Source of the DNA: Candidatus Saccharicenans sp.
GTDB lineage: Bacteria; Acidobacteriota; Aminicenantia; Aminicenantales; Saccharicenantaceae
Reading direction: 5' to 3'
Assembly (NCBI GenBank): GCA_030017715.1
Contig: JASEIU010000003.1
Span: forward strand, 62,001-126,000
DNA: 64,000 nt
This document shows, in pieces, positions 1 to 64,000 of this stretch. Positions within the stretch are counted from its first letter, which is position 1. Each line of letters starts with the position of its first letter. Both the position numbers and the translations under genes were made by a program. Below the pieces are notes generated by a model, which saw only the letters and a program-made list of their open reading frames with translations, was not told the DNA's origin and did not search any database.

Positions 1-1
1 A

Positions 2-715
2 GCCGACACCATCAACCACTGGAAAACCCTGATGGTTCCGGTCGGCGTAGTGCTGGCCTTTGTCCTGGTTATTCTTCTGGAGCCGGATTACAGCACGGCC
101 GTCTTCATCTTCCTGATTTCGGCCCTGATGCTTTACCTGGGAGGAGTTAAACTTAAATACTTTGCTCCGCCGGCTATGATGTTGCTGGTCATATTCGTTA
201 TTTTCCTGTTCTCGGCCGATTACCGGGTCAACCGGCTGCATGGGTTCTTATCGCCCGACCAGGACCCGCTGGGCAAAGCTTTTCAGGTCAGACAGTCCAG
301 GCTGGCGGTCGGAGCCGGAGGCCTGCTGGGGGTGAGTATCGGCTCTTCCACCCAGAAACTCTACTTCCTGCCCTGCGCCCACACCGACTTTATCTTCGCC
401 ATCATCGGCGAGGAAATCGGGTTGCTGGGCACTCTGGGCACGGTCGGTCTGTTTCTGCTCTTCCTGTTCCGCGGCCTGAAAATCGCTGGGCAGACCATAA
501 ACGCCAATTACCGGCTGGTGGCTTACGGTCTGACTCTGAGCATTATAATTCAGGCCCTTCTCAACATCAGCGTGGTTCTGGGGCTGGGACCGGTTACCGG
601 CATTCCTCTTCCCTTCATTTCCTTTGGCCGATCGGCCCTGGTCTGCAACCTGCTGGCCGTGGGCCTTCTCCTGAATATTTCTCAAAGAAAGCTGGAGGTT
701 AGCCCATCGCTATGA
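2..715 (+). CDS. ftsW: FtsW, SEDS-family peptidoglycan glycosyltransferase (5' truncated)
   Basis: The frame is open from the first bases of the window (residues ADTINHWKTL precede the first ATG at 32), so this is the C-terminal part of a longer gene. SEDS proteins polymerise lipid II glycan strands in the inner membrane; FtsW does so at the septum. The visible part has about six hydrophobic segments, a periplasmic loop with AVGAGGLLGVSIG and FIFAIIGEEIGLLG, and a terminal PFISFGRSALV. The last is the family's PFISYGGSS motif with one Gly replaced by Arg. Position directly before murG, murC and ftsQAZ argues for FtsW rather than RodA. The stop overlaps the murG start as ATGA, implying translational coupling. 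Confidence 0.93.
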   Translation, partial: ADTINHWKTLMVPVGVVLAFVLVILLEPDYSTAVFIFLISALMLYLGGVKLKYFAPPAMMLLVIFVIFLFSADYRVNRLHGFLSPDQDPLGKAFQVRQSRLAVGAGGLLGVSIGSSTQKLYFLPCAHTDFIFAIIGEEIGLLGTLGTVGLFLLFLFRGLKIAGQTINANYRLVAYGLTLSIIIQALLNISVVLGLGPVTGIPLPFISFGRSALVCNLLAVGLLLNISQRKLEVSPSL

Positions 716-1812
716 AGCAGAAGACAGTGATTATCAGCGGCGGCGGCACCGGCGGCCATCTGTACCCGGCCCTGGTCCTCGGCCGCACCCTGCTCCGGCG
801 ACAACCCGACCTCCGGCTGATTTATGTCGGCAGTTCCAGGGCGGTGGAAAAAAAGATTATGTCGGCCGAGGTCGGCGCCTTTCTGACCATCCCGGTTGAA
901 GGACTCAAAGGACGGGGATGGAAGAAATTGCGGGGCCTGGCCCTGCTGCCGCTGGCTCTTTTGAAATCATTATACATACTTCTCCGTTTCCGACCTTCGC
1001 TGGTGGTCGGAGTCGGCGGTTTCAGCTCCGGGCCGATCGTGCTGCTGGCGGCACTGATGAAAAAGCCGACGGTCATCCTGGAGCAAAATGCCCTGCCCGG
1101 CTTTACCAACCGGAAGCTCAGCCGATTTGTTGACCTGGTTATAGTTTCCTTCGCCAGCTCCCTCGCTTACTTCGGCCATAAGGCCATTCTGGTAGGAAAC
1201 CCGGTGCGGCCGGAATTCTACCAGATTCCCAGAAAACAGCGGGACCGGACTCTAACCCTGCTTATTTTCGGAGGCAGCCAGGGTTCAAAATTCCTGAACG
1301 ACCGGCTGGTGGAAACACTCGGGCAACTTAAGGAAATCAAAGATTCTCTGATGGTCTATCATCAAACTGGTGAAAGAGACCTGCCGCGAGTCAGTCAGGC
1401 CTACCGGGAGCAGGGCTTCGACCGGGCGGTAGTCGGCGCTTATTTTTCTCCCATGGCCGATTATTTGGCCAGAGCCGACCTGGTAATCTGCCGGGCCGGG
1501 GCCACCACCTGCGCCGAACTGGTGGCCGGCCGGAAACCGGCCCTGCTGGTGCCCTTTGCCGCGGCCGCTGACAATCACCAGGAATTCAACGCCCGGGAAC
1601 TGGAAAAAGCCGGCGGGGCCGAGGTCATTCTGGAAAAGGATTTTCGGCCCGGATTGCTGGCCGAAAAAATAAAGCATTACCTGAGCCATAAAGAAGCCCT
1701 CGACCGGATGGAAAGGAACCTGGAAAAATTGCGCCCGGAAAACGTGGCCGAAAAAATCGCCGGTCTCTGTCTGGACAGGATCAAGACCCGCGCAGGAGGC
1801 AACCGTGGTTAA
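712..1812 (+). CDS. murG: MurG, lipid II-forming GlcNAc transferase
   Basis: Transfers GlcNAc from UDP-GlcNAc to lipid I on the cytoplasmic face of the inner membrane, producing lipid II for the neighbouring FtsW. The N-terminus has the glycine-rich GGGTGGHLYPAL loop. The middle has VGGFSSGPIVLLA and LEQNALPG, and the C-terminal half has the nucleotide-binding GGSQGS and the family block ICRAGATTCAELVAGRKPA. The length of 366 residues is normal for the family. The start at 712 overlaps the ftsW stop; the end overlaps murC by 8 bases. Regulation is presumably shared across the whole division cluster, since no gap large enough for a promoter separates the genes. Confidence 0.97.
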   Translation: MKQKTVIISGGGTGGHLYPALVLGRTLLRRQPDLRLIYVGSSRAVEKKIMSAEVGAFLTIPVEGLKGRGWKKLRGLALLPLALLKSLYILLRFRPSLVVGVGGFSSGPIVLLAALMKKPTVILEQNALPGFTNRKLSRFVDLVIVSFASSLAYFGHKAILVGNPVRPEFYQIPRKQRDRTLTLLIFGGSQGSKFLNDRLVETLGQLKEIKDSLMVYHQTGERDLPRVSQAYREQGFDRAVVGAYFSPMADYLARADLVICRAGATTCAELVAGRKPALLVPFAAAADNHQEFNARELEKAGGAEVILEKDFRPGLLAEKIKHYLSHKEALDRMERNLEKLRPENVAEKIAGLCLDRIKTRAGGNRG

Positions 1813-3205
1813 AAAAGGCTACCGCAAGCTAAACCGCATCCACATGGTGGGCATCGGCGGCACCGGCATGTGCGGCATTGCCGAAGTTCTGCTCAACCTC
1901 GGCTATGAGGTTTCCGGCTCGGACCTTCAGGAAAACGAAGCCACCCAGAGACTGGTCAGGCTGGGAGCCAGAATCCATCGCGGCCATGCGGCCGAAAACG
2001 TCGGCCAGGCCGATGTGGTGGTTATCTCCTCTGCGGTGAGAGAGGACAACGTTGAAGTGGCTCAGGCCAGGGCCCGCAAGATCCCGGTCATTCCCCGGGC
2101 TGAAATGCTGGCCGAGCTAATGCGGATGAAATACGGCATCGCCGTGGCCGGAGCTCACGGCAAGACCACCACCACCTCGATGACGGCCATGGTGCTGGAG
2201 GTGGCCGGGTTTGACCCGACGGTCATAGTCGGCGGCCGCCTCAACACTCTGGGAGCCAACGCCCGCCTGGGAGCGGGAGATTTCATCGTGGCCGAGGCCG
2301 ACGAAAGCGACCGGTCCTTCCTGTATCTTTCGCCCTTCATCGCGGTGCTGACCAATATCGACCTCGAGCACCTGGACCACTACGGAACTCTGGAGGAAAT
2401 AAAGAAAACCTTTGTTAGCTTCGCCAACAAGGTTCCATTTTACTGCCCGGTAATTCTGTGCCTGGACGACCCCAACCTGCAATCGATCATACCCGACCTG
2501 GAAAGGAAGATCATTACCTACGGCTTCAGTTCTCAGGCCGACATCCAGGCCAGGGATTTTTCCTTCTCGGAATTCTCCAGTCAGTCAACCCTTTATGCTT
2601 ACGGCCGCCGGCTGGGGCGCCTGAAGCTGAACGTCCCTGGAAAACACAATATTCTGAATGCCATGGCGGCCACAGCCGTCGGACTGGACCTGGATATCCC
2701 GGCCCGGGCAATTCTCAAAGCTCTGGAAGAATATTCCGGAACCGGGCGTCGGTTTGAACTGAAGAGCACAGTCAGGGACATTATGATCATTGAAGATTAT
2801 GCCCACCACCCGACCGAAATCAAGGCCACGCTGGAAGCGGCCCGAACCGGCTGGGATAGAAGGCTGGTGGTTGTTTTTCAGCCTCACCGCTACAGCCGCC
2901 TGGCCCGGCTTCTCCCCGACTTTGCCACCGCCTTCAATCAGGCCGACGTTCTGCTGGTGACTGAACTCTATGCCGCCGGCGAAGACCCGATCGAAGGAGT
3001 CAGCGGCCGGGCCCTGTTTGAAGCCATCAGCCAGTTCGGGCACAAAAATGTCCTCTTCGAACCGACACTCACCCGGGTCCCAGCCAGGCTGGCTGAAATA
3101 CTCTTACCGAATGACATGCTGCTGGTTCTGGGAGCTGGAAACATCAGCCGGATTATTCCGGAAACGATAAAACTGCTTCAGGGAGAAAGCAACCATGGCC
3201 GTTGA
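1805..3205 (+). CDS. murC: MurC, UDP-N-acetylmuramate--L-alanine ligase
   Basis: Cytoplasmic Mur ligase that adds L-Ala to UDP-MurNAc with ATP. It shows the N-terminal HMVGIGGTGMCGIAEVL Rossmann loop, the ATP-binding GAHGKTTTTSM, the central EADESDRSFL, and the C-terminal DYAHHPTEIKATL plus FQPHRYSRL blocks typical of MurC. Its 466 residues match the family. It uses a GTG start inside the end of murG (8-base overlap) and overlaps ftsQ by 11 bases. In many bacteria murB and ddl lie between murC and ftsQ; here both are absent from the cluster, so they must be elsewhere or replaced. Confidence 0.97.
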   Translation: MVKKGYRKLNRIHMVGIGGTGMCGIAEVLLNLGYEVSGSDLQENEATQRLVRLGARIHRGHAAENVGQADVVVISSAVREDNVEVAQARARKIPVIPRAEMLAELMRMKYGIAVAGAHGKTTTTSMTAMVLEVAGFDPTVIVGGRLNTLGANARLGAGDFIVAEADESDRSFLYLSPFIAVLTNIDLEHLDHYGTLEEIKKTFVSFANKVPFYCPVILCLDDPNLQSIIPDLERKIITYGFSSQADIQARDFSFSEFSSQSTLYAYGRRLGRLKLNVPGKHNILNAMAATAVGLDLDIPARAILKALEEYSGTGRRFELKSTVRDIMIIEDYAHHPTEIKATLEAARTGWDRRLVVVFQPHRYSRLARLLPDFATAFNQADVLLVTELYAAGEDPIEGVSGRALFEAISQFGHKNVLFEPTLTRVPARLAEILLPNDMLLVLGAGNISRIIPETIKLLQGESNHGR

Positions 3206-4046
3206 AAATGGATACCCGCTCAATGTCGCCGGAGCCGTGGTTTATCACCGCTCGGCCCGACCGGCCAGGCTGAGAGGCAAAACCGGGAAAAAGTGCTTGC
3301 GCTGGACTCACCTGGTCGGTTTGTTCTTCGGTCTGATTCTCTTTTTTCTCGGAGTGGCCCAGGTCTACTATTACCTCATAACCTGCGACCAGCTCAGAAT
3401 TAAAAATATAGAAGTGGTCTCGGTCAGCCCGGAGCTCAAACAGCGGGTAGAAAATTTCCTCCGGAGCCGTAATCCGGGCAATATACTCATCCTTGACCTT
3501 GATTATCTCCGGCTGAGTTTGAGCGCGCTGCCCGGGGTCAAGGAAGTCCGGGCTGAAAAAATCCTGCCTTCGACTCTCCGGGTCGAAGTCTATCCCAGGA
3601 CGCCCCGGCTTTACGTTCACCGGGGTCTGTATTTCCTGGTGGACGAAGAGGGTCAGGTGATCCGGAGCGATGTCGAGGTTTCCGACCCGTCTTATCCTGT
3701 TCTGGAGGACGAAGCCGGTTTCAACCAGGGCTACCGGGAAAAGGTTGGACTGGCCTGCCGGGCGCTGGCCGGCCTGGAGCCCGGAGTTCGACCAACTGTG
3801 CGCAGCCTCAGATTTACATCAGACCGGAGACTGGAAGTGGAGCTGGCCGACGACCCGGCCCGGATAATAATCAGCGCCGAAAATTTCCCTGAACAGCTGC
3901 CTTACTACCTGGCCAACAGGGAGGCCTGGACCCGGCTGTTCGGCCCGCTGGAGTACGTGGACCTGAGGATTGAAGGCCGGGCTTATGTCAAGCCTCTGGA
4001 ACTCTCGGCCCGGGAGGCCCGGGGGCAGAAAAAGGAGGTAAGTTAA
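3195..4046 (+). CDS. ftsQ: FtsQ/DivIB, septal division protein
   Basis: Bitopic inner-membrane protein that links the early Z ring to the septal synthase through FtsB/FtsL. A cytoplasmic tail of about 38 residues is followed by one membrane segment (about 39-61). A POTRA domain (about 67-137, beginning LRIKNIEVVSVSPEL and ending around PSTLRVEVYPRTP) and a beta domain with FLVDEEGQVI follow. The length of 283 residues is normal. It overlaps murC by 11 bases, and its TAA shares one base with the ftsA ATG, with AAAGGAGG just upstream. A likely FtsB partner is encoded at 26.0-26.3 kb. Confidence 0.93.
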   Translation: MAVENGYPLNVAGAVVYHRSARPARLRGKTGKKCLRWTHLVGLFFGLILFFLGVAQVYYYLITCDQLRIKNIEVVSVSPELKQRVENFLRSRNPGNILILDLDYLRLSLSALPGVKEVRAEKILPSTLRVEVYPRTPRLYVHRGLYFLVDEEGQVIRSDVEVSDPSYPVLEDEAGFNQGYREKVGLACRALAGLEPGVRPTVRSLRFTSDRRLEVELADDPARIIISAENFPEQLPYYLANREAWTRLFGPLEYVDLRIEGRAYVKPLELSAREARGQKKEVS

Positions 4047-5266
4047 TGGCCAGAAACAACTATCTGGTAGGTCTGGACATCGGCACCAAGAAGACGGTGG
4101 CCATCATCGGAGAAATTACCGAAGAGCAGAAGGTTGAAATCATCGGCATCGGCGTGGCTGAATCCAAGGGAATCAGGAAGGGAGTGGTGGTCAACCTGGA
4201 CCTGACCATTTCGGCCATCAAAAGAGCTCAGGAAGAGGCCGAGCTGATGGCCGGCGTGGAAATTGAATCGGCCTACGTGGGCATTTCCGGCTCGCACATC
4301 AAGAGTTTCAACAGCCGCGGAGTGGTGGCCGTGTCCGGCAAGAACCGGGAGATCTCCCGCGAAGACATCCGCCGGGTGATAGACCAGGCCCGGGCCCTGT
4401 CGATTCCGCCCGACCGGGAAATAATCCACATCATTCCCCAGGAATTCATCGTGGACGAGCAGGACGGGATCAAGGATCCGCTGGGCATGAGCGGCATAAA
4501 ACTTGAAGTTAACGTCCATATCGTCACCTCAGCCATCACCTCCATCCAGAACCTTAAGAACTGTCTGGACCGGGCCGGGATAGGCATCCAGGAAATAGTC
4601 CTGAACCAGATTGCCACCAGTCATTCGGTGCTGACCCACGACGAAAGGGAGCTCGGAGTCGGTTTGATCGATATCGGAGCCGGCACCACCGAGGTGGCTA
4701 TCTTCGAAAGGGGCGCTCTCTGGTACACCTCGACCATACCGCTGGGCGGCGATAATTTTACCAACGATATCGCCGTCGGGCTCAGGACGCCCATTCCCGA
4801 CGCCGAAAAAATAAAGAAAAAATACGGCTGCGTGGCCCTGCCGGTAACCGAAGAACAGGACACGATCGAAGTCCCGACGGTCGGCAAGGGACGGAAATCC
4901 AGGGTGATGTCGCGGCAGATTCTGGCCGACATCATCCAGCCCCGGGCCGAGGAAATCTTCCGCCTGGTGGACTCCGATATCAAGCGCATGGGCTACGAAA
5001 AGTCGCTCAACTCCGGGCTGGTCCTGACCGGGGGCACCGCCCTGCTGGACGGCCTGGAAGAAGTGGCCGAGGAAATTTTTGACCTGCCGGTCAGAAGGGG
5101 TGACCCGAACTACATCGGCGGGCTGATCGACCGCGTCAGCACGCCCGATTACGCCACGGCCGTCGGGCTCATCCTTTACGGATACAACCAGATTCTGGAA
5201 CGCGGTTTCAGCAAAGATAAAAAGAAAGGCTTCTGGACCAGAATTAAAGACTGGTTCAATGAATAA
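4046..5266 (+). CDS. ftsA: FtsA, actin-like membrane tether of FtsZ
   Basis: Cytoplasmic actin-fold protein that polymerises and anchors FtsZ to the membrane. Visible are phosphate loop 1 [15 protein letters not shown], the inserted SHS2/1C region (about residues 80-165, including [12 protein letters not shown]), phosphate loop 2 [15 protein letters not shown] and the adenosine motif [16 protein letters not shown]. The extreme C-terminus ([12 protein letters not shown]) is the amphipathic membrane-targeting helix. A good AGGAGG precedes the ATG, which overlaps the ftsQ stop by one base. The 406 residues are of normal length. Confidence 0.97.
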
Positions 5267-5271
5267 GGAGG
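5266..5271 (+). promoter_or_regulatory. Shine-Dalgarno AGGAGG that fixes the ftsZ start
   Basis: AGGAGG overlaps the last base of the ftsA TAA and lies five bases before an ATG at 5277. The in-frame ATG at 5259 sits inside the ftsA end, ahead of this site, so 5277 is the better ftsZ start. Confidence 0.75.
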
Positions 5272-5276
5272 CAAAA

Positions 5277-6500
5277 ATGCGCGATGACTTCGGCAACAAA
5301 ATCAAGTTTCACCTGGCAGAAGAAAATCCGGGAGCAAAAATTAAGGTTATCGGAATCGGAGGCGGCGGGGGCAACGCCGTTAACCGGATGATTGAGAGCG
5401 GAATCGAAGGGGTAGAATTCATCGCCGTCAACACCGACCGCCAGGCCCTAAACAACAACCGGGCCCACCTCAAGATTCAGGTCGGCAGCAAGCTGACCAA
5501 GGGCCTCGGTTCGGGCGGCGACCCCGAGGTTGGCCGTCAGGCGGCAGAAGAAGACACCGAGCGGCTGGCCGAGATCCTGGAAGGGGCCGACATGGTCTTC
5601 CTGACTGCCGGCCTGGGCGGCGGCACAGGAACCGGGGCCACTCCGGTGATAGCCAACCTGGCTTCCGGCATGGGAATACTGGTCATCGCCATTGTCACCA
5701 TGCCCTTCGCTTTCGAGGGCCGGATCAGGGCCAGGAAGGCCGAAGAAGGTCTGCAGGAACTGAAATCGGTGGTGGATACGGTTATCGCCATCCCCAACCA
5801 GAGGCTGATCGACACGGTTAACCTGGACACCACCATTCCCGAAGCCTTCCGCATGGCCGACGATGTCCTGCGCCAGGCGGCCCAGGGCATCTCCGACCTG
5901 ATCACCCGGCCCGGTCTCATCAACCTGGATTTTGCCGACGTCAAATCCATAATGAAAGGCATGGGTATGGCCTTCATGGGCACCGGCCTCGCCAGCGGAG
6001 AAAACCGGGCGGTGGAGGCAGCTCAAAAAGCCATCAGCAGCCCGCTGCTTATAGATACTTCCATAGAAGGAGCCAGGGGTGTTCTAATCAACATCACCGG
6101 CGGCAAGGACTTGACCCTGCACGAAGTCTCCAAGGCCTCCCAGTTGATAACCAGTCTGGCCGACCCCGAAGCCAATATCATTTTTGGCACAGTCCTGGAT
6201 GAAGAAATCCGGGAAACCGTCAAGGTCACTGTGATTGCCACCGGTTTTGACCGCAAGAAACCGAAGACCGCCACGCCCGAAATCATCAGAAGACCGAGCG
6301 TCAATCCGCCGACTCAGACAGCCGTGATGGTCAACGGCGACACTCCGCCCTACCTGTTTGAACCCAAGGGACCGCAGGCTCCGCCGGCCATAATGGAGCC
6401 GACGTCATCTGAAATCGACTGGAACGAGCTGAACACCCCGGCCTTTATCAGAAAAACCAGACAGGGCCCGATGAGGAAAACGCCCAATGACCTGCGCTGA
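5277..6500 (+). CDS. ftsZ: FtsZ, tubulin-like division GTPase
   Basis: Polymerises into the cytokinetic Z ring. The GTP-binding signature is GGGTGTG (about residues 115-121), preceded by [16 protein letters not shown]. The T7-loop region reads [11 protein letters not shown], supplying the catalytic Asp. After a linker of about 60 residues, the C-terminal peptide [10 protein letters not shown] corresponds to the FtsA-binding tail (consensus DIPAFLRR). With the start at 5277 the protein has 407 residues; the start at 5259 would add six non-conserved residues. The last 14 bases overlap hutI, so ftsZ is not terminated here and probably shares its message with hutI. Confidence 0.98.
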
Positions 6501-7761
6501 TCTGGTGGTGGCCGGCCTGGAGGAGCTGGTTACCTCGAGCGGCCCGACCCCCAGGACCGGACCGGCCATGAGAGAGATAGGGCTGCTGGAAAAAGCCTGG
6601 ATTGCCGGACGGAATGGAAAAATCGTCTTTGTCGGCCGGGAAAAAGATTTCCGGAAAGAAGTCGAACTGACCGACCGAGCGGTTATCATAGACGGGGCCG
6701 GACTGGTGGGACTCCCCGGCCTGGTCGATTGCCACACCCATCTCCCCTTTGCCGGAAACCGGGCCAGGGAATTCTCCCTGCGTCTGCAGGGTTACACCTA
6801 CCAGCAACTGTCGGCCATGGGTCTGGGTATCCAGACCACCGTCCAGGCCACCAGAGCGGCCGGCCGGGAAGAACTTAAACAACTCTGCCGGAAACGCCTG
6901 CAGACGATGTTGCTCAACGGGACAACTACGGTGGAGGCCAAGAGCGGCTATGGACTTAACCTCGAAGACGAGATAAAGCAGCTGGAAGTAGTCAGGGAAC
7001 TGGCCGGAGAACAGCCGGTCAGCCTGGTGCCGACCTTCATGGGCGCCCACGAAGTTCCGCCTGAATACAAAGCAGAACGGAAGGCCTACATTAAATTGTT
7101 AATAAACAAAATCATGCCCGAGGTGAAAAGGAGGAACCTGGCCGAATTTTTCGACATCTTTTGCGAGCCCACGGTTTTCAACCTAGAAGAAACCAGGGAG
7201 CTGGCCGAAGCCGCCCTGAAGCTGGGATTCAAGCTCAAGGTCCACTCGGACGAATTTGTCCCCATCGGCGGCACCGAACTGGCGGTTGAGCTCGGCGCTC
7301 GCTCGGCCGAGCACCTGATTAATATCACCGAGTCTGGAATCGAGAAGCTCACCGGCAGCCGGACGGCGGCCGTGCTTCTCCCCGGGGTATCATTTTTCCT
7401 GATGATGGACAAAAGGGCTCCGGCCCGGGAATTGCTCGAGCGGGGAGCCATAGTGGCCCTGGCCACCGATTTCAACCCGGGAAGTTCTCACCTGCTGTCG
7501 ATGCTTCTGGTGCTGCAGCTTGGGGTTTTCACCCTGCGGCTGACAGTGGAAGAAGCCATCAATGCCTGCACCGTCAACGCTGCCTACGCCATCGACCGCC
7601 ACCAGCGCTGCGGTTCTCTCGAGCCGGGAAAAGATTTTGACCTTATTCTCTGCGATCTTCCTTCCTACCTCTCGCTGGCTTACGAACTGGGTCGCAATCC
7701 GGTTAAAACGGTTATCAAGGGCGGCCGGGTGGTGGTTGAGGACAGCTGCCCGGTTTTCTGA
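6487..7761 (+). CDS. hutI: HutI, imidazolonepropionase
   Basis: Amidohydrolase that opens 4-imidazolone-5-propanoate to N-formimino-L-glutamate in histidine breakdown. Signatures: metal-binding [35 protein letters not shown], metal-ligand [17 protein letters not shown] and the catalytic/metal Asp in ATDFNPGSS. Its 424 residues are normal. The ATG lies inside the ftsZ end (14-base overlap), so expression is likely coupled to the division operon, an odd place for a catabolic enzyme. No hutH, hutU or hutG is in the window. An alternative amidohydrolase substrate cannot be excluded, but the motif set is specific. Confidence 0.93.
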
Positions 7762-8023
7762 ACTCCAGCCTACTTATGTCCCTCCTCTCAAGTCATCTTT
7801 ATCCTTACCTATCATTTTTGGTTCATCTCCCGATTGGCTGATCAATAGAAAAATATCCGGTCGTATAACTATAAGATTTCATTGGCCCGGGAGCGGCCTT
7901 TAGAACCACAGCCTCAAAGAGAGATTAAAAGAGGTGTTTTCGCAGCCTTTTGATCAGCCCCGGCTCCAACCAAACGAGGAAGCCTCTCTGTTTCCCTGTC
8001 CGGCGGCAATAAAGGCAGCAGGC

Positions 8024-8061
8024 TGGCCCGACCTGACAGTCTCCTCCTTAAATTTTCAGCC
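8024..8061. repeat. 38-base direct repeat, copy 1
   Basis: Starts TGGCCCGACCTGACAG and ends CCTTAAATTTTCAGCC. It matches the copy at 8316-8353 at 36 of 38 positions by eye. On the minus strand both copies read through AGGAGG. The flanks are weakly similar (an AAACGGC follows both), so the full element may be longer. Confidence 0.8.
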
Positions 8062-8155
8062 AAAAAAACGGCGAGAATCCGATCCCCGGAGCGCACCACA
8101 GCCCGGCAGGACGTTCTTTCTAATCCGGACCAATTAAGAACCGGCGAAGAAAGGC

Positions 8156-8177
8156 TTTCAGATGGTGGCCCGGCCTG
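8156..8177. repeat. Partial third copy of the intergenic repeat
   Basis: TTTCAGATGGTGGCCCGGCCTG resembles 8305-8327 (TTTCAGGAGGGTGGCCCGACCTG), so it carries the left end of copy 2 and its upstream flank. The similarity stops after CCTG. Confidence 0.5.
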
Positions 8178-8315
8178 TCTCCGAACCGTCCGCAGCGGAA
8201 GGGGTTCCCCACGGGGGGATGGGTGGAGCGAGGACGGGAGGGGGCAGGCCGTGACAGGACCCTTCCCTATTACAAGAGCCAATAAAGAAACAGCAAGAAA
8301 TGGATTTCAGGAGGG

Positions 8316-8353
8316 TGGCCCGACCTGACAGGCCCCTCCTTAAATTTTCAGCC
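8316..8353. repeat. 38-base direct repeat, copy 2
   Basis: Second copy of the element at 8024-8061, about 290 bases away in the same orientation, with two mismatches in the centre. It is followed by an A/T-rich segment. Confidence 0.8.
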
Positions 8354-8505
8354 GCCATTGAAACGGCAAGGCTATCACAAAAAAAAAGAATTCATTAATT
8401 TTCTCTCATTTAATAGATATAGTATTTTGTCAACTGATTGGGAGAAGATCCGCTTTTTTTAACTATCATCCTGCCAGAAGTCCGGCCAAAGGCCAGGAAA
8501 GACTG

Positions 8506-8535
8506 GAATATATGAACATCCATTCATATATATTC
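8506..8535. repeat. A/T-rich inverted repeat
   Basis: ATATATGAA (8508-8516) and TTCATATAT (8523-8531) form a perfect 9-base stem with a 6-base loop. An extra AT in the right arm is followed by TTC, mirroring GAA on the left. It could be a transcript hairpin or a protein-binding palindrome. There is no U-run typical of an intrinsic terminator. Confidence 0.45.
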
Positions 8536-8708
8536 GGCAGCCAATCTTAAAAACTGGTTCGGGCGAACCGCTCTCTCTACCGATGCCCGGATCCCGCTGA
8601 TCAACAGGCCTTTCAGAAAACAGATTATTTCTGCCATCTAAAAGCATTGATTCAAGTTTCCGAAAAAGTTATTTCCGGCGGCGAGTGAAGAAACTCCCCA
8701 TGAAAAAA

Positions 8709-10067
8709 TCAGAAAGCTGAAAATCTGAAAGTTTTGTCTCGCCTTTCGAGATTACGCCTTCTGATGTCCAGGAAAAGCTCAATCAGGTCCCGGCGCTTCA
8801 ACTCCTCGGTTTCCACGGCCAGGGCTGTCGCCCGGTACATATCCCAGTCGCCCGCGATTTCGGGAGGGAGCGGCAGAGTTCGGTGAAGCTCGCTTCCCGG
8901 CGTAAGATAAAATACCGATGGTCCGACCAGAACATCCAGAGCCAGGAGTTTCTCTGTCGTTTCTATTATCTCTTCCTTTGTCTGACCGGGCAGTCCCAGG
9001 ATCAGGTAAACCGTAACGAAAAATCCCAGCCGTCGGGCTTCTTTCAAGAGCTCAAAAAATTGTGGTTCGTCCTTTTTTTGAGGACGATGATGCTTCTGCC
9101 GGAGAGACTGATTCCCCGACACCCAGGACAGATCAAGCTTTCTGACTCCCGCCCGCTTCATCAGCGCCAGCAGCTCGGAATCCAGATTCTCAGGCCCCAG
9201 CCCGTTCATGAAGGTAAGTTCGCTGCCGGTCAAAACCTCATCAGAAGCCACGGCTTCCAGAAATTCGCGGAACCAGTCTCGATTTGTCGACAGATTGTCG
9301 TCTTCAAAATTGAAGATTCTCACCTGGCGCCGTTCGTAGTTCCAGCGCATCTCTTCGAGAACTGAGGACACCGAACGGTAGTCCGGCAAACGACCGAACA
9401 CCAGATGAACATTGCAGAAGGAACAGCTATGGGGACAGCCCCGGCTGGCCTGGAGCGAGAGGTAATTCTTCTTTCCGATGCGGTACACTCCGGGCAAAAG
9501 AAGCTCGTGGGCCGGCTGCAGTTCTTTCCAGTCGAACGGCTCGGTCTCCTGACCGGCGGGAAGATATCCTGCCTTCCGGAGAAATTCCGGAAGCACCCTC
9601 TCGGCCTGCCCGCCGACGACCAGGTCGACCCAGGGCGCCCGATCTTTAATCTCCGCGGCCGCCGCCGTGGCCTGATTGCCTCCGATTATGAGCGGAATAT
9701 GATATTTTTCTTTAAGCCGGCGGGCGAGTTCGGAGGCTGGGCTGAAATAGGCGGCAAAGGAGCTGTTGATTCCGATAAAATCCGGACGGCTCTCCCCTGC
9801 TTTAAGCACAGCCTCTTCCACCGTCAGCCCGAAGTGCTGAAAATTTTTGAAGAAAAGCGGCCGACCCAGATACGGACGAAGATAGGAAAACTTTTCCGGC
9901 AGCGGCCGGACTCTTTTCTTCGGCGGATTCAGACAATCAAGAATTTCCACCTGAAAACCGAGTTTCTGAAAAACCCGGGAGACGTATAAAAGCCCGAGCG
10001 GATAAAGGCGAATGGGCGTGGTGTAAAAATCTTCCAGCGGCGGCTGAATCAGCAACACCCTCTTCAT
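8709..10067 (-). CDS. B12-binding-domain radical SAM protein
   Basis: Cytoplasmic radical SAM enzyme of unknown substrate. The N-terminal about 170 residues look like a cobalamin-binding Rossmann domain (QPPLEDFYTTPIRLYPLGLL at the start, then GINSSF and VDLVVGGQAE). The iron-sulfur motif is CPHSCSFC (CxxxCxxC) near residue 210, followed by a TIM-barrel region with FNFEDDNL, KLDLSWVSG and a YLILGLPGQTKEEI block. The layout is that of the BchE/P-methylase-like superfamily. The classical cobalamin ligand motif DxHxxG is not visible, so B12 may not actually bind. It lies 81 bases after the permease gene on the same strand and may be cotranscribed. Family assignment is firm; function is open. Confidence 0.85.
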   Translation of the reverse strand: MKRVLLIQPPLEDFYTTPIRLYPLGLLYVSRVFQKLGFQVEILDCLNPPKKRVRPLPEKFSYLRPYLGRPLFFKNFQHFGLTVEEAVLKAGESRPDFIGINSSFAAYFSPASELARRLKEKYHIPLIIGGNQATAAAAEIKDRAPWVDLVVGGQAERVLPEFLRKAGYLPAGQETEPFDWKELQPAHELLLPGVYRIGKKNYLSLQASRGCPHSCSFCNVHLVFGRLPDYRSVSSVLEEMRWNYERRQVRIFNFEDDNLSTNRDWFREFLEAVASDEVLTGSELTFMNGLGPENLDSELLALMKRAGVRKLDLSWVSGNQSLRQKHHRPQKKDEPQFFELLKEARRLGFFVTVYLILGLPGQTKEEIIETTEKLLALDVLVGPSVFYLTPGSELHRTLPLPPEIAGDWDMYRATALAVETEELKRRDLIELFLDIRRRNLERRDKTFRFSAF

Positions 10068-10148
10068 TCTTAAAAAACCTGCCGGCGGCCCGGAGCCGTT
10101 TTAACCCCGGCCGAAAAGTGGCCATAAGAATTGCGGTCGGAAGACTGC

Positions 10149-11507
10149 CTACTCGGCCCGGATAGCTTCCTTCTTTTTCCAGTAAAAATAGGCCGGCACC
10201 CCAAGAACGATAATGGCCAGGCCGGCCAGCGAGTTCCAGAATTCTTTAATCAGCGAATTCAAGGAAATCAAAAAGGCCGCCAGGACGAAAAGGGCCGGGG
10301 TCAGCGGATAGCCCCAGGTTTTATAAGGTCGGGGCAAATCCGGCCGTTTTCTCCTCAGGACAAAAACGGCCGCCCCGGTCAACCCGAAAAACAGCCACTG
10401 CCCGAAGACCACGTAGGTAAAGAGCTGTTCAAACGTCCCGGTCAGACTGAGCACGACGCTCCACAGGCTTATGACGATTATGGATACATGAGGTGTCAGG
10501 AATCTGGGGTGAATTCGGGCGATATTCTTGAAGAATAAGCCGTCCCGCGACATGGCAAAATACACCCGCGGAGAACAGAGCAGGTTCTGATTGGCGGCTC
10601 CCATGATGGAAAAAAGGATTATAAAAGAAATGAGGGAAGCTCCGGCTGGTCCCACAGCCACCATCATGGCTTCAGCCGCTACCCGCGGCGTTTGGGCAAT
10701 AACCGGAGCCGGGAGGACGTACAGGTAGGCCAGGTTGGCCAGCAGATAGAGGCCGATGACTGCCGACAGTCCTATCAGAATGCCCAGAGGCATATTCCGT
10801 TCAGGGTTTCTGACCTCGCCGGCGCTGTAGGTGGCCGACTCCCAGCCCTTGTAAGCCCAGAAGGTTGCCACCAGGGCCACACCGAAGGCGCTTAACAGAT
10901 CCAGAGTAAATTTACCCTGTTGAGGATCAACAAAATTCCCGGGATTTCCTCGGCCGAAAATAAAAATTGCCCCGCAGATACCGACGATAGCCAGGCTCTT
11001 GATAAGGGTCAGCAGGTTCTGCAGATTGGCCCCCCAGCGGACGCCGATATAATTAACTGCGGCCAGAAAGCCGACGAACAGCACCGCCACCAGCTTGGAA
11101 ACAGGCGGCGACATCTTAAAAAAATAAGGAAGGTAATTGGCCGAAAAGGCCACGGCCAGGGTGGCAATGGCCCCGGAGTCAATCACCAGAAACAGCGTCC
11201 AGCCGAAGAGAAAAGATAGAAGGGGGCCGTAGGCTTCGCGCAGGTAGACGTACATGCCCCCCGCCTCCGGCATGGCCGCTCCCAGCTCGGCAAAGGCCAG
11301 CGCTCCCAGAAAGCTCAAAAAGCCGCCGACCACCCAGACCAGCAGCATCAGCATCGGGGATTTCACCTCCAGAGCGATTTTGGCCGGCACCAGAAAAATC
11401 CCCGACCCTATAACCCCGCCGATGACGATCGAAACCACGTCCAGCCGGTTGAGAACCCTGGGAAGTTTCCTTTCCGGCTGGCGGTCGCACCCAGCAATTT
11501 CCGGCAT
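10149..11507 (-). CDS. APC-family amino-acid permease
   Basis: Inner-membrane transporter with about 12 hydrophobic segments. The signature first helix is VVSIVIGGVIGSGIFLVPAK, where GSGIF is the substrate/ion-binding bend of the amino acid-polyamine-organocation superfamily. TM6-like ALVATFWAYKGWESATYSAGEV follows the LAT/SteT subgroup pattern, which includes amino-acid exchangers. I chose ATG 11507, preceded by CAGGTG, over a GTG at 11525 with poorer spacing. It has an upstream promoter candidate at 11538-11566. The substrate cannot be read from sequence; proximity to hutI is not enough to infer histidine uptake. Confidence 0.88.
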   Translation of the reverse strand: MPEIAGCDRQPERKLPRVLNRLDVVSIVIGGVIGSGIFLVPAKIALEVKSPMLMLLVWVVGGFLSFLGALAFAELGAAMPEAGGMYVYLREAYGPLLSFLFGWTLFLVIDSGAIATLAVAFSANYLPYFFKMSPPVSKLVAVLFVGFLAAVNYIGVRWGANLQNLLTLIKSLAIVGICGAIFIFGRGNPGNFVDPQQGKFTLDLLSAFGVALVATFWAYKGWESATYSAGEVRNPERNMPLGILIGLSAVIGLYLLANLAYLYVLPAPVIAQTPRVAAEAMMVAVGPAGASLISFIILFSIMGAANQNLLCSPRVYFAMSRDGLFFKNIARIHPRFLTPHVSIIVISLWSVVLSLTGTFEQLFTYVVFGQWLFFGLTGAAVFVLRRKRPDLPRPYKTWGYPLTPALFVLAAFLISLNSLIKEFWNSLAGLAIIVLGVPAYFYWKKKEAIRAE

Positions 11508-11537
11508 CGAACACCTGCCTGCCACAAATTTTCTCTT

Positions 11538-11566
11538 ATTGTATCAGTCCCGCAATCGAAGAGCAA
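11538..11566 (-). promoter_or_regulatory. Candidate sigma-70 promoter for the permease
   Basis: Reading the minus strand: TTGCTC (11566-11561), a 17-base spacer, then TACAAT (11543-11538) with an extended TG one base before the -10. The -35 is weak, but the extended -10 and spacing are good. The predicted start is about 25 bases before the ATG. Confidence 0.5.
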
Positions 11567-12008
11567 AAAATTTCTGACTTTTGACGGCCGCCGGGTGACT
11601 CCGACTGCAACTATCAGAAAGAGAGTCCGGCCAGGGCGCTTCTTTTCCCGACCTCACCTTCTCCCGGACGGGGAAAATCTTACCCCCGGCCCCGGGAGCC
11701 CGGGCTCGCACCATTCTCCGAAATTGCCGCTTCCGACCGCTGAACAAAAGACGGCTTCCGTTTCAGAAAAAAGAAAAATCTCTTTCAACCTTCCTGAGGT
11801 CGCCGGGGAAAGACTGTGAACAGTAAGCCGGTCTTTGCTCCGGCCGAATTTCGGAGCCAGAGAATTATTTCAGAATTCCAGATAACTAAATATTCTTACC
11901 TCTGATATTTTTTGCTTAACAGAAATCATGACTCAAGGAAAAGAAGAGCTAAAATATATCCTTTCTTCTCAGATCCGATAGGCCATCGTCGTCCAGGTCG
12001 GAAGCCGG
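11567..12008. other. Intergenic stretch, nothing recognised
   Basis: About 440 bases between the permease upstream region and the end of comM, both on the minus strand. I see no conserved reading frame, RNA gene or strong hairpin. The last 100 bases are A/T-richer. It presumably holds the comM transcript end. Confidence 0.5.
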
Positions 12009-13523
12009 TCAGAACCTGTCCAGCATCCGATACTGAATGGCTTCAGCCAGCGCCGCGGCCGAAATCCGTTCCTCGCCGGCCAGGTCGGCCACTGTTCTGG
12101 CAACTTTCAGTATCCGGTCATAAGCCCGGGCGCTGAAGCGGAAACGTTTCATGGCCGTTTCCATCAGCCTGGAAGCTTCATGGTCGAGGGCGCAACATTG
12201 CCTGATATCCCGCGAGGTCAGGCCGGCGTTGGAAAAGATTTTTCTCCCCCTGAACCTCTGCAGTTGAATCATCCGGGCAGCCGAGACCCTTCTTCTGATG
12301 TCGGCCGAAGGCTCCCCGGGCGGCCGCCCGATGATGTCCTGGTATTTGACCGCAGGCACCTCAACCTGGATATCGACCCTGTCCAGTAGCGGCCTGGACA
12401 GCCGGGAATAATATTTTCTCCGCTCCAGGTCGGTGCAGTTGACCTCCGGGCCCGAACCCAGGAATACATCGGCACAGGGATTCATGGCCGCCACTAACAT
12501 AAAGGCGCAGGGATAGGACAGACTTCCGGCCACACGGGAGATGGTTACCCAGCCGTCTTCCAGAGGCTGCCGCAGGCTCTCCAGCGCCTGGCGACTGAAC
12601 TCCGGAAATTCGTCCATGAACAGCACACCGCGGTGGGCCAGGCTGACCTCGCCGGGACGGGGGTAGTTGCCGCCGCCAATGAGTCCGGTATCGGTGATGG
12701 TATGGTGGGGGGCACGAAAAGGTCGCTGGCTTATGGCCGCCCTCTCCCCCAGCAATCCGGCCGCGCTGTAAATCTGCGTTACCTCAATGATCTCCTCAAA
12801 AGTCATTTCCGGCAAAATGGTCGGCAGCCGCCTGGCCAGCATGGTCTTGCCCGAGCCGGGCGGCCCGATCATCAACAGGTTGTGTCCTCCGGCGGCAGCC
12901 ACCTCCAGCGCCCGCTTGACCTGCTGCTGGCCGCGGACTTCGGAAAAATCAAGCTCGCCGCAACTTTCGCCGATGAGCTCTTCCAGGCTGAAGTAACAGG
13001 CTTTCACTTCCTCTCGGCCGGAAAGGAGTTTTACAACTTCCAGGAGATGGTTGACGGCAAAGACCGCCGTTTCCCGGACCAGGCAGGCCTCCCGGGCGTT
13101 TCGGCCCGGCAGGACCAGGCCGGACAGTTTTTTCCGGCTGGCCAGCAGCGAAAAAGGCAATCCTCCCCTGACAGCCTTCAGGCTTCCTTCCAGGGTTAAC
13201 TCTCCGACAAAAATGAATTGGCCCAGTTTTTCGGCCGGCACCATTCCCAGAAAGGCCAGCAGGCCCAGGGCTATCGGCAGGTCAAAAGCCGAACCTTCCT
13301 TCTTTCGGCTGGCCGGGGCCAGGTTGATGATGATTTTTTTGGCCGGAAATTCAAAGCCGCAGTTTCTCAAGGCAGCCCGCACCCGCTCCTTGCTTTCCCG
13401 GACGGCAGCGTCGGGCAGACCGACGATGACGAAGGCCGGCAGACCCGGAGAGATATCGACTTCCACTTCCACCTGGTAGGCGTCAATTCCATGCAGAGAA
13501 GCGCTGTTGATCCTGATGAGCAT
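12009..13523 (-). CDS. comM: ComM/YifB-like AAA+ ATPase (Mg-chelatase family)
   Basis: AAA+ helicase-like ATPase; in transformable bacteria ComM promotes branch migration during DNA integration. The N-terminal ChlI-like domain (about 1-170) reads ISPGLPAFVIVGLPDAAVRESKERV. The ATPase core has Walker A MIGPPGSGKTMLA, Walker B HRGVLFMDEFPEFSR and an arginine-rich C-terminal block (about 400-504) with FSARAYDRILKVARTVADL. The length of 504 is standard. It follows the MglA-like gene by 47 bases and may be cotranscribed. With the type IV pilus genes at 31-37 kb, natural transformation is a reasonable inference, though the uptake genes are not in view. Confidence 0.92.
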   Translation of the reverse strand: MLIRINSASLHGIDAYQVEVEVDISPGLPAFVIVGLPDAAVRESKERVRAALRNCGFEFPAKKIIINLAPASRKKEGSAFDLPIALGLLAFLGMVPAEKLGQFIFVGELTLEGSLKAVRGGLPFSLLASRKKLSGLVLPGRNAREACLVRETAVFAVNHLLEVVKLLSGREEVKACYFSLEELIGESCGELDFSEVRGQQQVKRALEVAAAGGHNLLMIGPPGSGKTMLARRLPTILPEMTFEEIIEVTQIYSAAGLLGERAAISQRPFRAPHHTITDTGLIGGGNYPRPGEVSLAHRGVLFMDEFPEFSRQALESLRQPLEDGWVTISRVAGSLSYPCAFMLVAAMNPCADVFLGSGPEVNCTDLERRKYYSRLSRPLLDRVDIQVEVPAVKYQDIIGRPPGEPSADIRRRVSAARMIQLQRFRGRKIFSNAGLTSRDIRQCCALDHEASRLMETAMKRFRFSARAYDRILKVARTVADLAGEERISAAALAEAIQYRMLDRF

Positions 13524-13570
13524 GATGCCACAGGTAAAGACGACAGGTGGGATTGAATATTCTCAACCGA

Positions 13571-14437
13571 TTATTTCTTGGCGGTCAGGCCGAACTCCTT
13601 CGACAGTCTTTCTATTTCCTGTTCGATATCTTCTATCGACTGAACTTTTATCCTGGTGGTGGGAAAGGGGGTTTCGTCTCCCGGCCGGACAAAATCAATT
13701 TTAACCTCAGCCTGTTTTCGGCCTCCCCTTTTGCGAGGTGTGGCCGGCGCAGCCGCTTCAACCTGGGCCGGAGAAGTTATGATTTCGGCCGGAGCGAAAT
13801 CGCCGCTTCTGCCTTCTTCCGTTTCCGCTTCTTTCTGTATCTTCTCTCCCAGAACGCTTTCCCGGACCACCGGCACAGTCAACCGGGCTATCTCCTTGAG
13901 TGTTTCCAGTACTCCCCGGCCGTTGATGGCTTCGGCCTCGATGTAAGGCGCATTGCGGTGATTGAGCAGGCGGTTAAGCGTCTCGACCGGTATCAGGTTG
14001 GGCAGGTCTCTTTTATTATACTGGAAAACCAGAGGAATCCGGTTGAGGTCTATGTTATGCTCCAGGCAGTTCCGCCTTAAGCCGTCAAAGCTTTCCAGGT
14101 TGGCGTCGAGCAGGGGAAGCTGGGAGTCAGCCACAAAGACCACTCCGTCGGCCCCCTTGAGAACGCTCTTGCGGGAGGCTTCGTAAAACACCTGCCCGGG
14201 GACGGTCAGAAGCTGGAAATGAACCTTAAAATCTCTGATCAGGCCGGCCCTTATCGGCAGCAGGTCAAAGAAAAAAGTCCTTTCGGTTTCCGTCTCAAGG
14301 CAGACCAGCTCGCCGCGGTAAGCCGGCTCCAGCTTAAAATATATGTATCTCAGGTTGGTGGTTTTGCCGCTCAAACCGGGCCCATAATAGACGATTTTTA
14401 TGGCAATGTTCTTGGTAACATAATTGACGTAGGCCAT
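13571..14437 (-). CDS. MglA-like Ras-family GTPase with C-terminal extension
   Basis: Small GTPase; MglA sets cell polarity and controls type IV pili or gliding in myxobacteria. Residues 19-26 form the P-loop GPGLSGKT. TVPGQVFYEASRK is the family switch II/Walker B region and NKRDLPN the G4 motif. The GTPase domain ends near residue 195. A tail of about 90 residues, absent from standard MglA (about 195 aa), is rich in Ala, Glu and Lys/Arg and closes with a short predicted helix (EDIEQEIERLSKEFG). No MglB roadblock partner lies next to it. The nearby pilus operon makes a pilus or polarity role plausible but unproven. Confidence 0.85.
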   Translation of the reverse strand: MAYVNYVTKNIAIKIVYYGPGLSGKTTNLRYIYFKLEPAYRGELVCLETETERTFFFDLLPIRAGLIRDFKVHFQLLTVPGQVFYEASRKSVLKGADGVVFVADSQLPLLDANLESFDGLRRNCLEHNIDLNRIPLVFQYNKRDLPNLIPVETLNRLLNHRNAPYIEAEAINGRGVLETLKEIARLTVPVVRESVLGEKIQKEAETEEGRSGDFAPAEIITSPAQVEAAAPATPRKRGGRKQAEVKIDFVRPGDETPFPTTRIKVQSIEDIEQEIERLSKEFGLTAKK

Positions 14438-14623
14438 CTATTTCAGTCTCCCCATCAGGGCTATTGTTAGCATACCACAAGAATTTAGTCAACCGGCAGA
14501 GCCGGCGGTTGAAAAATTAAGACTTAAATTGAAAACCTTAGGAGGCTGTGCTATTTTTTCAACTGGCTCTGACCACCCGATTCCAGACCGGCTCAAGATT
14601 ATAGCCTGAAAAAGGAGATCGAC

Positions 14624-15097
14624 TTGGCAGAACAAACATATCGTTCCAGGCCCAGAGTGGCCGTTATTGGCGGCAACAGGCCCGACCCTGAGTCCCTGAA
14701 AGCAGCCTACCGGGTGGGCCGGCTGCTGGCTGAAAGAGGTGCTATTTTAGTTTGCGGCGGCCTGGGCGGAGTTATGGAAGCTGCAGCCCGGGGTTGCCGG
14801 GAAGCGGGCGGCCTCAGCCTGGGCATTCTCCCCGGACAGAAAATTGAAGAGGCCAACGGTTTCATTGATATCCCTCTGGCCACCGGAATTGGCTATAACA
14901 GGAACTCCATGGTGGTGCTGAATGCTCAGACAGTAATCGCCATAGATGGAGAATACGGCACCCTGAGCGAAATCGCCTTTGCCCGAATATTTGGCCGCAA
15001 AATAATCGGGCTTAATACCTGGTCGATTCCCGGGATCATCCCGGCCGGAAGTCCTGAAGAAGCGGTCAACCTGGCTCTGGAGGGTTTTACAGCCTGA
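14624..15097 (+). CDS. LOG/TIGR00725-like Rossmann-fold protein
   Basis: A 157-residue single-domain protein with a lysine-decarboxylase-like (LOG) nucleotide-binding fold. VAVIGGNRPDP opens the first strand, CGGLGGVMEAAARGCREAGG is the glycine-rich phosphate motif and GYNRNSMVVLNAQTVIAI the following segment. It resembles the TIGR00725/MoCo-carrier-like group more than cytokinin LOG, because it lacks the PGGxGTxxE block; the corresponding GEYGTLSEIA is partly conserved. The start is TTG at 14624 with AAGGAGAT about five bases upstream; no ATG precedes the conserved strand. truA follows after nine bases, so they form an operon. Exact ligand unknown. Confidence 0.8.
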   Translation: MAEQTYRSRPRVAVIGGNRPDPESLKAAYRVGRLLAERGAILVCGGLGGVMEAAARGCREAGGLSLGILPGQKIEEANGFIDIPLATGIGYNRNSMVVLNAQTVIAIDGEYGTLSEIAFARIFGRKIIGLNTWSIPGIIPAGSPEEAVNLALEGFTA

Positions 15098-15106
15098 AGG
15101 CATAAG

Positions 15107-15934
15107 ATGCGAGCCGAAGAAAAGACAGAAGATAACGTCCGGCCCGACACCGCCCCGGAACTCCCGAAAAACAGCGCAGAAGTCCTGAAACTTGACCTTC
15201 CGCTTCTGGAAAATTTCAAGCTGACCATTTCCTATGACGGAACCGATTACCACGGCTGGCAGAGACAGCCGAACCGGGTAACCATCCAGGGGAAGCTGGA
15301 AGATGTCCTGATGAGAATCCTCGGGGAAAAAATCAATCTCCAGGCCGCCGGGCGCACCGACGCCGGGGTCCATGCTCTGGGCCAGGTGGCCAGCTTCCGG
15401 GCTAACTGCCGGTTGAGCGAAGCCGAGTTGCTGCGGGCTCTGAACGCCATGCTGCCCTTCGATATCCGCATTCTTCAAGTGGAAAGGGTGAATCCCGGCT
15501 TTCACGCCCGGAAATCAGCCCGCTCCAAGGTCTACCGTTACCGGATAATGATTTCGCCCATAATAAGTCCCTTCGACTATCGATACGTGATGCATTACCC
15601 TTACCCGCTGGACATTCCGGCCATGGAAGAGGCAGCCCGGCGCTTTGAGCGGGAAGCCGACTTTTCAGCCTTTTCTTCCGGCGATTACCCCAACCCGGTA
15701 AGAAGAATCTTCAGCTCCAGGCTTGAGAATTGCGGAGACGAACTGGTATACACAGTGGAGGCCAACGGTTTCCTGCGCTACATGGTCAGAACCATCGTCG
15801 GCACCCTGATCATGTCCGGACGTGGACGGCTGAAGCCGGAAGAGATTGACGTTCTTTTTGAACAGAAGAAAAGAACGCTGGCCAGTCCCAGCGCTCCGGC
15901 CCGCGGGTTGTGCCTGGTCCGGGTCAACTACTGA
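15107..15934 (+). CDS. truA: TruA, tRNA pseudouridine(38-40) synthase
   Basis: Isomerises uridines 38-40 in the anticodon stem-loop of many tRNAs. The catalytic Asp is D85 in AAGRTDAGVHA. Other family blocks are TISYDGTDYHGWQRQ, HARKSARSKVYRYRI, DFSAFSSGD and NGFLRYMVRTIVGTL. The protein has an N-terminal extension of about 36 charged residues before the first conserved strand. The true start could be further in, but no better ribosome site is evident. It converges on rimI with four bases between the stop codons. Confidence 0.95.
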   Translation: MRAEEKTEDNVRPDTAPELPKNSAEVLKLDLPLLENFKLTISYDGTDYHGWQRQPNRVTIQGKLEDVLMRILGEKINLQAAGRTDAGVHALGQVASFRANCRLSEAELLRALNAMLPFDIRILQVERVNPGFHARKSARSKVYRYRIMISPIISPFDYRYVMHYPYPLDIPAMEEAARRFEREADFSAFSSGDYPNPVRRIFSSRLENCGDELVYTVEANGFLRYMVRTIVGTLIMSGRGRLKPEEIDVLFEQKKRTLASPSAPARGLCLVRVNY

Positions 15935-15938
15935 CCGG

Positions 15939-16370
15939 TCAGTTCAGGACCAGGCCCATAACGTAGGCATCCTCCACCGGACGGCTGTAATATTCTTTTC
16001 GCACACCAAGAATTGAAAAGCCCAGCTTCCGATATAGAGCAAGCGCCCGCTGGTTGCTGACCCGGACTTCAAGCGAGACGAAATGCACTCCGTTTTCTTT
16101 CAACCGGTGCAGGACATAGCGCATGGCCAGCTCCCCCAGACCCTGGCCCTGGAAATCAGGATGAACAGCCACGTTGTTGATTTGGGCTTCGTCTCCTATC
16201 TGCCAGAAAATCACATAGCCGGCTATTCTTTTCTGTTCACGGTGGACCAGCACCAGCGGAAATGAAATGGCCCGGTTCTGAATCTCTCCCAGAAAAGTTT
16301 CCCGGCTCCAGGGATTGGGAAAGCAGAGTTTCTCTATGACCAGGACTTCCGGCAGGTCGTCCTCTCTCAT
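15939..16370 (-). CDS. rimI: RimI-like GNAT N-acetyltransferase
   Basis: GNAT acetyltransferase; RimI acetylates the N-terminal Ala of ribosomal protein S18 using acetyl-CoA. The acetyl-CoA loop is VHPDFQGQGLGELAM (Q/RxxGxG/A type), followed by SLEVRVSNQRALALYRKLGF and the terminal YYSRPVEDAYVMGLVL, all RimI-like. It follows tsaB, the usual partner gene. With the ATG at 16370 the first beta strand is cut. The upstream in-frame residues SPVLVRR complete a typical RimI start, and an AGGAG lies seven bases before an in-frame CTG at 16409. A non-AUG start overlapping tsaB is therefore possible. Confidence 0.9.
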   Translation of the reverse strand: MREDDLPEVLVIEKLCFPNPWSRETFLGEIQNRAISFPLVLVHREQKRIAGYVIFWQIGDEAQINNVAVHPDFQGQGLGELAMRYVLHRLKENGVHFVSLEVRVSNQRALALYRKLGFSILGVRKEYYSRPVEDAYVMGLVLN

Positions 16371-16395
16371 TCTCCTGACAAGAACAGGAGATTCG

Positions 16396-17088
16396 CTATT
16401 CTCGGCCAGTTTTTTTCTCCTCAGCCTGGGATGGACGATAATAAATCGGCTGAAGATCGGCCGGGCTCAATCTCTGCCCGCCGGCCAGAATTTTTTCACC
16501 GATCAGGCCGACTTCAGCCGCCAGGTGAAAGCTCCGGTTGGAAAAGACTGCCCTGGCCCCCAGCCTGTCTTCAACCAGGGAACGATATAGCTCAGCCCCG
16601 GTTCCGATAAAGGCCATTGCCCGGTCGGAAGGCAGTCGGGCCAGAAAATCTGACGGACGATAAGCTCCCGCCGGAACCACTTCCTTCATTGCTCTGCCCT
16701 CAGGCCGGTAAGCGGCGGCAAAGACCTCCCCCTTGCGGGCGTCGATCATCGGCGCCATTACTTCCACACCCGGCAGCAGGAGCTTCAGGGCCAGGGCATC
16801 CAGGGCCGAAACCCCCGCCAGCGGCAGATTTGAAGCCAGGGCCAGAGCCTTCATCAGGCTCAAGCCGATCCTGATTCCGGTAAAGGAACCGGGGCCGGCG
16901 GCCACGGCCAGGCCTTCCAGGTCATTGAATTTCAGGCCGGCAACTCTGATGACTTCATCCATCGCCCGGAAAACCTGGCGCGAATGAGAGGAGGGAGAAA
17001 CGTAGTTGACTTCGGCCAGCACCTCTCCCCCCCTGACCACGGCCACAGACCCGAAACGGGTGGTGGTATCGACGGCCAGCAGCAGCAT
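16396..17088 (-). CDS. tsaB: TsaB, tRNA threonylcarbamoyladenosine biosynthesis protein
   Basis: Non-catalytic ASKHA-fold partner of TsaD in forming t6A37 on ANN-decoding tRNAs. N-terminal LLAVDTTTRFGSVAVV, then SSHSRQVFRAMDEV and the hallmark GPGSFTGIRIGLSLMKALA. The 230 residues are typical. AGGAG precedes the ATG. The gene lies 47 bases after the dehydrogenase gene and is followed by rimI, so these three probably share one message from the promoter at 18.3 kb. TsaD and TsaE are not in this window. Confidence 0.95.
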   Translation of the reverse strand: MLLLAVDTTTRFGSVAVVRGGEVLAEVNYVSPSSHSRQVFRAMDEVIRVAGLKFNDLEGLAVAAGPGSFTGIRIGLSLMKALALASNLPLAGVSALDALALKLLLPGVEVMAPMIDARKGEVFAAAYRPEGRAMKEVVPAGAYRPSDFLARLPSDRAMAFIGTGAELYRSLVEDRLGARAVFSNRSFHLAAEVGLIGEKILAGGQRLSPADLQPIYYRPSQAEEKKTGRE

Positions 17089-17135
17089 CTTGCTCCTATT
17101 TCACCTGAAGGGTTCTTTTATCGGCCACCTGACCT

Positions 17136-18251
17136 TCAGAGTTTTTCAGCCACGGCCCGGGCCACATCCAGAGTTTTGGCCGAACCGCCCAGGTCATAAG
17201 TTCTGACCCGGCCTTCTTTAATCACCTCGGCAATGGCCTGCTCCAGAACGACAGCCTTCTCAGTCTCTCCCAGCCAGTCCAGCATCATCTTAGCCGCCAG
17301 CAAGGTGGCAATCGGATTGACCTTGTACAGGCCGGTGTACTTTGGCGCTGAACCGTGGGTGGGTTCGAAGACTGCATATTTATCGCCGATGTTCCCGGCA
17401 CAGGCAAAACCCAGTCCGCCGACCAGCTGGGCCCCCAGGTCAGAAATTATGTCGCCGAATAAATTCTCGGCCACCAGGACGTCGTAATCATAAGGATTCT
17501 TCAACAACCACATGCACATGGCGTCGACATTGGCTTCATAGAATTTGATGTCTGGAAATTCGGCCGCCACCTGGCGGGCCACCCTCAGCATCAGTCCGCC
17601 GGTTTCTCGCAGCACGTTGGGCTTTTCCACCAGGGTAACCGATTTTCGGTTATACCTGCGGGCGAATTCGAAAGCCGCCCGCACGATCCGCTGGCAGCCC
17701 TTTCTGGTCATAATTCTGGTAGAAACGGCGATTTCATCAGCCGGGACGTCCTCAAAATCCTTCATCTTGGGATGAAGCATCATGGCCTCTCTGACTTTAT
17801 CGGGCAACGGGTGAAACTCAACCCCGGCGTAGCTTCCCTCAGTGTTCTCTCTGAAAATCACCAGGTCTATTCCTTCTTTATAATTCAGCGGGTTGCCCGG
17901 ATAGGCCTTGCAGGGCCTGAGGTTGATATAGAGGTCGAACAGTTGCCGCAGCCTGACAATCGGGCTGACATAGGACAGGCCTTTTCCCTGGAGTTCCGGG
18001 GCCAGTTCCCGGGCCGCATCTTCCTTGGGCTTGGAAGTGATGGCTCCAAACAGGCAGGCGTCGGTTTCCTTCAGCAGCTTGACCGTCCTGTCGGGAAGAG
18101 CGTTTCCCTCCCGGCACCAGAACTCCCAGCCGATATCTCCATAAATATATTCGGCGTCCAGATTCAGCCGATTGAGGACAATCATGGCCGCTTCTATAAC
18201 TTCTTTGCCTATCCCGTCTCCGGGCAAAATCGCCAGTCGATACTTTGCCAT
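17136..18251 (-). CDS. Isocitrate/isopropylmalate dehydrogenase-family enzyme
   Basis: Oxidative decarboxylase of 2-hydroxy-acids with Mg2+ and NAD(P)+. It has LAILPGDGIGKEV at the N-terminus, the substrate-binding RLRQLFDLYINLRPCKAYPG and FRENTEGSYAGVEF, the catalytic-Lys segment VTLVEKPNVLRETGG, and the metal Asp motif ENLFGDIISDLGAQLVGGLG. The cofactor loop is EPTHGSAPKYTG. The Lys-Tyr after HGSAP resembles NADP-dependent isocitrate dehydrogenases, whereas isopropylmalate enzymes usually carry an acidic residue there. At 371 residues it is shorter than E. coli Icd. No leucine-pathway gene is nearby, so isocitrate is my first choice, but homoisocitrate or isopropylmalate remain possible. 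Confidence 0.85.
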   Translation of the reverse strand: MAKYRLAILPGDGIGKEVIEAAMIVLNRLNLDAEYIYGDIGWEFWCREGNALPDRTVKLLKETDACLFGAITSKPKEDAARELAPELQGKGLSYVSPIVRLRQLFDLYINLRPCKAYPGNPLNYKEGIDLVIFRENTEGSYAGVEFHPLPDKVREAMMLHPKMKDFEDVPADEIAVSTRIMTRKGCQRIVRAAFEFARRYNRKSVTLVEKPNVLRETGGLMLRVARQVAAEFPDIKFYEANVDAMCMWLLKNPYDYDVLVAENLFGDIISDLGAQLVGGLGFACAGNIGDKYAVFEPTHGSAPKYTGLYKVNPIATLLAAKMMLDWLGETEKAVVLEQAIAEVIKEGRVRTYDLGGSAKTLDVARAVAEKL

Positions 18252-18291
18252 TTTGGTTCTCCTTCAGGAATTTTCTATGGTTGAGTTGGCT

Positions 18292-18321
18292 ATTATGCCC
18301 GAAAATTCGCTTCTCTGTCAA
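18292..18321 (-). promoter_or_regulatory. Sigma-70-type promoter for the dehydrogenase-tsaB-rimI unit
   Basis: On the minus strand: perfect TTGACA (18321-18316), 18-base spacer, CATAAT (18297-18292), about 40 bases before the ATG, which has its own AGGAG. Confidence 0.65.
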
Positions 18322-18385
18322 TTTTTTTTGCTCGCCCGGCCGGACCCGATTTTCCCGGCTCCAGCTCCTCGGAAACTCAGCGGGC

Positions 18386-18412
18386 AAAAAAAAAGGCTTC
18401 CCGCCGGAAGCC
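18386..18412 (-). terminator. Intrinsic terminator after the ECF operon
   Basis: Perfect 7-base stem GGCTTCC/GGAAGCC (18395-18401 and 18406-18412) with a CGCC loop. On the minus strand it is followed by nine U residues (A-run 18386-18394). It lies just after the stop of the last operon gene at 18441. Confidence 0.85.
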
Positions 18413-18440
18413 CCTGTTGAGAATCACTGCCGGTCGCTGA

Positions 18441-18824
18441 TTATTCCAGCCAGACTTTCACGGTTTCGTCTTCTTCGTTAACCTCAATGATGGCCAGCGG
18501 GCCGACTTTCTTGAGCTCGGCCAGCAATTCCGGCAGGTTCAGGATGCAGCCGTCACGCCCCAGCCTGACTTCTTTGTTGTCGGCGCAGCGGGCGAAGATC
18601 TCCACCAGAGAAATGGGCATGGTGATCTTGACTTTTTCCTTTCCGGTTCTGGTGTCCGTCACCAGCACCTTGAACCATTTGACCTCTTTGACCGGCTCAA
18701 CTTTCGAGGTCTCCTGGACGGCTTTCTTAATCACCTGATAATCATCCCTGTCGCCGGCCGCCAGATTGGAGGCCAGCAACAGCAGACTCAAGACAAGGGT
18801 TGTGACCAAAATAACCTTATTCAT
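18441..18824 (-). CDS. Small exported protein with the W-L/I-E C-terminal domain
   Basis: 127 residues. A signal peptide occupies about 1-23 (hydrophobic LVTTLVLSLLLL, cleavage near LAA/GD), so the protein is probably periplasmic. After a charged linker, residues 51-127 form a domain that begins FKVLVTDTRTGKEKVKITMP and ends ETVKVWLE at the stop codon. Two other proteins of the same operon end in a related domain (LKIRVYE to IEIWIE; LKMLVYD to VLLWLE). I recall a similar domain at the ends of LiaX/YvlB-like envelope-stress proteins; this is from memory and needs a profile search. It is the last gene of the sigma-factor operon, followed by a terminator. Function unknown; a role in sensing or buffering envelope stress is inference. 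Confidence 0.8.
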   Translation of the reverse strand: MNKVILVTTLVLSLLLLASNLAAGDRDDYQVIKKAVQETSKVEPVKEVKWFKVLVTDTRTGKEKVKITMPISLVEIFARCADNKEVRLGRDGCILNLPELLAELKKVGPLAIIEVNEEDETVKVWLE

Positions 18825-18852
18825 CCTGTTTCTCCTTCTTCCTGATTTTTAT

Positions 18853-19710
18853 CTATTCAATCCAGATTTCGATGATGTTGCCATCTTCTTCAATCCGGAC
18901 CAGTTTCTCTTTGGCTCTGGCCAGGTCGGAAATGATGCGGTTCAGGTCATAGCCTTTTTCTTTCATTCTGGCCTTCTCTTCTTCCGGAATGGCCTGAATG
19001 GCCAGGTCAGCCAGAGCTAACGGCAGATTTATGGAGATGCCGGGAGACTTCTTTCCCTTTTCATAAACCCTGATTTTCAGCAGCCGCAATCCTTCCCGCC
19101 CCGACCGGTCGGGAATATCCTTCAGAGCCTGGGGCGAAATTCGGAGGACGGCAATCCTGGCCCGGTCGACCAGTTCCTGGTCTTTTTCCGTTTCGATCAA
19201 TCTGGTCAGCACCGGCAGGGCCCGGGCGGCCAGGGACTTATCCTTGAGGTAGCTCATCTTCATGGCCGCGTAATACCTGATAACCCGGTTGGGGCTGGAC
19301 AGTCTGTCCTGGAATAACCGACCGTACTCCTTCTGGCCCTGGTTGAAAAGCTTGAAGGCCAGGTCGATGATGGCTATCTCGGCCTCTTCCAGCAGCCCCT
19401 GCGGCCGGTCCGGCCTGTTAAGAAAGGCCTGGAAAGAGTCAAGGGCCTCTTTTTCTTTTCCGCTCTGCTCAGCCTGGCACTTTCCGAGATAAAAGAGCGC
19501 CTGGGCATAATATCCGCTCTGCGGGTGGTTTTTGACCAGGCTGGCCAGTTTTTCCTCGGCTTCCGGCCATTTTTTGTCAAAAATCAGAAGCTTGGCTTCC
19601 TGCAGCAGCTTTTCGTCTTCGCCGCTCCGGGTCTGGGCCAGAACCGGGCTCGCCATCCCCACAGTCAGAAAAACGATTATGATAAAGGTTGTTGTAGCTT
19701 TTATCTTCAC
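18853..19710 (-). CDS. Exported TPR/HEAT-like protein with the W-L/I-E C-terminal domain
   Basis: 285 residues starting at GTG, with GAGG six bases upstream. Signal peptide about 1-26 (FIIIVFLTVGMASPVLA/QT). Residues about 30-100 are TPR-like (EAKLLIFDKKWPEAEEKL, then SGYYAQALFYLGKC), and about 100-205 are helical and HEAT-like (RYYAAMKMSYLKDK, RARIAVLRISPQAL). Residues about 212-285 carry the domain shared within the operon, from LLKIRVYEKGKKSPGISINL to IEIWIE at the stop. The start sits two bases from the anti-sigma stop, implying coupling. Known of the repeats: protein-protein scaffolds. Inferred: a periplasmic partner of the anti-sigma factor's outer domain. Confidence 0.8.
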   Translation of the reverse strand: MKIKATTTFIIIVFLTVGMASPVLAQTRSGEDEKLLQEAKLLIFDKKWPEAEEKLASLVKNHPQSGYYAQALFYLGKCQAEQSGKEKEALDSFQAFLNRPDRPQGLLEEAEIAIIDLAFKLFNQGQKEYGRLFQDRLSSPNRVIRYYAAMKMSYLKDKSLAARALPVLTRLIETEKDQELVDRARIAVLRISPQALKDIPDRSGREGLRLLKIRVYEKGKKSPGISINLPLALADLAIQAIPEEEKARMKEKGYDLNRIISDLARAKEKLVRIEEDGNIIEIWIE

Positions 19711-19711
19711 C

Positions 19712-20503
19712 TTAAACCTCGCCTTGCTGGAGTTCTTTTTTTACCAGATTGATTTTGAGCAGCAGTTGCTTGTCTTCAACCATTTCCCGGATCTTATCCA
19801 GTTCTCTGGCTGAAAGCTCCGGACTCAACTGGCTGAGCTCCAGAAACAGCAGTTCAATCTGGTCGCATATGGCCCGGGCCTTCATCAACCGCCAGTCGTC
19901 CAGCTGGTCGTTTAGATATTTTTTTTCGGTTAACAGTTGCTGGATCCTCTCCTGGCGGACCAGACTCGATTCCCCGGACCTCCCGTTCTGAAGAAGGTCG
20001 AGCAGAAGATACTGACTGCGTTCGAGGTAATCTATGGTTTCCCTCCTGGCCAGGGCCACGTCCACTCGCTCCATCATGTCCGCCGGCATCGCAATGGCCG
20101 CCTCCTGACGGTCGGCCACCTGGGCCGGCTTTTGAGGTCTGAAGACCAGATAGGTCATGGTTCCCCCCAGCAGCAATCCGAGAAACAGTCCGGCGGCCAC
20201 CGGTTGCCATTTCCACAGCCTCTGCCGGGAAGAGGTTTCAGGCTGAGTTTTTCGTTCCTTCTGTTCCCATATTTTTTCCGTTATTTCCCCGGGCAACGAT
20301 TCCCAGTCGACCGTGCTCATGACCCGGTTCAGCTCTTCCTTAAAGCCCCGGGTCAGAGCCACGAGCTTTCTGGTTTCTTCCAGCCCGGTACGGCAGACCG
20401 GACAGGTTTCAAGATGAGCGGCCATTTCCTCGGTTCGCTCCGGAGAAAGCTGTCCGCTTAAAAAAGCCGGCCAGTCCTTTTTATATTGTCTGCAGACTTT
20501 CAC
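19712..20503 (-). CDS. Zinc-finger (ZAS) anti-sigma factor, single-pass membrane
   Basis: Binds and holds the neighbouring sigma factor at the inner membrane until a signal releases it. The cytoplasmic part has the ZAS motif H30-x3-C34-x2-C37 (AAHLETCPVC), with C4 as a possible extra ligand. One membrane segment lies at about 99-121 (PVAAGLFLGLLLGGTMTYLVF). The outer part (about 125-263) is long and helical with coiled-coil character (RQERIQQLLTEKKYLNDQLD), large for this family. The start is a GTG overlapping the sigma stop (GTGA), preceded by GGGAGG. Overlapping sigma/anti-sigma pairs are the standard arrangement. Confidence 0.88.
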   Translation of the reverse strand: MKVCRQYKKDWPAFLSGQLSPERTEEMAAHLETCPVCRTGLEETRKLVALTRGFKEELNRVMSTVDWESLPGEITEKIWEQKERKTQPETSSRQRLWKWQPVAAGLFLGLLLGGTMTYLVFRPQKPAQVADRQEAAIAMPADMMERVDVALARRETIDYLERSQYLLLDLLQNGRSGESSLVRQERIQQLLTEKKYLNDQLDDWRLMKARAICDQIELLFLELSQLSPELSARELDKIREMVEDKQLLLKINLVKKELQQGEV

Positions 20504-21078
20504 CGCCCACCTCCCAGGCTGGGGACCAGAGTTTTTCTCAGGTTCTGGACAGCCTTGAAATGAAGCGACTTGACCGTGCCCACGGCTATTCCCAGGCGCT
20601 CGGCTACTTCCTCATACTTCAGCTCATCAAAATGATGAAGGATAAACACCAGCCGCTGTTTCTCCGGCAGGGCCAGAACCGCCCTGTGGATAAGCTCTCC
20701 GGTTTGAAACCGGTCCGGGTCTTCCCGGTCAGCGGCCAGGTCGGCCCGGTCCAGGTCCAGGTCGTCCAGGCTGTCCTTTTTCCTGGTCTTGTTCCGCCGG
20801 AGAAAATCGATGCTCAGGTTACGGGCAATCTGCATCAACCAGGCCTGGAAGCTTTCTCCGGCCCGGTAGCTCTGAATCTTTTCATACAGCCGGAGGAAAA
20901 CCTCCTGGACCAGGTCCAGGGCATCTTCTCTGTCCCTGACCATGGAGTAGGCCAGGACGAAGACCTTTTGCTGGTAAGCGGCTACGATTTTCATGAAAGC
21001 TTCCCTGTCACCTTTTTTAATCCGCTCCACCAGAAATTCGACCTGCGGTTCAATTGTCCGGCCATTTTTCTGTTCCAT
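20500..21078 (-). CDS. ECF (group 4) RNA polymerase sigma factor
   Basis: 192 residues with sigma region 2 (about 15-95: DREAFMKIVAAYQQKVFVLAY, DALDLVQEVFLRLYE, FQAWLMQIARNLSIDFLRR) and region 4 (about 130-182: LPEKQRLVFILHHFDELKYE, then VAERLGIAVGTVKSLHFKAV). Regions 1.1 and 3 are missing, as expected for extracytoplasmic-function sigma factors. It directs polymerase to a small regulon, often including its own operon. Its stop overlaps the anti-sigma GTG. I could not find a confident self-promoter upstream; a TATAAT at 21644-21639 on this strand lies before the first gene of the unit. Confidence 0.95.
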   Translation of the reverse strand: MEQKNGRTIEPQVEFLVERIKKGDREAFMKIVAAYQQKVFVLAYSMVRDREDALDLVQEVFLRLYEKIQSYRAGESFQAWLMQIARNLSIDFLRRNKTRKKDSLDDLDLDRADLAADREDPDRFQTGELIHRAVLALPEKQRLVFILHHFDELKYEEVAERLGIAVGTVKSLHFKAVQNLRKTLVPSLGGGR

Positions 21079-21124
21079 TCTTTGACTCTGTCCCCGGCGA
21101 CGCCCTCTCGTCCATAGTATATGC

Positions 21125-21532
21125 CTATTCCAGCCATAAAAGCACCTTTTCCCGGTCGGTCAGAACTTCGGCCAGCAATCCCCGCGGCATTTCGAAAACC
21201 GCCCGGTTGAAACCGTCATGGTCGAAATCAAAATCCGGACCATGAGAACAAGCTGCGCTTGCGGATTCATAACTTAAACCCTTTCTGACCAGCCAGAGAG
21301 GCAATGAAATCCTCAGAAGCTGTCCGTCATCGGGGTCGTAGACCAGCATTTTCAAGCGGTGAGGCCGCAATGAAGTTGAGGAAGAAAGGGATAATTTTAG
21401 AATCCTCTGCCTGGCCTTCTGCAGTTCCAGTTCTGCCTCCCGGTCTGTCTTTTCCACCGCCACTACCAGGCAGGAAGACAGGGTCAGCAGGACGGCAATA
21501 ATTATCAGCAGGGTTTTCGGTTCAACCGGCAT
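21125..21532 (-). CDS. Putative lipoprotein with the W-L/I-E C-terminal domain
   Basis: 135 residues from ATG 21532, which has AGGAG six bases upstream; an in-frame ATG at 21559 would add nine residues without a better site. The N-terminus is hydrophobic with a possible lipobox LTLSSC (C21), so it may be a lipoprotein or stay membrane-anchored. A short helical stretch (31-50) is followed by residues about 60-135, starting LKMLVYDPDDGQLLRISLP and ending KVLLWLE at the stop. This matches the C-terminal domains of the two downstream exported proteins. It is the first gene of the unit, 46 bases before the sigma gene. Function unknown. Confidence 0.75.
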   Translation of the reverse strand: MPVEPKTLLIIIAVLLTLSSCLVVAVEKTDREAELELQKARQRILKLSLSSSTSLRPHRLKMLVYDPDDGQLLRISLPLWLVRKGLSYESASAACSHGPDFDFDHDGFNRAVFEMPRGLLAEVLTDREKVLLWLE

Positions 21533-21679
21533 CCTCTTCTCCTCATTTCTGGTCTTCACCAGAAACTACGGAGAACAAGCGGCCAGGGTTTACCGGTTGA
21601 CCGATTTTCGTATCGGAGCAGACTCCACCCTTTCATAGATTATAGGGGTAATTAAAGTCCGCTCCGGCCAGGAAATATA

Positions 21680-21982
21680 TCAGAATTTGCGGAAATTTCT
21701 TCTCTGCTGCGGCCCGGAACCGAAACGGCGTTCGCCGCCGCTTCTTTTCTCGCCTTTCGGCCTGGCGTCATTAACAATGATTTTGCGGCCGTCGAACTCG
21801 GTTCCGTTGAGTTTGTCCTTTGCTTCCTGGGCGCCCTCTTCGGTTGACATTTCCACAAAGCCAAAGCCCCGACCCTGCAGGATGTTAACTGAGGTAACTT
21901 CTCCGTACTGAGAAAATAATTCCTTCAGTCCGTCCTCGGTGGTCCTGTAGTTTAAGTTACCCACATAAAGCTTTAAAGACAT
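21680..21982 (-). CDS. RRM-domain RNA-binding protein
   Basis: 100 residues. One RNA-recognition motif spans residues 1-78, with RNP2 KLYVGNLN and RNP1 GRGFGFVEM. A short Arg/Gly-rich tail (GGERRFGSGPQQRRNFRKF) follows. Such bacterial RRM proteins resemble cyanobacterial cold-inducible Rbp proteins and bind RNA in the cytoplasm. GAGGAGG lies just before the ATG. It is flanked by short non-coding regions on both sides and seems to be its own unit. Confidence 0.93.
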   Translation of the reverse strand: MSLKLYVGNLNYRTTEDGLKELFSQYGEVTSVNILQGRGFGFVEMSTEEGAQEAKDKLNGTEFDGRKIIVNDARPKGEKRSGGERRFGSGPQQRRNFRKF

Positions 21983-22261
21983 AAAAAAAACCTCCTCGAC
22001 CTCTCCATATCGGATGCCCCCTTGAGGAGGGAACAGCTCGACTGAAAAGGCAGATTTAATGATGCCACATCAAATATTCAAAATCAATAGAAAGTTTTTA
22101 AAACCAGAATCTCAGTTCAGGCCCGGCCTCAGATTGCCTGCCGGCCCTCCACCCAGCCCATAAAGGCGACTTTTTAGGTTTCGGACGGCAGAGGTCGGGC
22201 AACCGGCATTCTCCTGAAATCACGGCCGCAAATTAAGAAAATCGAAGCCTGTTTCTCGGGG

Positions 22262-24085
22262 TCAGGTCGGGGGATGGAGACGTTTTCTGAACCAGACCCT
22301 CAGTCGCTCCATCTTTTCCCGCTGCTCGGCTGGCGCCCGGCGCCGGCAACCGGACATTTCCTCCGACCCGGGCGGCGCGCCCCAGCGAATTTCGGGACAG
22401 TCGTTGGGATTGTATCCCATCTCAAAAGCTTCTTTTCTTTGCAGGATTTCCGCCAGGGTTAGAATTTGCGGCCGGCCGTCGGACCGGGGATAGGAGACCC
22501 GGAGGCTTCGGGCCAGCTCCTGCGACAGCTTCTGCAGTCTGACCAGGATGTCCGACTGCTTCTCCCGGGGTTTGACCCGGTATCTCTCCGGATGGGCGGC
22601 AACTTTTTCTGGAAATTCGTCTATGGTATCCATGGCCACGAGCAGCCTCAGATCACGGTTGGGGGTTGAGAAATCTTCCCAGGGACCCGAAGCCAGAAAG
22701 ATGCCGGCCCCGGAGGGCATCGGGATCACCAGCCCGGGATGGGCCCTCATATATCTTTCTCCGTTCTCTACCGATTCCACCCTGACCAGGAGCTGTTCAT
22801 AAAGAGCCTGGAATAATTCCTTGAGTGCGGTTTCCGGGTCCAGTGGCCGGGGATTAATTAGTCTTTCCATCCGGTCATAAAACAATTCTGGTTCCAGTCC
22901 CCGCTGTTCAAGAGAATAAGACCCGTATTCCGGGAGGTTCTGGATTTCGCGGTTGGCCAGCAACCTTAACCGACCCGAGGCTCTGACAATCGGCCTGAAG
23001 GCCTTGAATCCAGGCTCCCCGACGACTTCTGAAGTGGCAAAAAGGAAATTACCTTTCCAGAACCGCTTCAAGCCAACCGTGCCGTCGGGCTGGGCGTCGA
23101 CCGCCAGCAGAAACCCGGGACTGGATTCTGTCTGAGGCTCCCAGCGAACGACCATTAGGGTGTGACCGTAAGGGTCGGCATAGACTGAACCGGGCCGGAG
23201 AGCTTCCCTGGTCAGCGGCAGAGGATAATAATCCGAGTTCTCTTCATCAAGAACCACCCGGGCGGTTCCGGAGTGAACCTTATCCATGACCAGCCGCATC
23301 AACCGGGTAAATTTTTTAACCTCATCTGCCGGGCCTGCGGAGAGTTGGTTATGAAACCAGCGCCCCGGCGCCGGCGGCACCGACAGCGAGCCTCGAGAAC
23401 ATTCATGAAAGCCAAAGGGAAGTCTTGTTTTCCAGGCAAAGTAGGCCCGCAGGAAAAAAGGATTATCGGCGCAGTCGGGCTTCAGCTTCAGCATATTATC
23501 CTCGTTCTGTCCGAGATGGTTGTGCAGGAAGTTGTGCTCCGGCCGCTTGAACACCGAATCCAGGCCGGACCAGGAATCTTTTTCTCCGGCCGCCAGAAAC
23601 AGGGCTTCCAGCCAGGCCGAAAATAGATTTTCCTGGTTTCTGTCCCAGTCCTTTTCGGTGTTCCAGAAAACGTCCGTGGCCGGGAACCCGGTCCCTCCGG
23701 TGTCCACCGTGGCTGAAACCGATTCGGCCGTCTTTCCTCCCAGCAGAACTTCAAACCGGTAGCGTCCCGGCTTTCCGGTCCTTCCCTCCCACCAGGACCA
23801 GAACGGCGGCCCGCCTCCCCTTTTTTTAAGATCCAGTTTTATTTTCTCTCCATTTTCCTGGCTGAGAACAACCTCCAGCTGGCCGGCGGCAGCTTCCTCT
23901 TCAGCCACTGCCAGCAATCGGAAACCTGACTCCGGCTTCAACCGGGACGGGGAGATAAGCACAGCAACTTTGGTTTGGTTGTTCCCGGCCGCTGCCGGGT
24001 TCGCCGCTATCAGCCCGAGCAAAAGGCCGGACAGCAGGGCAAACCATCTTTTACCTGGAGCCGGCGGCCTGAAGGCAATTTTCAT
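22262..24085 (-). CDS. Large exported protein with a putative NlpC/P60-like cysteine peptidase region
   Basis: 607 residues from ATG 24085, which places a signal peptide (about 10-33, ALLSGLLLGLIAANPAAA) at the N-terminus; an ATG at 24142 has no ribosome site. After a beta-rich, Ig-like stretch (about 35-130), residues 200-225 read KPDCADNPFFLRAYFAWKTR, which looks like the NlpC/P60 nucleophile helix (DCSGFV type). About 100 residues later GSVYADPYGHTLMVVRW could supply the His strand. C205 and H308 would be the candidate dyad. The last 250 residues have no recognised motif but are rich in Arg and Glu. Secretion plus this fold would suggest peptidoglycan or amide hydrolysis, but this is inference. 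It stands alone, divergent from sppA. Confidence 0.7.
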   Translation of the reverse strand: MKIAFRPPAPGKRWFALLSGLLLGLIAANPAAAGNNQTKVAVLISPSRLKPESGFRLLAVAEEEAAAGQLEVVLSQENGEKIKLDLKKRGGGPPFWSWWEGRTGKPGRYRFEVLLGGKTAESVSATVDTGGTGFPATDVFWNTEKDWDRNQENLFSAWLEALFLAAGEKDSWSGLDSVFKRPEHNFLHNHLGQNEDNMLKLKPDCADNPFFLRAYFAWKTRLPFGFHECSRGSLSVPPAPGRWFHNQLSAGPADEVKKFTRLMRLVMDKVHSGTARVVLDEENSDYYPLPLTREALRPGSVYADPYGHTLMVVRWEPQTESSPGFLLAVDAQPDGTVGLKRFWKGNFLFATSEVVGEPGFKAFRPIVRASGRLRLLANREIQNLPEYGSYSLEQRGLEPELFYDRMERLINPRPLDPETALKELFQALYEQLLVRVESVENGERYMRAHPGLVIPMPSGAGIFLASGPWEDFSTPNRDLRLLVAMDTIDEFPEKVAAHPERYRVKPREKQSDILVRLQKLSQELARSLRVSYPRSDGRPQILTLAEILQRKEAFEMGYNPNDCPEIRWGAPPGSEEMSGCRRRAPAEQREKMERLRVWFRKRLHPPT

Positions 24086-24283
24086 TGACCCGGTTACCTC
24101 TTTCGTCTCAGGCGGGCTAAAACTGCGGCCCGCCTGTTTCATTAATTATAGTTATAAATGCCGGAAATTCCAGCGGCAGAAATGGCTCCCCCGGGCCGAC
24201 CGCGGGACTGAAACACCGGCTGGGCTTATTCCGTCTTTAATTTCCGCCCGCACCTGAAGTAAAATAGACGAGCAGGAGGCCAT

Positions 24284-25996
24284 ATGAAAAAACGAGTTCT
24301 CTGGATACTGTTGATAATTTTTTTCTTTATGCTGATTATCGCTCTCGCCTTTTCCTATTTCTTTTATAAGATAGGTCCCAAAGAAGCGGCCGTTGCCTCC
24401 AACTCTTACCTGGAAATAAAGCTGGAAGGAAGACTCGACGACTATTCTTCTTCCATTCCCTTTATGGAGTTCTTTCCGGAAAGAACCGTCTCCCTCTTTG
24501 ACACCTGGATGAACCTGCGCAAGGCTGCCCGGGACCCCAGGATAAAAGCCGTGGTCATAAAATTCGGGATGCTCGAAGCCGACTGGGCCAAGATGGAAGA
24601 GTTGCGGCAATCGGTCCTGACTTTCCGGGAATCGGGCAAGCCAGTTATCGCTTATTTCGAAGAATTGCCCGAGGCCGATAAGGAGTATTACCTGGCCACC
24701 GCCTGCGACCGGATCGTCCTGCATCCTCTGGGCTGGCTGGGGATAAACGGCCTGGCCGCCTATGTTCCTTTTTTCAAGGGAACTCTGGACCGCCTGGGGA
24801 TAAAAGCCGAGTTCGAACATATTGAGGAATACAAAACGGCCTATAATCAATTTACCGAGGCCGGTTTCACCCCGGCTCACCGGGAGATGCTGCAGTCGAT
24901 ATATGAAGATATTTTCAACTATTATCTGAAGGAAATAGCCGCCGCCCGGCACAAGACTCCAGAAGAAATGCGGCAGCTGATTGATAAGGGTTACTTCAAA
25001 GGCAACCAGGCGGTGGCCAGCGGGCTGGTGGACGAGCTGGCCTACGAAGACCAGCTTTTCCAGAAGGTTGGCCTGGAAAAATTCAGGGAACTATCACGCC
25101 TCTCCAATGAAAAATACGCCAGCGTCAGACCGGAAGGACTGGGATTGAACCGGGGAAGAAAAGTCGGCCTGATTTTCGCCGGAGGGACCATTCTCAGCGG
25201 TTCGGCCGAGCAGATAGTCCTGGGCAGCGAGACTTTCAGTCGCTGGTTGAGGGCCGCCGTCAAGGACAAATCCATCGAGGCCATAATCGTCCGGGTGGAC
25301 AGCCCCGGCGGGTCGGCCGTCGGCTCTGACATCATCTGGCATGAGCTGGTCAAAGCCAGAGGCGAGAAACCGGTCGTCATTTCCATGTCCGGCCTGGCCG
25401 GGTCCGGTGGCTACTGGCTCTCCCTCGGGGGGCACCGGATAATCGCTCAGCCCCAGACTCTGACCGGCTCCATCGGGGTTATCGCCGGCAAGTTCAGCTT
25501 TGAAGGTCTGATGCAGAAACTGGGACTGACCACCGACAGGCTGGTCATAGGAAAAAACGCCGACGCCTTTTCCCTCTACCGCAGCTTCACTCCCGAAGAA
25601 AAAAAGATCCTGCGGGATGAAATCGGCTACATTTATGAACAATTCCTGGAGCGGGTGGCCACCACCCGCAATCTGCCTCTGGAAGAGGTGGAACGTCTCG
25701 GCCGGGGCCGGGTCTGGACCGGACGCCAGGCCAGAGAATTAAAACTGGTCGACGACTTGGGAGGTCTGTCCCGGGCAATGGAGGTGGCCCGGGAGCTGGC
25801 CGGGATGACTCCGGAAACTGAACTCCGGCTGGTAGTCTGGCCCGCCAAGCGCAGTCTGTGGGACCTCATCCTCGGCAGAAAAACGGAACTGACCCGGGCC
25901 AGATCGACGGTTGAGCTTCTGTCCCGGGCCAGAAAAACGCTGGAAATTTACTCCCGGGCCAGGGTCTGGGCTCTGATGCCTTTCTGGGTATATTAA
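24284..25996 (+). CDS. sppA: SppA, signal peptide peptidase (long 67K type)
   Basis: Membrane-anchored serine protease that degrades cleaved signal peptides. An N-terminal membrane segment spans about 3-28. Two tandem SppA domains follow. The N-domain carries the catalytic Lys in EEYKTAYNQF (K184). The C-domain carries the nucleophile Ser in LAGSGGYWLSLG (S374), after the RVDSPGGSA block. At 570 residues it matches the double-domain E. coli type. AGCAGGAGG sits five bases before the ATG. No obvious partner is adjacent. Confidence 0.95.
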   Translation: MKKRVLWILLIIFFFMLIIALAFSYFFYKIGPKEAAVASNSYLEIKLEGRLDDYSSSIPFMEFFPERTVSLFDTWMNLRKAARDPRIKAVVIKFGMLEADWAKMEELRQSVLTFRESGKPVIAYFEELPEADKEYYLATACDRIVLHPLGWLGINGLAAYVPFFKGTLDRLGIKAEFEHIEEYKTAYNQFTEAGFTPAHREMLQSIYEDIFNYYLKEIAAARHKTPEEMRQLIDKGYFKGNQAVASGLVDELAYEDQLFQKVGLEKFRELSRLSNEKYASVRPEGLGLNRGRKVGLIFAGGTILSGSAEQIVLGSETFSRWLRAAVKDKSIEAIIVRVDSPGGSAVGSDIIWHELVKARGEKPVVISMSGLAGSGGYWLSLGGHRIIAQPQTLTGSIGVIAGKFSFEGLMQKLGLTTDRLVIGKNADAFSLYRSFTPEEKKILRDEIGYIYEQFLERVATTRNLPLEEVERLGRGRVWTGRQARELKLVDDLGGLSRAMEVARELAGMTPETELRLVVWPAKRSLWDLILGRKTELTRARSTVELLSRARKTLEIYSRARVWALMPFWVY

Positions 25997-26034
25997 GTTC
26001 AGCTCGGCCCCGGAAGGGCGGCCAGAGATGAGTC

Positions 26035-26346
26035 TTACTTTTTCTCCCTGACTATGACCTTTTCGCCCGGTTTTATAAGCCAGAGCTTTTCTCTGGCTTC
26101 TTTCTCCAGGGCTGCCGGATTTTTCTCCAGTTCTTTGATCTCAGCCTCCAGTTTTTCTTTCTGCGCCGTCAGGTCCTGTATCTGAGCCTGGAGTTCCTGG
26201 TACCTTCTCCTGGATTTCTGGATGTCAAGGAAACCCTTTTTCCCGAAAAAAGTGGTGAAAAGTGTGGTCAGCAGGAATATGGCCACCAGCAGATAAAAGA
26301 ATTTTTTTCTGGTCGAAGTCTGACCGGCAGTCCTGGCCTTTTCCAT
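26035..26346 (-). CDS. ftsB: FtsB/DivIC-family septum formation initiator
   Basis: 103 residues. A short basic cytoplasmic end is followed by one membrane segment (about 15-33, FFYLLVAIFLLTTLFTTFF) and a leucine-heptad coiled coil (about 45-80, YQELQAQIQDLTAQKEKLEA). The terminal block AREKLWLIKPGEKVIV is the family's conserved end. It partners with FtsQ and FtsL in the divisome. The ATG at 26346 overlaps the phosphohexomutase stop by one base (TGATG); a longer start at 26415 would lie inside that gene and adds non-conserved residues. Confidence 0.88.
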   Translation of the reverse strand: MEKARTAGQTSTRKKFFYLLVAIFLLTTLFTTFFGKKGFLDIQKSRRRYQELQAQIQDLTAQKEKLEAEIKELEKNPAALEKEAREKLWLIKPGEKVIVREKK

Positions 26347-27743
26347 CACAGCAGCTCCAGTCCGGCCCGGAGAAGAGCCCGGGCTTCTTTCTCGTTTCCG
26401 GCCTCGGCATAACACCTGATGAGCGGTTCGGTCCCGGAAAATCTGAGAATCAACCAGCGGTCGTCGTCCAAATCGAGCTTCAGGCCATCCATGGTCTCGA
26501 CCGACTGCACCACTCTTTTACCAAGTCGGTCAGGAGGATTCTTGATCAGCGCTTCCAGCTTGCCGGCCCTGTCCGGCGTGAGCTTTACATTCTGCCGGGC
26601 GCCAACCATCAAGCCGTATTTCCTGAAAAGCTGCGCCAGGAGCTGGGACAGGCTCAGGCCGCAAGCGGCTACCATCTCCGTTACCAGCAGTCCGGCAAAA
26701 ATGCCGTCTTTCTCCGGCAGGTGGTCCCGAACCGCCAGGCAGGCGCTCTCCTCCCCGCCGAATATGATTTTATTCTGCAGAAACAGGTCGGCCATGTACT
26801 TGAAACCGACCGGCGTTCGGTAGAGAGGCACATCATAGTGCCTGGCAATCCGGTCGATCAGGTGGGTGGTGGTCACCGACCTGGCCACTCCCCCGCGCCA
26901 GCCCTTAACCGCCAGCAGGTATTCGAGGAGCAAAGCCAGGATATAATTAGGAATGACCACTTCCCCTTTCTCGTTGACTACGCCGAATCGGTCTCCGTCG
27001 GCATCGGTGGCCAGGCCAAGAGCGCAGTTCTTATCCCGGACCAGCCGTTTCAGCTGGGCCAGATTGGTTTCGGTGCAGGAAGGAGAAATGCCGCCGAAGT
27101 AGGGGTCGATGTAGCCGTGAATCACCTCGATCGGAATCCCGTTCTCTTCCAGGATTTCATCCAGGTATTCCCGGCTGGTGCCGAACAACAGGTCGATGCC
27201 GACTTTGAGGCCAGATTTTCTTATGGCCTCAAAGTCAATTTTATTCTGCAGGAATTCCAGGTAATCGTTCTGCAGGTCGACCCGGTGAATAAAGGAATGG
27301 TCAGGGTAATAATGCGGAGCTACGTTTTCCGGCCGGACCCTCTCGACTTCCCTTTCAATCAGTTCGGTTACTTCGGGCAGAGCCGGAGCCCCGCTGGCCA
27401 CGTTGAATTTTAAGCCGTTGAATTCAGGCGGATTAAAGGAAGCGGTGAAATTTATTCCGCCGGCATGCTGGCCTCGGATGATACGGTAGGCCAGAGCCTG
27501 CGACGGACAGTCGCGATCAGCCAGGTAAACCTGAATCCTGTTCCTGGAAAGAAGAGCAGCCGCTTCCTCGGCAAACCTTTCTGAAAGGAAGCGGGTGTCA
27601 TAACCGATGACCAGCGACAGCTCTTTCCCCGGATACTGCTCCCGGAGGCAATTGGCAATGGCCTGCACCACCCGGCGGACGTTGGAGAAGGTAAACTCCT
27701 CTCCCATTACCGCCCGCCAGCCAGAAGTGCCAAACCTGATCAT
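26346..27743 (-). CDS. Phosphohexomutase family (phosphoglucomutase/phosphomannomutase type)
   Basis: Alpha-D-phosphohexomutase that interconverts hexose 1- and 6-phosphates through a phosphoserine. It has RFGTSGWRAVMG at the N-terminus, the Mg2+ loop DADGDRFG, the sugar loop GGEESACL and the phosphate loop RFSGTEPLIR, so all four domains are present in 465 residues. The active loop reads TASFNPPEFNG: Ser102 is kept, but the almost invariant His of TASHNP is Phe. The size and GTSGWR fit the PgcA/PgmB-like branch. It is cotranscribed with ftsB (one-base overlap). Confidence 0.9.
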   Translation of the reverse strand: MIRFGTSGWRAVMGEEFTFSNVRRVVQAIANCLREQYPGKELSLVIGYDTRFLSERFAEEAAALLSRNRIQVYLADRDCPSQALAYRIIRGQHAGGINFTASFNPPEFNGLKFNVASGAPALPEVTELIEREVERVRPENVAPHYYPDHSFIHRVDLQNDYLEFLQNKIDFEAIRKSGLKVGIDLLFGTSREYLDEILEENGIPIEVIHGYIDPYFGGISPSCTETNLAQLKRLVRDKNCALGLATDADGDRFGVVNEKGEVVIPNYILALLLEYLLAVKGWRGGVARSVTTTHLIDRIARHYDVPLYRTPVGFKYMADLFLQNKIIFGGEESACLAVRDHLPEKDGIFAGLLVTEMVAACGLSLSQLLAQLFRKYGLMVGARQNVKLTPDRAGKLEALIKNPPDRLGKRVVQSVETMDGLKLDLDDDRWLILRFSGTEPLIRCYAEAGNEKEARALLRAGLELL

Positions 27744-27774
27744 GAGCCTTTTTTTATTTAAATATCAAAAAAAA

Positions 27775-27801
27775 ATTATCACAAGAAAAAATTTATTTCA
27801 A
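27775..27801 (-). promoter_or_regulatory. Candidate promoter for the phosphohexomutase-ftsB unit
   Basis: On the minus strand: TTGAAA (27801-27796), 15-base spacer, GATAAT (27780-27775) with an extended TG (TGTGATAAT). The spacer is short but the extended -10 compensates. The -10 lies about 30 bases before the ATG. Confidence 0.45.
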
Positions 27802-27877
27802 TTAACCGGACCGGCCAAAATCAGCACCTGACCGGACCTTTTCCTTTCCGGGTGGGTTTAAAAAATTTCACGCTACC

Positions 27878-27923
27878 GCGGTCTTAAAAATCGGCGGCGG
27901 CCGCCTGACTGTTTTAAGACCGC
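27878..27923. repeat. Nested inverted repeat between divergent genes
   Basis: A 12-base perfect stem GCGGTCTTAAAA (27878-27889) pairs with TTTTAAGACCGC (27912-27923). The 22-base loop itself contains GGCGG-CGG-CCGCC, a second small hairpin. It lies between the divergent phosphohexomutase and SpeE-like genes (27744-28047), so it is not a terminator for either. It could be a structured leader of the 28048 gene, a dimeric protein site or a small mobile palindrome. I see no second copy in the window. Confidence 0.75.
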
Positions 27924-28047
27924 CATCCGGCCCCTGGCCGATAAAATGCCGACGCCCCGTTTTTATGTTTTCTGTCAGGAGGCGACGAAAACCGGGCTGG
28001 CTTTAATTGACTGAAAGCTCTCAATATCATAACCTTGAAGTGAACCG

Positions 28048-30492
28048 ATGTCGGCACAAGCAAGAGTCCTGACTGGCGTGTCCCTGGTCTCGGCCCAGAT
28101 TCTGGCTCTGGAATTGGTTCTGACCCGGTTCTTCTCCATTTCCCAGGGTTACCATTACGCTTTTTTGGTGGTTAGCCTGGCTTTCCTGGGATTCGGCGCC
28201 GGTTCCCTGTTTCTTTTTTCCGGGCCGCTCAAAAAATTTCTTAACGGGGCAGGAGCCCTGGGCTTGCTGGCTCTGCTGTTAAGCCTGTCGGTGCTGCTGG
28301 TTTTTTTTCTCTTGAACCGGCTGCCCTTCAATCCGCTGGAGCTTCTCTGGAACCAGGCCCGGCTGGGAATCATGTTCATTCATTATCTGATTCTGAGTAT
28401 CCCCTTCCTGTTGGGCGGGCTGACCATTTCTCTGGCTCTGACCAGGCTGTCCGGTCTGGTTCACAAGGTCTATTTCGCCGACCTGGCGGGCGCGGCCGCC
28501 GGCCTGGTTCTTTCGGCGCTGAGTTTCCGGGCGGCCGGCGACCGGGGGGCTATCTGGCTGCTGGTTCTTCTGCCCCTGGCGGCTTCCTGGTTTTTTATTC
28601 CTGGGAAAACCTTCAGCCCGACCCTGAAAATCGGACAGGCCCTGGGAACCGGACTGATCATTTTGGCCGTTGTTCTGGCCGGCCCGGAATTGGGTTTCAG
28701 GATCTCCGATTATAAATCCCTGGCTTTTTTCCTGAAGCCGAAAGGTGCTGCTCTGACCGCCACCCGATGGGACGAGAAAGCCCGGCTTGACCTGTTCGAA
28801 TCGCCGATTGTCCGCTATGCCCCTGGACTGAGTTTGAATTACCGCGGACCGCTTCCGGAGCAGGCCGGAATTTCCCTTGATGCCGAAAGAATTTACGCCC
28901 TGAACAAAAATATCGAACCCGGGAAACTTCCGACCTTCCTGGATTACCTACCGCTCTGGCCGGCTTTTGATTTCAATTCGGGCGGCCGCTTCCTGCTGCT
29001 GAATCCGGTCGGCGACCTGGAATTGCTGTTGAGCCTGAAAGCGGAAGCGGCCGAGATTACCGTCTTCGAAGAAAACAACCTGCTCCGGGAAGTGCACCGG
29101 GAATGGCTGAAACGGTTAATCGGAACGAGGAGCTCAGAGACACTCCCTGACCTCAGAACGGTCGAGGCCAGGTCCGGGCTGAGTTATGAAAGAAAGAGAG
29201 GCAAACAATTCGACCTGATCGTTTATTCCCTCCCCGACCTGCCGGGCAGTCACAGCACGGGCTTCTTCGGGCCGGGAGAAGACTACCTGATGACCGGCGA
29301 AGCGGTTGACCTGGTTTTCGAGCTTCTGTCTCCCCGGGGCCTGGCAACCGCTCTTTTCTATTTCCTGCCGCCTCCCCGCCAGGAACTGCGCTTCCTGGCA
29401 CTCTGGGTGGAAGGGCTCGAAAAGCGCGGTCTCCAGGCCGAAAAACATATCCTCTTCTTGAGGACCGTTGAAACCGTAACCCTGTTAATAAAAAAACAGG
29501 AATTTTCCGACCAGGAAATAAGACGGCTGGAAAAATTTGCCGCCGACCGCCTTTATGACCTGACCGTTCCGGGCGCGGCCGCCGGCGTCAACCAGGAGCC
29601 TTCAATTAAAACCGACCTTCCGGCCTGGGAAGACCTGGCCGGGAGGCTTTTTGACCGGGAGAATCGACAGTCTCTTTACAGAAACTATCTATTTGACATC
29701 AGTCCGCCTGAGGACAACCGGCCTTTTTTCCGCGACTTCATGAAATGGAAACGCTGGGCTGATATCAGAAAATTTTTCAACCGGAGAGTCTATCCGCTGT
29801 TCATCGGGAAATACCTGCTGGCCTTTCTTCTGATTCAATCCTTAAGCATCGGTCTGCTGGTTATTATTTTGCCTCTTTTGAGGTTTGCCCGCAGCCGGCT
29901 TAAGGCAGTCCCCCGGAAAGCCCTGGCCTGGGGCTACTTTGCCAGCCTGGGCGCCGGTTACATGCTGGTGGAGATCACCCTTTTCCATAAATTCATACTG
30001 CTTATCGGTCATCCGACCTATTCCCTGAGCGCGGTCCTTTTTTTCCTGCTCGTAGCTTCCGGAGCCGGCAGCCTGAGCCTGGCCGCTCTGAGCCGGAAAA
30101 TTGGAAAGACAGGGCTGGTGGCCTGGCCCTTGCTGTGCTTCCTGGCCATAATCCTGGAAATCGCCGCCCTGCAGCTGGCGGGGAATTTTTTCCTCGGTCT
30201 TGGTCAAGCCTGGCGCCTGTTTCTCTGTTTTCTGCTGGTTTTCCCGCTCGGTTTCTGCCTCGGAATCCCTTTCCCGGCCGGATTGAATCATTTCCAATCC
30301 GGGTCTCCGCTGATGATACCTTTTGCTTTTGCGGCCAATGCTTTCTTAAGCCTGCTGGCTTCGGTCTGGGGGCTGGTCCAGGCCCAGCTGTGGGGATACC
30401 GGTCGGTGCTGGCCGTCGCGGCCGGCTGTTACCTGTTAGCGTTTCTTTTTTTCTATCTCGCCTATCATCGGGACAAAGCGCACGTCGAGTAG
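28048..30492 (+). CDS. Polytopic membrane protein with embedded SpeE-like domain
   Basis: 814 residues: about six hydrophobic helices at 1-220, a soluble middle of about 350 residues (230-580), and about six or seven helices at 590-814. The middle resembles spermidine-synthase-like Rossmann proteins: DLIVYSLPDLPGSHSTGFF, then EDYLMTGEAVDLVFELLSPRG, then IDISPPEDNRPFF near its end. The nucleotide loop that should be GxGxG is degenerate (LLLNPVGDLELLLSL near residue 315), so SAM-type catalysis is doubtful. I recall similar membrane-SpeE fusions in other bacteria, function unclear. The ribosome site is weak. Its 3' end overlaps the opposing pcm gene by 57 bases. Confidence 0.75.
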   Translation: MSAQARVLTGVSLVSAQILALELVLTRFFSISQGYHYAFLVVSLAFLGFGAGSLFLFSGPLKKFLNGAGALGLLALLLSLSVLLVFFLLNRLPFNPLELLWNQARLGIMFIHYLILSIPFLLGGLTISLALTRLSGLVHKVYFADLAGAAAGLVLSALSFRAAGDRGAIWLLVLLPLAASWFFIPGKTFSPTLKIGQALGTGLIILAVVLAGPELGFRISDYKSLAFFLKPKGAALTATRWDEKARLDLFESPIVRYAPGLSLNYRGPLPEQAGISLDAERIYALNKNIEPGKLPTFLDYLPLWPAFDFNSGGRFLLLNPVGDLELLLSLKAEAAEITVFEENNLLREVHREWLKRLIGTRSSETLPDLRTVEARSGLSYERKRGKQFDLIVYSLPDLPGSHSTGFFGPGEDYLMTGEAVDLVFELLSPRGLATALFYFLPPPRQELRFLALWVEGLEKRGLQAEKHILFLRTVETVTLLIKKQEFSDQEIRRLEKFAADRLYDLTVPGAAAGVNQEPSIKTDLPAWEDLAGRLFDRENRQSLYRNYLFDISPPEDNRPFFRDFMKWKRWADIRKFFNRRVYPLFIGKYLLAFLLIQSLSIGLLVIILPLLRFARSRLKAVPRKALAWGYFASLGAGYMLVEITLFHKFILLIGHPTYSLSAVLFFLLVASGAGSLSLAALSRKIGKTGLVAWPLLCFLAIILEIAALQLAGNFFLGLGQAWRLFLCFLLVFPLGFCLGIPFPAGLNHFQSGSPLMIPFAFAANAFLSLLASVWGLVQAQLWGYRSVLAVAAGCYLLAFLFFYLAYHRDKAHVE

Positions 30493-31176
30493 CTGTTTAA
30501 CCACCGGCCGGCCGGCGGTCTTCCGCACCAGGGTCAGCGTCTGGAAGAAGACAGTGCTGCCCACCGGAATGACCAGCCGGCCCTCTTCTTTCAGCTGTTG
30601 AAATAGCGGGGGCGGAATATGGTTGGCGGCGCAGGTGACCAGAATGGCATCAAACGGAGCTTCTTCAGGCCAGCCGAAATAGCCGTCAGAGCAGCGAACC
30701 CTCACCCCGTCATAATGCCATTGCTTCAGGACCCCGGAAGCCCGCTCGGCCAGATTCTCCCTGATTTCTATCGAAAAAACCCGGTCGGTCAGCCGGTTCA
30801 GAACGGCTGCCTGGTAACCGGACCCGGTGCCGATTTCCAGCACCTTATCGCCTGGCTTGACTTCGGCCGCTGCCGTCATCAAAGCCACAATATAAGGCTG
30901 GGAAATCGTCTGCCCTTCCCCAATCGGCAGCGGATAATCCTCATAAGCATCCCGGCGGTATTCTTCGGGAACAAAAAGGTGACGGGGAACTGCCAGCAAG
31001 GCCTCGATTAATTTCTCCTCTTTAAGGCCGCGGGCCTGGATCTGGTATCTGACCATCTGTTCCCGCTTTTTCTGGAAAAAAGACTCGTCTTTATCCTGAT
31101 TGGCCTGCGGAATGACCCACGACAGGCAGAAAACCAGCGTCAGCCAAAGGCCCGGAAATGGATTCGGCTTCCTCAT
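30436..31176 (-). CDS. pcm: Pcm, protein-L-isoaspartate O-methyltransferase, probably exported
   Basis: Methylates isoaspartyl residues in damaged proteins with SAM. SAM motif I is VLEIGTGSGYQAAVL. The substrate-side motifs are AVPRHLFVPEEYRRDAYED and IGEGQTISQPYIVALM. Unlike the usual cytoplasmic enzyme it starts with a hydrophobic, signal-like segment (about 8-25, FPGLWLTLVFCLSWVIPQA) before the conserved helix, so it may act in the periplasm. The 246 residues fit the family plus a leader. Its 3' end overlaps the convergent membrane-protein gene by 57 bases. Confidence 0.92.
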   Translation of the reverse strand: MRKPNPFPGLWLTLVFCLSWVIPQANQDKDESFFQKKREQMVRYQIQARGLKEEKLIEALLAVPRHLFVPEEYRRDAYEDYPLPIGEGQTISQPYIVALMTAAAEVKPGDKVLEIGTGSGYQAAVLNRLTDRVFSIEIRENLAERASGVLKQWHYDGVRVRCSDGYFGWPEEAPFDAILVTCAANHIPPPLFQQLKEEGRLVIPVGSTVFFQTLTLVRKTAGRPVVKQLLDVRFVPMIGEIEKKKR

Positions 31177-31358
31177 ACTATTAATTTTATCGCAGACGCT
31201 CTAGAAGCGCCAGAAAATTATATCACCCCTTAAGAGTAAGGAAGCCATCTAAAATTCACCTCCTGATTAACCAGCAGCGGTGATTGACCGGGTTCCGGAC
31301 TATTTTTAAGCTCTGGAACAGGCTGGAAAGGGCAGAAACTAACTGTGAGAAAAAATAT

Positions 31359-31385
31359 TTGACATGGAGAAAATTTTTTGATAAT
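31359..31385 (+). promoter_or_regulatory. Candidate promoter for coaD-pil operon
   Basis: TTGACA (31359-31364), 15-base spacer, GATAAT (31380-31385). The predicted start would be about six bases before the coaD ATG at 31398, giving a nearly leaderless message. No Shine-Dalgarno site is visible before that ATG, which agrees. Confidence 0.45.
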
Positions 31386-31397
31386 TGATAAGTAAGC

Positions 31398-31910
31398 ATG
31401 CAAGGAACTAATCTCCTTAATGGAAAGAAGGCGATTTATCCCGGTTCGTTTGACCCCATTACCAACGGACATGTCGATATTATTCAAAGGGGAAAGAAGA
31501 TTTTCGACAAAATTATTGTGGGCGTTCTCGACAATCCCAAAAAATTGCCCCTGTTTTCTGCGGAGGAGCGGGTGGAACTGATAAGAGAAACTTTCGCCGG
31601 GGACGGGGCAGTGGAGGTCAAGACCTTCAGCGGCCTGCTGGTGGAGTTTGCCCGCCAGAACCAGGCAGATGCCGTAATCAGGGGCCTGAGAGCCATCTCC
31701 GATTTTGAATACGAGTTCCAGATGGCCCTGATGAACCGCAAGTTATGGAGCGAAATCGAAACCCTGTTCATGATGCCCAGCCTGAAATATTCTTTCCTCA
31801 GCTCCAACCTGGTCAAGGAAGTTTTCCAGCTCGGAGGCTGCATTAAGGACCTGGTTCCGCCGGTGGTGGAAGAGGCCCTTAAGAATAAATTTATGAATCT
31901 CAACAAATAA
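31398..31910 (+). CDS. coaD: CoaD, phosphopantetheine adenylyltransferase
   Basis: Fourth step of CoA synthesis: 4'-phosphopantetheine plus ATP to dephospho-CoA. It shows [19 protein letters not shown] with the TxGH-type nucleotide motif, the substrate-binding [30 protein letters not shown] and the C-terminal [13 protein letters not shown] (ISSTxVR block). It has about ten extra residues before the conserved strand. It is the first gene of the run with pilM 10 bases downstream. The CoaBC enzyme for the preceding steps is encoded at 40.5-41.7 kb. Confidence 0.96.
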
Positions 31911-31920
31911 GGCGGTAAAA

Positions 31921-32997
31921 ATGTTCGGTTTAGCCAAGGAAAAGAGTGTGGTCGGGCTCGATATCGGGTCCTACTCAGTCAAGGCAGTAGAATTGAAAAT
32001 CAAGGAAAAGGGAGGGGCCACCCATTACGAAGTCCAGAAAATCGGCTACGAACCCCTGCCCCATGACGCCATCGTAGAAGGCACCATCATCGATTCCACC
32101 GCGGTCAGCGAAACCATCAAGCTGCTGTGCGAAAACGCTAAAATCAACACCCGCGAGGTGGCCATTTCGGTTTCAGGGAATTCAGTCATCATCAAGAAAA
32201 TCTCCCTGCCGGCCATGGACCCGCAGGAGCTGGCTGAGTCTATTACCTGGGAAGCCAAGCACAACATTCCCTACAACTACGAGGAAACCAACGTTGACTA
32301 CCATGTGGTCAAGTCCCCGAGGAGCACCGAAGGCACGGTTGATATCCTGCTGGTGGCAGCCAAAAAGGATAAAATCGCCAATTACAGCAACGCCGTCAGC
32401 ATTGCCCGGAAAAACCTGGTGGCGATCGAAGTTGACATCTTCTCCCTGGTCAACGCCTTTGAGGTCAATTACCCGGAAATCTTCAAAGAGAAGACCGTGG
32501 CCCTGATCAACATGGGGGCAAACATCACCAACGTCGGGATTGTGGAACACGGCGTGCCCCAGTTGTTCAGAGACCTGTCTCTGGGTGGCTATTTCTTTAC
32601 CGAGAACATCCGCAAGGAGTTGAACGTCTCTTTTGAAGAAGCCGAGGCCGCCCTCAAAGGCATTCCCGGCAAGAACATCAACGCCGACCAGTTTGCTTCG
32701 GTTCTGACCATGAACATCAGGGACCTGCTGGACGAGATGGAAAAGACTTTTTCTTTTTATGAGGCCGGAGAAAAAAGAGAGCGCCGCATCGAGCAGATCT
32801 TCCTGAGCGGCGGCCTGGCCCTGATCCCCAACATGGTCAGCGCCTTCGAGCTCAAGTTCCGGATCAAAACCGAGCTGCTCAATCCTTTCAGGTCGATTAA
32901 ATTCGATGAAAAGAAATTCGAGTCTATCTATTTTAACGAAATGGCCCCTGTCTTTGGGGTGGCCGTTGGACTTTCAACGAGAAAGGCAGAGAAGTGA
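31921..32997 (+). CDS. pilM: PilM, actin-like type IV pilus assembly protein
   Basis: Cytoplasmic FtsA-like protein that binds the N-terminal tail of PilN and links the pilus base to the alignment complex. ATPase-fold blocks: VVGLDIGSYSVKAVELK, the NTWEAKHNIPY-type segment ITWEAKHNIPYNYEE, ALINMGANITNVGIV and FLSGGLALIPNMVSAFE. The length of 358 is typical. Its ATG follows a GGCGG-type site 10 bases after coaD, and pilN starts three bases after its stop. Confidence 0.96.
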   Translation: MFGLAKEKSVVGLDIGSYSVKAVELKIKEKGGATHYEVQKIGYEPLPHDAIVEGTIIDSTAVSETIKLLCENAKINTREVAISVSGNSVIIKKISLPAMDPQELAESITWEAKHNIPYNYEETNVDYHVVKSPRSTEGTVDILLVAAKKDKIANYSNAVSIARKNLVAIEVDIFSLVNAFEVNYPEIFKEKTVALINMGANITNVGIVEHGVPQLFRDLSLGGYFFTENIRKELNVSFEEAEAALKGIPGKNINADQFASVLTMNIRDLLDEMEKTFSFYEAGEKRERRIEQIFLSGGLALIPNMVSAFELKFRIKTELLNPFRSIKFDEKKFESIYFNEMAPVFGVAVGLSTRKAEK

Positions 32998-33000
32998 GCC

Positions 33001-33633
33001 ATGATCAGGATTAACTTATTAAAACCGGAAGCCAAAGAAGCCAGGGAACCTGTCCAGCCGGGTTTGCCCAGGATAGCCAAGGAAAGGAAAAGAGCCAGCC
33101 TGGGCACGATCATCTTTTTGCTGTTGCTGGTCAGCCTGGCCGGCTATTACTTTTATCAACACTGGCAGATTCAGAAAGAAAAAGAGCTGATTGCCCAGGC
33201 CCAGCAGGAAAAAAACCAGCTGCAGTACGTGGTGGCCAAGCTGGAAGAGGTTAAATTGCAGAAAGCTAACCTGGAGATGAAGATCAACCTGATCAGACAG
33301 CTGAAAGCCAATCAGGACATCGCCGTCAGGATCATGGATGAAATTAACCGCCGGATACCCGATTATGTCTGGCTGAAAGACGCCAGCTTCGACGGACAGA
33401 CCATGAAGATCAAGGGCGAAGCCATTTCCAACAACCTGATTGCCGATTTCATAACCAACCTGCAGCGGAGCGAAACCTTCGGTCAGGTCAACCTGATCGT
33501 CTCAGCCCAGAAGACCCAGGGGGGTGTCGTCTACCTGGAATTTGACATGACTGTCCCGGTGAAAAAACCCCAGGTCGAACAGCCGCAACCGGCCAAACCC
33601 AAACCCACTCCCCAGACCACAAGAAGGAGATAG
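33001..33633 (+). CDS. pilN: PilN, pilus inner-membrane alignment protein
   Basis: Bitopic inner-membrane protein of the PilMNOP complex. It begins MIRINLLKPE, the short cytoplasmic INLL tail that docks into PilM. The membrane segment is at about 37-57 (GTIIFLLLLVSLAGYYFYQ), followed by a coiled coil (58-115) and a ferredoxin-like periplasmic domain (IPDYVWLKDASFDGQTMKIK). The C-terminal Pro/Lys/Gln-rich tail (about 25 residues) is low-complexity. Confidence 0.93.
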   Translation: MIRINLLKPEAKEAREPVQPGLPRIAKERKRASLGTIIFLLLLVSLAGYYFYQHWQIQKEKELIAQAQQEKNQLQYVVAKLEEVKLQKANLEMKINLIRQLKANQDIAVRIMDEINRRIPDYVWLKDASFDGQTMKIKGEAISNNLIADFITNLQRSETFGQVNLIVSAQKTQGGVVYLEFDMTVPVKKPQVEQPQPAKPKPTPQTTRRR

Positions 33634-33635
33634 CC

Positions 33636-34220
33636 ATGAGAAACTGGCCCTGGCATGGATACTTAATTCTGGCGGTGGTTATCTTCGCCCTGGCCTTCTT
33701 TTTCTACTTTAAGCCCAGGAATGACGAAATCCAGTCTCTCCGACAGCAAAGGGAAAAGCTGGAAAAAGAAGTCCAGGTGTTGAAGGAAAAGAAAAAAGAA
33801 CTGGATAAAATCGAGGCCGAACTGGTGGTGTTAAACGCCACCCTCAAAGACCTGGAACAGATAATTCCCCAGCAGAAAGAAATCGCCGAGATACTGAGAC
33901 GCATCCAGCAACTGGCCTATGATTCCCGGCTGAACGTGCTTAAGTTCCAGCCCCGGGGTGAAATCAAGAAAGAATTTTATGCCGAATGGCCAATCAACAT
34001 CGAAGTCTCCGGCACCTACCACAACCTGGGGGTTTTCTTCGATAAGTTGAGCAACTTCGCCCGGCTGTTCAACGTCAACAACTTCAGCATCAGCGCCCTT
34101 AACAACCAGACTGATACCCTGACCATCGGCGCCAAGTTTGTCACCACCACTTACTATTTTCTGGAAGAACAACCTCAACCGGCCAAGACCGCGGCCGGCC
34201 AGAAACCGCAGGGGAAATAA
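33636..34220 (+). CDS. pilO: PilO, pilus inner-membrane alignment protein
   Basis: Partner of PilN. A short N-tail is followed by a membrane segment at about 7-26 (YLILAVVIFALAFFFYFKP), a long coiled coil (27-80, EIQSLRQQREKLEKEVQVLK), and a ferredoxin-like domain with YHNLGVFFDKLSNFARLFNV, the recognisable PilO block. The start is ATG 33636, two bases after the pilN stop with AAGGAG upstream. The length of 194 is normal. Confidence 0.93.
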   Translation: MRNWPWHGYLILAVVIFALAFFFYFKPRNDEIQSLRQQREKLEKEVQVLKEKKKELDKIEAELVVLNATLKDLEQIIPQQKEIAEILRRIQQLAYDSRLNVLKFQPRGEIKKEFYAEWPINIEVSGTYHNLGVFFDKLSNFARLFNVNNFSISALNNQTDTLTIGAKFVTTTYYFLEEQPQPAKTAAGQKPQGK

Positions 34221-34221
34221 C

Positions 34222-34704
34222 ATGAGAAAGATATGCATTCTGGCACTGGCTATTATGGTAGCGGGGATTTATGGGTGGCTGAGTCCGGCTTATGGCCAGG
34301 AGAGCCAGCAGACCGGGCAGCAGCAGGAGACGATTATCTCCCCCCAGCAGGCCCTGAGCACTCTTCCGCCCCGCGCTTCCTATAATCCTGGCGGACGCCG
34401 CGACCCGTTCAAGGACTTGATAGGCAAGGGAAAAGGCGGGGGAAAAGGGACTGTGGTCGAAGGGCAATTGGCAATAGAAAATGCCGCCCTGGTGGGCATC
34501 GTCAAGACTGCCAAGAGCTTCGTGGCCATAGTTTCTGGACCTCAGGAGTTCCCCTACTTTCTGAAAATCGGAGACAGACTGGCTGACGGCTATGTCTTCT
34601 CCATCAGCGAGTCTAAAGTGGTCTTCCGCAAGACCCACGAAAGGGGCATCCCGTTGATGAGGCCCAGAGACGTTGTAAAAGAAATCAATCCGGAGGAGCG
34701 TTAA
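34222..34704 (+). CDS. pilP: PilP, pilus secretin-docking protein
   Basis: Periplasmic link between PilN/PilO and the PilQ secretin. It has a signal sequence at about 1-25 and the PilP pattern RRDPFKDLIGKGKG, followed by a beta-rich C-terminal domain (ALVGIVKTAKSFVAIVSGP, YFLKIGDRLADGYVFSIS). Standard PilP is a lipoprotein, but I see no lipobox cysteine after the hydrophobic core (only C4), so it may be a soluble periplasmic form. ATG 34222 was preferred over an internal pilO-overlapping start at 34138. 160 residues. Confidence 0.9.
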   Translation: MRKICILALAIMVAGIYGWLSPAYGQESQQTGQQQETIISPQQALSTLPPRASYNPGGRRDPFKDLIGKGKGGGKGTVVEGQLAIENAALVGIVKTAKSFVAIVSGPQEFPYFLKIGDRLADGYVFSISESKVVFRKTHERGIPLMRPRDVVKEINPEER

Positions 34705-34705
34705 C

Positions 34706-36994
34706 ATGAAAAGGAAAGTTTGTTGGCTTATTCTGGCAGCGATAAATCTAATACTGGTCTCAGCTTTCCTGGTCCAGGCTGCCGAGTTGAGGAAGATTGA
34801 AGTCAAGCCGGGCTTGCTGTCGACCAGAGTCATCCTGATCGCCGATGGCCTGGTTCAGGTAAAGGGGCTGAGCTACATTTCCGAGACTCCCCCGGTGCTG
34901 TCGATGGAGCTGGTTAAGGCCAGGCCGGTTGAACTCCCGGCCACCATGGAACCCGGCAGCCGCCTGATAAAAAACATACGGGTGGAACCGCTCGGGGAAA
35001 ACCTCAGAATCCAGATGCAATTAAAGGATAAAGTGCCCTTCCGCCTGCTGCATGAGCACGGCAGAACAGCCCTGGAATTAAATGAATTTTTAAGGGCCTC
35101 TTCCTACCAGATTGACCCGGCGATGTCTTCCTTGATCAAGCCTGAAAATCAGGTTAGCTTCGCCGACCTGAACGTGAGGAGCGAAGCCGACAAGGTCAGC
35201 TTTCTGATCGGCCTGACCGGAGAGGCTCCGTTTCAGGCCTTTGCCCTGGAAAACCCCAGCCGGCTGGTGGTGGACCTGCTCAACACCAACTTTCCGAAGT
35301 CCAGCCAGGCCTACCAGGTCGGCCGGGCCAACGTGGAAAAGGTCAGAGTGGCCCAGTTCAAAACCGGAGACCCCTGCCCCATCACCAGGCTGGTTTTTGA
35401 CCTGAAGGATGCCGGCTGGTATTCTCTCGATTCGACGCCCCGCGGCCTGCAGATTTCATTTTATTCGCCTGATTCGGTCGTGGTAGCCGAACAGGCTGCG
35501 GACCCGGCCGGGAAAACCGAACCGATTAAAACCTCCCTGGCCAATGCCATGCCCGTTCCTGAAGGCCAGACAAAAAAGAAGCCAGCCATAAAGGTTGAGG
35601 AAAATTCTGAAATCAGGCCGACAAAAATCGAACCGGCGCCGGCTGAAACCAGGGCCGAGCCCGAACCGAAAGCCGTTAAATCCCAGACCCAGGAAAAAGA
35701 TCAGTTCAAACCCCGGGTCATTCAGTCTACCGAAGATAAGTATTCGGGAGAATTGATCAGCCTGAAATTCAAAGACGCCGACCTGCGCGACGTGGTGCTG
35801 TTTCTGGCCGACTTTGCCGGCCTGAACGTTATTTTTGACCCCGAGGTCAGGGGCAACGTTACCTGCAACCTGCAGGAAGTCCCCTGGGACCAAGCTCTGG
35901 AAATAGTCCTCCGTCAGAACAGGATGGGCAAAGTTATCGAGGGCAATGTTCTGCGCATCGCTCCCATGACCACCCTGTCCCGCGAAGACGAGGACTTGAG
36001 AAGGCTCAAGGAGAGCAAAGAGCTGGCCGGGCCCATCCAGGTCAAGACCATCACTCTGTCCTACTCCAAGGCCAGGGATGTGCAGAGCCTGCTCAAGAGC
36101 CGGCTGTCTAAGAGCGGCGAAATAGTCATCGATGAGAGAACCAACACCCTGATCATCAGCGAAGTCCGCGACCGGATGGAACTGCTGGACAAGCTGATCT
36201 CAGTTCTGGACACGCCCACCCCGCAGGTTTCCATAGAAGCCAGAATCGTCGAAGCCACTTCCACTTTTATACGTAACCTGGGCATTCAATGGGGATATAA
36301 GGGAGTAATTGACCCCTTTTACGGCAATCAAACGGCCATCTCCTTTCCCAACAAAATCCTGGCCGACGGAGCCATGATTCCTCAGGGGATAGTGACCAAA
36401 GGTATCGGAGGCCCGCTGGGTGGTTATGCCATCAACCTGCCAGCCCCGGCCTTTAACACCGCCGTGGGCTTCTCCTTCGCCAACGTCCTTGACACCTTCA
36501 GACTGGACGTGGCCCTGTCGGCGCTGGAGACCTCGGGCAACGGCCGAATCATCTCCTCGCCCAAGGTGACCACCCAGAACAACCAGGCAGCCGAAATCGT
36601 CCAGGGCCGTCAGATTCCCGTCCAGACCGTGGCCAACTTCACCGTCACCACCAGGTATGTCAACGCCGCCCTGGAATTGCGAGCCACCCCCCAGATCACG
36701 GCTGAAGGCACCATCATCATGAATATCGAAATCCAGAACAACGCCGCCGATTTCGCCAACCTGGTCAACGGCATCCCGCCCATCACCACCCAGAGCGCCA
36801 AGACTACGGTCATGGTCCCCGACGGTGGAACCACGGTAATCGGCGGAATCTATCGGACAGAAGATTCGATCACCAGAGAACGCGTTCCTTACCTGCACAG
36901 TATCCCTGTCCTGGGAACTCTGTTCAGGTCTTTTGCCCGGACCAAACAGAACAGGGAACTGTTGATATTTATAACTCCAAGGATAATCAAATAA
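34706..36994 (+). CDS. pilQ: PilQ, type IV pilus outer-membrane secretin
   Basis: Forms the outer-membrane channel through which the pilus passes. A signal peptide is followed by two AMIN domains (about 27-120 and 150-255) that bind peptidoglycan. A Pro/Glu-rich linker follows, then the STN/N0 domain (about 345-415, SLKFKDADLRDVVLFLADFA), an N1 domain (ITLSYSKARDVQSLLKSRL), and the secretin core (about 505-762) with TVMVPDGGTTVIGGIY, VPYLHSIPVLGTLFRS and ELLIFITPRIIK at the end. At 762 residues it is a typical PilQ. GGAGGAG precedes the ATG. Confidence 0.96.
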   Translation: MKRKVCWLILAAINLILVSAFLVQAAELRKIEVKPGLLSTRVILIADGLVQVKGLSYISETPPVLSMELVKARPVELPATMEPGSRLIKNIRVEPLGENLRIQMQLKDKVPFRLLHEHGRTALELNEFLRASSYQIDPAMSSLIKPENQVSFADLNVRSEADKVSFLIGLTGEAPFQAFALENPSRLVVDLLNTNFPKSSQAYQVGRANVEKVRVAQFKTGDPCPITRLVFDLKDAGWYSLDSTPRGLQISFYSPDSVVVAEQAADPAGKTEPIKTSLANAMPVPEGQTKKKPAIKVEENSEIRPTKIEPAPAETRAEPEPKAVKSQTQEKDQFKPRVIQSTEDKYSGELISLKFKDADLRDVVLFLADFAGLNVIFDPEVRGNVTCNLQEVPWDQALEIVLRQNRMGKVIEGNVLRIAPMTTLSREDEDLRRLKESKELAGPIQVKTITLSYSKARDVQSLLKSRLSKSGEIVIDERTNTLIISEVRDRMELLDKLISVLDTPTPQVSIEARIVEATSTFIRNLGIQWGYKGVIDPFYGNQTAISFPNKILADGAMIPQGIVTKGIGGPLGGYAINLPAPAFNTAVGFSFANVLDTFRLDVALSALETSGNGRIISSPKVTTQNNQAAEIVQGRQIPVQTVANFTVTTRYVNAALELRATPQITAEGTIIMNIEIQNNAADFANLVNGIPPITTQSAKTTVMVPDGGTTVIGGIYRTEDSITRERVPYLHSIPVLGTLFRSFARTKQNRELLIFITPRIIK

Positions 36995-37013
36995 GCAAGA
37001 GGAGAAGGAAGCA

Positions 37014-37601
37014 ATGAAGAACTTTACATCCGGTCTTAAAATAATATCGGTCCTGATTCTGAGCCTGGCGTTGTTCTCCTGCAATCCGGTCGAAAAAGGC
37101 ACCAACTCCGGGAGCTTTCTCATAATCGAAAACATCATCGGCAAGGATAACCAGGGAAATGATTCCAGCGTGGTCTTTTCCGATGTCATTACCAACGACG
37201 TGGTTTATTCTGATTTTGTGACTCTCAGCGTGCGGGCGGCCACCCTGGACCCCAGCCCCGTTATGGGCGTCTCCCAGTACAGCGATGTCATGATTACCAA
37301 CTATATAGTCACTTACATCAGAAGCGACGGGGCCACTGGCGAAGGCACTGACGTCCCGTATCATTTTCAGGGAACTCTGTCGACGCTGGTCCCGGTCGGC
37401 TCCACGGTAAGCATTCCGCTGCTGATTGTCAGGGATGTGGCCAAAACCCAGCCTCCTCTCAGCGCTCTGGTCGGAAATCCCACCGGCATGCTGGAATGCA
37501 CAGCCAGGATTGAATTAATCGGCCACGACCTCAGAAACAGGAGCGTCACTCAGACCGGACAGATTTCGGTTCGTTTTGCCGATTATATCGACCAGCAGTA
37601 G
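37014..37601 (+). CDS. Unrecognised lipoprotein at the end of the pil operon
   Basis: 195 residues. The lipobox is LALFSC with acceptor C24, so it is a lipoprotein, probably periplasmic. The mature part is beta-rich with no motif I can name (SLRSDG-like TYIRSDGATGEGTD, SIPLLIVRDVAKTQ, LECTARIELIGHD). It starts 20 bases after pilQ with AGGAGAAGG upstream, so it is very likely cotranscribed. By position it could be a PilQ assembly factor (pilotin-like) or a minor pilus component, but I see no pilotin TPR repeats. It is followed by the opposing priA gene. Confidence 0.78.
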   Translation: MKNFTSGLKIISVLILSLALFSCNPVEKGTNSGSFLIIENIIGKDNQGNDSSVVFSDVITNDVVYSDFVTLSVRAATLDPSPVMGVSQYSDVMITNYIVTYIRSDGATGEGTDVPYHFQGTLSTLVPVGSTVSIPLLIVRDVAKTQPPLSALVGNPTGMLECTARIELIGHDLRNRSVTQTGQISVRFADYIDQQ

Positions 37602-37631
37602 AATTAATCGAGATCGGTTGGCTGCCCGCGG

Positions 37632-39776
37632 TTAAGACCGGAGTCTGACCCGAAGGCGGAGAGAAGGTTTTTCCATCCGGAAACTCTTCAGATAAGACAG
37701 AATCGTTTTGACCCGGGACTCGTCAGTTAGCCTGACCATTAATTTTATTTCCCGCTGTTCCTTCCGCCAGGTCTTCCTGGATATTTTCGGACCAAGAATC
37801 TCCAGCCCGGGAAAATCCTTTTCCAGCTGTTCCAGGAGAAGCCGGGAACTGCGACCGGAGCTTCGAAGCGACCGGCTGTCCAGACCGACTTCAAGCAAGA
37901 AACTGAACGGGGGGTAATTCAGCAACCGCCTGAACTCTATTTCCCTCTCAAAGAAACTTTGATAGTCCCCCGATACAGCCTGAACGACCGGCTCGGGAGG
38001 AGGTCCGGCGGTTATCACCGCCACCCCGGAATTCTGGTCGTTCCCGACCAGCTCCAGCCCGGCCCGCACCAGAGCTAAAGTCCTTTCTGCCGCCTGAAAA
38101 TCCGGCCGGTTGAGGTTGTTTTCCGGGTTGACCAGAACCAGAAGCGAGAAATGACGGCGCGGCAATCGGCGCAGAGCATATTCGGTGCCGACAACCAGCC
38201 GGCTCTTGCCCGACTTTATTCTTCTCACGCTATTTTCCGCAGCCTTATCTCCCGCCCCTTCTTCCAGAACTTCTACCGGGCAGTCGGGGAAGGCCTCCTG
38301 CAGCTGTTCTTTTAAGAACTGACTGCCGCGAATTCGGCCCGGTTTGAGTTTCTGGCGACAGACCGGGCACACTTCGGGGACCGGAGATTCCAGGCCGCAG
38401 TAACCGCAGCTCAGCCCTTCCTCTTTCTTCTTCAGGTTGAGGGCAATCCGGCACTGTGGACACCGGGCCACGTAACCGCAGCCCGGGCAGTAAAGATAGC
38501 CGGCATATCCTTTGCGATTAACAAGGAAAAAAACTCCCTTCCCGGTCTCCAGGCAGGAGGCTATTTCTGACCTGAGTTCACCCTTCAGGATCTTAACAAT
38601 ATCCTGCTGATAAAACCGGGACCCCGGTCCTGCTTCCAGTCCGCCCAGGTCTATCAAGGAATCCGCCTGACGATGTCGATAGTACTGGCTGACTCTCGGG
38701 CAGGAGGAAGCGAAAATCAACAGGCTCTTTTCCAGTCCGACCCTGACCATGGCCGCTTCTCTGAGGTCAAAAGAAGTTCCGTCGGACTGATAATAAAGGT
38801 CATCCTGTTCCTCGTCCACAACCAGCAACGACAACGGCCGGACAGGCAGGAAAAGAGCTGACCTGGTCCCGAAGATAATCCTGGCTCGTCCAGAAACTAC
38901 CTGATTCCAGGCTTCGTTCCTGACTCTTTCCGGAAGCTGGCTGTGCCAGGTTGCGGCCCGGGCGCCGTATTCCCTGACCAGCGGCTGCCATTTCCCCAGC
39001 CCCTGGATGTCCGGCACCAGAAACAGGGTATATCCATAATGTCCGGCTGTGTATTCCATTATTTTCTTCAGGAATTCCAGCCTTCGTTCCAGACTGCCGT
39101 GAAGAAGGAAAGTCCCGCCCTGCCCGGATTCCAGCCTGGCCAGCAGGCCCTGGCCGCTTTCCGGCAGCCCTTCCGGCCGGACAGGCAGCGTCAGTTGACG
39201 GAAATTATCGGGAGCGACCTGCCGGGAATTTTTTTTCCTGGTTGTTTTTTCCCTAATTTCCAGCAAACCTTCCTGGCTCAGGTTTCTCAGGTAAGAATTA
39301 ATTTCTCGGAGCTTCAACTTTCTTCTGACATAGACCGGACTTAACTGGCGGTCGACCAGCAGGCTCAGAATCTGGCCCCGGCGGCCTTTGAGCCGGCCGG
39401 AAACGAGCTCCTTTAAGCCTTTTTCGGTTATGGCCAGCCTGACCCTGGGTTTTTCCCTGACGGCGGGAGGTTCAGCCATTTCCAGGAACAGTCCGGGAGC
39501 GGTCAGACTTCGATCCGAAAGCTCCAGAGCCAGCTTGAGAATAAACTCCGGTAACCCGGGACAATCCTCCGGACAGGCGATAATTTCTTTAACTTCAAAT
39601 TCAGGTTCCCGGGACAGTTCCTCCATTGCCAGCACATATCCGGCCAGTCTCCTTGAACCCAGGGGGGCAATGACCCTGGACCCGATTCTTACTTTCCCGA
39701 CCAGTTCAGGCGGTAGCCGGTAAAGGAAAGTCTGAAAGACCGGCAGCGGAAACAGGATCTGGCAGTAACTGGACAT
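37632..39776 (-). CDS. priA: PriA-family replication restart protein with degenerate helicase motifs
   Basis: 714 residues with the PriA layout. The N-terminal DNA-binding/winged-helix region occupies about 1-200, and the zinc region has eight Cys (C430, C433, C439, C442, C457, C460, C470, C473). Where functional PriA has the Walker A GxTGSGKT, this protein reads LLHGSLERRLEFL (224-236), with no GK(T/S). The DEEH box is DEEQ (321-324), the GTQMxxKGHDF motif is GTEYALRRLPRRHF, and the final helicase motif QVAGRAGR is lost (ALVRAGLELVGND). It therefore probably cannot hydrolyse ATP but may still bind forks or partners. Its ATG overlaps the udg stop by one base. Confidence 0.85.
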   Translation of the reverse strand: MSSYCQILFPLPVFQTFLYRLPPELVGKVRIGSRVIAPLGSRRLAGYVLAMEELSREPEFEVKEIIACPEDCPGLPEFILKLALELSDRSLTAPGLFLEMAEPPAVREKPRVRLAITEKGLKELVSGRLKGRRGQILSLLVDRQLSPVYVRRKLKLREINSYLRNLSQEGLLEIREKTTRKKNSRQVAPDNFRQLTLPVRPEGLPESGQGLLARLESGQGGTFLLHGSLERRLEFLKKIMEYTAGHYGYTLFLVPDIQGLGKWQPLVREYGARAATWHSQLPERVRNEAWNQVVSGRARIIFGTRSALFLPVRPLSLLVVDEEQDDLYYQSDGTSFDLREAAMVRVGLEKSLLIFASSCPRVSQYYRHRQADSLIDLGGLEAGPGSRFYQQDIVKILKGELRSEIASCLETGKGVFFLVNRKGYAGYLYCPGCGYVARCPQCRIALNLKKKEEGLSCGYCGLESPVPEVCPVCRQKLKPGRIRGSQFLKEQLQEAFPDCPVEVLEEGAGDKAAENSVRRIKSGKSRLVVGTEYALRRLPRRHFSLLVLVNPENNLNRPDFQAAERTLALVRAGLELVGNDQNSGVAVITAGPPPEPVVQAVSGDYQSFFEREIEFRRLLNYPPFSFLLEVGLDSRSLRSSGRSSRLLLEQLEKDFPGLEILGPKISRKTWRKEQREIKLMVRLTDESRVKTILSYLKSFRMEKPSLRLRVRLRS

Positions 39777-40516
39777 CAGGATTTAAGCAGCTGGAGGACC
39801 TTTTTCATATCCTCCCAGACCATCTTTTTTATCTCTTTGTTGCCTTCGTTCCGGACCAGATAAGAAGGATGGAAGGTAGGCATAACCGGAATACCCTGGA
39901 AATCTCCGAACTGTCCGCGGAGCTCGGACATGCTTTTCGAACTCGGAAGCAGAAAATCGGTGGCCACCTTTCCCAGGGCGACGATAACCCGGGGTTTGAT
40001 CAAATCAATCTGCCGAAGAAGATAAGGAGAACAGGCTTTAATCTCGTCTGGCCTGGGGGTGCGGTTTTCAGGAGGACGACACTTGATGACGTTGGCGATG
40101 TAGACCTCCTCCCGACTGAAACCCATGGCCTGAATGATTTTGGTCAGAAGCTGTCCGGCTCGGCCCACGAACGGACGGCCCTGCAGGTCTTCGTCGCGGC
40201 CCGGAGCCTCGCCCACAAACATCAAACTGGCCTGACGATGGCCCTCTCCTGGCACGGCCTGGGTTCTTCCCTTAAAAAGTGGGCAGGCCTGACAGGCCAT
40301 GATCCTGCGGATTAGACGGTCCCACTCTTCCCGGTCGTCGGCCGCCGGCCCTCCGGAGAAACCTTCTGGCTTCAGCAACCCGGTCCCGACTTCGGCTTCC
40401 CGCTTTCTGCTGTCAGTTTTCATGGGACTGACCAGAAATTCCACCCCCAGGTCGCGGTAAAACTCCAGCCGGGATAGAAGCTGTCCCGGTCTTTCAACTA
40501 TTCCTTTTTCGTTCAT
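39776..40516 (-). CDS. Family-4 iron-sulfur uracil-DNA glycosylase
   Basis: Removes uracil from DNA. Family-4 signatures: [20 protein letters not shown] (motif 1), HPSYLVRN (motif 2). Four cysteines fit an Fe4S4 site: ACQACPL (two), [11 protein letters not shown] and IKACSPYLL. An N-terminal stretch of about 75 residues before the conserved region is charged and low in motif content. It overlaps coaBC by 23 bases and its stop overlaps the priA start, so it lies inside one operon. Confidence 0.94.
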
Positions 40517-41693
40517 TGAGCAGAACCTCGATTTCAGCCATTATTTCCTGACTAATCTTTCTTTTGCTGGCCCGGGGAATTCTTCTGAAGCGGCCGTCAG
40601 GCCAGGACAGCGTCACCTCATTATCGTCGCTGCCAAACCCGACCCCGGACCGGGAAACATCGTTGCCGACCATCAGGTCCACCTTTTTGCGCTTCATTTT
40701 TTCCAAGGCTTTCGTTTCGAGCTGGCTGGTTTCGGCGGCAAAACCCACCAGCAACTGCCGCCGTTTCTGCCGTCCCAGTTCTTCCAGGATGTCGGGCGTG
40801 GCTTCTATGTCCAGCCTCCCGGCGATTTCGGATTTCGGGACTTTATCCGACAGAGCCTTTTTGAACCGGAAATCGGCCACGGCCGCGGCCATCAGAACAA
40901 CGTCAGCCCGGGTATAATGCTTTTCGACCGCTGCTCTCATCTCTTCGGCCGTCTGCACCTTTTCCAGATAAACGCCGGCCGGAACTTCCAGGCTGGTCGG
41001 TCCGGAAACCAGAATGACCTCGGCGCCCAGCTGCCAGGCTTCCCGGGCCAGCTCATATCCCATTTTTCCAGAGGAAGGGTTGCTGATGAAACGAACCGGG
41101 TCGAGGAATTCCCGGGTGGGGCCGGCAGTGACCAGAAACACCTTATTCCGGAAGGGCTCCCGGCTCTTTATCAGCCTGAGGCCGTGGTGAACAATCGATT
41201 CGGGAGAGGCCAGCCGGCCGGGACCTTGTTTGCCACAGGCCAGGTAACCGGTATCCGGCTCCACGAACTCCACCCCCAGAGTCTTCAGTTTTCTTATGTT
41301 TTCCTGGGTTTGGGGATGAAGGTACATGGATTCATTCATGGCCGGAGCCACCAGCACCGGACACCTGACCGCCAGGTAAAAGGTCGACAGAAAATCGTCG
41401 GCCACACCCGAAGCCAGTTTGCCGATGATGTTGGCCGTAGCCGGAGCGATGAGCAGCAGTTCGATTTCATCCGCCAGCGAAATGTGTTCAATCGGTCTCT
41501 GCTGATCATCGAATAGTTTGACCACGGTCCTTTCGCCAGTCAGGGAGGTGAACAGATAGGGATTGATGAAGCAAGTGGCCTTTTCGGTCATGATCACCCG
41601 AACCCCGAGGCCTTCCGACTGAAACAGCCTGACTATCTCGCAGGCTTTATAGATGCTTATGGAAGAACAAACGCCAAGGGCAATTTTTTTCAT
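40494..41693 (-). CDS. coaBC: CoaBC, phosphopantothenoylcysteine synthase/decarboxylase
   Basis: Bifunctional flavoprotein making 4'-phosphopantetheine. The CoaC half (1-180) has ALGVCSSISIYKACEIVRL, the active-site His context DDQQRPIEHISLADEIE, PAMNESMYLHP and LACGKQGPGRLA. The CoaB half (about 185-399) has TAGPTREFLDPVRFISNPSS, AAAVADFRFK and VGFAAETSQLETKAL with VGNDVSRSGVGFGSDDNEV near the end. Length is typical (399). The gene lies 18 bases after gmk; rpoZ, often found between them, is missing here. Confidence 0.96.
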   Translation of the reverse strand: MKKIALGVCSSISIYKACEIVRLFQSEGLGVRVIMTEKATCFINPYLFTSLTGERTVVKLFDDQQRPIEHISLADEIELLLIAPATANIIGKLASGVADDFLSTFYLAVRCPVLVAPAMNESMYLHPQTQENIRKLKTLGVEFVEPDTGYLACGKQGPGRLASPESIVHHGLRLIKSREPFRNKVFLVTAGPTREFLDPVRFISNPSSGKMGYELAREAWQLGAEVILVSGPTSLEVPAGVYLEKVQTAEEMRAAVEKHYTRADVVLMAAAVADFRFKKALSDKVPKSEIAGRLDIEATPDILEELGRQKRRQLLVGFAAETSQLETKALEKMKRKKVDLMVGNDVSRSGVGFGSDDNEVTLSWPDGRFRRIPRASKRKISQEIMAEIEVLLNERKRNS

Positions 41694-41711
41694 GGCTCCG
41701 CCTTTCCCCGG

Positions 41712-42317
41712 TCAGGGCCAGGACTTAAAACTTTTAAGTATTTCCTTGAATTCCCTCTGCCGTTGCTGGAACAGGCAGCGGTCGGCCAGGATAACGGCCT
41801 TCAGCTCCTCCAGGGCCTGATTGAGGTCGCCGTTTATCACTAAATAGTCGAAGATGTCCGATTCCAGGATTTCGCGGCGGGCATTCTTCAGGCGCAGGGC
41901 CACCGCCTCGGGCGACTCGGTCTTTCTCTGTTTCAGTCTTCTTTCCAGCTCCGGATAGGAAGGGGGCACAACGAAAACAAACCGGGCCTCGGGCAGTTTC
42001 TTCTTGACCTGGTGGGCTCCCTGGACATCTATATCCAGAATCAAATCGCCCAGCCGACTCTTCTTATTCACTTCCTCCAGGGAGGTGCCGTAAAAAAACC
42101 CGTGTACTTCAGCCCATTCCAGAAAGGCGCCGTCGTCTTTCAGTTTCTCGAATTCTTCCCGGGCAATGAAATAATAATCCTGTCCTTCCGCCTCGTCCGG
42201 TCTTCTGGGTCTGGTGGTGTGAGAGACAGAAAACTGAAGACCCGGCAGCCGGGCCATCAAGGTCTTGATCAGAGTTGACTTGCCGCAACCTGACGGTCCG
42301 GAAACAATGTATATCAT
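41712..42317 (-). CDS. gmk: Guanylate kinase
   Basis: Phosphorylates GMP to GDP with ATP. P-loop GPSGCGKST, the GMP-binding region VSHTTRPRRPDEAEGQDYYF, then FLEWAEVHGFFYGTS and DIDVQGAHQVKK. The 201 residues are standard. It lies between yicC (46 bases upstream) and coaBC (18 bases downstream), an arrangement common in many bacteria. Confidence 0.97.
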   Translation of the reverse strand: MIYIVSGPSGCGKSTLIKTLMARLPGLQFSVSHTTRPRRPDEAEGQDYYFIAREEFEKLKDDGAFLEWAEVHGFFYGTSLEEVNKKSRLGDLILDIDVQGAHQVKKKLPEARFVFVVPPSYPELERRLKQRKTESPEAVALRLKNARREILESDIFDYLVINGDLNQALEELKAVILADRCLFQQRQREFKEILKSFKSWP

Positions 42318-42363
42318 CCTGACTGCCTCCCTTCTCCAATCGATTTTAACTTTTTCCCCGTTC

Positions 42364-43239
42364 CTATTCCAGATTCTGAACCTGCTGGCGGATGCTCTCG
42401 ATTTCGTTTTTAATCTTCAGGCAGCGCTTGATGATGCCCAGGTCCTGGGCTTTGGAATTCAGAGTGTTGGCTTCCCGGGAAAGTTCCTGAGCCAGAAAAT
42501 CCAGGTTCTTGCCCACGGGATCGCTCACCTCAGGCCTGATCAGCTGGCAGAAACCGCTCAGATGGCTCTTCAGTCGGTTGATTTCCTCGGCCAGGTCGAA
42601 CCGCTGCATCAGGTAGGCCACCTCTTCCGACAGCCGTTCTTCTGACAGGCTGTTGTGGTTGAGATCCTTCAGTTTCTTTTTAAGCTTGTTTTTCAACCTG
42701 CCGGGCTGGCGGCTGAAAATCTTTTCAATCTCCAGCAAGGATTTTTTAATCCTGGTCAGATGGCGGTTCAGTTGCCGGGCTATTTCCCGGCCTTCCCGTT
42801 CCCGCTGGCGGACGATATCATCGACCGTGCTCTGAAAAGCTTCCAGAATGAAGCGCTTATCCTCCCGGCTTAACTCCTTCTGGTTGATTTTAACCAGCTG
42901 GGGCACCCGGAGCAGCTGCTCCAGCGATAGGTCGAAGGGCAGGCCGACCTTTCTGGACAGACTCTTCATCTCGCCCACAATTTTTTCCAGCAGGGGCCGG
43001 TTGACCGAGAATTCCCAGGCCTCAGCCGAAAGGTAATTGAGTTCTAAGGCCACTTCCACCCGTCCCCGCAATATCTTTTTCTGACAGGCGGCCCGCAACT
43101 CGTTTTCCAGCTGGCCCAGGCCGTCTCCCTTGTAAACCCAATCGAAAAACCGGTGATTCAGGGTCTTGATGAATATCTTCACCCTGAGGCCAGGACCGAC
43201 GAAATTTCTTTCCGCAAAACCGGTCATGCTGCGTATCAT
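42364..43239 (-). CDS. yicC: YicC-family endoribonuclease
   Basis: Cytoplasmic protein; E. coli YicC has been reported as an RNase that affects small RNA turnover. It begins MIRSMTGFAERNF and has LNHRFFDWVYKGD, the two family blocks, and ends with GKNLDFLAQELSREANTLNSK and KNEIESIRQQVQNLE, the conserved C-terminal region. Long central helices (about 140-210) are highly charged. The length of 291 is normal. It is followed by gmk as in many genomes. Confidence 0.95.
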   Translation of the reverse strand: MIRSMTGFAERNFVGPGLRVKIFIKTLNHRFFDWVYKGDGLGQLENELRAACQKKILRGRVEVALELNYLSAEAWEFSVNRPLLEKIVGEMKSLSRKVGLPFDLSLEQLLRVPQLVKINQKELSREDKRFILEAFQSTVDDIVRQREREGREIARQLNRHLTRIKKSLLEIEKIFSRQPGRLKNKLKKKLKDLNHNSLSEERLSEEVAYLMQRFDLAEEINRLKSHLSGFCQLIRPEVSDPVGKNLDFLAQELSREANTLNSKAQDLGIIKRCLKIKNEIESIRQQVQNLE

Positions 43240-43263
43240 TAACGACTCTCCCTGTCGACGAAT

Positions 43264-44289
43264 TCAACCTAGGTTAAACAATTTACGGGCAATATCCAGA
43301 GCGTTAAGGGCCGAGCCAACCGTCAGGTTGTCGGCCGCCACCCATAGCCAGAAACTTCCGGGAAGCGACTGGTCTTTTTTCGGGTGGCCGATAAATATCT
43401 TTTCCTGGCTAGCCACCCTGACGTTGGACACGGACCGGGCGGAACCGGCAGACTGAAAGTGAAAGGCATCCCGGTTCCGGAAAGTTTTCTCCAGTTGCTG
43501 CAGCCCGGCCTCCTCGGCCAGTTCCAGGTAAACGGCCAGGGAATAAACATGAAAAACTGGAGCCTGAACGAGCGACAGACTTAAGTCAAAATCGGGATTC
43601 AGGACCTTTTTGACTTCCTGGATAATCTGTTTTTCACTGGCCGTAAAGCCGTCCTGTCCAGCCCGCTCGACTTCCGGAAGAAAATTAAAGGCGATCTGGT
43701 CTTCGAAAATTTTATGGCTAAGGCTGCTGCTGGAAAGCAGGGCATAACTCTGCTCGGCCAGCTCTTCTATTCCGGCACTGCCGTAGGCCGAGACCGGCTG
43801 TAAGACCACCGCCAGAACCTTCTTCAGGTGATAAGAATCCCGGACGGCAGCCAGCACCCGGCTCATAAAGATGGTCACGGGGTGGGGGTTGGACACCAGA
43901 TTGACTTCCCGGCCTTCCAGAATCCGGTCGTTTACCCCGGTCACCACCTGCGGCACCTCAGGCCGGTCGGCAAAGCTTCCCTCCAGGTCGATGGCCTTGA
44001 AGCCTTTCTCCAGGGCCAGCTGCCCGAATTTTCTGTTGGTCTCCCTGTCGGCCGCCAGAAAAACCAGGTCCAGTCCTTCCAGGAGCTCCGGGTAAGGATG
44101 ATGGATGACTTTCGGCTCGTCCCGGAATTCGGTCAGCTTGCTGTATTCCTCAGCCACTTCCGGGTCATAGAATTCCATCGATTTCAGGGGCAATTTTCTG
44201 CCGCTCAGCAGGTTCTTGATTTCCTGGGCCCTGAGGGATTCGGTGCCGATCAGGGCCACCCGGAGTTGCCGCTCGGCTTTCTTACTCAT
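43264..44289 (-). CDS. Aspartate-semialdehyde-dehydrogenase-like protein lacking catalytic residues
   Basis: 341 residues with the ASADH two-domain layout: N-terminal Rossmann region RVALIGTESLRAQEI, FLAADRETNRKFG and FKAIDLEGSFADRP, and a C-terminal dimer domain. Genuine enzymes have NPNCST with the acyl-binding Cys; here the site is NPHPVT (Pro137). The later substrate-binding VPVxxGHS region reads APVFHVYSLA, without its His. The protein therefore should not form the thioacyl intermediate and resembles catalytically silent Usg-type homologues. It overlaps the DUF465 gene by 8 bases and precedes yicC by 24, so it is in the coaBC-priA operon. Confidence 0.78.
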   Translation of the reverse strand: MSKKAERQLRVALIGTESLRAQEIKNLLSGRKLPLKSMEFYDPEVAEEYSKLTEFRDEPKVIHHPYPELLEGLDLVFLAADRETNRKFGQLALEKGFKAIDLEGSFADRPEVPQVVTGVNDRILEGREVNLVSNPHPVTIFMSRVLAAVRDSYHLKKVLAVVLQPVSAYGSAGIEELAEQSYALLSSSSLSHKIFEDQIAFNFLPEVERAGQDGFTASEKQIIQEVKKVLNPDFDLSLSLVQAPVFHVYSLAVYLELAEEAGLQQLEKTFRNRDAFHFQSAGSARSVSNVRVASQEKIFIGHPKKDQSLPGSFWLWVAADNLTVGSALNALDIARKLFNLG

Positions 44290-44515
44290 GGCCGCCAGTC
44301 CGCTGCCTGTATTCCAGAATCATCCGGTACATTTCATCCTTGAGCTTTAATTTCTTTTTCTTGAGCATTTTTTCCTGCAAACGTTCTTCTTCGGTCAGGA
44401 AGGATTTGGAGCGCAGTTGGTCCAGTGACTGTTCGCACTGCTGGTGTTCTTGATGAATTTTCCGGAAGTTTTCGTTATTTTTAAGGAGAATTTCTTTGAT
44501 TTTTTCTTCGGTCAT
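44282..44515 (-). CDS. Small coiled-coil protein, DUF465/YdcH-like
   Basis: 77 residues from ATG 44515 with AAGGAG seven bases upstream; a start at 44560 would cross the region before this site. Nearly all helical, with heptad Leu/Ile and the closing block KKKKLKLKDEMYRMILEY, the DUF465 signature (LKKxKLxLKDxIxxML). Family members are short helical proteins of unknown role. First gene of the seven-gene run that ends with priA. Confidence 0.8.
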   Translation of the reverse strand: MTEEKIKEILLKNNENFRKIHQEHQQCEQSLDQLRSKSFLTEEERLQEKMLKKKKLKLKDEMYRMILEYRQRTGGHE

Positions 44516-44604
44516 CAAGTTCTCCTTTTTTAGGATAACACAGGCGGTTTTCCTTTTCAATTTTAGCCCCGGAGGCAGGACAGTTTGAAATTATGCGGAA
44601 GCAG

Positions 44605-44633
44605 TTGACTTTGCGGGGAGGCATTAATATACT
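44605..44633 (+). promoter_or_regulatory. Sigma-70 promoter of the tRNA-Phe gene
   Basis: TTGACT (44605-44610), 17-base spacer, TATACT (44628-44633). The predicted start is about 44640, roughly 20 bases before the tRNA 5' end. Both hexamers match five of six consensus bases. Confidence 0.75.
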
Positions 44634-44660
44634 ATAAGACGATTTTTAGCTGACCTGGAT

Positions 44661-44733
44661 GGCCAGGTAGCTCAGTCGGTAGAGCGAGGGACTGAAAATC
44701 CCTGCGTCGGCGGTTCGATTCCGTCCCTGGCCA
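44661..44733 (+). tRNA. tRNA-Phe (GAA)
   Basis: 73 bases. The acceptor stem GGCCAGG pairs with CCTGGCC (44726-44732), discriminator A. D arm GCTCAGTCGGTAGAGC. The anticodon loop CTGAAAA gives GAA. The T loop is GGTTCGATTCC. The 3' CCA is not encoded (TTC follows), so CCA addition by the nucleotidyltransferase is needed. Confidence 0.95.
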
Positions 44734-44822
44734 TTCTCCCCACCCAGAAAGAGAGCCCCTTCAGAGGACTTCTATAATATTTGTGAACTTTCAGGCCAGT
44801 GGCGGCGCCCGCTTTTCCCGTC

Positions 44823-46124
44823 TCAGAATCTATAAGAAACCGAAACGCTGGGAACAATCAGGTGCAGGCGGTAAATTCCAGGCATGGCCTGGCCCAGAGT
44901 TCCGGCCAGAGCCAGTTCCTCAAAGCTAACCTCCCGCTTCTTTCCCGACAGGAACTCCAGCCCCCAGTTCAACGACAGTCCCTTCCAGTCATAGCCAATT
45001 CCGGCATTGATAGACTGGAAATCAAAGATGGGCAAAAGGATGTTCATGGTGTAATCAGGAGCCGGCGAAGGGTCGGAATAATAACCGGCCCTCAGGGAAA
45101 ATTGAGGCGACAGCCGGTATTCCAGGCCGAAGCGAAGCTGCCAGCGGTCTTTCCAGTCCAGCCTGATGCTGTCATTTCCGGCCTCGGACATCATCAGGTT
45201 CCAGAACGGGTCCAGGTATTCGGTGTCAAGACTTTTCAGGCCCGACCAGCCCGTCCACTGGAGGTCGGCCGTCACCACCAGGTCTTCCAGCGGCTTCAGA
45301 GCCAGGCCGCCGCCGACAAACCAGGGCCAGCTAATATTTCTCTTGAGGTCCGAACTTTCGGGATAACCGGCATAACCCAGGTAAATCATTTCGGCCTCGC
45401 CCTTGAGCCGAACCGTGGAGGAGGTCTTGACCGTCAATCCGAGGCTCAGCCAGTCAGCCGGACGGGCCAGGACACCCAGGGTCAGGCCAAAACCCCAGCC
45501 GTGCAGGCTCTCTTCGTACTGGCCGAGGTCCATGAGTCCCTCTCCCATCTCCGCTTCTCCAGCCCATCTTTTCAGGCTGAACATCCCGTAATTGATGTTC
45601 AGGCTGGCTCCAAGGCTCAGCCGGTCATTTATTTTCCAGGCCAGGCTGGGAGAAATGGTAAACATTCCGACCTTGCTGGTCCAGTCGTAGGCCACCCCGG
45701 AAGTCATTTCTTGAAAATCCTCGCCCCGCCAGTTGGCTCCTAGCCCGGATGGAGTATAGATCCCGATGCCGGCGGTCAGGTTATCTGACAGCGGCCTGTA
45801 ATAAGCAACCAGAAAACCCAGGTAATGAGAGAGCCTGGTTTCGGCGTCGATGGATACATCGGGCGGTATGGTCACCTGGTACTTATTGACCGGAATGAGG
45901 TCGGTCAGGTAGGCGCCGAACAGCGGCTGCTTCAAAAAACCGGCTCCGGCCGGATTCCAGTAAACCAGGCTGAAATCATCGGCCAGGCCGATGAAGGCTC
46001 CGCCCATGGAGACGGCCCTGGTTCCCAGGCCATTGAGGTTGAGACCGTTGGCCAGCCCCCTGCCGGTCAGCAGAACCAGAATTAGCATTCCGGCCGCCAG
46101 GAACATGGAAATTTTGTTTTTCAT
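44823..46124 (-). CDS. FadL/OMPP1/TodX-family outer-membrane transporter
   Basis: Outer-membrane beta-barrel that takes up hydrophobic compounds. A signal peptide of about 26 residues (LAAGMLILVLLTGRGLA/NG) is followed by the family N-plug NLNGLGTRAVSMGGAFIGLA and DDFSLVYWNPAGAGFL. The rest is alternating beta-strands with the final strand ending SVSYRF, an aromatic C-terminus recognised by the BAM machinery. The 433 residues are typical. It lies 27 bases after clpB, so it may be read from the same promoter. Substrate unknown. Confidence 0.9.
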   Translation of the reverse strand: MKNKISMFLAAGMLILVLLTGRGLANGLNLNGLGTRAVSMGGAFIGLADDFSLVYWNPAGAGFLKQPLFGAYLTDLIPVNKYQVTIPPDVSIDAETRLSHYLGFLVAYYRPLSDNLTAGIGIYTPSGLGANWRGEDFQEMTSGVAYDWTSKVGMFTISPSLAWKINDRLSLGASLNINYGMFSLKRWAGEAEMGEGLMDLGQYEESLHGWGFGLTLGVLARPADWLSLGLTVKTSSTVRLKGEAEMIYLGYAGYPESSDLKRNISWPWFVGGGLALKPLEDLVVTADLQWTGWSGLKSLDTEYLDPFWNLMMSEAGNDSIRLDWKDRWQLRFGLEYRLSPQFSLRAGYYSDPSPAPDYTMNILLPIFDFQSINAGIGYDWKGLSLNWGLEFLSGKKREVSFEELALAGTLGQAMPGIYRLHLIVPSVSVSYRF

Positions 46125-46151
46125 AATAATCTACTCCTCTCGCTCCGGTTC

Positions 46152-48731
46152 TTATTTCTTGTGGAAAACGATCCGGCCCTGTCGGTCGACATCGATTTCC
46201 ACCGTGTCGCCTTCCTTGAATTCCGCGGCCAGAATTTTCATGGCCAGCGGGTTCTGGACTTCTTTCTGAATGGTTCGTTTGAGCGGCCTGGCTCCGTAAA
46301 CCGGGTCATAACCCCGCTCGGCCAGAATCTCTCTGGCTCCGGGTTTGAGCACCAGGTCAATCTTTTTTTCCTGCAACCTCTTCCGGAGCAATTCAATCTG
46401 CAGGTCGACAATTCTGAAAATGACATCCTTGCTGAGCGGCCGGAAGATGATGACCTCGTCCACCCGGTTCAGGAATTCCGGCTTGAAATGGCTTTCCAGT
46501 ATTTTTCTGACTTCTTTTTCCATGGCCTCATAATCATGACTCAGCTCTTTTATAACCTGGCTGCCAAGGTTGGAGGTCATAATGATCAGAGTGTTGCGGA
46601 AATCAACCGTGGTGCCTTTGCCGTCGGTCAGTCGCCCGTCATCCAGTATCTGCAACAGAATGTTAAAAACATCGGGGTGAGCCTTCTCCACCTCGTCCAG
46701 CAGGAGGAGCGAGTAGGGCCGTCGCTTGACGGCCTCAGTCAACTGTCCGCCTTCTTCATAGCCAACATAACCCGGAGGAGCCCCGATTAGCCTGGCCACC
46801 GTGTGCTTTTCCATGTACTCAGACATGTCCAGCCTGACCATGGCTTTCTCGTCGTTGAACAGAAATTCAGCCAGGGCCCGGGCCAGCTCGGTCTTCCCCA
46901 CCCCGGTCGGGCCCAGAAACAGAAAGGACCCTATCGGCCTGGTCGGCTCCTGCAGTCCGGCCCTGGCCCGGCGAACGGTGTCGGCCACGGCCCGGATAGC
47001 CTGGTCCTGGCCCATGACCCGCCGGGATAGCACCTCTTCCATTTTAAGCAGCCTTTCCAGGTCGCCTTCCAGCATCTTGGAGACCGGAATGCCGGTCCAG
47101 CGGCTGACCACCTGAGCCACGTCTTCTTCATCCACCTCTTCCTTCAGCATCTTGCCTTTCTTCTGCAGCTCGCTCAGTTCGGCGGACAGCTTCTGAACCT
47201 GCTGGTCAATGGCAGTCAACCGGCCGTAGCGGATTTCGGCCACCTTCTCCAGGTCGCCCCGCCTTTCGGCGTTCTGTTCCTCGACCCTGAGGGCATCCCT
47301 CTGTTCCTTGAGGCGGCTGATCTGGTCGATGATGTCTTTTTCCCGTTTCCACTGCATTTTCAGGAGCTGACTCTTGTTCCTTAATTCGGCCAGTTCTTTT
47401 TCTATCTTCTGCAGCCTGTCAGCTGAAGCCGGGTCTTTCTCCTTTTTCAGAGCCTGCTTTTCAATCTCCAGCTGAGTAATCCTTCGTTCCAGCTCATCGA
47501 TTTCTTCTGGCAGGCTGTCGAGTTGAACCCGGATGCGGGAGGCCGCTTCATCGACCAGGTCAATAGCCTTATCCGGCAGAAAGCGGTTGCTGATATAACG
47601 GTTGGAAAGAACGGCCGCCGCCACCAGGGCCGAATCCTTTATCTTAACCCCGTGATGGACTTCGTATTTTTCCTTTAGTCCGCGGAGTATGGAAATGGTC
47701 TCCTCGACCGAAGGCTCGCCCACGATCACCGGCTGAAACCTTCTTTCCAGGGCCGGGTCCTTCTCGATGTATTTCTTGTATTCGTTAAGGGTGGTGGCTC
47801 CAATACACCTGAGCTCACCCCGGGCCAGAGCCGGCTTAAGCATGTTGGAAGCGTCGACCGCTCCCTCGGCCGCACCCGCCCCGACAATGGTGTGGAGCTC
47901 ATCTATGAAAAGAATGACGTTGCCTGATTCCTTTATTTCTTTCAGAACCGCTTTCAGCCGGTCCTCGAATTCGCCGCGGTACTTGGTGCCGGCCAGCAGC
48001 GACCCCATATCCAGGGCCAGAAGGCGCCGGTCCTTAAGCGATTGCGGAACGTCGCCGTTAACAATCCTCTGGGCCAGCCCCTCGGCGATGGCCGTTTTGC
48101 CGACCCCGGCTTCCCCGATCAGCACCGGATTATTCTTGGTCCGGCGCGACAGCACCTGAACCACCCGCCGGATTTCCTCCTCCCGGCCGATGACCGGGTC
48201 TACCTTTCCCTGCCGGGCCAGGGCGGTCAGGTCCCGGGTGTATTTTTCCAGGGCCTGGTACTTGGATTCAGGCTCAGGGTCGGTTATTCTCTGGTTGCCG
48301 CGGATAGCCATCAGAGCCTTGAGGACATCTTCTTCCTGGATACGGAAACGCTGCAACAGGCGCTGAAGGCCAAGATTCTTCAACCGCAGCATGGCCAGGA
48401 AAACATGCTCGGTTGACAGGTATTCATCCTTGAGTTTTTCAGCTTCTTTCCAGGCCTCGTTCATCACCTCGCGAAGTTCGGCCGACAGATAAATCTCTCC
48501 TCCGCCCTGAACGCCGGGCAAACGCGTCAGAGCCTTTTCCAGTTCCTGATTCAGTTCAGACGGATTAACCTCCATCTTTTCCAGCAAGCCGCGGATGATG
48601 TTTTCTTCCTGGTTAAGAAAACTCCACAGCAGGTGCTCCGGGCGCAGTTCCTGGTGGCTGAGCTCCAGGGCTTTGGCCTGGGCCTGCTGGAAGGCTTCCT
48701 GCAGCCTGACGGTCAATCTATCCCAACGCAT
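46152..48731 (-). CDS. clpB: ClpB, disaggregase ATPase
   Basis: Hsp100 chaperone that pulls proteins out of aggregates with DnaK. The Clp N-domain occupies about 1-145. The first AAA domain has [15 protein letters not shown] and [11 protein letters not shown]. The coiled-coil M-domain is about 405-520 ([20 protein letters not shown] region). The second AAA domain has [15 protein letters not shown] and [14 protein letters not shown]. The 859 residues fit full-length ClpB; no ClpP-binding tripeptide is expected or seen. Promoter candidate at 48.75 kb. Confidence 0.97.
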
Positions 48732-48748
48732 CTTAAATTCCTCCTGCT

Positions 48749-48775
48749 AATATATCCGGATTCTCTTATGGTCAA
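48749..48775 (-). promoter_or_regulatory. Candidate promoter for clpB
   Basis: On the minus strand: TTGACC (48775-48770), 15-base spacer, TATATT (48754-48749). AGGAGG sits upstream of the ATG at 48731. No CIRCE or HAIR heat-shock operator sequence is seen here; an unrelated inverted repeat lies at 48794-48816. Confidence 0.45.
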
Positions 48776-48793
48776 TCCAATCTCGGATATGGA

Positions 48794-48816
48794 CAACCCT
48801 GAGAAAATCAGGGTTG
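48794..48816. promoter_or_regulatory. 9-base inverted repeat upstream of clpB, possible operator
   Basis: CAACCCTGA (48794-48802) and TCAGGGTTG (48808-48816) pair perfectly across a 5-base GAAAA loop. It lies about 20 bases beyond the clpB -35 region and overlaps a TTGACA on the plus strand (48814-48819). It is not followed by a clear U-tract in either direction. It does not match CIRCE (TTAGCACTC) or HAIR (CTTGAGT). Confidence 0.5.
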
Positions 48817-48951
48817 ACAGACTTTTATTAATATACCCCAGCCGGGGAGCTTTGCCAAGAGTCGCCGCCTGCGGCCCGGCCCGGTCAGTCCAGGCACCTT
48901 ATTTCCTGAAAACCTCGGCCGCCCTTACTTTATCCTTATTTTATTTAGCTC

Positions 48952-48979
48952 TTGACAAGGGATTAAAAATAAATATTTT
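48952..48979 (+). promoter_or_regulatory. Candidate promoter for the small acidic protein
   Basis: TTGACA (48952-48957), 16-base spacer, TATTTT (48974-48979). AAGGAG lies at 48986-48991, before the ATG at 48995/48998. Confidence 0.55.
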
Positions 48980-48994
48980 TTTCTCAAGGAGTTA

Positions 48995-49321
48995 ATGATG
49001 GAAGAATTAGAAATTTCCAGCTGGGCTACCTTAGACGCTCTAAAAAAGGCCGCCGACGTCATCGACACCGTGGGCGACCTCCACGAATCCCATCAGGTCT
49101 CTGTCTTCTGCGTGATCGAGGATGATTATCTGGAATTGTGCTACACCGATTCCACCACCAATTATCTCCGGCGATTTGAAGACGATGAGGAATTCGAAGA
49201 AGCCATTGAAGAAAGAAAAGAGGAAATAGAGGAGGGGCTTTACTCCGGCCAGGATTACGAAGACGAAGAGGATGACCTGGACGAAGACCTGGATCTTGAA
49301 GACGAACCGGAAGAGTTTTAA
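48995..49321 (+). CDS. Small acidic protein of unknown function
   Basis: 108 residues. Residues 1-70 could fold as a small alpha/beta unit (ATLDALKKAADVIDTV, HQVSVFCVIEDDYLELCY). The last 40 residues are almost entirely Glu and Asp, with EDEEDDLDEDLDLEDEPEEF at the end. I do not recognise the family. There are two adjacent ATGs; the second (48998) is better spaced from AAGGAG. It lies between clpB and mutS, diverging from the first, and its TAA overlaps the opposing mutS stop in a shared TTAA. A strong promoter and ribosome site support a real gene. Confidence 0.7.
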   Translation: MMEELEISSWATLDALKKAADVIDTVGDLHESHQVSVFCVIEDDYLELCYTDSTTNYLRRFEDDEEFEEAIEERKEEIEEGLYSGQDYEDEEDDLDEDLDLEDEPEEF

Positions 49322-51954
49322 CCTTCTTCCAGTTTCTTAATTTTTTCCGTAAGCTCCACGATTATCTGCAACGCCTGAAGCGGGGTCAGCTTTTCCGGCT
49401 CCAGAGCTTTGATTCTCTGCTTGATTTCTTCCAGTCTGGCTCGTTCCCGGTCTTCCGGGAACAGCAGCAGCTGCGATCTGTTCTGGCTGTTCAGATGATA
49501 GGCCAGCCTGGGCCGTCCCTGTTCATCCAGCTCCTGCCTTTCCAGGTTATACAGAATTTCCCTGGCTCTGTTAATTATTTCTTCCGGCAGCCCGGCCAGC
49601 CTGGCCACCTGCAAACCGTAGCTGCGGTCAGAGGGGCCGGGTTTGATTTTGCGAAGAAAAATGACCATGTCCTGCCATTCTCTGACGGCCACATGGAAAT
49701 TTTTTATCCTCGGAAAGGTCAGAGCCAGTTCGGTTAGTTCGTGATAATGGGTGGCAAACAGGGTCCGGGGCCTGATGCTTTCCAGCTGGTGCAGATGTTC
49801 GGCCACTGCCCAGGCGATACTTAAACCGTCAAAGGTGCTGGTCCCGCGTCCGACCTCGTCCAGAAGAATCAGGCTGCGGTCGGTGGCGTTGTTCAGGATG
49901 TTGGCCGTTTCCACCATCTCCACCATGAAAGTCGACTGGCCGGCGGTGAGAAAATCCATGGCCCCGACTCTGGTGAATATCCGGTCCACCACCCCGATTC
50001 TGGCTTCTCTGGCGGGGACAAACGAGCCCATCTGAGCCAGGAGGCAGATCAGAGCCACCTGTCGCAGGTAAGTCGACTTCCCGCCCATGTTGGGTCCGGT
50101 GATGATCAGAATCTGATTTTCATTCCGGTCCAGGAAAGTATCGTTGGGAATAAATGGTTCGCCCTGAACCACCTCGAGCACCGGATGGCGCCCGTCAGAG
50201 ATGGACAGGATGTCGCTCTCGTCCACCTCGGGCCGGCAATAATTTCTCTGATGGGCCAGTTCAGCCAGGGAGAGCAGAACGTCGAGCCGGGCCAGGTTCT
50301 GGGCCATCTGCTGCAGCCTGGGGACCTGGAGGTTGATTTCTTCTCTAACCTTAAGGAAAAGCTCGTATTCCAGCTCATTAATCCTGGCCTCGGCCCCCAG
50401 CACCCGGTCTTCGTATTCCTTCAACTCCGGGGTGATAAATCTTTCGCTGTTGACCAGGGTCTGCTTGCGCTGGTAATCGGCCGGCACCAGGGGAAGGTTC
50501 GGCTTGGTTACCTCAATGTAATAACCAAAGACTCTGTTATAACGGACCTTCAGCGAGGAAATACCTGTCCTGTCCCGCTCTCTTTTTTCAATCTGAGCGA
50601 TCAGGGTCTTGCCGGAGTGACTGATTTGCCTGAGTTCGTCCAGTTCCCGACTGAAGCCCGGCTTGATCAGGCCGCCTTCCTGAATCAGGTGGGCCGGTTC
50701 ATCCAGAATGGCCCGGTCAATCAGCCCGGCCACATCCTGCAGGTTGTCCCAGGAAGATCTCAGTTCCTGGAAACAGGAAGCCTGGAACTCTTTGCTGACG
50801 GCTTCAATTTCCGGCAGAGGCCAGAGCGATTTTTTTAAGGCCACCAGGTCTCTGGGGCTGGCCGCGGCCACCGAAACTCTGGTGGTCAGCTTTTCCAGGT
50901 CCAGGATTCCGCGAAGTCTGTTCCTTATTTCCTGTCTGGCTATTGGCTTCTTCAGGGCTTCTTCCACTGCCTGCTGCCGGCGACTGATTTCCCGGCAATC
51001 GAGAAGCGGATGAAGCAGCCAGTTCCTGAGCAGTCGGGCTCCGGGAGCGGTCAGGGTCAGGTCGATCACTCCCAGCAGCGATTCGACCACCTGGCCGGTC
51101 CTCAGGTTTCTGACCAGTTCCAGGTTGCGAACGGCGATGGCATCCAGAACCATGGTCTGGCCCGAAGCCTGGAAGGACATCTTCCTGATATAATCGGCCG
51201 ATTCCTGCCTGTTTTTCTTCAGATAATAAAGAAGGGCTCCGGCCGCGGACACGGCCAGCGTCCTGCCCTGGAGGCCGAAACCCTCCAGAGAAGCCGTTCG
51301 GAAATGTTCCAGCAGCAGGCCGGCGGCCTGGGAATAATCAAAAGACCAGGGTTCAACCCGGCTGACGGCCAGACCCGACAGGTCGGTCGAAGCCAGAAGA
51401 TTTCTGACGGCAGCTTCCTGGTCATCGGGGCAGATGACTTCCCGCGGGCCAAGACGGAAGACTTCATCCAGCAACTCCTTTCGGTTGGCTTCTTCTCCTT
51501 CCAGGGTGACAATCCTGCCCGAAAGGAGGTCGGCGCAGGCCGCCCCCCAGCGGCCGTCGCGGAGAACCAGGCTCAACACTCCCAGGCTCTCTCCTTTCTC
51601 CTCGCCTTCTATTTCCACGGCCGTTCCCGGGGTCAGCACTTTGATGACTTCTCTTTTGACCACACCCCGGGCCTGTTTCGGGTCTTCCACCTGCTCGCAG
51701 ATGGCCACCTTTTGCCCGGCTTTAAGCAACCTGGCCAGATAAGAATCCACAGAATGATAGGGCACCCCGCACATCGGCACATTCTGCCTCGAGGTCAGGG
51801 CGATCCCCAACAGGGAAGATCCGAGGTAGGCATCCTCGTAAAACATTTCGTAGAAATCGCCCAGCCGGAAAAACAGCAGACAATCGCGGTGGCGGGCCTT
51901 AATCCGGTGGTACTGCTCCATCATGGGAGTCAGGGTATCTTCTTTTTTATTCAT
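49318..51954 (-). CDS. mutS: MutS, DNA mismatch recognition protein
   Basis: Recognises mismatches and small loops to start repair. The N-terminal mismatch-reading domain has the LLFFRLGDFYEMFYEDA motif (FYE with the wedge Phe). ATPase: Walker A GPNMGGKST, Walker B region LILLDEVGRGTSTFDGLSIA and C-terminal helix-turn-helix. The 878 residues are standard MutS1. It is divergent from pgsA with a TATAAT box on its strand (51988-51983). No MutL in view. Confidence 0.97.
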   Translation of the reverse strand: MNKKEDTLTPMMEQYHRIKARHRDCLLFFRLGDFYEMFYEDAYLGSSLLGIALTSRQNVPMCGVPYHSVDSYLARLLKAGQKVAICEQVEDPKQARGVVKREVIKVLTPGTAVEIEGEEKGESLGVLSLVLRDGRWGAACADLLSGRIVTLEGEEANRKELLDEVFRLGPREVICPDDQEAAVRNLLASTDLSGLAVSRVEPWSFDYSQAAGLLLEHFRTASLEGFGLQGRTLAVSAAGALLYYLKKNRQESADYIRKMSFQASGQTMVLDAIAVRNLELVRNLRTGQVVESLLGVIDLTLTAPGARLLRNWLLHPLLDCREISRRQQAVEEALKKPIARQEIRNRLRGILDLEKLTTRVSVAAASPRDLVALKKSLWPLPEIEAVSKEFQASCFQELRSSWDNLQDVAGLIDRAILDEPAHLIQEGGLIKPGFSRELDELRQISHSGKTLIAQIEKRERDRTGISSLKVRYNRVFGYYIEVTKPNLPLVPADYQRKQTLVNSERFITPELKEYEDRVLGAEARINELEYELFLKVREEINLQVPRLQQMAQNLARLDVLLSLAELAHQRNYCRPEVDESDILSISDGRHPVLEVVQGEPFIPNDTFLDRNENQILIITGPNMGGKSTYLRQVALICLLAQMGSFVPAREARIGVVDRIFTRVGAMDFLTAGQSTFMVEMVETANILNNATDRSLILLDEVGRGTSTFDGLSIAWAVAEHLHQLESIRPRTLFATHYHELTELALTFPRIKNFHVAVREWQDMVIFLRKIKPGPSDRSYGLQVARLAGLPEEIINRAREILYNLERQELDEQGRPRLAYHLNSQNRSQLLLFPEDRERARLEEIKQRIKALEPEKLTPLQALQIIVELTEKIKKLEEG

Positions 51955-51982
51955 GAGAGCGAACCGACAGCCTATAAACTAT

Positions 51983-51988
51983 ATTATA
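51983..51988 (-). promoter_or_regulatory. Probable -10 element for mutS
   Basis: Perfect TATAAT on the minus strand, about 30 bases before the mutS ATG. No clear -35 at normal spacing; instead an inverted repeat (51991-52010) occupies that position. Confidence 0.5.
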
Positions 51989-51990
51989 AT

Positions 51991-52010
51991 CGGTTGCGGA
52001 ATTGCAACCG
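51991..52010. promoter_or_regulatory. 7-base inverted repeat upstream of mutS
   Basis: CGGTTGC (51991-51997) and GCAACCG (52004-52010) separated by six bases. It covers the area where the mutS -35 should be, so a regulator or alternative -35 contact could act here. Confidence 0.45.
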
Positions 52011-52034
52011 AACCCGGTTTGCCCGCAGCCTGAT

Positions 52035-52063
52035 TTGACAATCCGGCCCAATAGTTTTAGTAT
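52035..52063 (+). promoter_or_regulatory. Candidate promoter for pgsA
   Basis: TTGACA (52035-52040), 17-base spacer, TAGTAT (52058-52063), about 30 bases before the pgsA ATG. No clear Shine-Dalgarno site follows. Confidence 0.5.
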
Positions 52064-52095
52064 AAAAACCTGATATTTGTACCTGGTATTAATAG

Positions 52096-52644
52096 ATGAA
52101 TGCACCCACAGCCTTAACCATATTAAGATTGCTGGCCATTCCTGTCCTGGTGGTGGTCATGCTGACCCCTTTCCCGGGCCATGAGATTATCGCCTTCACC
52201 ATTTTTGTCCTGGCCTGCCTGACCGATATGCTGGACGGTTTCTGGGCCAGACGGAAAAAGATGGAAACGGTGCTGGGGTCTCTGCTCGACCCGCTGGCCG
52301 ATAAATTGCTCATCGCCTCGGCTCTGATCTGCCTGGTGGCCAATGGGGTCGTGGCTCCCTGGATGGCCATCATCATCATCGGCCGGGAAATAGCCGTCAC
52401 CGGCTTCCGGGCCATCGCTTCTTCCCGGGGCTATCATATTACCGCCTCCGGCTGGGGAAAACTAAAGATGATTTTCGAGGCGGTGGTGGTGTCCATCCTC
52501 ATCCTGGGCCCGCATTACCTGGGTATTATTTACCGTCTGACTCACACCTTCGGATTATGGCTGGTGGTGATTGTTGCCCTGGCCTCAGCCCTGGAATATT
52601 TTATCCGCTTCGGCCCCCGGGTGGTGAAAGAAACCTCAAGCTGA
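52096..52644 (+). CDS. pgsA: PgsA, CDP-diacylglycerol--glycerol-3-phosphate 3-phosphatidyltransferase
   Basis: Inner-membrane enzyme making phosphatidylglycerol phosphate. The CDP-alcohol phosphotransferase motif is DMLDGFWAR then GSLLDPLADK (DGxxAR...GxxxDxxxD). There are about five membrane helices, and it starts NAPTALTILRLLAIPV, the usual NxxT-xxR-xxxxP opening. The 182 residues are typical. Other CDP-alcohol phosphotransferases are possible, but the opening and size fit PgsA best. It converges on fabD with a 9-base overlap. Confidence 0.93.
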   Translation: MNAPTALTILRLLAIPVLVVVMLTPFPGHEIIAFTIFVLACLTDMLDGFWARRKKMETVLGSLLDPLADKLLIASALICLVANGVVAPWMAIIIIGREIAVTGFRAIASSRGYHITASGWGKLKMIFEAVVVSILILGPHYLGIIYRLTHTFGLWLVVIVALASALEYFIRFGPRVVKETSS

Positions 52645-53559
52645 CAACGACCGGCGGCAATTCTCCAGAGAAGTCATATCCTCAACGTTAAACACCGCGG
52701 GCGCTTCCGGCCACTGCCTGGATATTCTTTTCAGCAAGCCGGTCAGAACTTTTCCGGGGCCGAGCTCGACCGCCTGCCTGACCCCCAGCTCTCGCAGGCG
52801 CTGCATGGAGGCAAACCAGAGGACCGGGCTGGTGATCTGTCGGTGCAGCAACTCCCTGGCTTCAGCCCCGGACCTGATTTCAGCGGCTGTAACGTTGGAA
52901 ACAACCGGGAATTCGGGGTCCCGGAAGGTAGCTTTTTCCAGGTCTTCTTTCAACCTGTCGGCGGCCGGTTTCATCAGCCCGGTATGAAAGGGACCGCTCA
53001 CCTGAAGCATCACCGAGCGCGGGGGTTTCAATCGGGCCAGAGCCTCCTCCACAGCCGCCTTTTGGCCGGCTATAACCACCTGGTCTTCGGCATTCCAGTT
53101 GGCCACCTCGACCGGACCTGAGGTTACCGACTTGATCCCTTCCTCAACCCGATTATAGTCCAGGCCAAGGACGGCAGCCATGCCCCCCAGACCCGGAGGC
53201 ACCGCTTCCATCATATAGCGGCCGCGGTTATAAACCAGCTTCAGAGCCTCGGCCAGGTCCAGACTGCCGGCGGCCACCAGGGCCGAATACTCGCCGAGAC
53301 TGTGCCCGGCCGCCAGGTCGGGCTTGAGTCCGAGCAAACGATAGGCGATGTAGCTGACGGTAAGCAGCGCCGGCTGGGTGTGGCAGGTCAGCCTGAGTTC
53401 CTCTTCTGGTCCCTCAAAACAGAGCCTGGACAGACTGAATCCCAGGACCTCATCTGCCAGATTGAAAATCTCCCGGGCCTCCGGACTCTGTTCATAAAAA
53501 TCCCTGCCCATGCCCACCGTCTGTGACCCCTGGCCAGGAAACAGGAATATTCGCTTCAT
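52636..53559 (-). CDS. fabD: FabD, malonyl-CoA:ACP transacylase
   Basis: Loads malonate onto acyl carrier protein for fatty-acid synthesis. FLFPGQGSQTVGMG at the start, the nucleophile Ser in AGHSLGEYSALVAAG, the substrate Arg region YNRGRYMMEAV and the catalytic His in SGPFHTGLM. The 307 residues are normal. It follows the surA-like gene by 27 bases on the same strand, so it could be the end of that operon. No other fab genes are here. Confidence 0.96.
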   Translation of the reverse strand: MKRIFLFPGQGSQTVGMGRDFYEQSPEAREIFNLADEVLGFSLSRLCFEGPEEELRLTCHTQPALLTVSYIAYRLLGLKPDLAAGHSLGEYSALVAAGSLDLAEALKLVYNRGRYMMEAVPPGLGGMAAVLGLDYNRVEEGIKSVTSGPVEVANWNAEDQVVIAGQKAAVEEALARLKPPRSVMLQVSGPFHTGLMKPAADRLKEDLEKATFRDPEFPVVSNVTAAEIRSGAEARELLHRQITSPVLWFASMQRLRELGVRQAVELGPGKVLTGLLKRISRQWPEAPAVFNVEDMTSLENCRRSLSA

Positions 53560-53586
53560 ACCATCTCCTCTTCTCTTTAATGGAGT

Positions 53587-54264
53587 TTATTTTATTCGAT
53601 TAAGGCAATCGGCGTAAACAACTATCTCCGCCCTCTGCTTGAGCTCTCCGGTCCACTCTTTGACTCTCTCCTCCCGGCGCCTGGCCTGCAGTCTGGATTC
53701 AATCTCATCCAGAACCGAGACCAGCTCCGCTGGCGTCTTTCCGGCGGCTCTCTGCTCGGGCATATAGACCTGTTGATAATAGTCTTCAATTTCTTTCAGG
53801 GAAACATAAAGCCTCTGGTTAAACCTGGTGCCGATTACCTTTTCAAAAAGAATTTTATCCTGCAGATAGCCCTCCAGGTCTTCTGGCTTAAGACCAAGGG
53901 CCAGACATTTCTGCTCAAAAAGTTCGGAACCCAGCCGCTCCCTCAGACGGTCCAGCTCGGTGCGGACTTCTTCCTGGCTAACCTGGAGCTGTTCCCTGGT
54001 CAACCTCAAGACCAGAAGAACATCTATGTACCGGTCGAGCCTTTCTGCGGCCGTCAGGGATGGCGTGTTTTCACCCGGCAGGAGTTGGAAGGTCTTCAGG
54101 ACTTCCAGGTCGAAGGACGTAACCGGCTGGTGGTCAACGCTGGCCAGCAGGCAATTCACCAGTTCCTGTCCGGTGGTCGGTTGAGCTATCAGAACCAGCC
54201 AGAGAGCCAGCACCAGCAGCCCCCGGCCGGACGGTTTTTTCTTCCTCCGGTTGAGCTTCACCAT
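53587..54264 (-). CDS. SurA-like periplasmic chaperone without PPIase domain
   Basis: 225 residues with a cleavable signal (about 12-33, GLLVLALWLVLIAQPTTG). The body resembles the SurA N-terminal chaperone domain: LLASVDHQPVTSFDLEVLK, then ERLDRYIDVLLVLRLTREQL and a long helix. No parvulin PPIase domain follows. ATG 54264 has AAGG eight bases upstream; TTG 54270 is also possible. It lies directly downstream of the tamA-like gene (9-base gap), which suggests a role in guiding outer-membrane proteins. Function by position and partial similarity only. Confidence 0.72.
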   Translation of the reverse strand: MVKLNRRKKKPSGRGLLVLALWLVLIAQPTTGQELVNCLLASVDHQPVTSFDLEVLKTFQLLPGENTPSLTAAERLDRYIDVLLVLRLTREQLQVSQEEVRTELDRLRERLGSELFEQKCLALGLKPEDLEGYLQDKILFEKVIGTRFNQRLYVSLKEIEDYYQQVYMPEQRAAGKTPAELVSVLDEIESRLQARRREERVKEWTGELKQRAEIVVYADCLNRIK

Positions 54265-54273
54265 GGCCAAACC

Positions 54274-56991
54274 TTAGAACATATTTCCAATGGTCAGGAA
54301 AAATCCGGGCTTCCATTTATTGTCGCGCGGGTTGAGATTCCAGCCGACGTCAAATCTGACCGGGCCGAGCGGGGTGCGATAGCGCAAACCGAACCCGGCC
54401 GCCTGACTGAACTTCAGAAAATTAAAATCGCGGATTTCCGGGAAGACCTGACCCATATCGTAAAAAATCGCCCCGTAAAGGTTGGGCAATCTTTTCAGCA
54501 CCAGGAACCTGGCCTCCATGTTCAACAGGAAGATGGCCCGACCGCCGACCGGCAGCCCCGACTCCGGGTCCCTGGGCCCAAGCATTTCAAAAGATTCCCC
54601 ACGAAAAGAATTGCTGCCGCCGGCAAAGAATCTTTCCGGTATGGGCACCGAGCCCGAGGCCAGGCCCAGCCGCAGGGTGGTATGGAAATTGATGCTGGCC
54701 GCCAGCGGGTAAAAATACTGGTACTTGGCGAACATTTTCAGGAAATTGGACTCGGTCTCCAGCAACGGATAGGCCCTTTCCAGCGCCAGGCTGAAAAAAT
54801 ATCCCCGGGAGGGGTTGAAGGTGTCATCCCTGCGGTCGCGGATAAAGGTGGCCGAACCGTAAGCGATGGAATAGGGCAGCCTTTCTCTCTCCACTTCCGA
54901 TTCGGCTATCTGCAGATTGGTCAGTTTGGTTCGCAGGGCTCCGGCCGCCAGCAGCAGGGAAAATCCGGCCGGCAGATCTCTCATCGTGGATAGGGTCAGG
55001 CCCCGCCGTTCGTAGCTGAAGCTGGTCCGGTCTTCCTTTTCCAGGTAACCGCTGAAATAGGTCCTCATTCTCAACCCCAGGAAGTGAGGCTGCTGCCAGG
55101 TGGCCACCAGTCTCTTTTCCACCAGGCTGAGCTGGCCGACCAGGCTGACCTGTGAAGCGTTCTTGAACAGGTTATACCTGATATACTCGGCCGTGATTCT
55201 CGGCCTGAGCTCATTTTCCCAGAGGGCCAGAGACCTGGCTTCTTCCCTGGTCTCAATTCCCAGCCCGACACCTGCGAAATTCTGCTCGCCTTCTCTGACC
55301 TGAATCGACAGGTTGATGGAATCGTCAGCCGCCGGGAGTTCTTCCAGCTTGAGCTCGGAGAAAACCCCCAGTCTGTCCAGCCCCCGCTTGGTCTCGAGCA
55401 ATTTGTCATATTCAGCCCAATCTCCAGGACGCAGCCGGACTTCTCGCAGGATGGTGTTCCGGTGAGTCAGATGATTGCCGGTGATAAAAATATTGCCGAC
55501 CCTTAGCCGCCGGCCTTCGTTCACCCGGATGACCAGGTCCAGGTTGTTGTACCTGTCGGGAGAGGCTTCAACCTCCAGCTGGGTTCCCCGGAATCCCTTA
55601 TTAAGATATAGCTGATTTATCTTTTCCAGGTCCCTCTGCATCTGGGGTTTGTAATAGGCCCGGCCGGGGCGACTGTCCAGGAGCCTGAAAATCTCAGCCG
55701 CCGGGACGGCCACTGCACCCTGAATTTCCAGGCTCCTGACAATCTGCCTGGGCCCTTCTTCAATGAAATAGACAGGCCTGGCGGAGTTGTCCTGCCGACT
55801 GAAATTCAGGGTTACCCGGACCTGGGCGAAGCCGTGCTCGGCATAAAACAGCCTGATCCTCTCCGGCAACTCAAAAACTTCCTGCCCGTCAAGATACGGG
55901 AAGAAAAGAAACTGTTCGCCGATTCCCAGGCCCTTCTTAATTTCCTTTTCGCTGAAGCTTTCCAGACCGCGGAATTCCAGACCCTTAATTCTCAGCCTCG
56001 GCCCCTGATGAACTTCATAAATTACCAGAAGCTCATTCTCCTGCCTTTGCAGGTGTGGTCTGACTGTGGCCAGCAGGTAGCCCTGCTTCCTGAGCTGCTT
56101 GAGGAGCAGGGCTTCCCCTTCAGACAGGGCCCACTCTTCAAACACCTTCTGTTCCCAGACCGGTTGAACCACCCTCGGCGAGAGGTTGGTTCCCAGGAGC
56201 CTGATTGAAATCCTGGTCGAAGGGTTGAGGCCTATGGCCAGGTCCACCGTCCCCTTCTCCTGGTTCACTTCTTCCCGGGCCAGCCTGACTTCCGCCCAGG
56301 TATAGCCAAGCTTGTTATAGGCGGCCTTTATTCTGGCCAGAGCGCTTTCCAGCTTTCTGGGCACGTAATAATCACCGGGCTTCAGACCGACCAGCTTTTG
56401 CAGCCTGGTCGTGGAAATGATTTCCGTCCCTTCAAACATTATCTTTCTGATAGTCAGGCGCCTCCAGCCGGGAAGCCTGACCGAAACATCAGCCAGGTTC
56501 GCCCCCTCGGCTTTCTTTATTTCCAGGTCGATATCCGGAGAGAACAGTCCCTCGTCAGCCAGGATTTTTTCAATGTCCGGGACGGCTTTATCCCTCAGAT
56601 TCTCAGCCAGAATTGCGCCCTTTCTCAGATAGGGCAGCTCCTGGTTGATTCGTTTTCTCAAACTGCGGGGACCGGAAATACGGACATTGCGGATCAAAGT
56701 GTTCCTGCTCAGGGCAAAAGTCAATTCGGCCGGCGGTCCCGGGTTGAAGTAGACTTCGGCCCGGGAAAAAAGTCCGGTCCTCATCAATTGCTTCAAGCTC
56801 TGGTCAATTTGAAAATCAGAATAGCTTCGCCCTGCCCTGAGGGTCAACAGGTTGTCATAGACCGAATCGGCCTTCTGGCCGTCAATCAACAAGGTGATTC
56901 TTTCCACCAGCCGACCGTTCCCGGCCGGATAGGCGGACAGAGTCGCCAGCATCATAATAAAAAGCGCCGGCAGCCAGAACTTCTTCTTCAT
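54274..56991 (-). CDS. tamA: TamA/BamA-family Omp85 outer-membrane protein
   Basis: 905 residues. A signal peptide (about 20) is followed by about five POTRA-like repeats (residues 25-560; for example VRISGPRSLRKRINQELPYL, KGLEFRGLESFSEKEIKKGL, VGNIFITGNHLTHRNTILRE). An Omp85 beta barrel spans about 570-905, with the loop-6 motif FRGESF and terminal Phe. Paired upstream with the tamB gene (4-base gap), it is best called TamA, though the POTRA count is nearer to BamA. Inserts outer-membrane proteins or moves lipids with TamB. Confidence 0.88.
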   Translation of the reverse strand: MKKKFWLPALFIMMLATLSAYPAGNGRLVERITLLIDGQKADSVYDNLLTLRAGRSYSDFQIDQSLKQLMRTGLFSRAEVYFNPGPPAELTFALSRNTLIRNVRISGPRSLRKRINQELPYLRKGAILAENLRDKAVPDIEKILADEGLFSPDIDLEIKKAEGANLADVSVRLPGWRRLTIRKIMFEGTEIISTTRLQKLVGLKPGDYYVPRKLESALARIKAAYNKLGYTWAEVRLAREEVNQEKGTVDLAIGLNPSTRISIRLLGTNLSPRVVQPVWEQKVFEEWALSEGEALLLKQLRKQGYLLATVRPHLQRQENELLVIYEVHQGPRLRIKGLEFRGLESFSEKEIKKGLGIGEQFLFFPYLDGQEVFELPERIRLFYAEHGFAQVRVTLNFSRQDNSARPVYFIEEGPRQIVRSLEIQGAVAVPAAEIFRLLDSRPGRAYYKPQMQRDLEKINQLYLNKGFRGTQLEVEASPDRYNNLDLVIRVNEGRRLRVGNIFITGNHLTHRNTILREVRLRPGDWAEYDKLLETKRGLDRLGVFSELKLEELPAADDSINLSIQVREGEQNFAGVGLGIETREEARSLALWENELRPRITAEYIRYNLFKNASQVSLVGQLSLVEKRLVATWQQPHFLGLRMRTYFSGYLEKEDRTSFSYERRGLTLSTMRDLPAGFSLLLAAGALRTKLTNLQIAESEVERERLPYSIAYGSATFIRDRRDDTFNPSRGYFFSLALERAYPLLETESNFLKMFAKYQYFYPLAASINFHTTLRLGLASGSVPIPERFFAGGSNSFRGESFEMLGPRDPESGLPVGGRAIFLLNMEARFLVLKRLPNLYGAIFYDMGQVFPEIRDFNFLKFSQAAGFGLRYRTPLGPVRFDVGWNLNPRDNKWKPGFFLTIGNMF

Positions 56992-56995
56992 CGGC

Positions 56996-59900
56996 CTAAA
57001 ATCTTCTCCTCAGCTTGACGTCCAGGCTGACTCTTCCCAGCTCGTTCCTGATGGCCACCAGGGACAGGCCCCCGGACAGTTCCCATTCCAGCCGGACTAT
57101 CTCTTCTCTCTGCGTGGCCAGGTTGGTCGAATAGACGATGAAAAAGTTCTTAGACAGGCGCTTGCCGACGGTCAGTCTGGCCGTGATTTCGGAGGTCGAA
57201 CCCATCAGAAAGGGGTCGAGGCGGAAGCGGTCCAGGCTGAACAGGCTTTCCGATTTTCTGGCCAGTTGATAGGAAATCATCGAAGCCGTGCTCATCTGGG
57301 TCGGGTCGAGGGAATACCGTCGCTGGTAGGACTCACCCAGGGCCAGCAGAGATAGGATTTCCTCTGTCGGCAGGGGCGGCGAGGAAGAGAATTCCGGCTT
57401 AAGACTGCTGGCCAGGCCGCTCAGGCTAAAAATGACATGATAATCCTTGACATAAGTTTCTCCCTGGAAATCGATGTAAGGGTCAATCACCAGCGGGTTA
57501 AAGAAACTCAAGCGGCCCCTCAGCACCCGGAAATCGCGGTCCTGAAAATAGACGGTACCGGACAGAGCTTCGATCTCCCCGGTTACCACCGGAGCCCCGA
57601 CTGTCCCGGAGATGGTCAGGTCCAGACGGGCCCTGATCCGGCCCAGTGAGTTTTCCATCCAGACATTATCTCTGGCCTGGAGCCGGAAATTCAGGTTAAG
57701 GTCATCGATCCATCTGCCGTGGCCCTCGGCGTTATAAACCTGGGAGGAAAAAGAAAGCTTTTCATACAGCTCTTTTTTCCATAAAGCCTCTTTGAGCAGG
57801 AAATCGCCTTCCAGGACCGACCGGCTGCCTTTTTTTAGAAACCTCATCTGACCGTCGGCCAGCAATCTGGTGCGCTCGAAAACCGACAGCTCCATGTTCT
57901 GACCGGACATGCGGATTTCCGCCTCGCTCAGTCCCGTTTCCCCGAAGGACAATTCGCCGGAACCCTGAACCGGCCCCCCTCCCAGAACCCCCTGGAAAGA
58001 CCTGATGGAAACCCGCCCGTTTTTGACGAAGGCCAGACCGGAGAAGTCGTTAAGAGCATGGGCGAATCCGGGTATCGGAATCAGATTACCCCTGAGTTCC
58101 ACCGCGCCGCTCAGGTCGATGGAAGCGATCGGTCCCTGAAAGCTCAGGAGATAATCAACGCTGCCGCTGGCCCCTTTCCAGGGAAGCAACAAATCCAGGT
58201 TGGTCAGACGGCCCTTTACCTCTCCCGCCAGAAAATCCCGGTCAAACGGGATTTCCAGCTTCAGTCCAAAATCGCTGTCGCCCGGCAGCAAACGCCCCCT
58301 GAGCTCGAGGCTGAGCTGGTTATCTAAAAAATTCAAATTGTAATCGCCGGCCGCTCCCTGGGCTTTGATAAAAAATGCACCGAACCTGTCGATGGAAAAC
58401 TTGCCGGCCGGTCGATCCTGGCCGAAGATTCCGCGCCCCTTGAGGTCCAGACTGATCCGTCCGGAAAAATCAGCCGAAAACGGTTGCAGGTCAACCCCGG
58501 TGGCTTTCAGGTCAAAATCGTAACTGGCCGGGGTGTAGCCGAGCGTCAGCCGGCCGGCCACCTCCCCGCCGTTCAGGTTGAAACGCAATTCCGGAAAACT
58601 CAGTCCCCGGTCGTTCCAGATAATTCTCCCGCTGACTTTCCTGATCGGACTGCCGAGCAGAAACATTTCCTCGGAAGCAAAATCGCCCTGAAAATCAACC
58701 TGACCGCCTCCGGTCAGGTAAACAAAGTCTCCGCTGACCGAACCCCTGACTGGAAAATTGACCTTCAGGTAATCCAGGACCGTTTCCACCAGAGCTCTCT
58801 GGAGTGACATCCTGGTTTCAGTCCGGCCGTCTGAGGTCTTGAGGTCTATCTGTCCCTCAAAGTTCTTATCGAGGACATAGACTTTACCCTCGACCTCTCC
58901 TCCCTCGACAGCCACCCGGCCCCGGGCCGTGGTCACCTGAAAGCGTTCGAACCCGGCCGGGGACAGCGAGAATTCAAAATTCAGCCGGGGGCGGTGGTAG
59001 TCTCCCTTAATTTCTATTTCGGCCCGTCCCTCTCCCCTGATTTCAGGAAAATCAAATTCTGTCTGGAATAGCCTTTCGGTAAACTGTCGGGCTCCGCGGA
59101 CATCGCTGAACTGACCCGTTATTCCCAGGTCGATGGTCTGTCCGATGACCACCCGACCGGAGACGGTCAGGCGGCCGAAAGAAGTTTGCAAATCTTTTGT
59201 CTGGATCTTAAGGTCCTTATTTTTGAGATGCAGGTTCACCTCTACCGGGCCGTTCAGACGGTGTCGGTCCTTGACCTCGCTTTCGTTAACCCGGTCGCGG
59301 AATTCGGCCGTCGCCTGCAGCTCGCCCTGGCTCAGGCTGAACCTGCCCCAGGCCGGCGACTCCACCGGCCAGGGAACCGAGGCGTAGTTCATAATCGGGT
59401 CCAGGTGGAAACCAGACATCTGTCCTTCAATCTTACCGCCGCCGTAGGTGATCACAACCTTTTCCGTCGGCCGACCGTTCTTTTTGACCTCGGCCAGAAT
59501 CTGCCCGCCCCGCCCCTTCTCCACCACCACCTGCCCTTCGACCGACCCCATATCCACCCGGTTGAGCCGGAAATCCCTGGTCAGGTAATCGGTTTTGACC
59601 AACAGGGGGCCTCCCTGGTTGGAAATGGAAACCTGGCCCGAGGTCTTGCCGCTCCATTCAAAGGGCAGGTCAAGAGCAGCCATGATGAAGCTGGTGTCAA
59701 GGTTATAGACGGCCCTCAGGTCGACCACGGTTTTTTCCAGAAGAGCTATTTTCCCCTCGAGCCGGAGAGCCGAGTTTTCTCCCTGGACTGTGAGCCGGCC
59801 AATGTTAATGGTCCTTCCCCTGCTGGTAATCAGGGTTTCCAGCTCGCCCTCCAGAACCTCCGGAGAATCATATGGCCTGAGCCTGGAAGCATCGGCTCTC

Positions 59901-60394
59901 AGCAGCAGGTTCAGCCGGTTGGCCTCAAGCCGGAAGAAAGCCGAAAGGCTGGAAAGTTCATAACTGCCCTGTTTGAGCTCAAAAGAAAAATGTCCATCAT
60001 TTATATAGCCGCTTTCTATAACCAGCGGCAGGTTTAGAGAAAAGTCCTTACGGGTGTCGCCGGCCTCCCGGCTTTTTCCGTCGTAGAAAAGCTCCGGGCT
60101 ATAGACTTCGACAGTTACCGGTTTTTCCTTTTTCAGAAGCGACAGGAACGACAGCGAGACCTTCAGGCTGGCCACGGAAAACCTGGGATTATCCGTTTTT
60201 GATTTAAGGTTCTTAATGCTGAGCGAAGGCGGCAGGTAACTGAGCTTCAATTCCCCCACCTCAAAACTCTGATCCAGCCGGCGGCCGAGCTGTTTCAGAA
60301 ACACGCTCCTGGCAAAGGAAAGGGCAATGTACAGAAAGGCGACCACCACCAGGATGGCCACCAGGCCTTTCCTCTTTTTCAAAAAGCTCATCAA
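56996..60394 (-). CDS. tamB: TamB-family (DUF490, AsmA-like) envelope protein
   Basis: 1132 residues. N-terminal membrane anchor (about 9-32, GLVAILVVVAFLYIALSFA) and a long periplasmic beta-rich body made of repeated strands, ending in the DUF490 block VYFQDRDFRVLRGRLSFFNP, SLLALGESY and YSTNLATQREEIVRLEWEL. TamB-like proteins form a hydrophobic groove between inner and outer membranes for lipid transfer and help the adjacent Omp85 protein. It is the gene before tamA in the operon. Start ATG 60394. Confidence 0.9.
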   Translation of the reverse strand: MMSFLKKRKGLVAILVVVAFLYIALSFARSVFLKQLGRRLDQSFEVGELKLSYLPPSLSIKNLKSKTDNPRFSVASLKVSLSFLSLLKKEKPVTVEVYSPELFYDGKSREAGDTRKDFSLNLPLVIESGYINDGHFSFELKQGSYELSSLSAFFRLEANRLNLLLRADASRLRPYDSPEVLEGELETLITSRGRTINIGRLTVQGENSALRLEGKIALLEKTVVDLRAVYNLDTSFIMAALDLPFEWSGKTSGQVSISNQGGPLLVKTDYLTRDFRLNRVDMGSVEGQVVVEKGRGGQILAEVKKNGRPTEKVVITYGGGKIEGQMSGFHLDPIMNYASVPWPVESPAWGRFSLSQGELQATAEFRDRVNESEVKDRHRLNGPVEVNLHLKNKDLKIQTKDLQTSFGRLTVSGRVVIGQTIDLGITGQFSDVRGARQFTERLFQTEFDFPEIRGEGRAEIEIKGDYHRPRLNFEFSLSPAGFERFQVTTARGRVAVEGGEVEGKVYVLDKNFEGQIDLKTSDGRTETRMSLQRALVETVLDYLKVNFPVRGSVSGDFVYLTGGGQVDFQGDFASEEMFLLGSPIRKVSGRIIWNDRGLSFPELRFNLNGGEVAGRLTLGYTPASYDFDLKATGVDLQPFSADFSGRISLDLKGRGIFGQDRPAGKFSIDRFGAFFIKAQGAAGDYNLNFLDNQLSLELRGRLLPGDSDFGLKLEIPFDRDFLAGEVKGRLTNLDLLLPWKGASGSVDYLLSFQGPIASIDLSGAVELRGNLIPIPGFAHALNDFSGLAFVKNGRVSIRSFQGVLGGGPVQGSGELSFGETGLSEAEIRMSGQNMELSVFERTRLLADGQMRFLKKGSRSVLEGDFLLKEALWKKELYEKLSFSSQVYNAEGHGRWIDDLNLNFRLQARDNVWMENSLGRIRARLDLTISGTVGAPVVTGEIEALSGTVYFQDRDFRVLRGRLSFFNPLVIDPYIDFQGETYVKDYHVIFSLSGLASSLKPEFSSSPPLPTEEILSLLALGESYQRRYSLDPTQMSTASMISYQLARKSESLFSLDRFRLDPFLMGSTSEITARLTVGKRLSKNFFIVYSTNLATQREEIVRLEWELSGGLSLVAIRNELGRVSLDVKLRRRF

Positions 60395-60420
60395 TAAAAG
60401 CTCAACTTTAAGCTGTCGGC

Positions 60421-61068
60421 TTATTTATCAGTCACCTTTTTCCAGTCCTGAAGGAATCTGTCGATGCCGATATCGGTCATGGGATGCTTGACCAATTTTT
60501 CCATGACCGAATAAGGCACGGTGGCGATGTGAGCTCCGAGCAGGGCAGCTTCCACCACATGCCCGGGATGGCGGACGCTGGCCACAATAACTTCGGTCAC
60601 AAAATTATAATTCTCATAAATGGTCAATATCTGTTCCACCAGCTCCATACCGTGATGCGAAATATCATCCAGCCGCCCGATAAAGGGGCTGACGAAGGCC
60701 GCTCCGGCCCTGGCCGCCAGCAGAGCCTGAGAGGGAGAAAAAACCAGGGTCATGTTGACTTTGATTCCCTCGGCGGACAGGATTCTGGTGGCCTTCAGCC
60801 CTTCCAGGTTGACCGGTATTTTGACGGCGATGTTTGGAGCCAATCCGCTAAGTTTTCGAGCTTCGGAGACGATTTCCTCGGCCCGGGTGGAAACGCACTC
60901 GACGCTCACCGGTCCCGGGACCAGACGGCAGATTTCTCTGACCAGTTTCTCGAAAGGCAGGTTTTCCCTGGAACAGAGGGTGGGATTGGTTGTCACCCCG
61001 TCCAGAATTCCCCAGCTGGCCACTTCTTCGATTTCCCGCAGGTTGGCAGTGTCCAGAAATAGTTTCAT
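60421..61068 (-). CDS. TalC/Fsa-type transaldolase
   Basis: Short (215-residue) class I aldolase. It starts [20 protein letters not shown] and has [13 protein letters not shown], the Schiff-base Lys in [35 protein letters not shown] and [15 protein letters not shown] at the end. It could be a transaldolase (pentose phosphate) or fructose-6-phosphate aldolase; sequence alone does not settle which. It begins right after the FAH gene (one base between) and is followed by tamB at 26 bases. Confidence 0.92.
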
Positions 61069-61069
61069 C

Positions 61070-61843
61070 CTACCTCCTTGCCTCTATTTTTTTAACATAA
61101 TTGGATAGAGTTCCGATGCCTTCTATCTGAACATCCACCCGGTCGCCCGGCTGCATCGGACCGACTCCTGACGGAGTTCCGGTGGCGATGATATCTCCCG
61201 GTTCAAGGGTCATGATTCTCGATATATACCTGATGAGATACGGCACGGAGAAAATCATGTTCCTGGTGCTGGCCGACTGCACCAGTTTCCCGTTCAGAAA
61301 GGTTTTTAACTGAACAGACCCGGGGTCAAGGTCGGTCGCCAGGCAGGGCCCGACGGCAGCAAAAGTATCAAAAGACTTGGCCCGGGTGAACTGAACGTCT
61401 TTCAGCTGCAGGTCCCGGGCAGTGACGTCATTGAAGCAGGCATAGCCCAGCACATATTCCTGCCAGGGGGCTTCCTCCGGCAACCGACAAGCTCTTTTCT
61501 TGATGATAACGGCCAGTTCGCCCTCATAATCAACCCGCCCGGAAGCGTCGGGATAGATTATGGCTTGCTGCGGGCCGATGACGGCGCTCGGCGGTTTGAG
61601 AAACAGCAGCGGTTCAGCCGGAACCGGGTTGCCCAGCTCCTCGGCGTGCTCGCGGTAATTACGGCCGACGCAGACTATTTTAGATGGGATAACCGGGGGC
61701 AGCAGCGTTACCTCGGAGATGGGAATCGGGCTGTCCTGAATTTTATAGTTTCTGAAAAGAGAACCTCTGACCGGAAAGAGGACTTCTTCTTTCAGTAACC
61801 CGTAGAGGATTTTTTTTCGGTAGCGAAAACGGTAAATCTTCAT
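61070..61843 (-). CDS. Fumarylacetoacetate hydrolase-family protein
   Basis: 257 residues. An FAH domain with [26 protein letters not shown], the metal-binding [33 protein letters not shown] and [18 protein letters not shown]. Members hydrolyse C-C bonds or decarboxylate acids (for example oxaloacetate or acylpyruvates) in the cytoplasm. The substrate is not evident; no aromatic-degradation gene is nearby, so a housekeeping acylpyruvase or oxaloacetate tautomerase role is likeliest. Four bases separate it from the upstream lipoprotein gene. Confidence 0.93.
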
Positions 61844-61847
61844 TTTT

Positions 61848-62906
61848 TCAGGTCTTGACCCTTATTCTGGCCGCCGGGCTTTCATTCCCGGAATTATCCA
61901 CAGCGGATATAGAATAAACATAGCCGGCATTCTTTTCAACCGCCCGGTCCAGAAAAACAGGGACGGTCAGATTCTCCGGGGTCAGCAGCACGGGAGCTTC
62001 TTCCCCGGCCTCGGTTTCCCTGGCCCGGTAAACCCGGTAACCGGCCAGGTCCCTCTCCTGGCCGGGAAGCCAGGAAATGGTCACCCCTTCGCTCCCGCCG
62101 AGAGCCCTGAGCTCAGCCGGCGGAGCCGGGGGAAAAACATCCACCGCCCTTACCTCCAGGATTTCCGAATCGGCGCTCTCCCTGTATTCTTCGCCGCTGA
62201 CCACAATGCTCCTGACCAGATAGCGATAGGTAAGACCGAAGGAAAAATTCAGGTCTTCAAATTCGGTCCGGGTCAGCGGACGGTCGTTGATAAGCCTGAA
62301 CTCTCCGCCCTCGCTCCGGTAAAGGTTATAAAAAACCTTCTCCTTCAGCGGCCGGCCGTCCAGGCCGGCTGTCGGGACTTCCCAGCTCAGGCTGATCATC
62401 TGCTCTCCAACCTCAGCCCGCAGGCCCGACGGCGGAAGCGGTAACACTTCCGGCCTGACGGCCGCCAGGTTTGAGATTTCCGACCAGCCCCCCTTTTTTC
62501 CTTTTGTTCGCAGACCGAACAGATAATTTTTGCCGGCTGCTTTTTCCATCTCCAGCCGGAGAACGGCCCGGCCGGGGCCGACTTCCAGCCGGCCGATTTC
62601 CTGTCCGGAAAGCGGCCGGGAATATTTCAGAAAGGACCTGTGGACCCCGGCCCCTGAAATCTCTTCCGTTTTCGCTTCCATCACTCTTATCTCAATTGAA
62701 GACACCTCCAGCGGGGCCCCGTTCAGGTAAGTGCGGGGCACCGTCCAGGTGAACAGCAGACGATCCGCTTGCTGAACCGCTCTGAAATCCGACACGGCCT
62801 GAGGCACCCTGGGCACAGGCTCCTGGAGCTGTCCCTTGCGACCGCATCCGGAATCTAACAGAATCAAAAAGAAGGCAGCAATTATGAGTGCGCTTTTCTT
62901 CATCAC
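61848..62906 (-). CDS. LptM-like lipoprotein with fibronectin type III repeats
   Basis: 352 residues. The lipobox is LDSGC with acceptor C21. The next residues CGRKGQLQEP match the small LptM/YifL lipoprotein motif (CGxKGPLxxP). Unlike LptM, which is tiny, this protein continues with two or three FN3-like domains (for example SLSWEVPTAGLDGRPLKEKV and ISWLPGQERDLAGYRVYRAR), ending in a domain close to the stop. Such repeats make surfaces for binding carbohydrate or protein. Its ATG overlaps the hslU stop (ATGA). Confidence 0.85.
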   Translation of the reverse strand: MMKKSALIIAAFFLILLDSGCGRKGQLQEPVPRVPQAVSDFRAVQQADRLLFTWTVPRTYLNGAPLEVSSIEIRVMEAKTEEISGAGVHRSFLKYSRPLSGQEIGRLEVGPGRAVLRLEMEKAAGKNYLFGLRTKGKKGGWSEISNLAAVRPEVLPLPPSGLRAEVGEQMISLSWEVPTAGLDGRPLKEKVFYNLYRSEGGEFRLINDRPLTRTEFEDLNFSFGLTYRYLVRSIVVSGEEYRESADSEILEVRAVDVFPPAPPAELRALGGSEGVTISWLPGQERDLAGYRVYRARETEAGEEAPVLLTPENLTVPVFLDRAVEKNAGYVYSISAVDNSGNESPAARIRVKT

Positions 62907-64000
62907 AGGATGAATTTTCTGAGGTCCTGGTCTTTAAGGATTTCGCTGAGCTGCTTCTGGACGTATTCCCTGGTGATCACGATCTTCCGGTCGGCCAGAT
63001 TGGGAGCTTCGAATGAAATTTCCTCCATGACCTTTTCCATCACCGTGTGCAACCTTCTGGCCCCGATATTTTCGGCTTCCTGGTTGACCTTCTCGGCAAT
63101 GGCCGCAATCTCATCTATGGCTTCCGTAGTGAATTCCACCTCCACCCCTTCAGTAGCCAGAAGGGCCCGGTACTGCTTGATCAGGGCATTTTCAGTTTCA
63201 GTCAGGATGCGCACGAAATCTTCTCTGGTGAGAGGAGACAGTTCAACCCTGATCGGAAAACGTCCCTGAAGTTCCGGAATCAGGTCCGAGGGCTTGGTCA
63301 CATGGAAGGCCCCGGCGGCAATAAATAGTATATGGTCGGTTTTAACCAGCCCGTAACGGGTATTGACGGTAGTCCCTTCAATTATGGGCAGCAGGTCCCG
63401 CTGGACTCCTTCCCGACTGACGTCGGGACCGACTCCCGATTCCCGGCCAGCCACTTTATCCAGCTCGTCCAGAAATATAATTCCTGATTGCTCAACTCTT
63501 TCTATGGCCAGGCGGGAAACCTGGTCCATGTCCACCAGTCTCTTTTCCTCGTCTTCCAGCAAAATTTCCCTGGCCTCTTTGATCTTTACCCGGCGCTTCT
63601 TGGTCTTGCCGCCGAACATGCCGGGCAGGATTTCCTGAATCTGGACCCCGATTTCCTCAAAGCCGTTGCTGCTTATGAACTCAAAAGGCGGGGCCGGCCT
63701 TTCCTTGACTTCAATCTCCACCATTCGCTCATCCAGCTGGCCGGAACGCAGCTGGCGCCGCAACCGTTCCCTGGTCTTGAGCATTTCCTTCTGTTCCTCA
63801 TCCGCTGCCCTCGGTTCTTGACGACGGTTGGCCAGCGACCGGCCGGGCAGAAGCAGGTCCAGCAGCTTTTCTTCCACATTGGCCATGGCCTTGGCTTCAA
63901 TTTCCTTGATTTTCTCCTGCTTGACCATGTCCACCGCAATCCGCACCAGGTCCCTGATCATCGATTCCACATCCCGCCCGACATAGCCGACCTCGGTGAA
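62903..64000 (-). CDS. hslU: HslU, ATPase of the HslUV protease (5' part beyond the window)
   Basis: The frame is open to the window end; residues FTEVGYVGRDVES before the first GTG/ATG are the known HslU block, so only the N-terminal P-loop part is missing. HslU is an AAA+ unfoldase that feeds HslV. Visible: the I-domain (about 60-190), Walker B SGIIFLDELDKVAG, FIAAGAFHVTKPSDLIPELQ and the C-terminal IGARRLHTVMEKVMEEISFE plus FIL end that docks into HslV. hslV is expected just outside. It is the upstream gene of the operon running to fabD. Confidence 0.96.
   Translation of the reverse strand, partial: FTEVGYVGRDVESMIRDLVRIAVDMVKQEKIKEIEAKAMANVEEKLLDLLLPGRSLANRRQEPRAADEEQKEMLKTRERLRRQLRSGQLDERMVEIEVKERPAPPFEFISSNGFEEIGVQIQEILPGMFGGKTKKRRVKIKEAREILLEDEEKRLVDMDQVSRLAIERVEQSGIIFLDELDKVAGRESGVGPDVSREGVQRDLLPIIEGTTVNTRYGLVKTDHILFIAAGAFHVTKPSDLIPELQGRFPIRVELSPLTREDFVRILTETENALIKQYRALLATEGVEVEFTTEAIDEIAAIAEKVNQEAENIGARRLHTVMEKVMEEISFEAPNLADRKIVITREYVQKQLSEILKDQDLRKFIL

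Follow-up and report, generated by a model that had tools for sequence, protein, structure and literature searches.

An ECF sigma factor operon of Aminicenantia in which three predicted exported proteins share a C-terminal domain

Introduction

To our knowledge, most work on envelope-stress signaling by ECF sigma factors has concerned Proteobacteria, Firmicutes, and Actinobacteria. In Escherichia coli, the genes are ordered rpoE-rseA-rseB-rseC with an rseD leader, the targets belong to the envelope, and C-terminal peptides of unfolded outer-membrane proteins serve as a signal in the sigma-E pathway. Envelope stress is also the context of LiaX and of YvlB, which we take to be the protein CAB15517.1. 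SHOCT-like domains are reported to be N-terminal in Toastrack proteins such as CAB15517.1 (PMC11237479), and the C-terminal end of LiaX is PF13349 (PMC10269926).

Here, we describe an operon from an Aminicenantia genome (Acidobacteriota), near Candidatus Saccharicenans, that resembles each of these systems in part. As in modules of an ECF sigma factor and a class I anti-sigma factor, the sigma factor has regions 2 and 4 only, a zf-HC2 membrane anti-sigma factor is encoded next to it, and an ECF-like AAC/CGT site lies upstream; unlike in those modules, an uncatalogued terminal domain is common to a predicted exported TPR/HEAT protein and as many as two further proteins. The order of sigma factor, anti-sigma factor, periplasmic protein, and further protein recalls the rpoE system, as do a small reading frame ahead of the sigma gene and putative envelope targets, but the exported domains differ, and a search of the five operon proteins for the Pfam families of RseA and RseB/MucB at E values up to 1 returned none. 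With LiaX and YvlB the operon has a probable role in envelope stress in common, although Lia is a two-component system whereas the operon is built on an ECF sigma factor. In the open-licence literature of PubMed Central, we found no description of this operon or of its shared domain.

Results

The window, a stretch of 64,000 nucleotides, carries on its minus strand five genes in the order lipoprotein (LP), ECF sigma factor (SIG), zf-HC2 anti-sigma factor (ASF), TPR/HEAT protein (TPR), and small exported protein (SM). LP (positions 21125..21532, 135 residues) is predicted to be exported by its signal, has a lipobox-like LSSC, and holds the shared C-terminal domain, here the WLE domain, at 21361-21128; no Pfam or NCBIfam family matched it at E values up to 1. 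The sigma factor (20500..21078, 192 residues) consists of regions 2 and 4 only (Sigma70_r2, E = 7.8e-20; Sigma70_r4_2, E = 5.3e-17; both over cut-off), and TIGR02937 (sigma70-ECF) also scores over cut-off. Its gene overlaps by 4 bases that of the anti-sigma factor (19712..20503, 263 residues), which matches zf-HC2 at 35.4 bits against a cut-off of 22.2 (E = 1.1e-8) and has a membrane segment as judged by reading the sequence. One base further on is the gene for the TPR/HEAT protein (18853..19710, 285 residues), a putative exported protein with a TPR_6 match over cut-off (E = 1.4e-7), a HEAT_2 match under its cut-off (E = 5e-4), YbgF/BamD-like matches likewise under cut-off, and a WLE domain at 19086-18856. 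SM (18441..18824, 127 residues; WLE domain at 18683-18444) comes last and is followed on the same strand by a terminator-like hairpin with a 10-pair stem and a T run (18392..18415), a type of site that numbered 14 in the region against 8.4 expected from shuffles. The gene coordinates and the hairpin thus bear out an earlier note on this DNA, which had described five genes on one strand closed by a terminator.

The zinc anti-sigma domain motif is Hx3Cx2C (PMC7406223), and H30, C34, and C37 of the anti-sigma factor are invariant in all 17 rows (used of 26) of our alignment A4. The outer part of this protein is a conserved region of about 140 residues; judged by the consensus line, conservation here exceeds that in most cytoplasmic sequence other than the zinc motif. 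The anti-sigma profile has four listed matches in the genome of the window, and the match in this operon is the only one that extends over the outer region.

On the evidence of profile comparison, the C-termini of LP, TPR, and SM are one homologous domain of about 78 residues. Specifically, with class-wide profiles of 27 rows for LP, 71 for TPR (including two rows from the broken gene of L066, one a fragment without the domain), and 70 for SM, hhalign gave 39.6 (93%) for LP-TPR, 80.0 (99%) for LP-SM, and 79.3 (99%) for TPR-SM over 74-76 columns, while the highest scores among 60 column shuffles of each pair were 16.6, 17.8, and 18.1, respectively. The opposing view, that the three ends resemble one another by chance or through convergence on a short W-x-E ending, could draw on the weakness of shallower comparisons: profiles of close orthologues alone gave weak local hhalign probabilities of 9-65%, and comparison of single sequences was weak as well. 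We consider it extremely improbable and rejected it on the deep-profile scores, 40-80 over 74-76 columns against shuffles of no more than 18. Furthermore, a single 41-member profile of all three groups (alignment A2, 41 of 44 rows, omitting the L066 fragment, one L086 row, and one L073 row) recovers all three in the genome of the window, as well as many genes outside the class. Even as a lone query, P0003 matched the C-terminus encoded by the adjacent TPR gene in several genomes, with E values down to 9.9e-6, and in one genome it matched the first gene of the operon (E = 3.4e-5). The reuse of one domain in three exported proteins, proposed in the earlier note along with the profile comparison that could have shown the ends to be unrelated, therefore stands once profiles are deep.

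The same note had placed the domain exactly at the stop codon and export signals at the N-termini. Reading frames do end at W-x-[EDKQ] in 27/27 LP, 69/70 SM, and 62/71 TPR sequences. A crude rule picked out a strongly hydrophobic stretch at the N-terminus of 22/27 LP, 63/70 SM, and 47/71 TPR sequences, so that the case for export is good for LP and SM and less uniform for TPR. Scans of the 41-member alignment against Pfam and NCBIfam found no family, with matches to single members only (best E = 0.0057 and 0.033), and a profile search of the PDB with the domain gave no credible relative, the best hit (E = 0.0079) being a designed barrel matched in short repeated pieces. The genome of the window is 92.6% complete, and the three copies of the domain detected in it all lie in this operon.

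Some SHOCT-like (PF22746) proteins also carry the shared domain, as their C-terminal half, with homology over about 80-90 residues: their C-terminus (five sequences) aligned to the domain with an hhalign score of 35.2, compared to at most 19.6 in 200 shuffles and 11.4 for the reversed alignment. These proteins end in IFCE, VFCE, or IYCE, whereas the operon proteins end in WLE. They begin with a SHOCT-like N-terminus and by reading have no signal peptide, and are therefore probably cytoplasmic; LP, TPR, and SM have no such N-terminus in Pfam searches. A search of the genome of the window for SHOCT-like domains found nothing over cut-off, with four weak matches under cut-off elsewhere, and viral contigs scanned with the SHOCT-like alignment gave no match. 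The earlier note had pointed to a similar C-terminal domain in LiaX/YvlB-type proteins. This comparison holds in part: the domain occurs in SHOCT-like proteins, and SHOCT-like N-termini, found on Toastrack proteins, are what LiaX and YvlB share with them (PMC11237479, with our identification of YvlB). We rejected LiaX/YvlB membership for the C-terminal domain itself, since LiaX ends in PF13349 rather than the WLE domain (PMC10269926); Toastrack (PF13349) was absent among the Pfam matches of the operon proteins and the domain alignment.

Gene order is strongly conserved. SIG-ASF-TPR was read in 69/69 class loci with a sigma gene, these loci having been picked through their SM or TPR gene and mostly through SM. 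LP is absent or reduced in many loci, the order being SIG-ASF-TPR-SM in 41/71. The shared domain stays with the sigma/anti-sigma pair throughout the class and in further Acidobacteriota, which agrees with the conserved neighborhood on which the earlier proposal depended. In a tree, LP, TPR, and SM copies group by operon position across classes, with 7 label changes where shuffled labels gave 54 on average (rows L132_0 and L147_0 were labeled LP by rule and are TPR copies by length and tree place), so the triplication seems to be ancient and to have been retained. Four SM copies from beyond the class sit outside the main SM group.

The association is not universal. In five loci (L243, L244, L245, L249, and L252), a HEAT gene follows the sigma and anti-sigma genes in an operon and the anti-sigma factor has the same outer region, but there is no WLE domain; two others (L248 and L250) have neither such an operon nor the domain. 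Tandem-domain genes occur in 15 loci with no such sigma or anti-sigma gene within the 4.5-8.3 kb covered, so the domain works elsewhere too; at three loci of one family, two tandem-domain genes run divergently from a sigma-anti-sigma pair. The SM-like genes of L134 and L139 lie on contigs other than those that carry the sigma operon in each genome. The genome search covered Acidobacteriota, and the one match beyond that phylum is a SHOCT-like protein on an Actinomycetota plasmid.

An ECF-type promoter-like site, GTAAACC-N16-CGTA, is found 34 bases 5' of the LP start (21567..21593, minus strand; genome place G000:C12:83567-83593). The pattern GT[AG]AAC[CT]N15-17CGT[AT], derived from the very loci in which it was counted, occurs within 900 bp upstream of the sigma gene in 48/69 class loci, which contain 49 matches in total over 1.227 Mb on both strands. 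Outside the class, it was present at 4/19 sigma frames. Across 19 genomes of the genus there were 97 sites, compared to 39 for the reversed pattern. When 20 of these site regions were read (one with two sites counted once), 7 preceded one and the same long protein of DUF5916 type, with an eighth such case truncated by a contig end, 7 preceded a lipoprotein of 335-337 residues, 2 a membrane protein of 65 residues, and 1 a CBM9-like protein, while 2 had no clear target. The 65-residue protein also follows a site in one further genome of the genus and in three of a second genus. A match of the CBM9-like target to Diphtheria_C (17.1 bits; cut-off 25) was taken as chance. Promoter-like sites common to the operon and to the genes for the DUF5916 protein, the lipoprotein, and the small membrane protein suggest a self-regulated envelope regulon.

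Discussion

Our results describe a candidate gene switch, with disturbance of the cell envelope as its probable trigger, and a domain encoded together with it in up to three copies, which suggests that the domain has a part in sensing or in resetting. We consider the evidence evenly balanced on whether this is a self-regulated ECF module for the envelope, probably the outer membrane, in which the exported proteins act with the anti-sigma outer region as sensors or feedback regulators. Our data show domain homology, a conserved gene order, and shared promoter-like sites. Export, as judged by signal-like N-termini, is an inference, as are an outer complex, its contact with the anti-sigma factor, the signal, and which way control runs. 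The anti-sigma factor would keep sigma at the inner membrane, while its outer region, the TPR/HEAT protein, lipid-anchored LP, and SM would form a sensing or feedback complex outside that membrane. Envelope damage may alter or titrate the complex, leading the anti-sigma factor to release sigma through proteolysis or a change in shape. The freed sigma factor would then transcribe its own operon together with the genes for the DUF5916 protein, the lipoprotein, and the small membrane protein, and newly made WLE-domain proteins may help to reset the system.

Several observations speak for regulation: the triple homology, with all copies found in the genome of the window lying in this operon; the unbroken SIG-ASF-TPR order (69/69); the old-looking triplication; the promoter-like site (48/69), which recurs before other putative envelope genes; the finding that, of the matches listed for the anti-sigma profile in the genome of the window, that of this operon alone includes the outer region; and the divergent tandem-domain/sigma pairs at three loci. 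Against it stand the five operons with the same outer region and no WLE domain, the domain's presence in SHOCT-like proteins without a signal peptide and in 15 sigma-less tandem loci, the four SM copies from beyond the class that fall off the main SM group, and the scarcity of the promoter-like site outside the class (4/19). All three exported proteins could instead be effectors, that is, sigma-induced periplasmic chaperones or scaffolds that protect or assemble envelope proteins. Their genes lie behind sigma's own promoter-like site, as other envelope genes do, and the sigma-less tandem loci, the SM-like genes on separate contigs in the L134 and L139 genomes, and the same-type anti-sigma factors in operons without the domain fit that role. 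We regard it as possible yet the less probable account, given the close and apparently old tie to one anti-sigma type, the confinement of the copies to the operon in the genome of the window, and a gene order without exception among class loci with a sigma gene.

Somewhat less likely still is that the TPR/HEAT protein is the sole regulator that touches the anti-sigma factor, with the WLE domain as an add-on for oligomerization or substrate binding and with LP and SM as partners or decoys. HEAT-type proteins, putatively exported, do follow this anti-sigma factor without a WLE domain in L243-L245, L249, and L252, and LP is lost or reduced in many loci, leaving SIG-ASF-TPR-SM in 41/71. The retention of SM in the loci examined argues the other way, if weakly, since most loci were selected by SM.

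A bolder version of the regulatory reading, which we think rather improbable, treats the W-x-E strand at the extreme C-terminus as the signal element: a free tail would bind either a protease or the outer region of the anti-sigma factor, in a way that loosely parallels the C-terminal peptides sensed in the sigma-E pathway. Its lipid-anchored, TPR-bound, and soluble carriers would then report a single signal from three different locations. Among the 40 of 42 sigma-first loci with at least 200 nt upstream, which lack a full lipoprotein, 4 keep a short frame before sigma that ends in ILIWLE (two), ILIWLQ, or MLLWLE, compared to 0.02 expected from shuffles for a pattern picked after some had been seen. 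One of the four, in L012, is a 38-residue lipoprotein with little beyond signal peptide and tail.

Our findings define a module that is widely conserved in Acidobacteriota and for which a promoter and a regulon can be predicted. In addition, a domain that neither Pfam nor NCBIfam models links extracytoplasmic ECF signaling to SHOCT-like proteins. If this domain binds the anti-sigma factor, it would represent a new class of ECF regulator; if it does not, it would still constitute a new family of envelope proteins with a testable role.

An exported domain used three times in an ECF sigma operon

The window's genome (2.89 Mb, 92.6% complete) is placed in class Aminicenantia, phylum Acidobacteriota, by its closest named relatives, Candidatus Saccharicenans and other Aminicenantes MAGs. 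It carries a tightly packed set of five genes on the minus strand, running from 21532 to 18441, with one 4-base overlap, one 1-base gap, and a terminator-like hairpin after the last gene. The products are a 135-aa lipoprotein (LP) with a lipobox-like LSSC, an ECF sigma factor, a zf-HC2 anti-sigma factor, a TPR/HEAT protein (TPR) with a TPR part that resembles YbgF/CpoB and BamD below cut-off, and a 127-aa exported protein (SM). Next upstream (21680-21982) is a gene that we read as encoding an RRM RNA-binding protein, and the L012 operon has such a gene in the same position (L012:2877-3218).

An earlier note proposed that LP, TPR, and SM share one ending. Compared by shallow profiles, the endings matched weakly. 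With deep profiles drawn from loci across the whole class Aminicenantia (27 rows for LP, 71 for TPR, 70 for SM), all three pairs aligned over 74-76 columns with scores of 39.6, 80.0, and 79.3; column-shuffle controls (60 shuffles per pair) reached no more than 18.1. Together with the gene layout, these comparisons confirm a five-gene ECF operon in which three exported proteins have homologous C-termini. The shared segment of about 78 residues, the WLE domain, ends in an exact C-terminal W-x-[EDKQ] in 27/27 LP, 69/70 SM, and 62/71 TPR sequences; a crude hydrophobic-stretch rule favored export for 22/27, 63/70, and 47/71, respectively. When read by eye, its sequence suggests a strand-strand-helix-helix-strand-strand pattern. 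With a 41-member profile of the domain and an E limit of 1, the window's genome gave three hits, all inside this operon, and Pfam and NCBIfam scans of the 41 members gave no family, just scattered single hits.

In 4 of 40 sigma-first loci, a short frame ahead of sigma ends in ILIWLE, ILIWLQ, or MLLWLE (0.02 per round in shuffles, 0 on the reverse strand), by a search pattern picked after some cases had been seen. These frames, which retain just the C-terminal tail of LP, lie at L012:3377-3493 and ahead of sigma in L040, L050, and L058. The L012 frame encodes a 38-residue lipoprotein consisting of signal, lipobox, and tail. Such frames could be recent internal deletions, or else the tail could be useful by itself.

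Conservation within and beyond the class

The SM protein had matches in 97/142 class genomes, and in 47/64 when only genomes with completeness of 90% or more and contamination of 5% or less were counted. Among 71 class loci (60 picked by SM, 10 by the TPR gene, plus the window), the order was LP-sigma-anti-sigma-TPR-SM in 26 and the same without LP in 41; one locus ran from LP to TPR at a contig end, one had TPR in two frames, and two were cut before sigma. Because most loci were selected by SM, its presence is not an independent count, and stronger evidence comes from sigma-anti-sigma-TPR, which was unbroken in 69/69.

Across the phylum Acidobacteriota, the domain profile matched 160/396 genomes (E up to 1e-3), 35 of the 160 in the class. 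Forty loci were read outside the class: 17 had sigma, anti-sigma, and a WLE-bearing TPR gene, some also with LP or SM; 4 had a partial sigma operon at a contig end or the edge of the examined DNA; 15 encoded exported-looking proteins with tandem WLE domains, often in two adjacent genes; and 4 had a lone single-domain gene. Sigma and anti-sigma factors of this type were absent from the 4.5-8.3 kb examined at the 15 tandem loci and at L134, L139, and L158. Tandem proteins lacking a sigma operon in the DNA examined occur at L148, L149, L150, L160, L162, L163, and L164, among others. At L134 and L139, SM-like single-domain genes adjoin putative genes for signal peptidase I and for cytochrome c biogenesis, and in both genomes the sigma operon is on a different contig. 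In a 98-row tree of the domain, low in resolution at 78 columns, the LP, TPR, SM, tandem, and SHOCT labels needed 7 changes versus 54 when shuffled, and four outside-class SM copies fell outside the main SM group.

Relation to SHOCT-like proteins

The earlier note also pointed to a similar domain in LiaX/YvlB-type proteins; we take CAB15517.1 to be YvlB. The SHOCT-like family PF22746 exceeded its cut-off in 6/247 phylum genomes. Four of these genomes (G011, G088, G135, and G208) encode a protein whose C-terminal half aligned to the WLE profile, as did that of an Embleya plasmid protein with 35% identity to the G011 protein (score 35.2; at most 19.6 in 200 shuffles; 11.4 reversed). With HMMER, two of the four proteins were clear (E 2.6e-5 and 7.7e-5) and two gave 0.02 and 0.06; the remaining two genomes yielded nothing convincing. 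PMC11237479 describes Toastrack (PF13349) proteins, including CAB15517.1, that bear N-terminal SHOCT-like domains, and notes that a sigma factor is linked in some contexts. According to PMC10269926, the C-terminal domain of LiaX itself is PF13349. Therefore, the tie is between the WLE domain and some SHOCT-like proteins, and the proposed link to LiaX's own C-terminus does not hold.

A promoter-like site and candidate regulon

Aligning upstream regions revealed GTRAACC-N16-CGTW. With a spacer of 15-17, this site lies within 900 bp upstream of sigma in 48/69 loci, the same loci on which it was defined, and has only 49 matches in the 1.227 Mb (both strands) of those loci. Outside the class it occurred at 4/19 sigma frames (5 matches in 0.578 Mb). 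Nineteen genomes of the genus held 97 matches, versus 39 for the reversed pattern. Of 20 regions read, picked mostly for recurrence of their sites, 7 precede a long DUF5916-type protein (Pfam E 8e-49 for the one tested), probably an outer-membrane barrel, with an eighth truncated by a contig end. Another 7 precede a lipoprotein of 335-337 aa (the one tested has no Pfam family), 2 a 65-residue membrane protein, and 1 a CBM9-like protein, while 2 had no clear target. In the window's genome (G000), sites stand before a DUF5916-type protein (G000:C12:254097), a 337-residue lipoprotein (G000:C10:817927; no Pfam family for its orthologue), and a CBM9-like exported protein (G000:C15:50203). The 65-66 residue protein is also behind the site in one more genome of the genus, making three, and in three genomes from a second genus (L206, L228, L229, L258, L259, and L261 across the two genera).

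How the domain may act

In the anti-sigma consensus, the outer region is better conserved than most cytoplasmic sequence apart from the zinc motif. A scan of 119 phylum genomes gave five anti-sigma matches in the window's genome, and among the matches listed (4 of 5), only that of this operon covers the outer region. Ten further loci chosen from the match list differed in arrangement. Five (L243, L244, L245, L249, and L252) have a sigma-anti-sigma-HEAT operon that lacks the WLE domain, and L248 and L250 have only sigma and anti-sigma. In one family (L246, L247, and L251), a tandem-WLE gene pair is divergent from sigma-anti-sigma; L246 and L251 also have HEAT-type genes. The domain is thus fused to or adjoins such systems in more than one arrangement, and is not obligatory. 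The earlier note's interpretation is partly supported.

The reading with the best support is that of an ECF module for envelope stress that regulates itself and whose exported WLE-domain proteins would act together with the anti-sigma outer region. Alternatively, these proteins may be effectors that are induced, or contact with the anti-sigma factor may be made by the TPR/HEAT part alone. The module resembles the rpoE-rseABC operon in layout only, and none of its five proteins matched an RseA or RseB family. It is a variant of the ECF/anti-sigma type that carries an uncatalogued exported domain.
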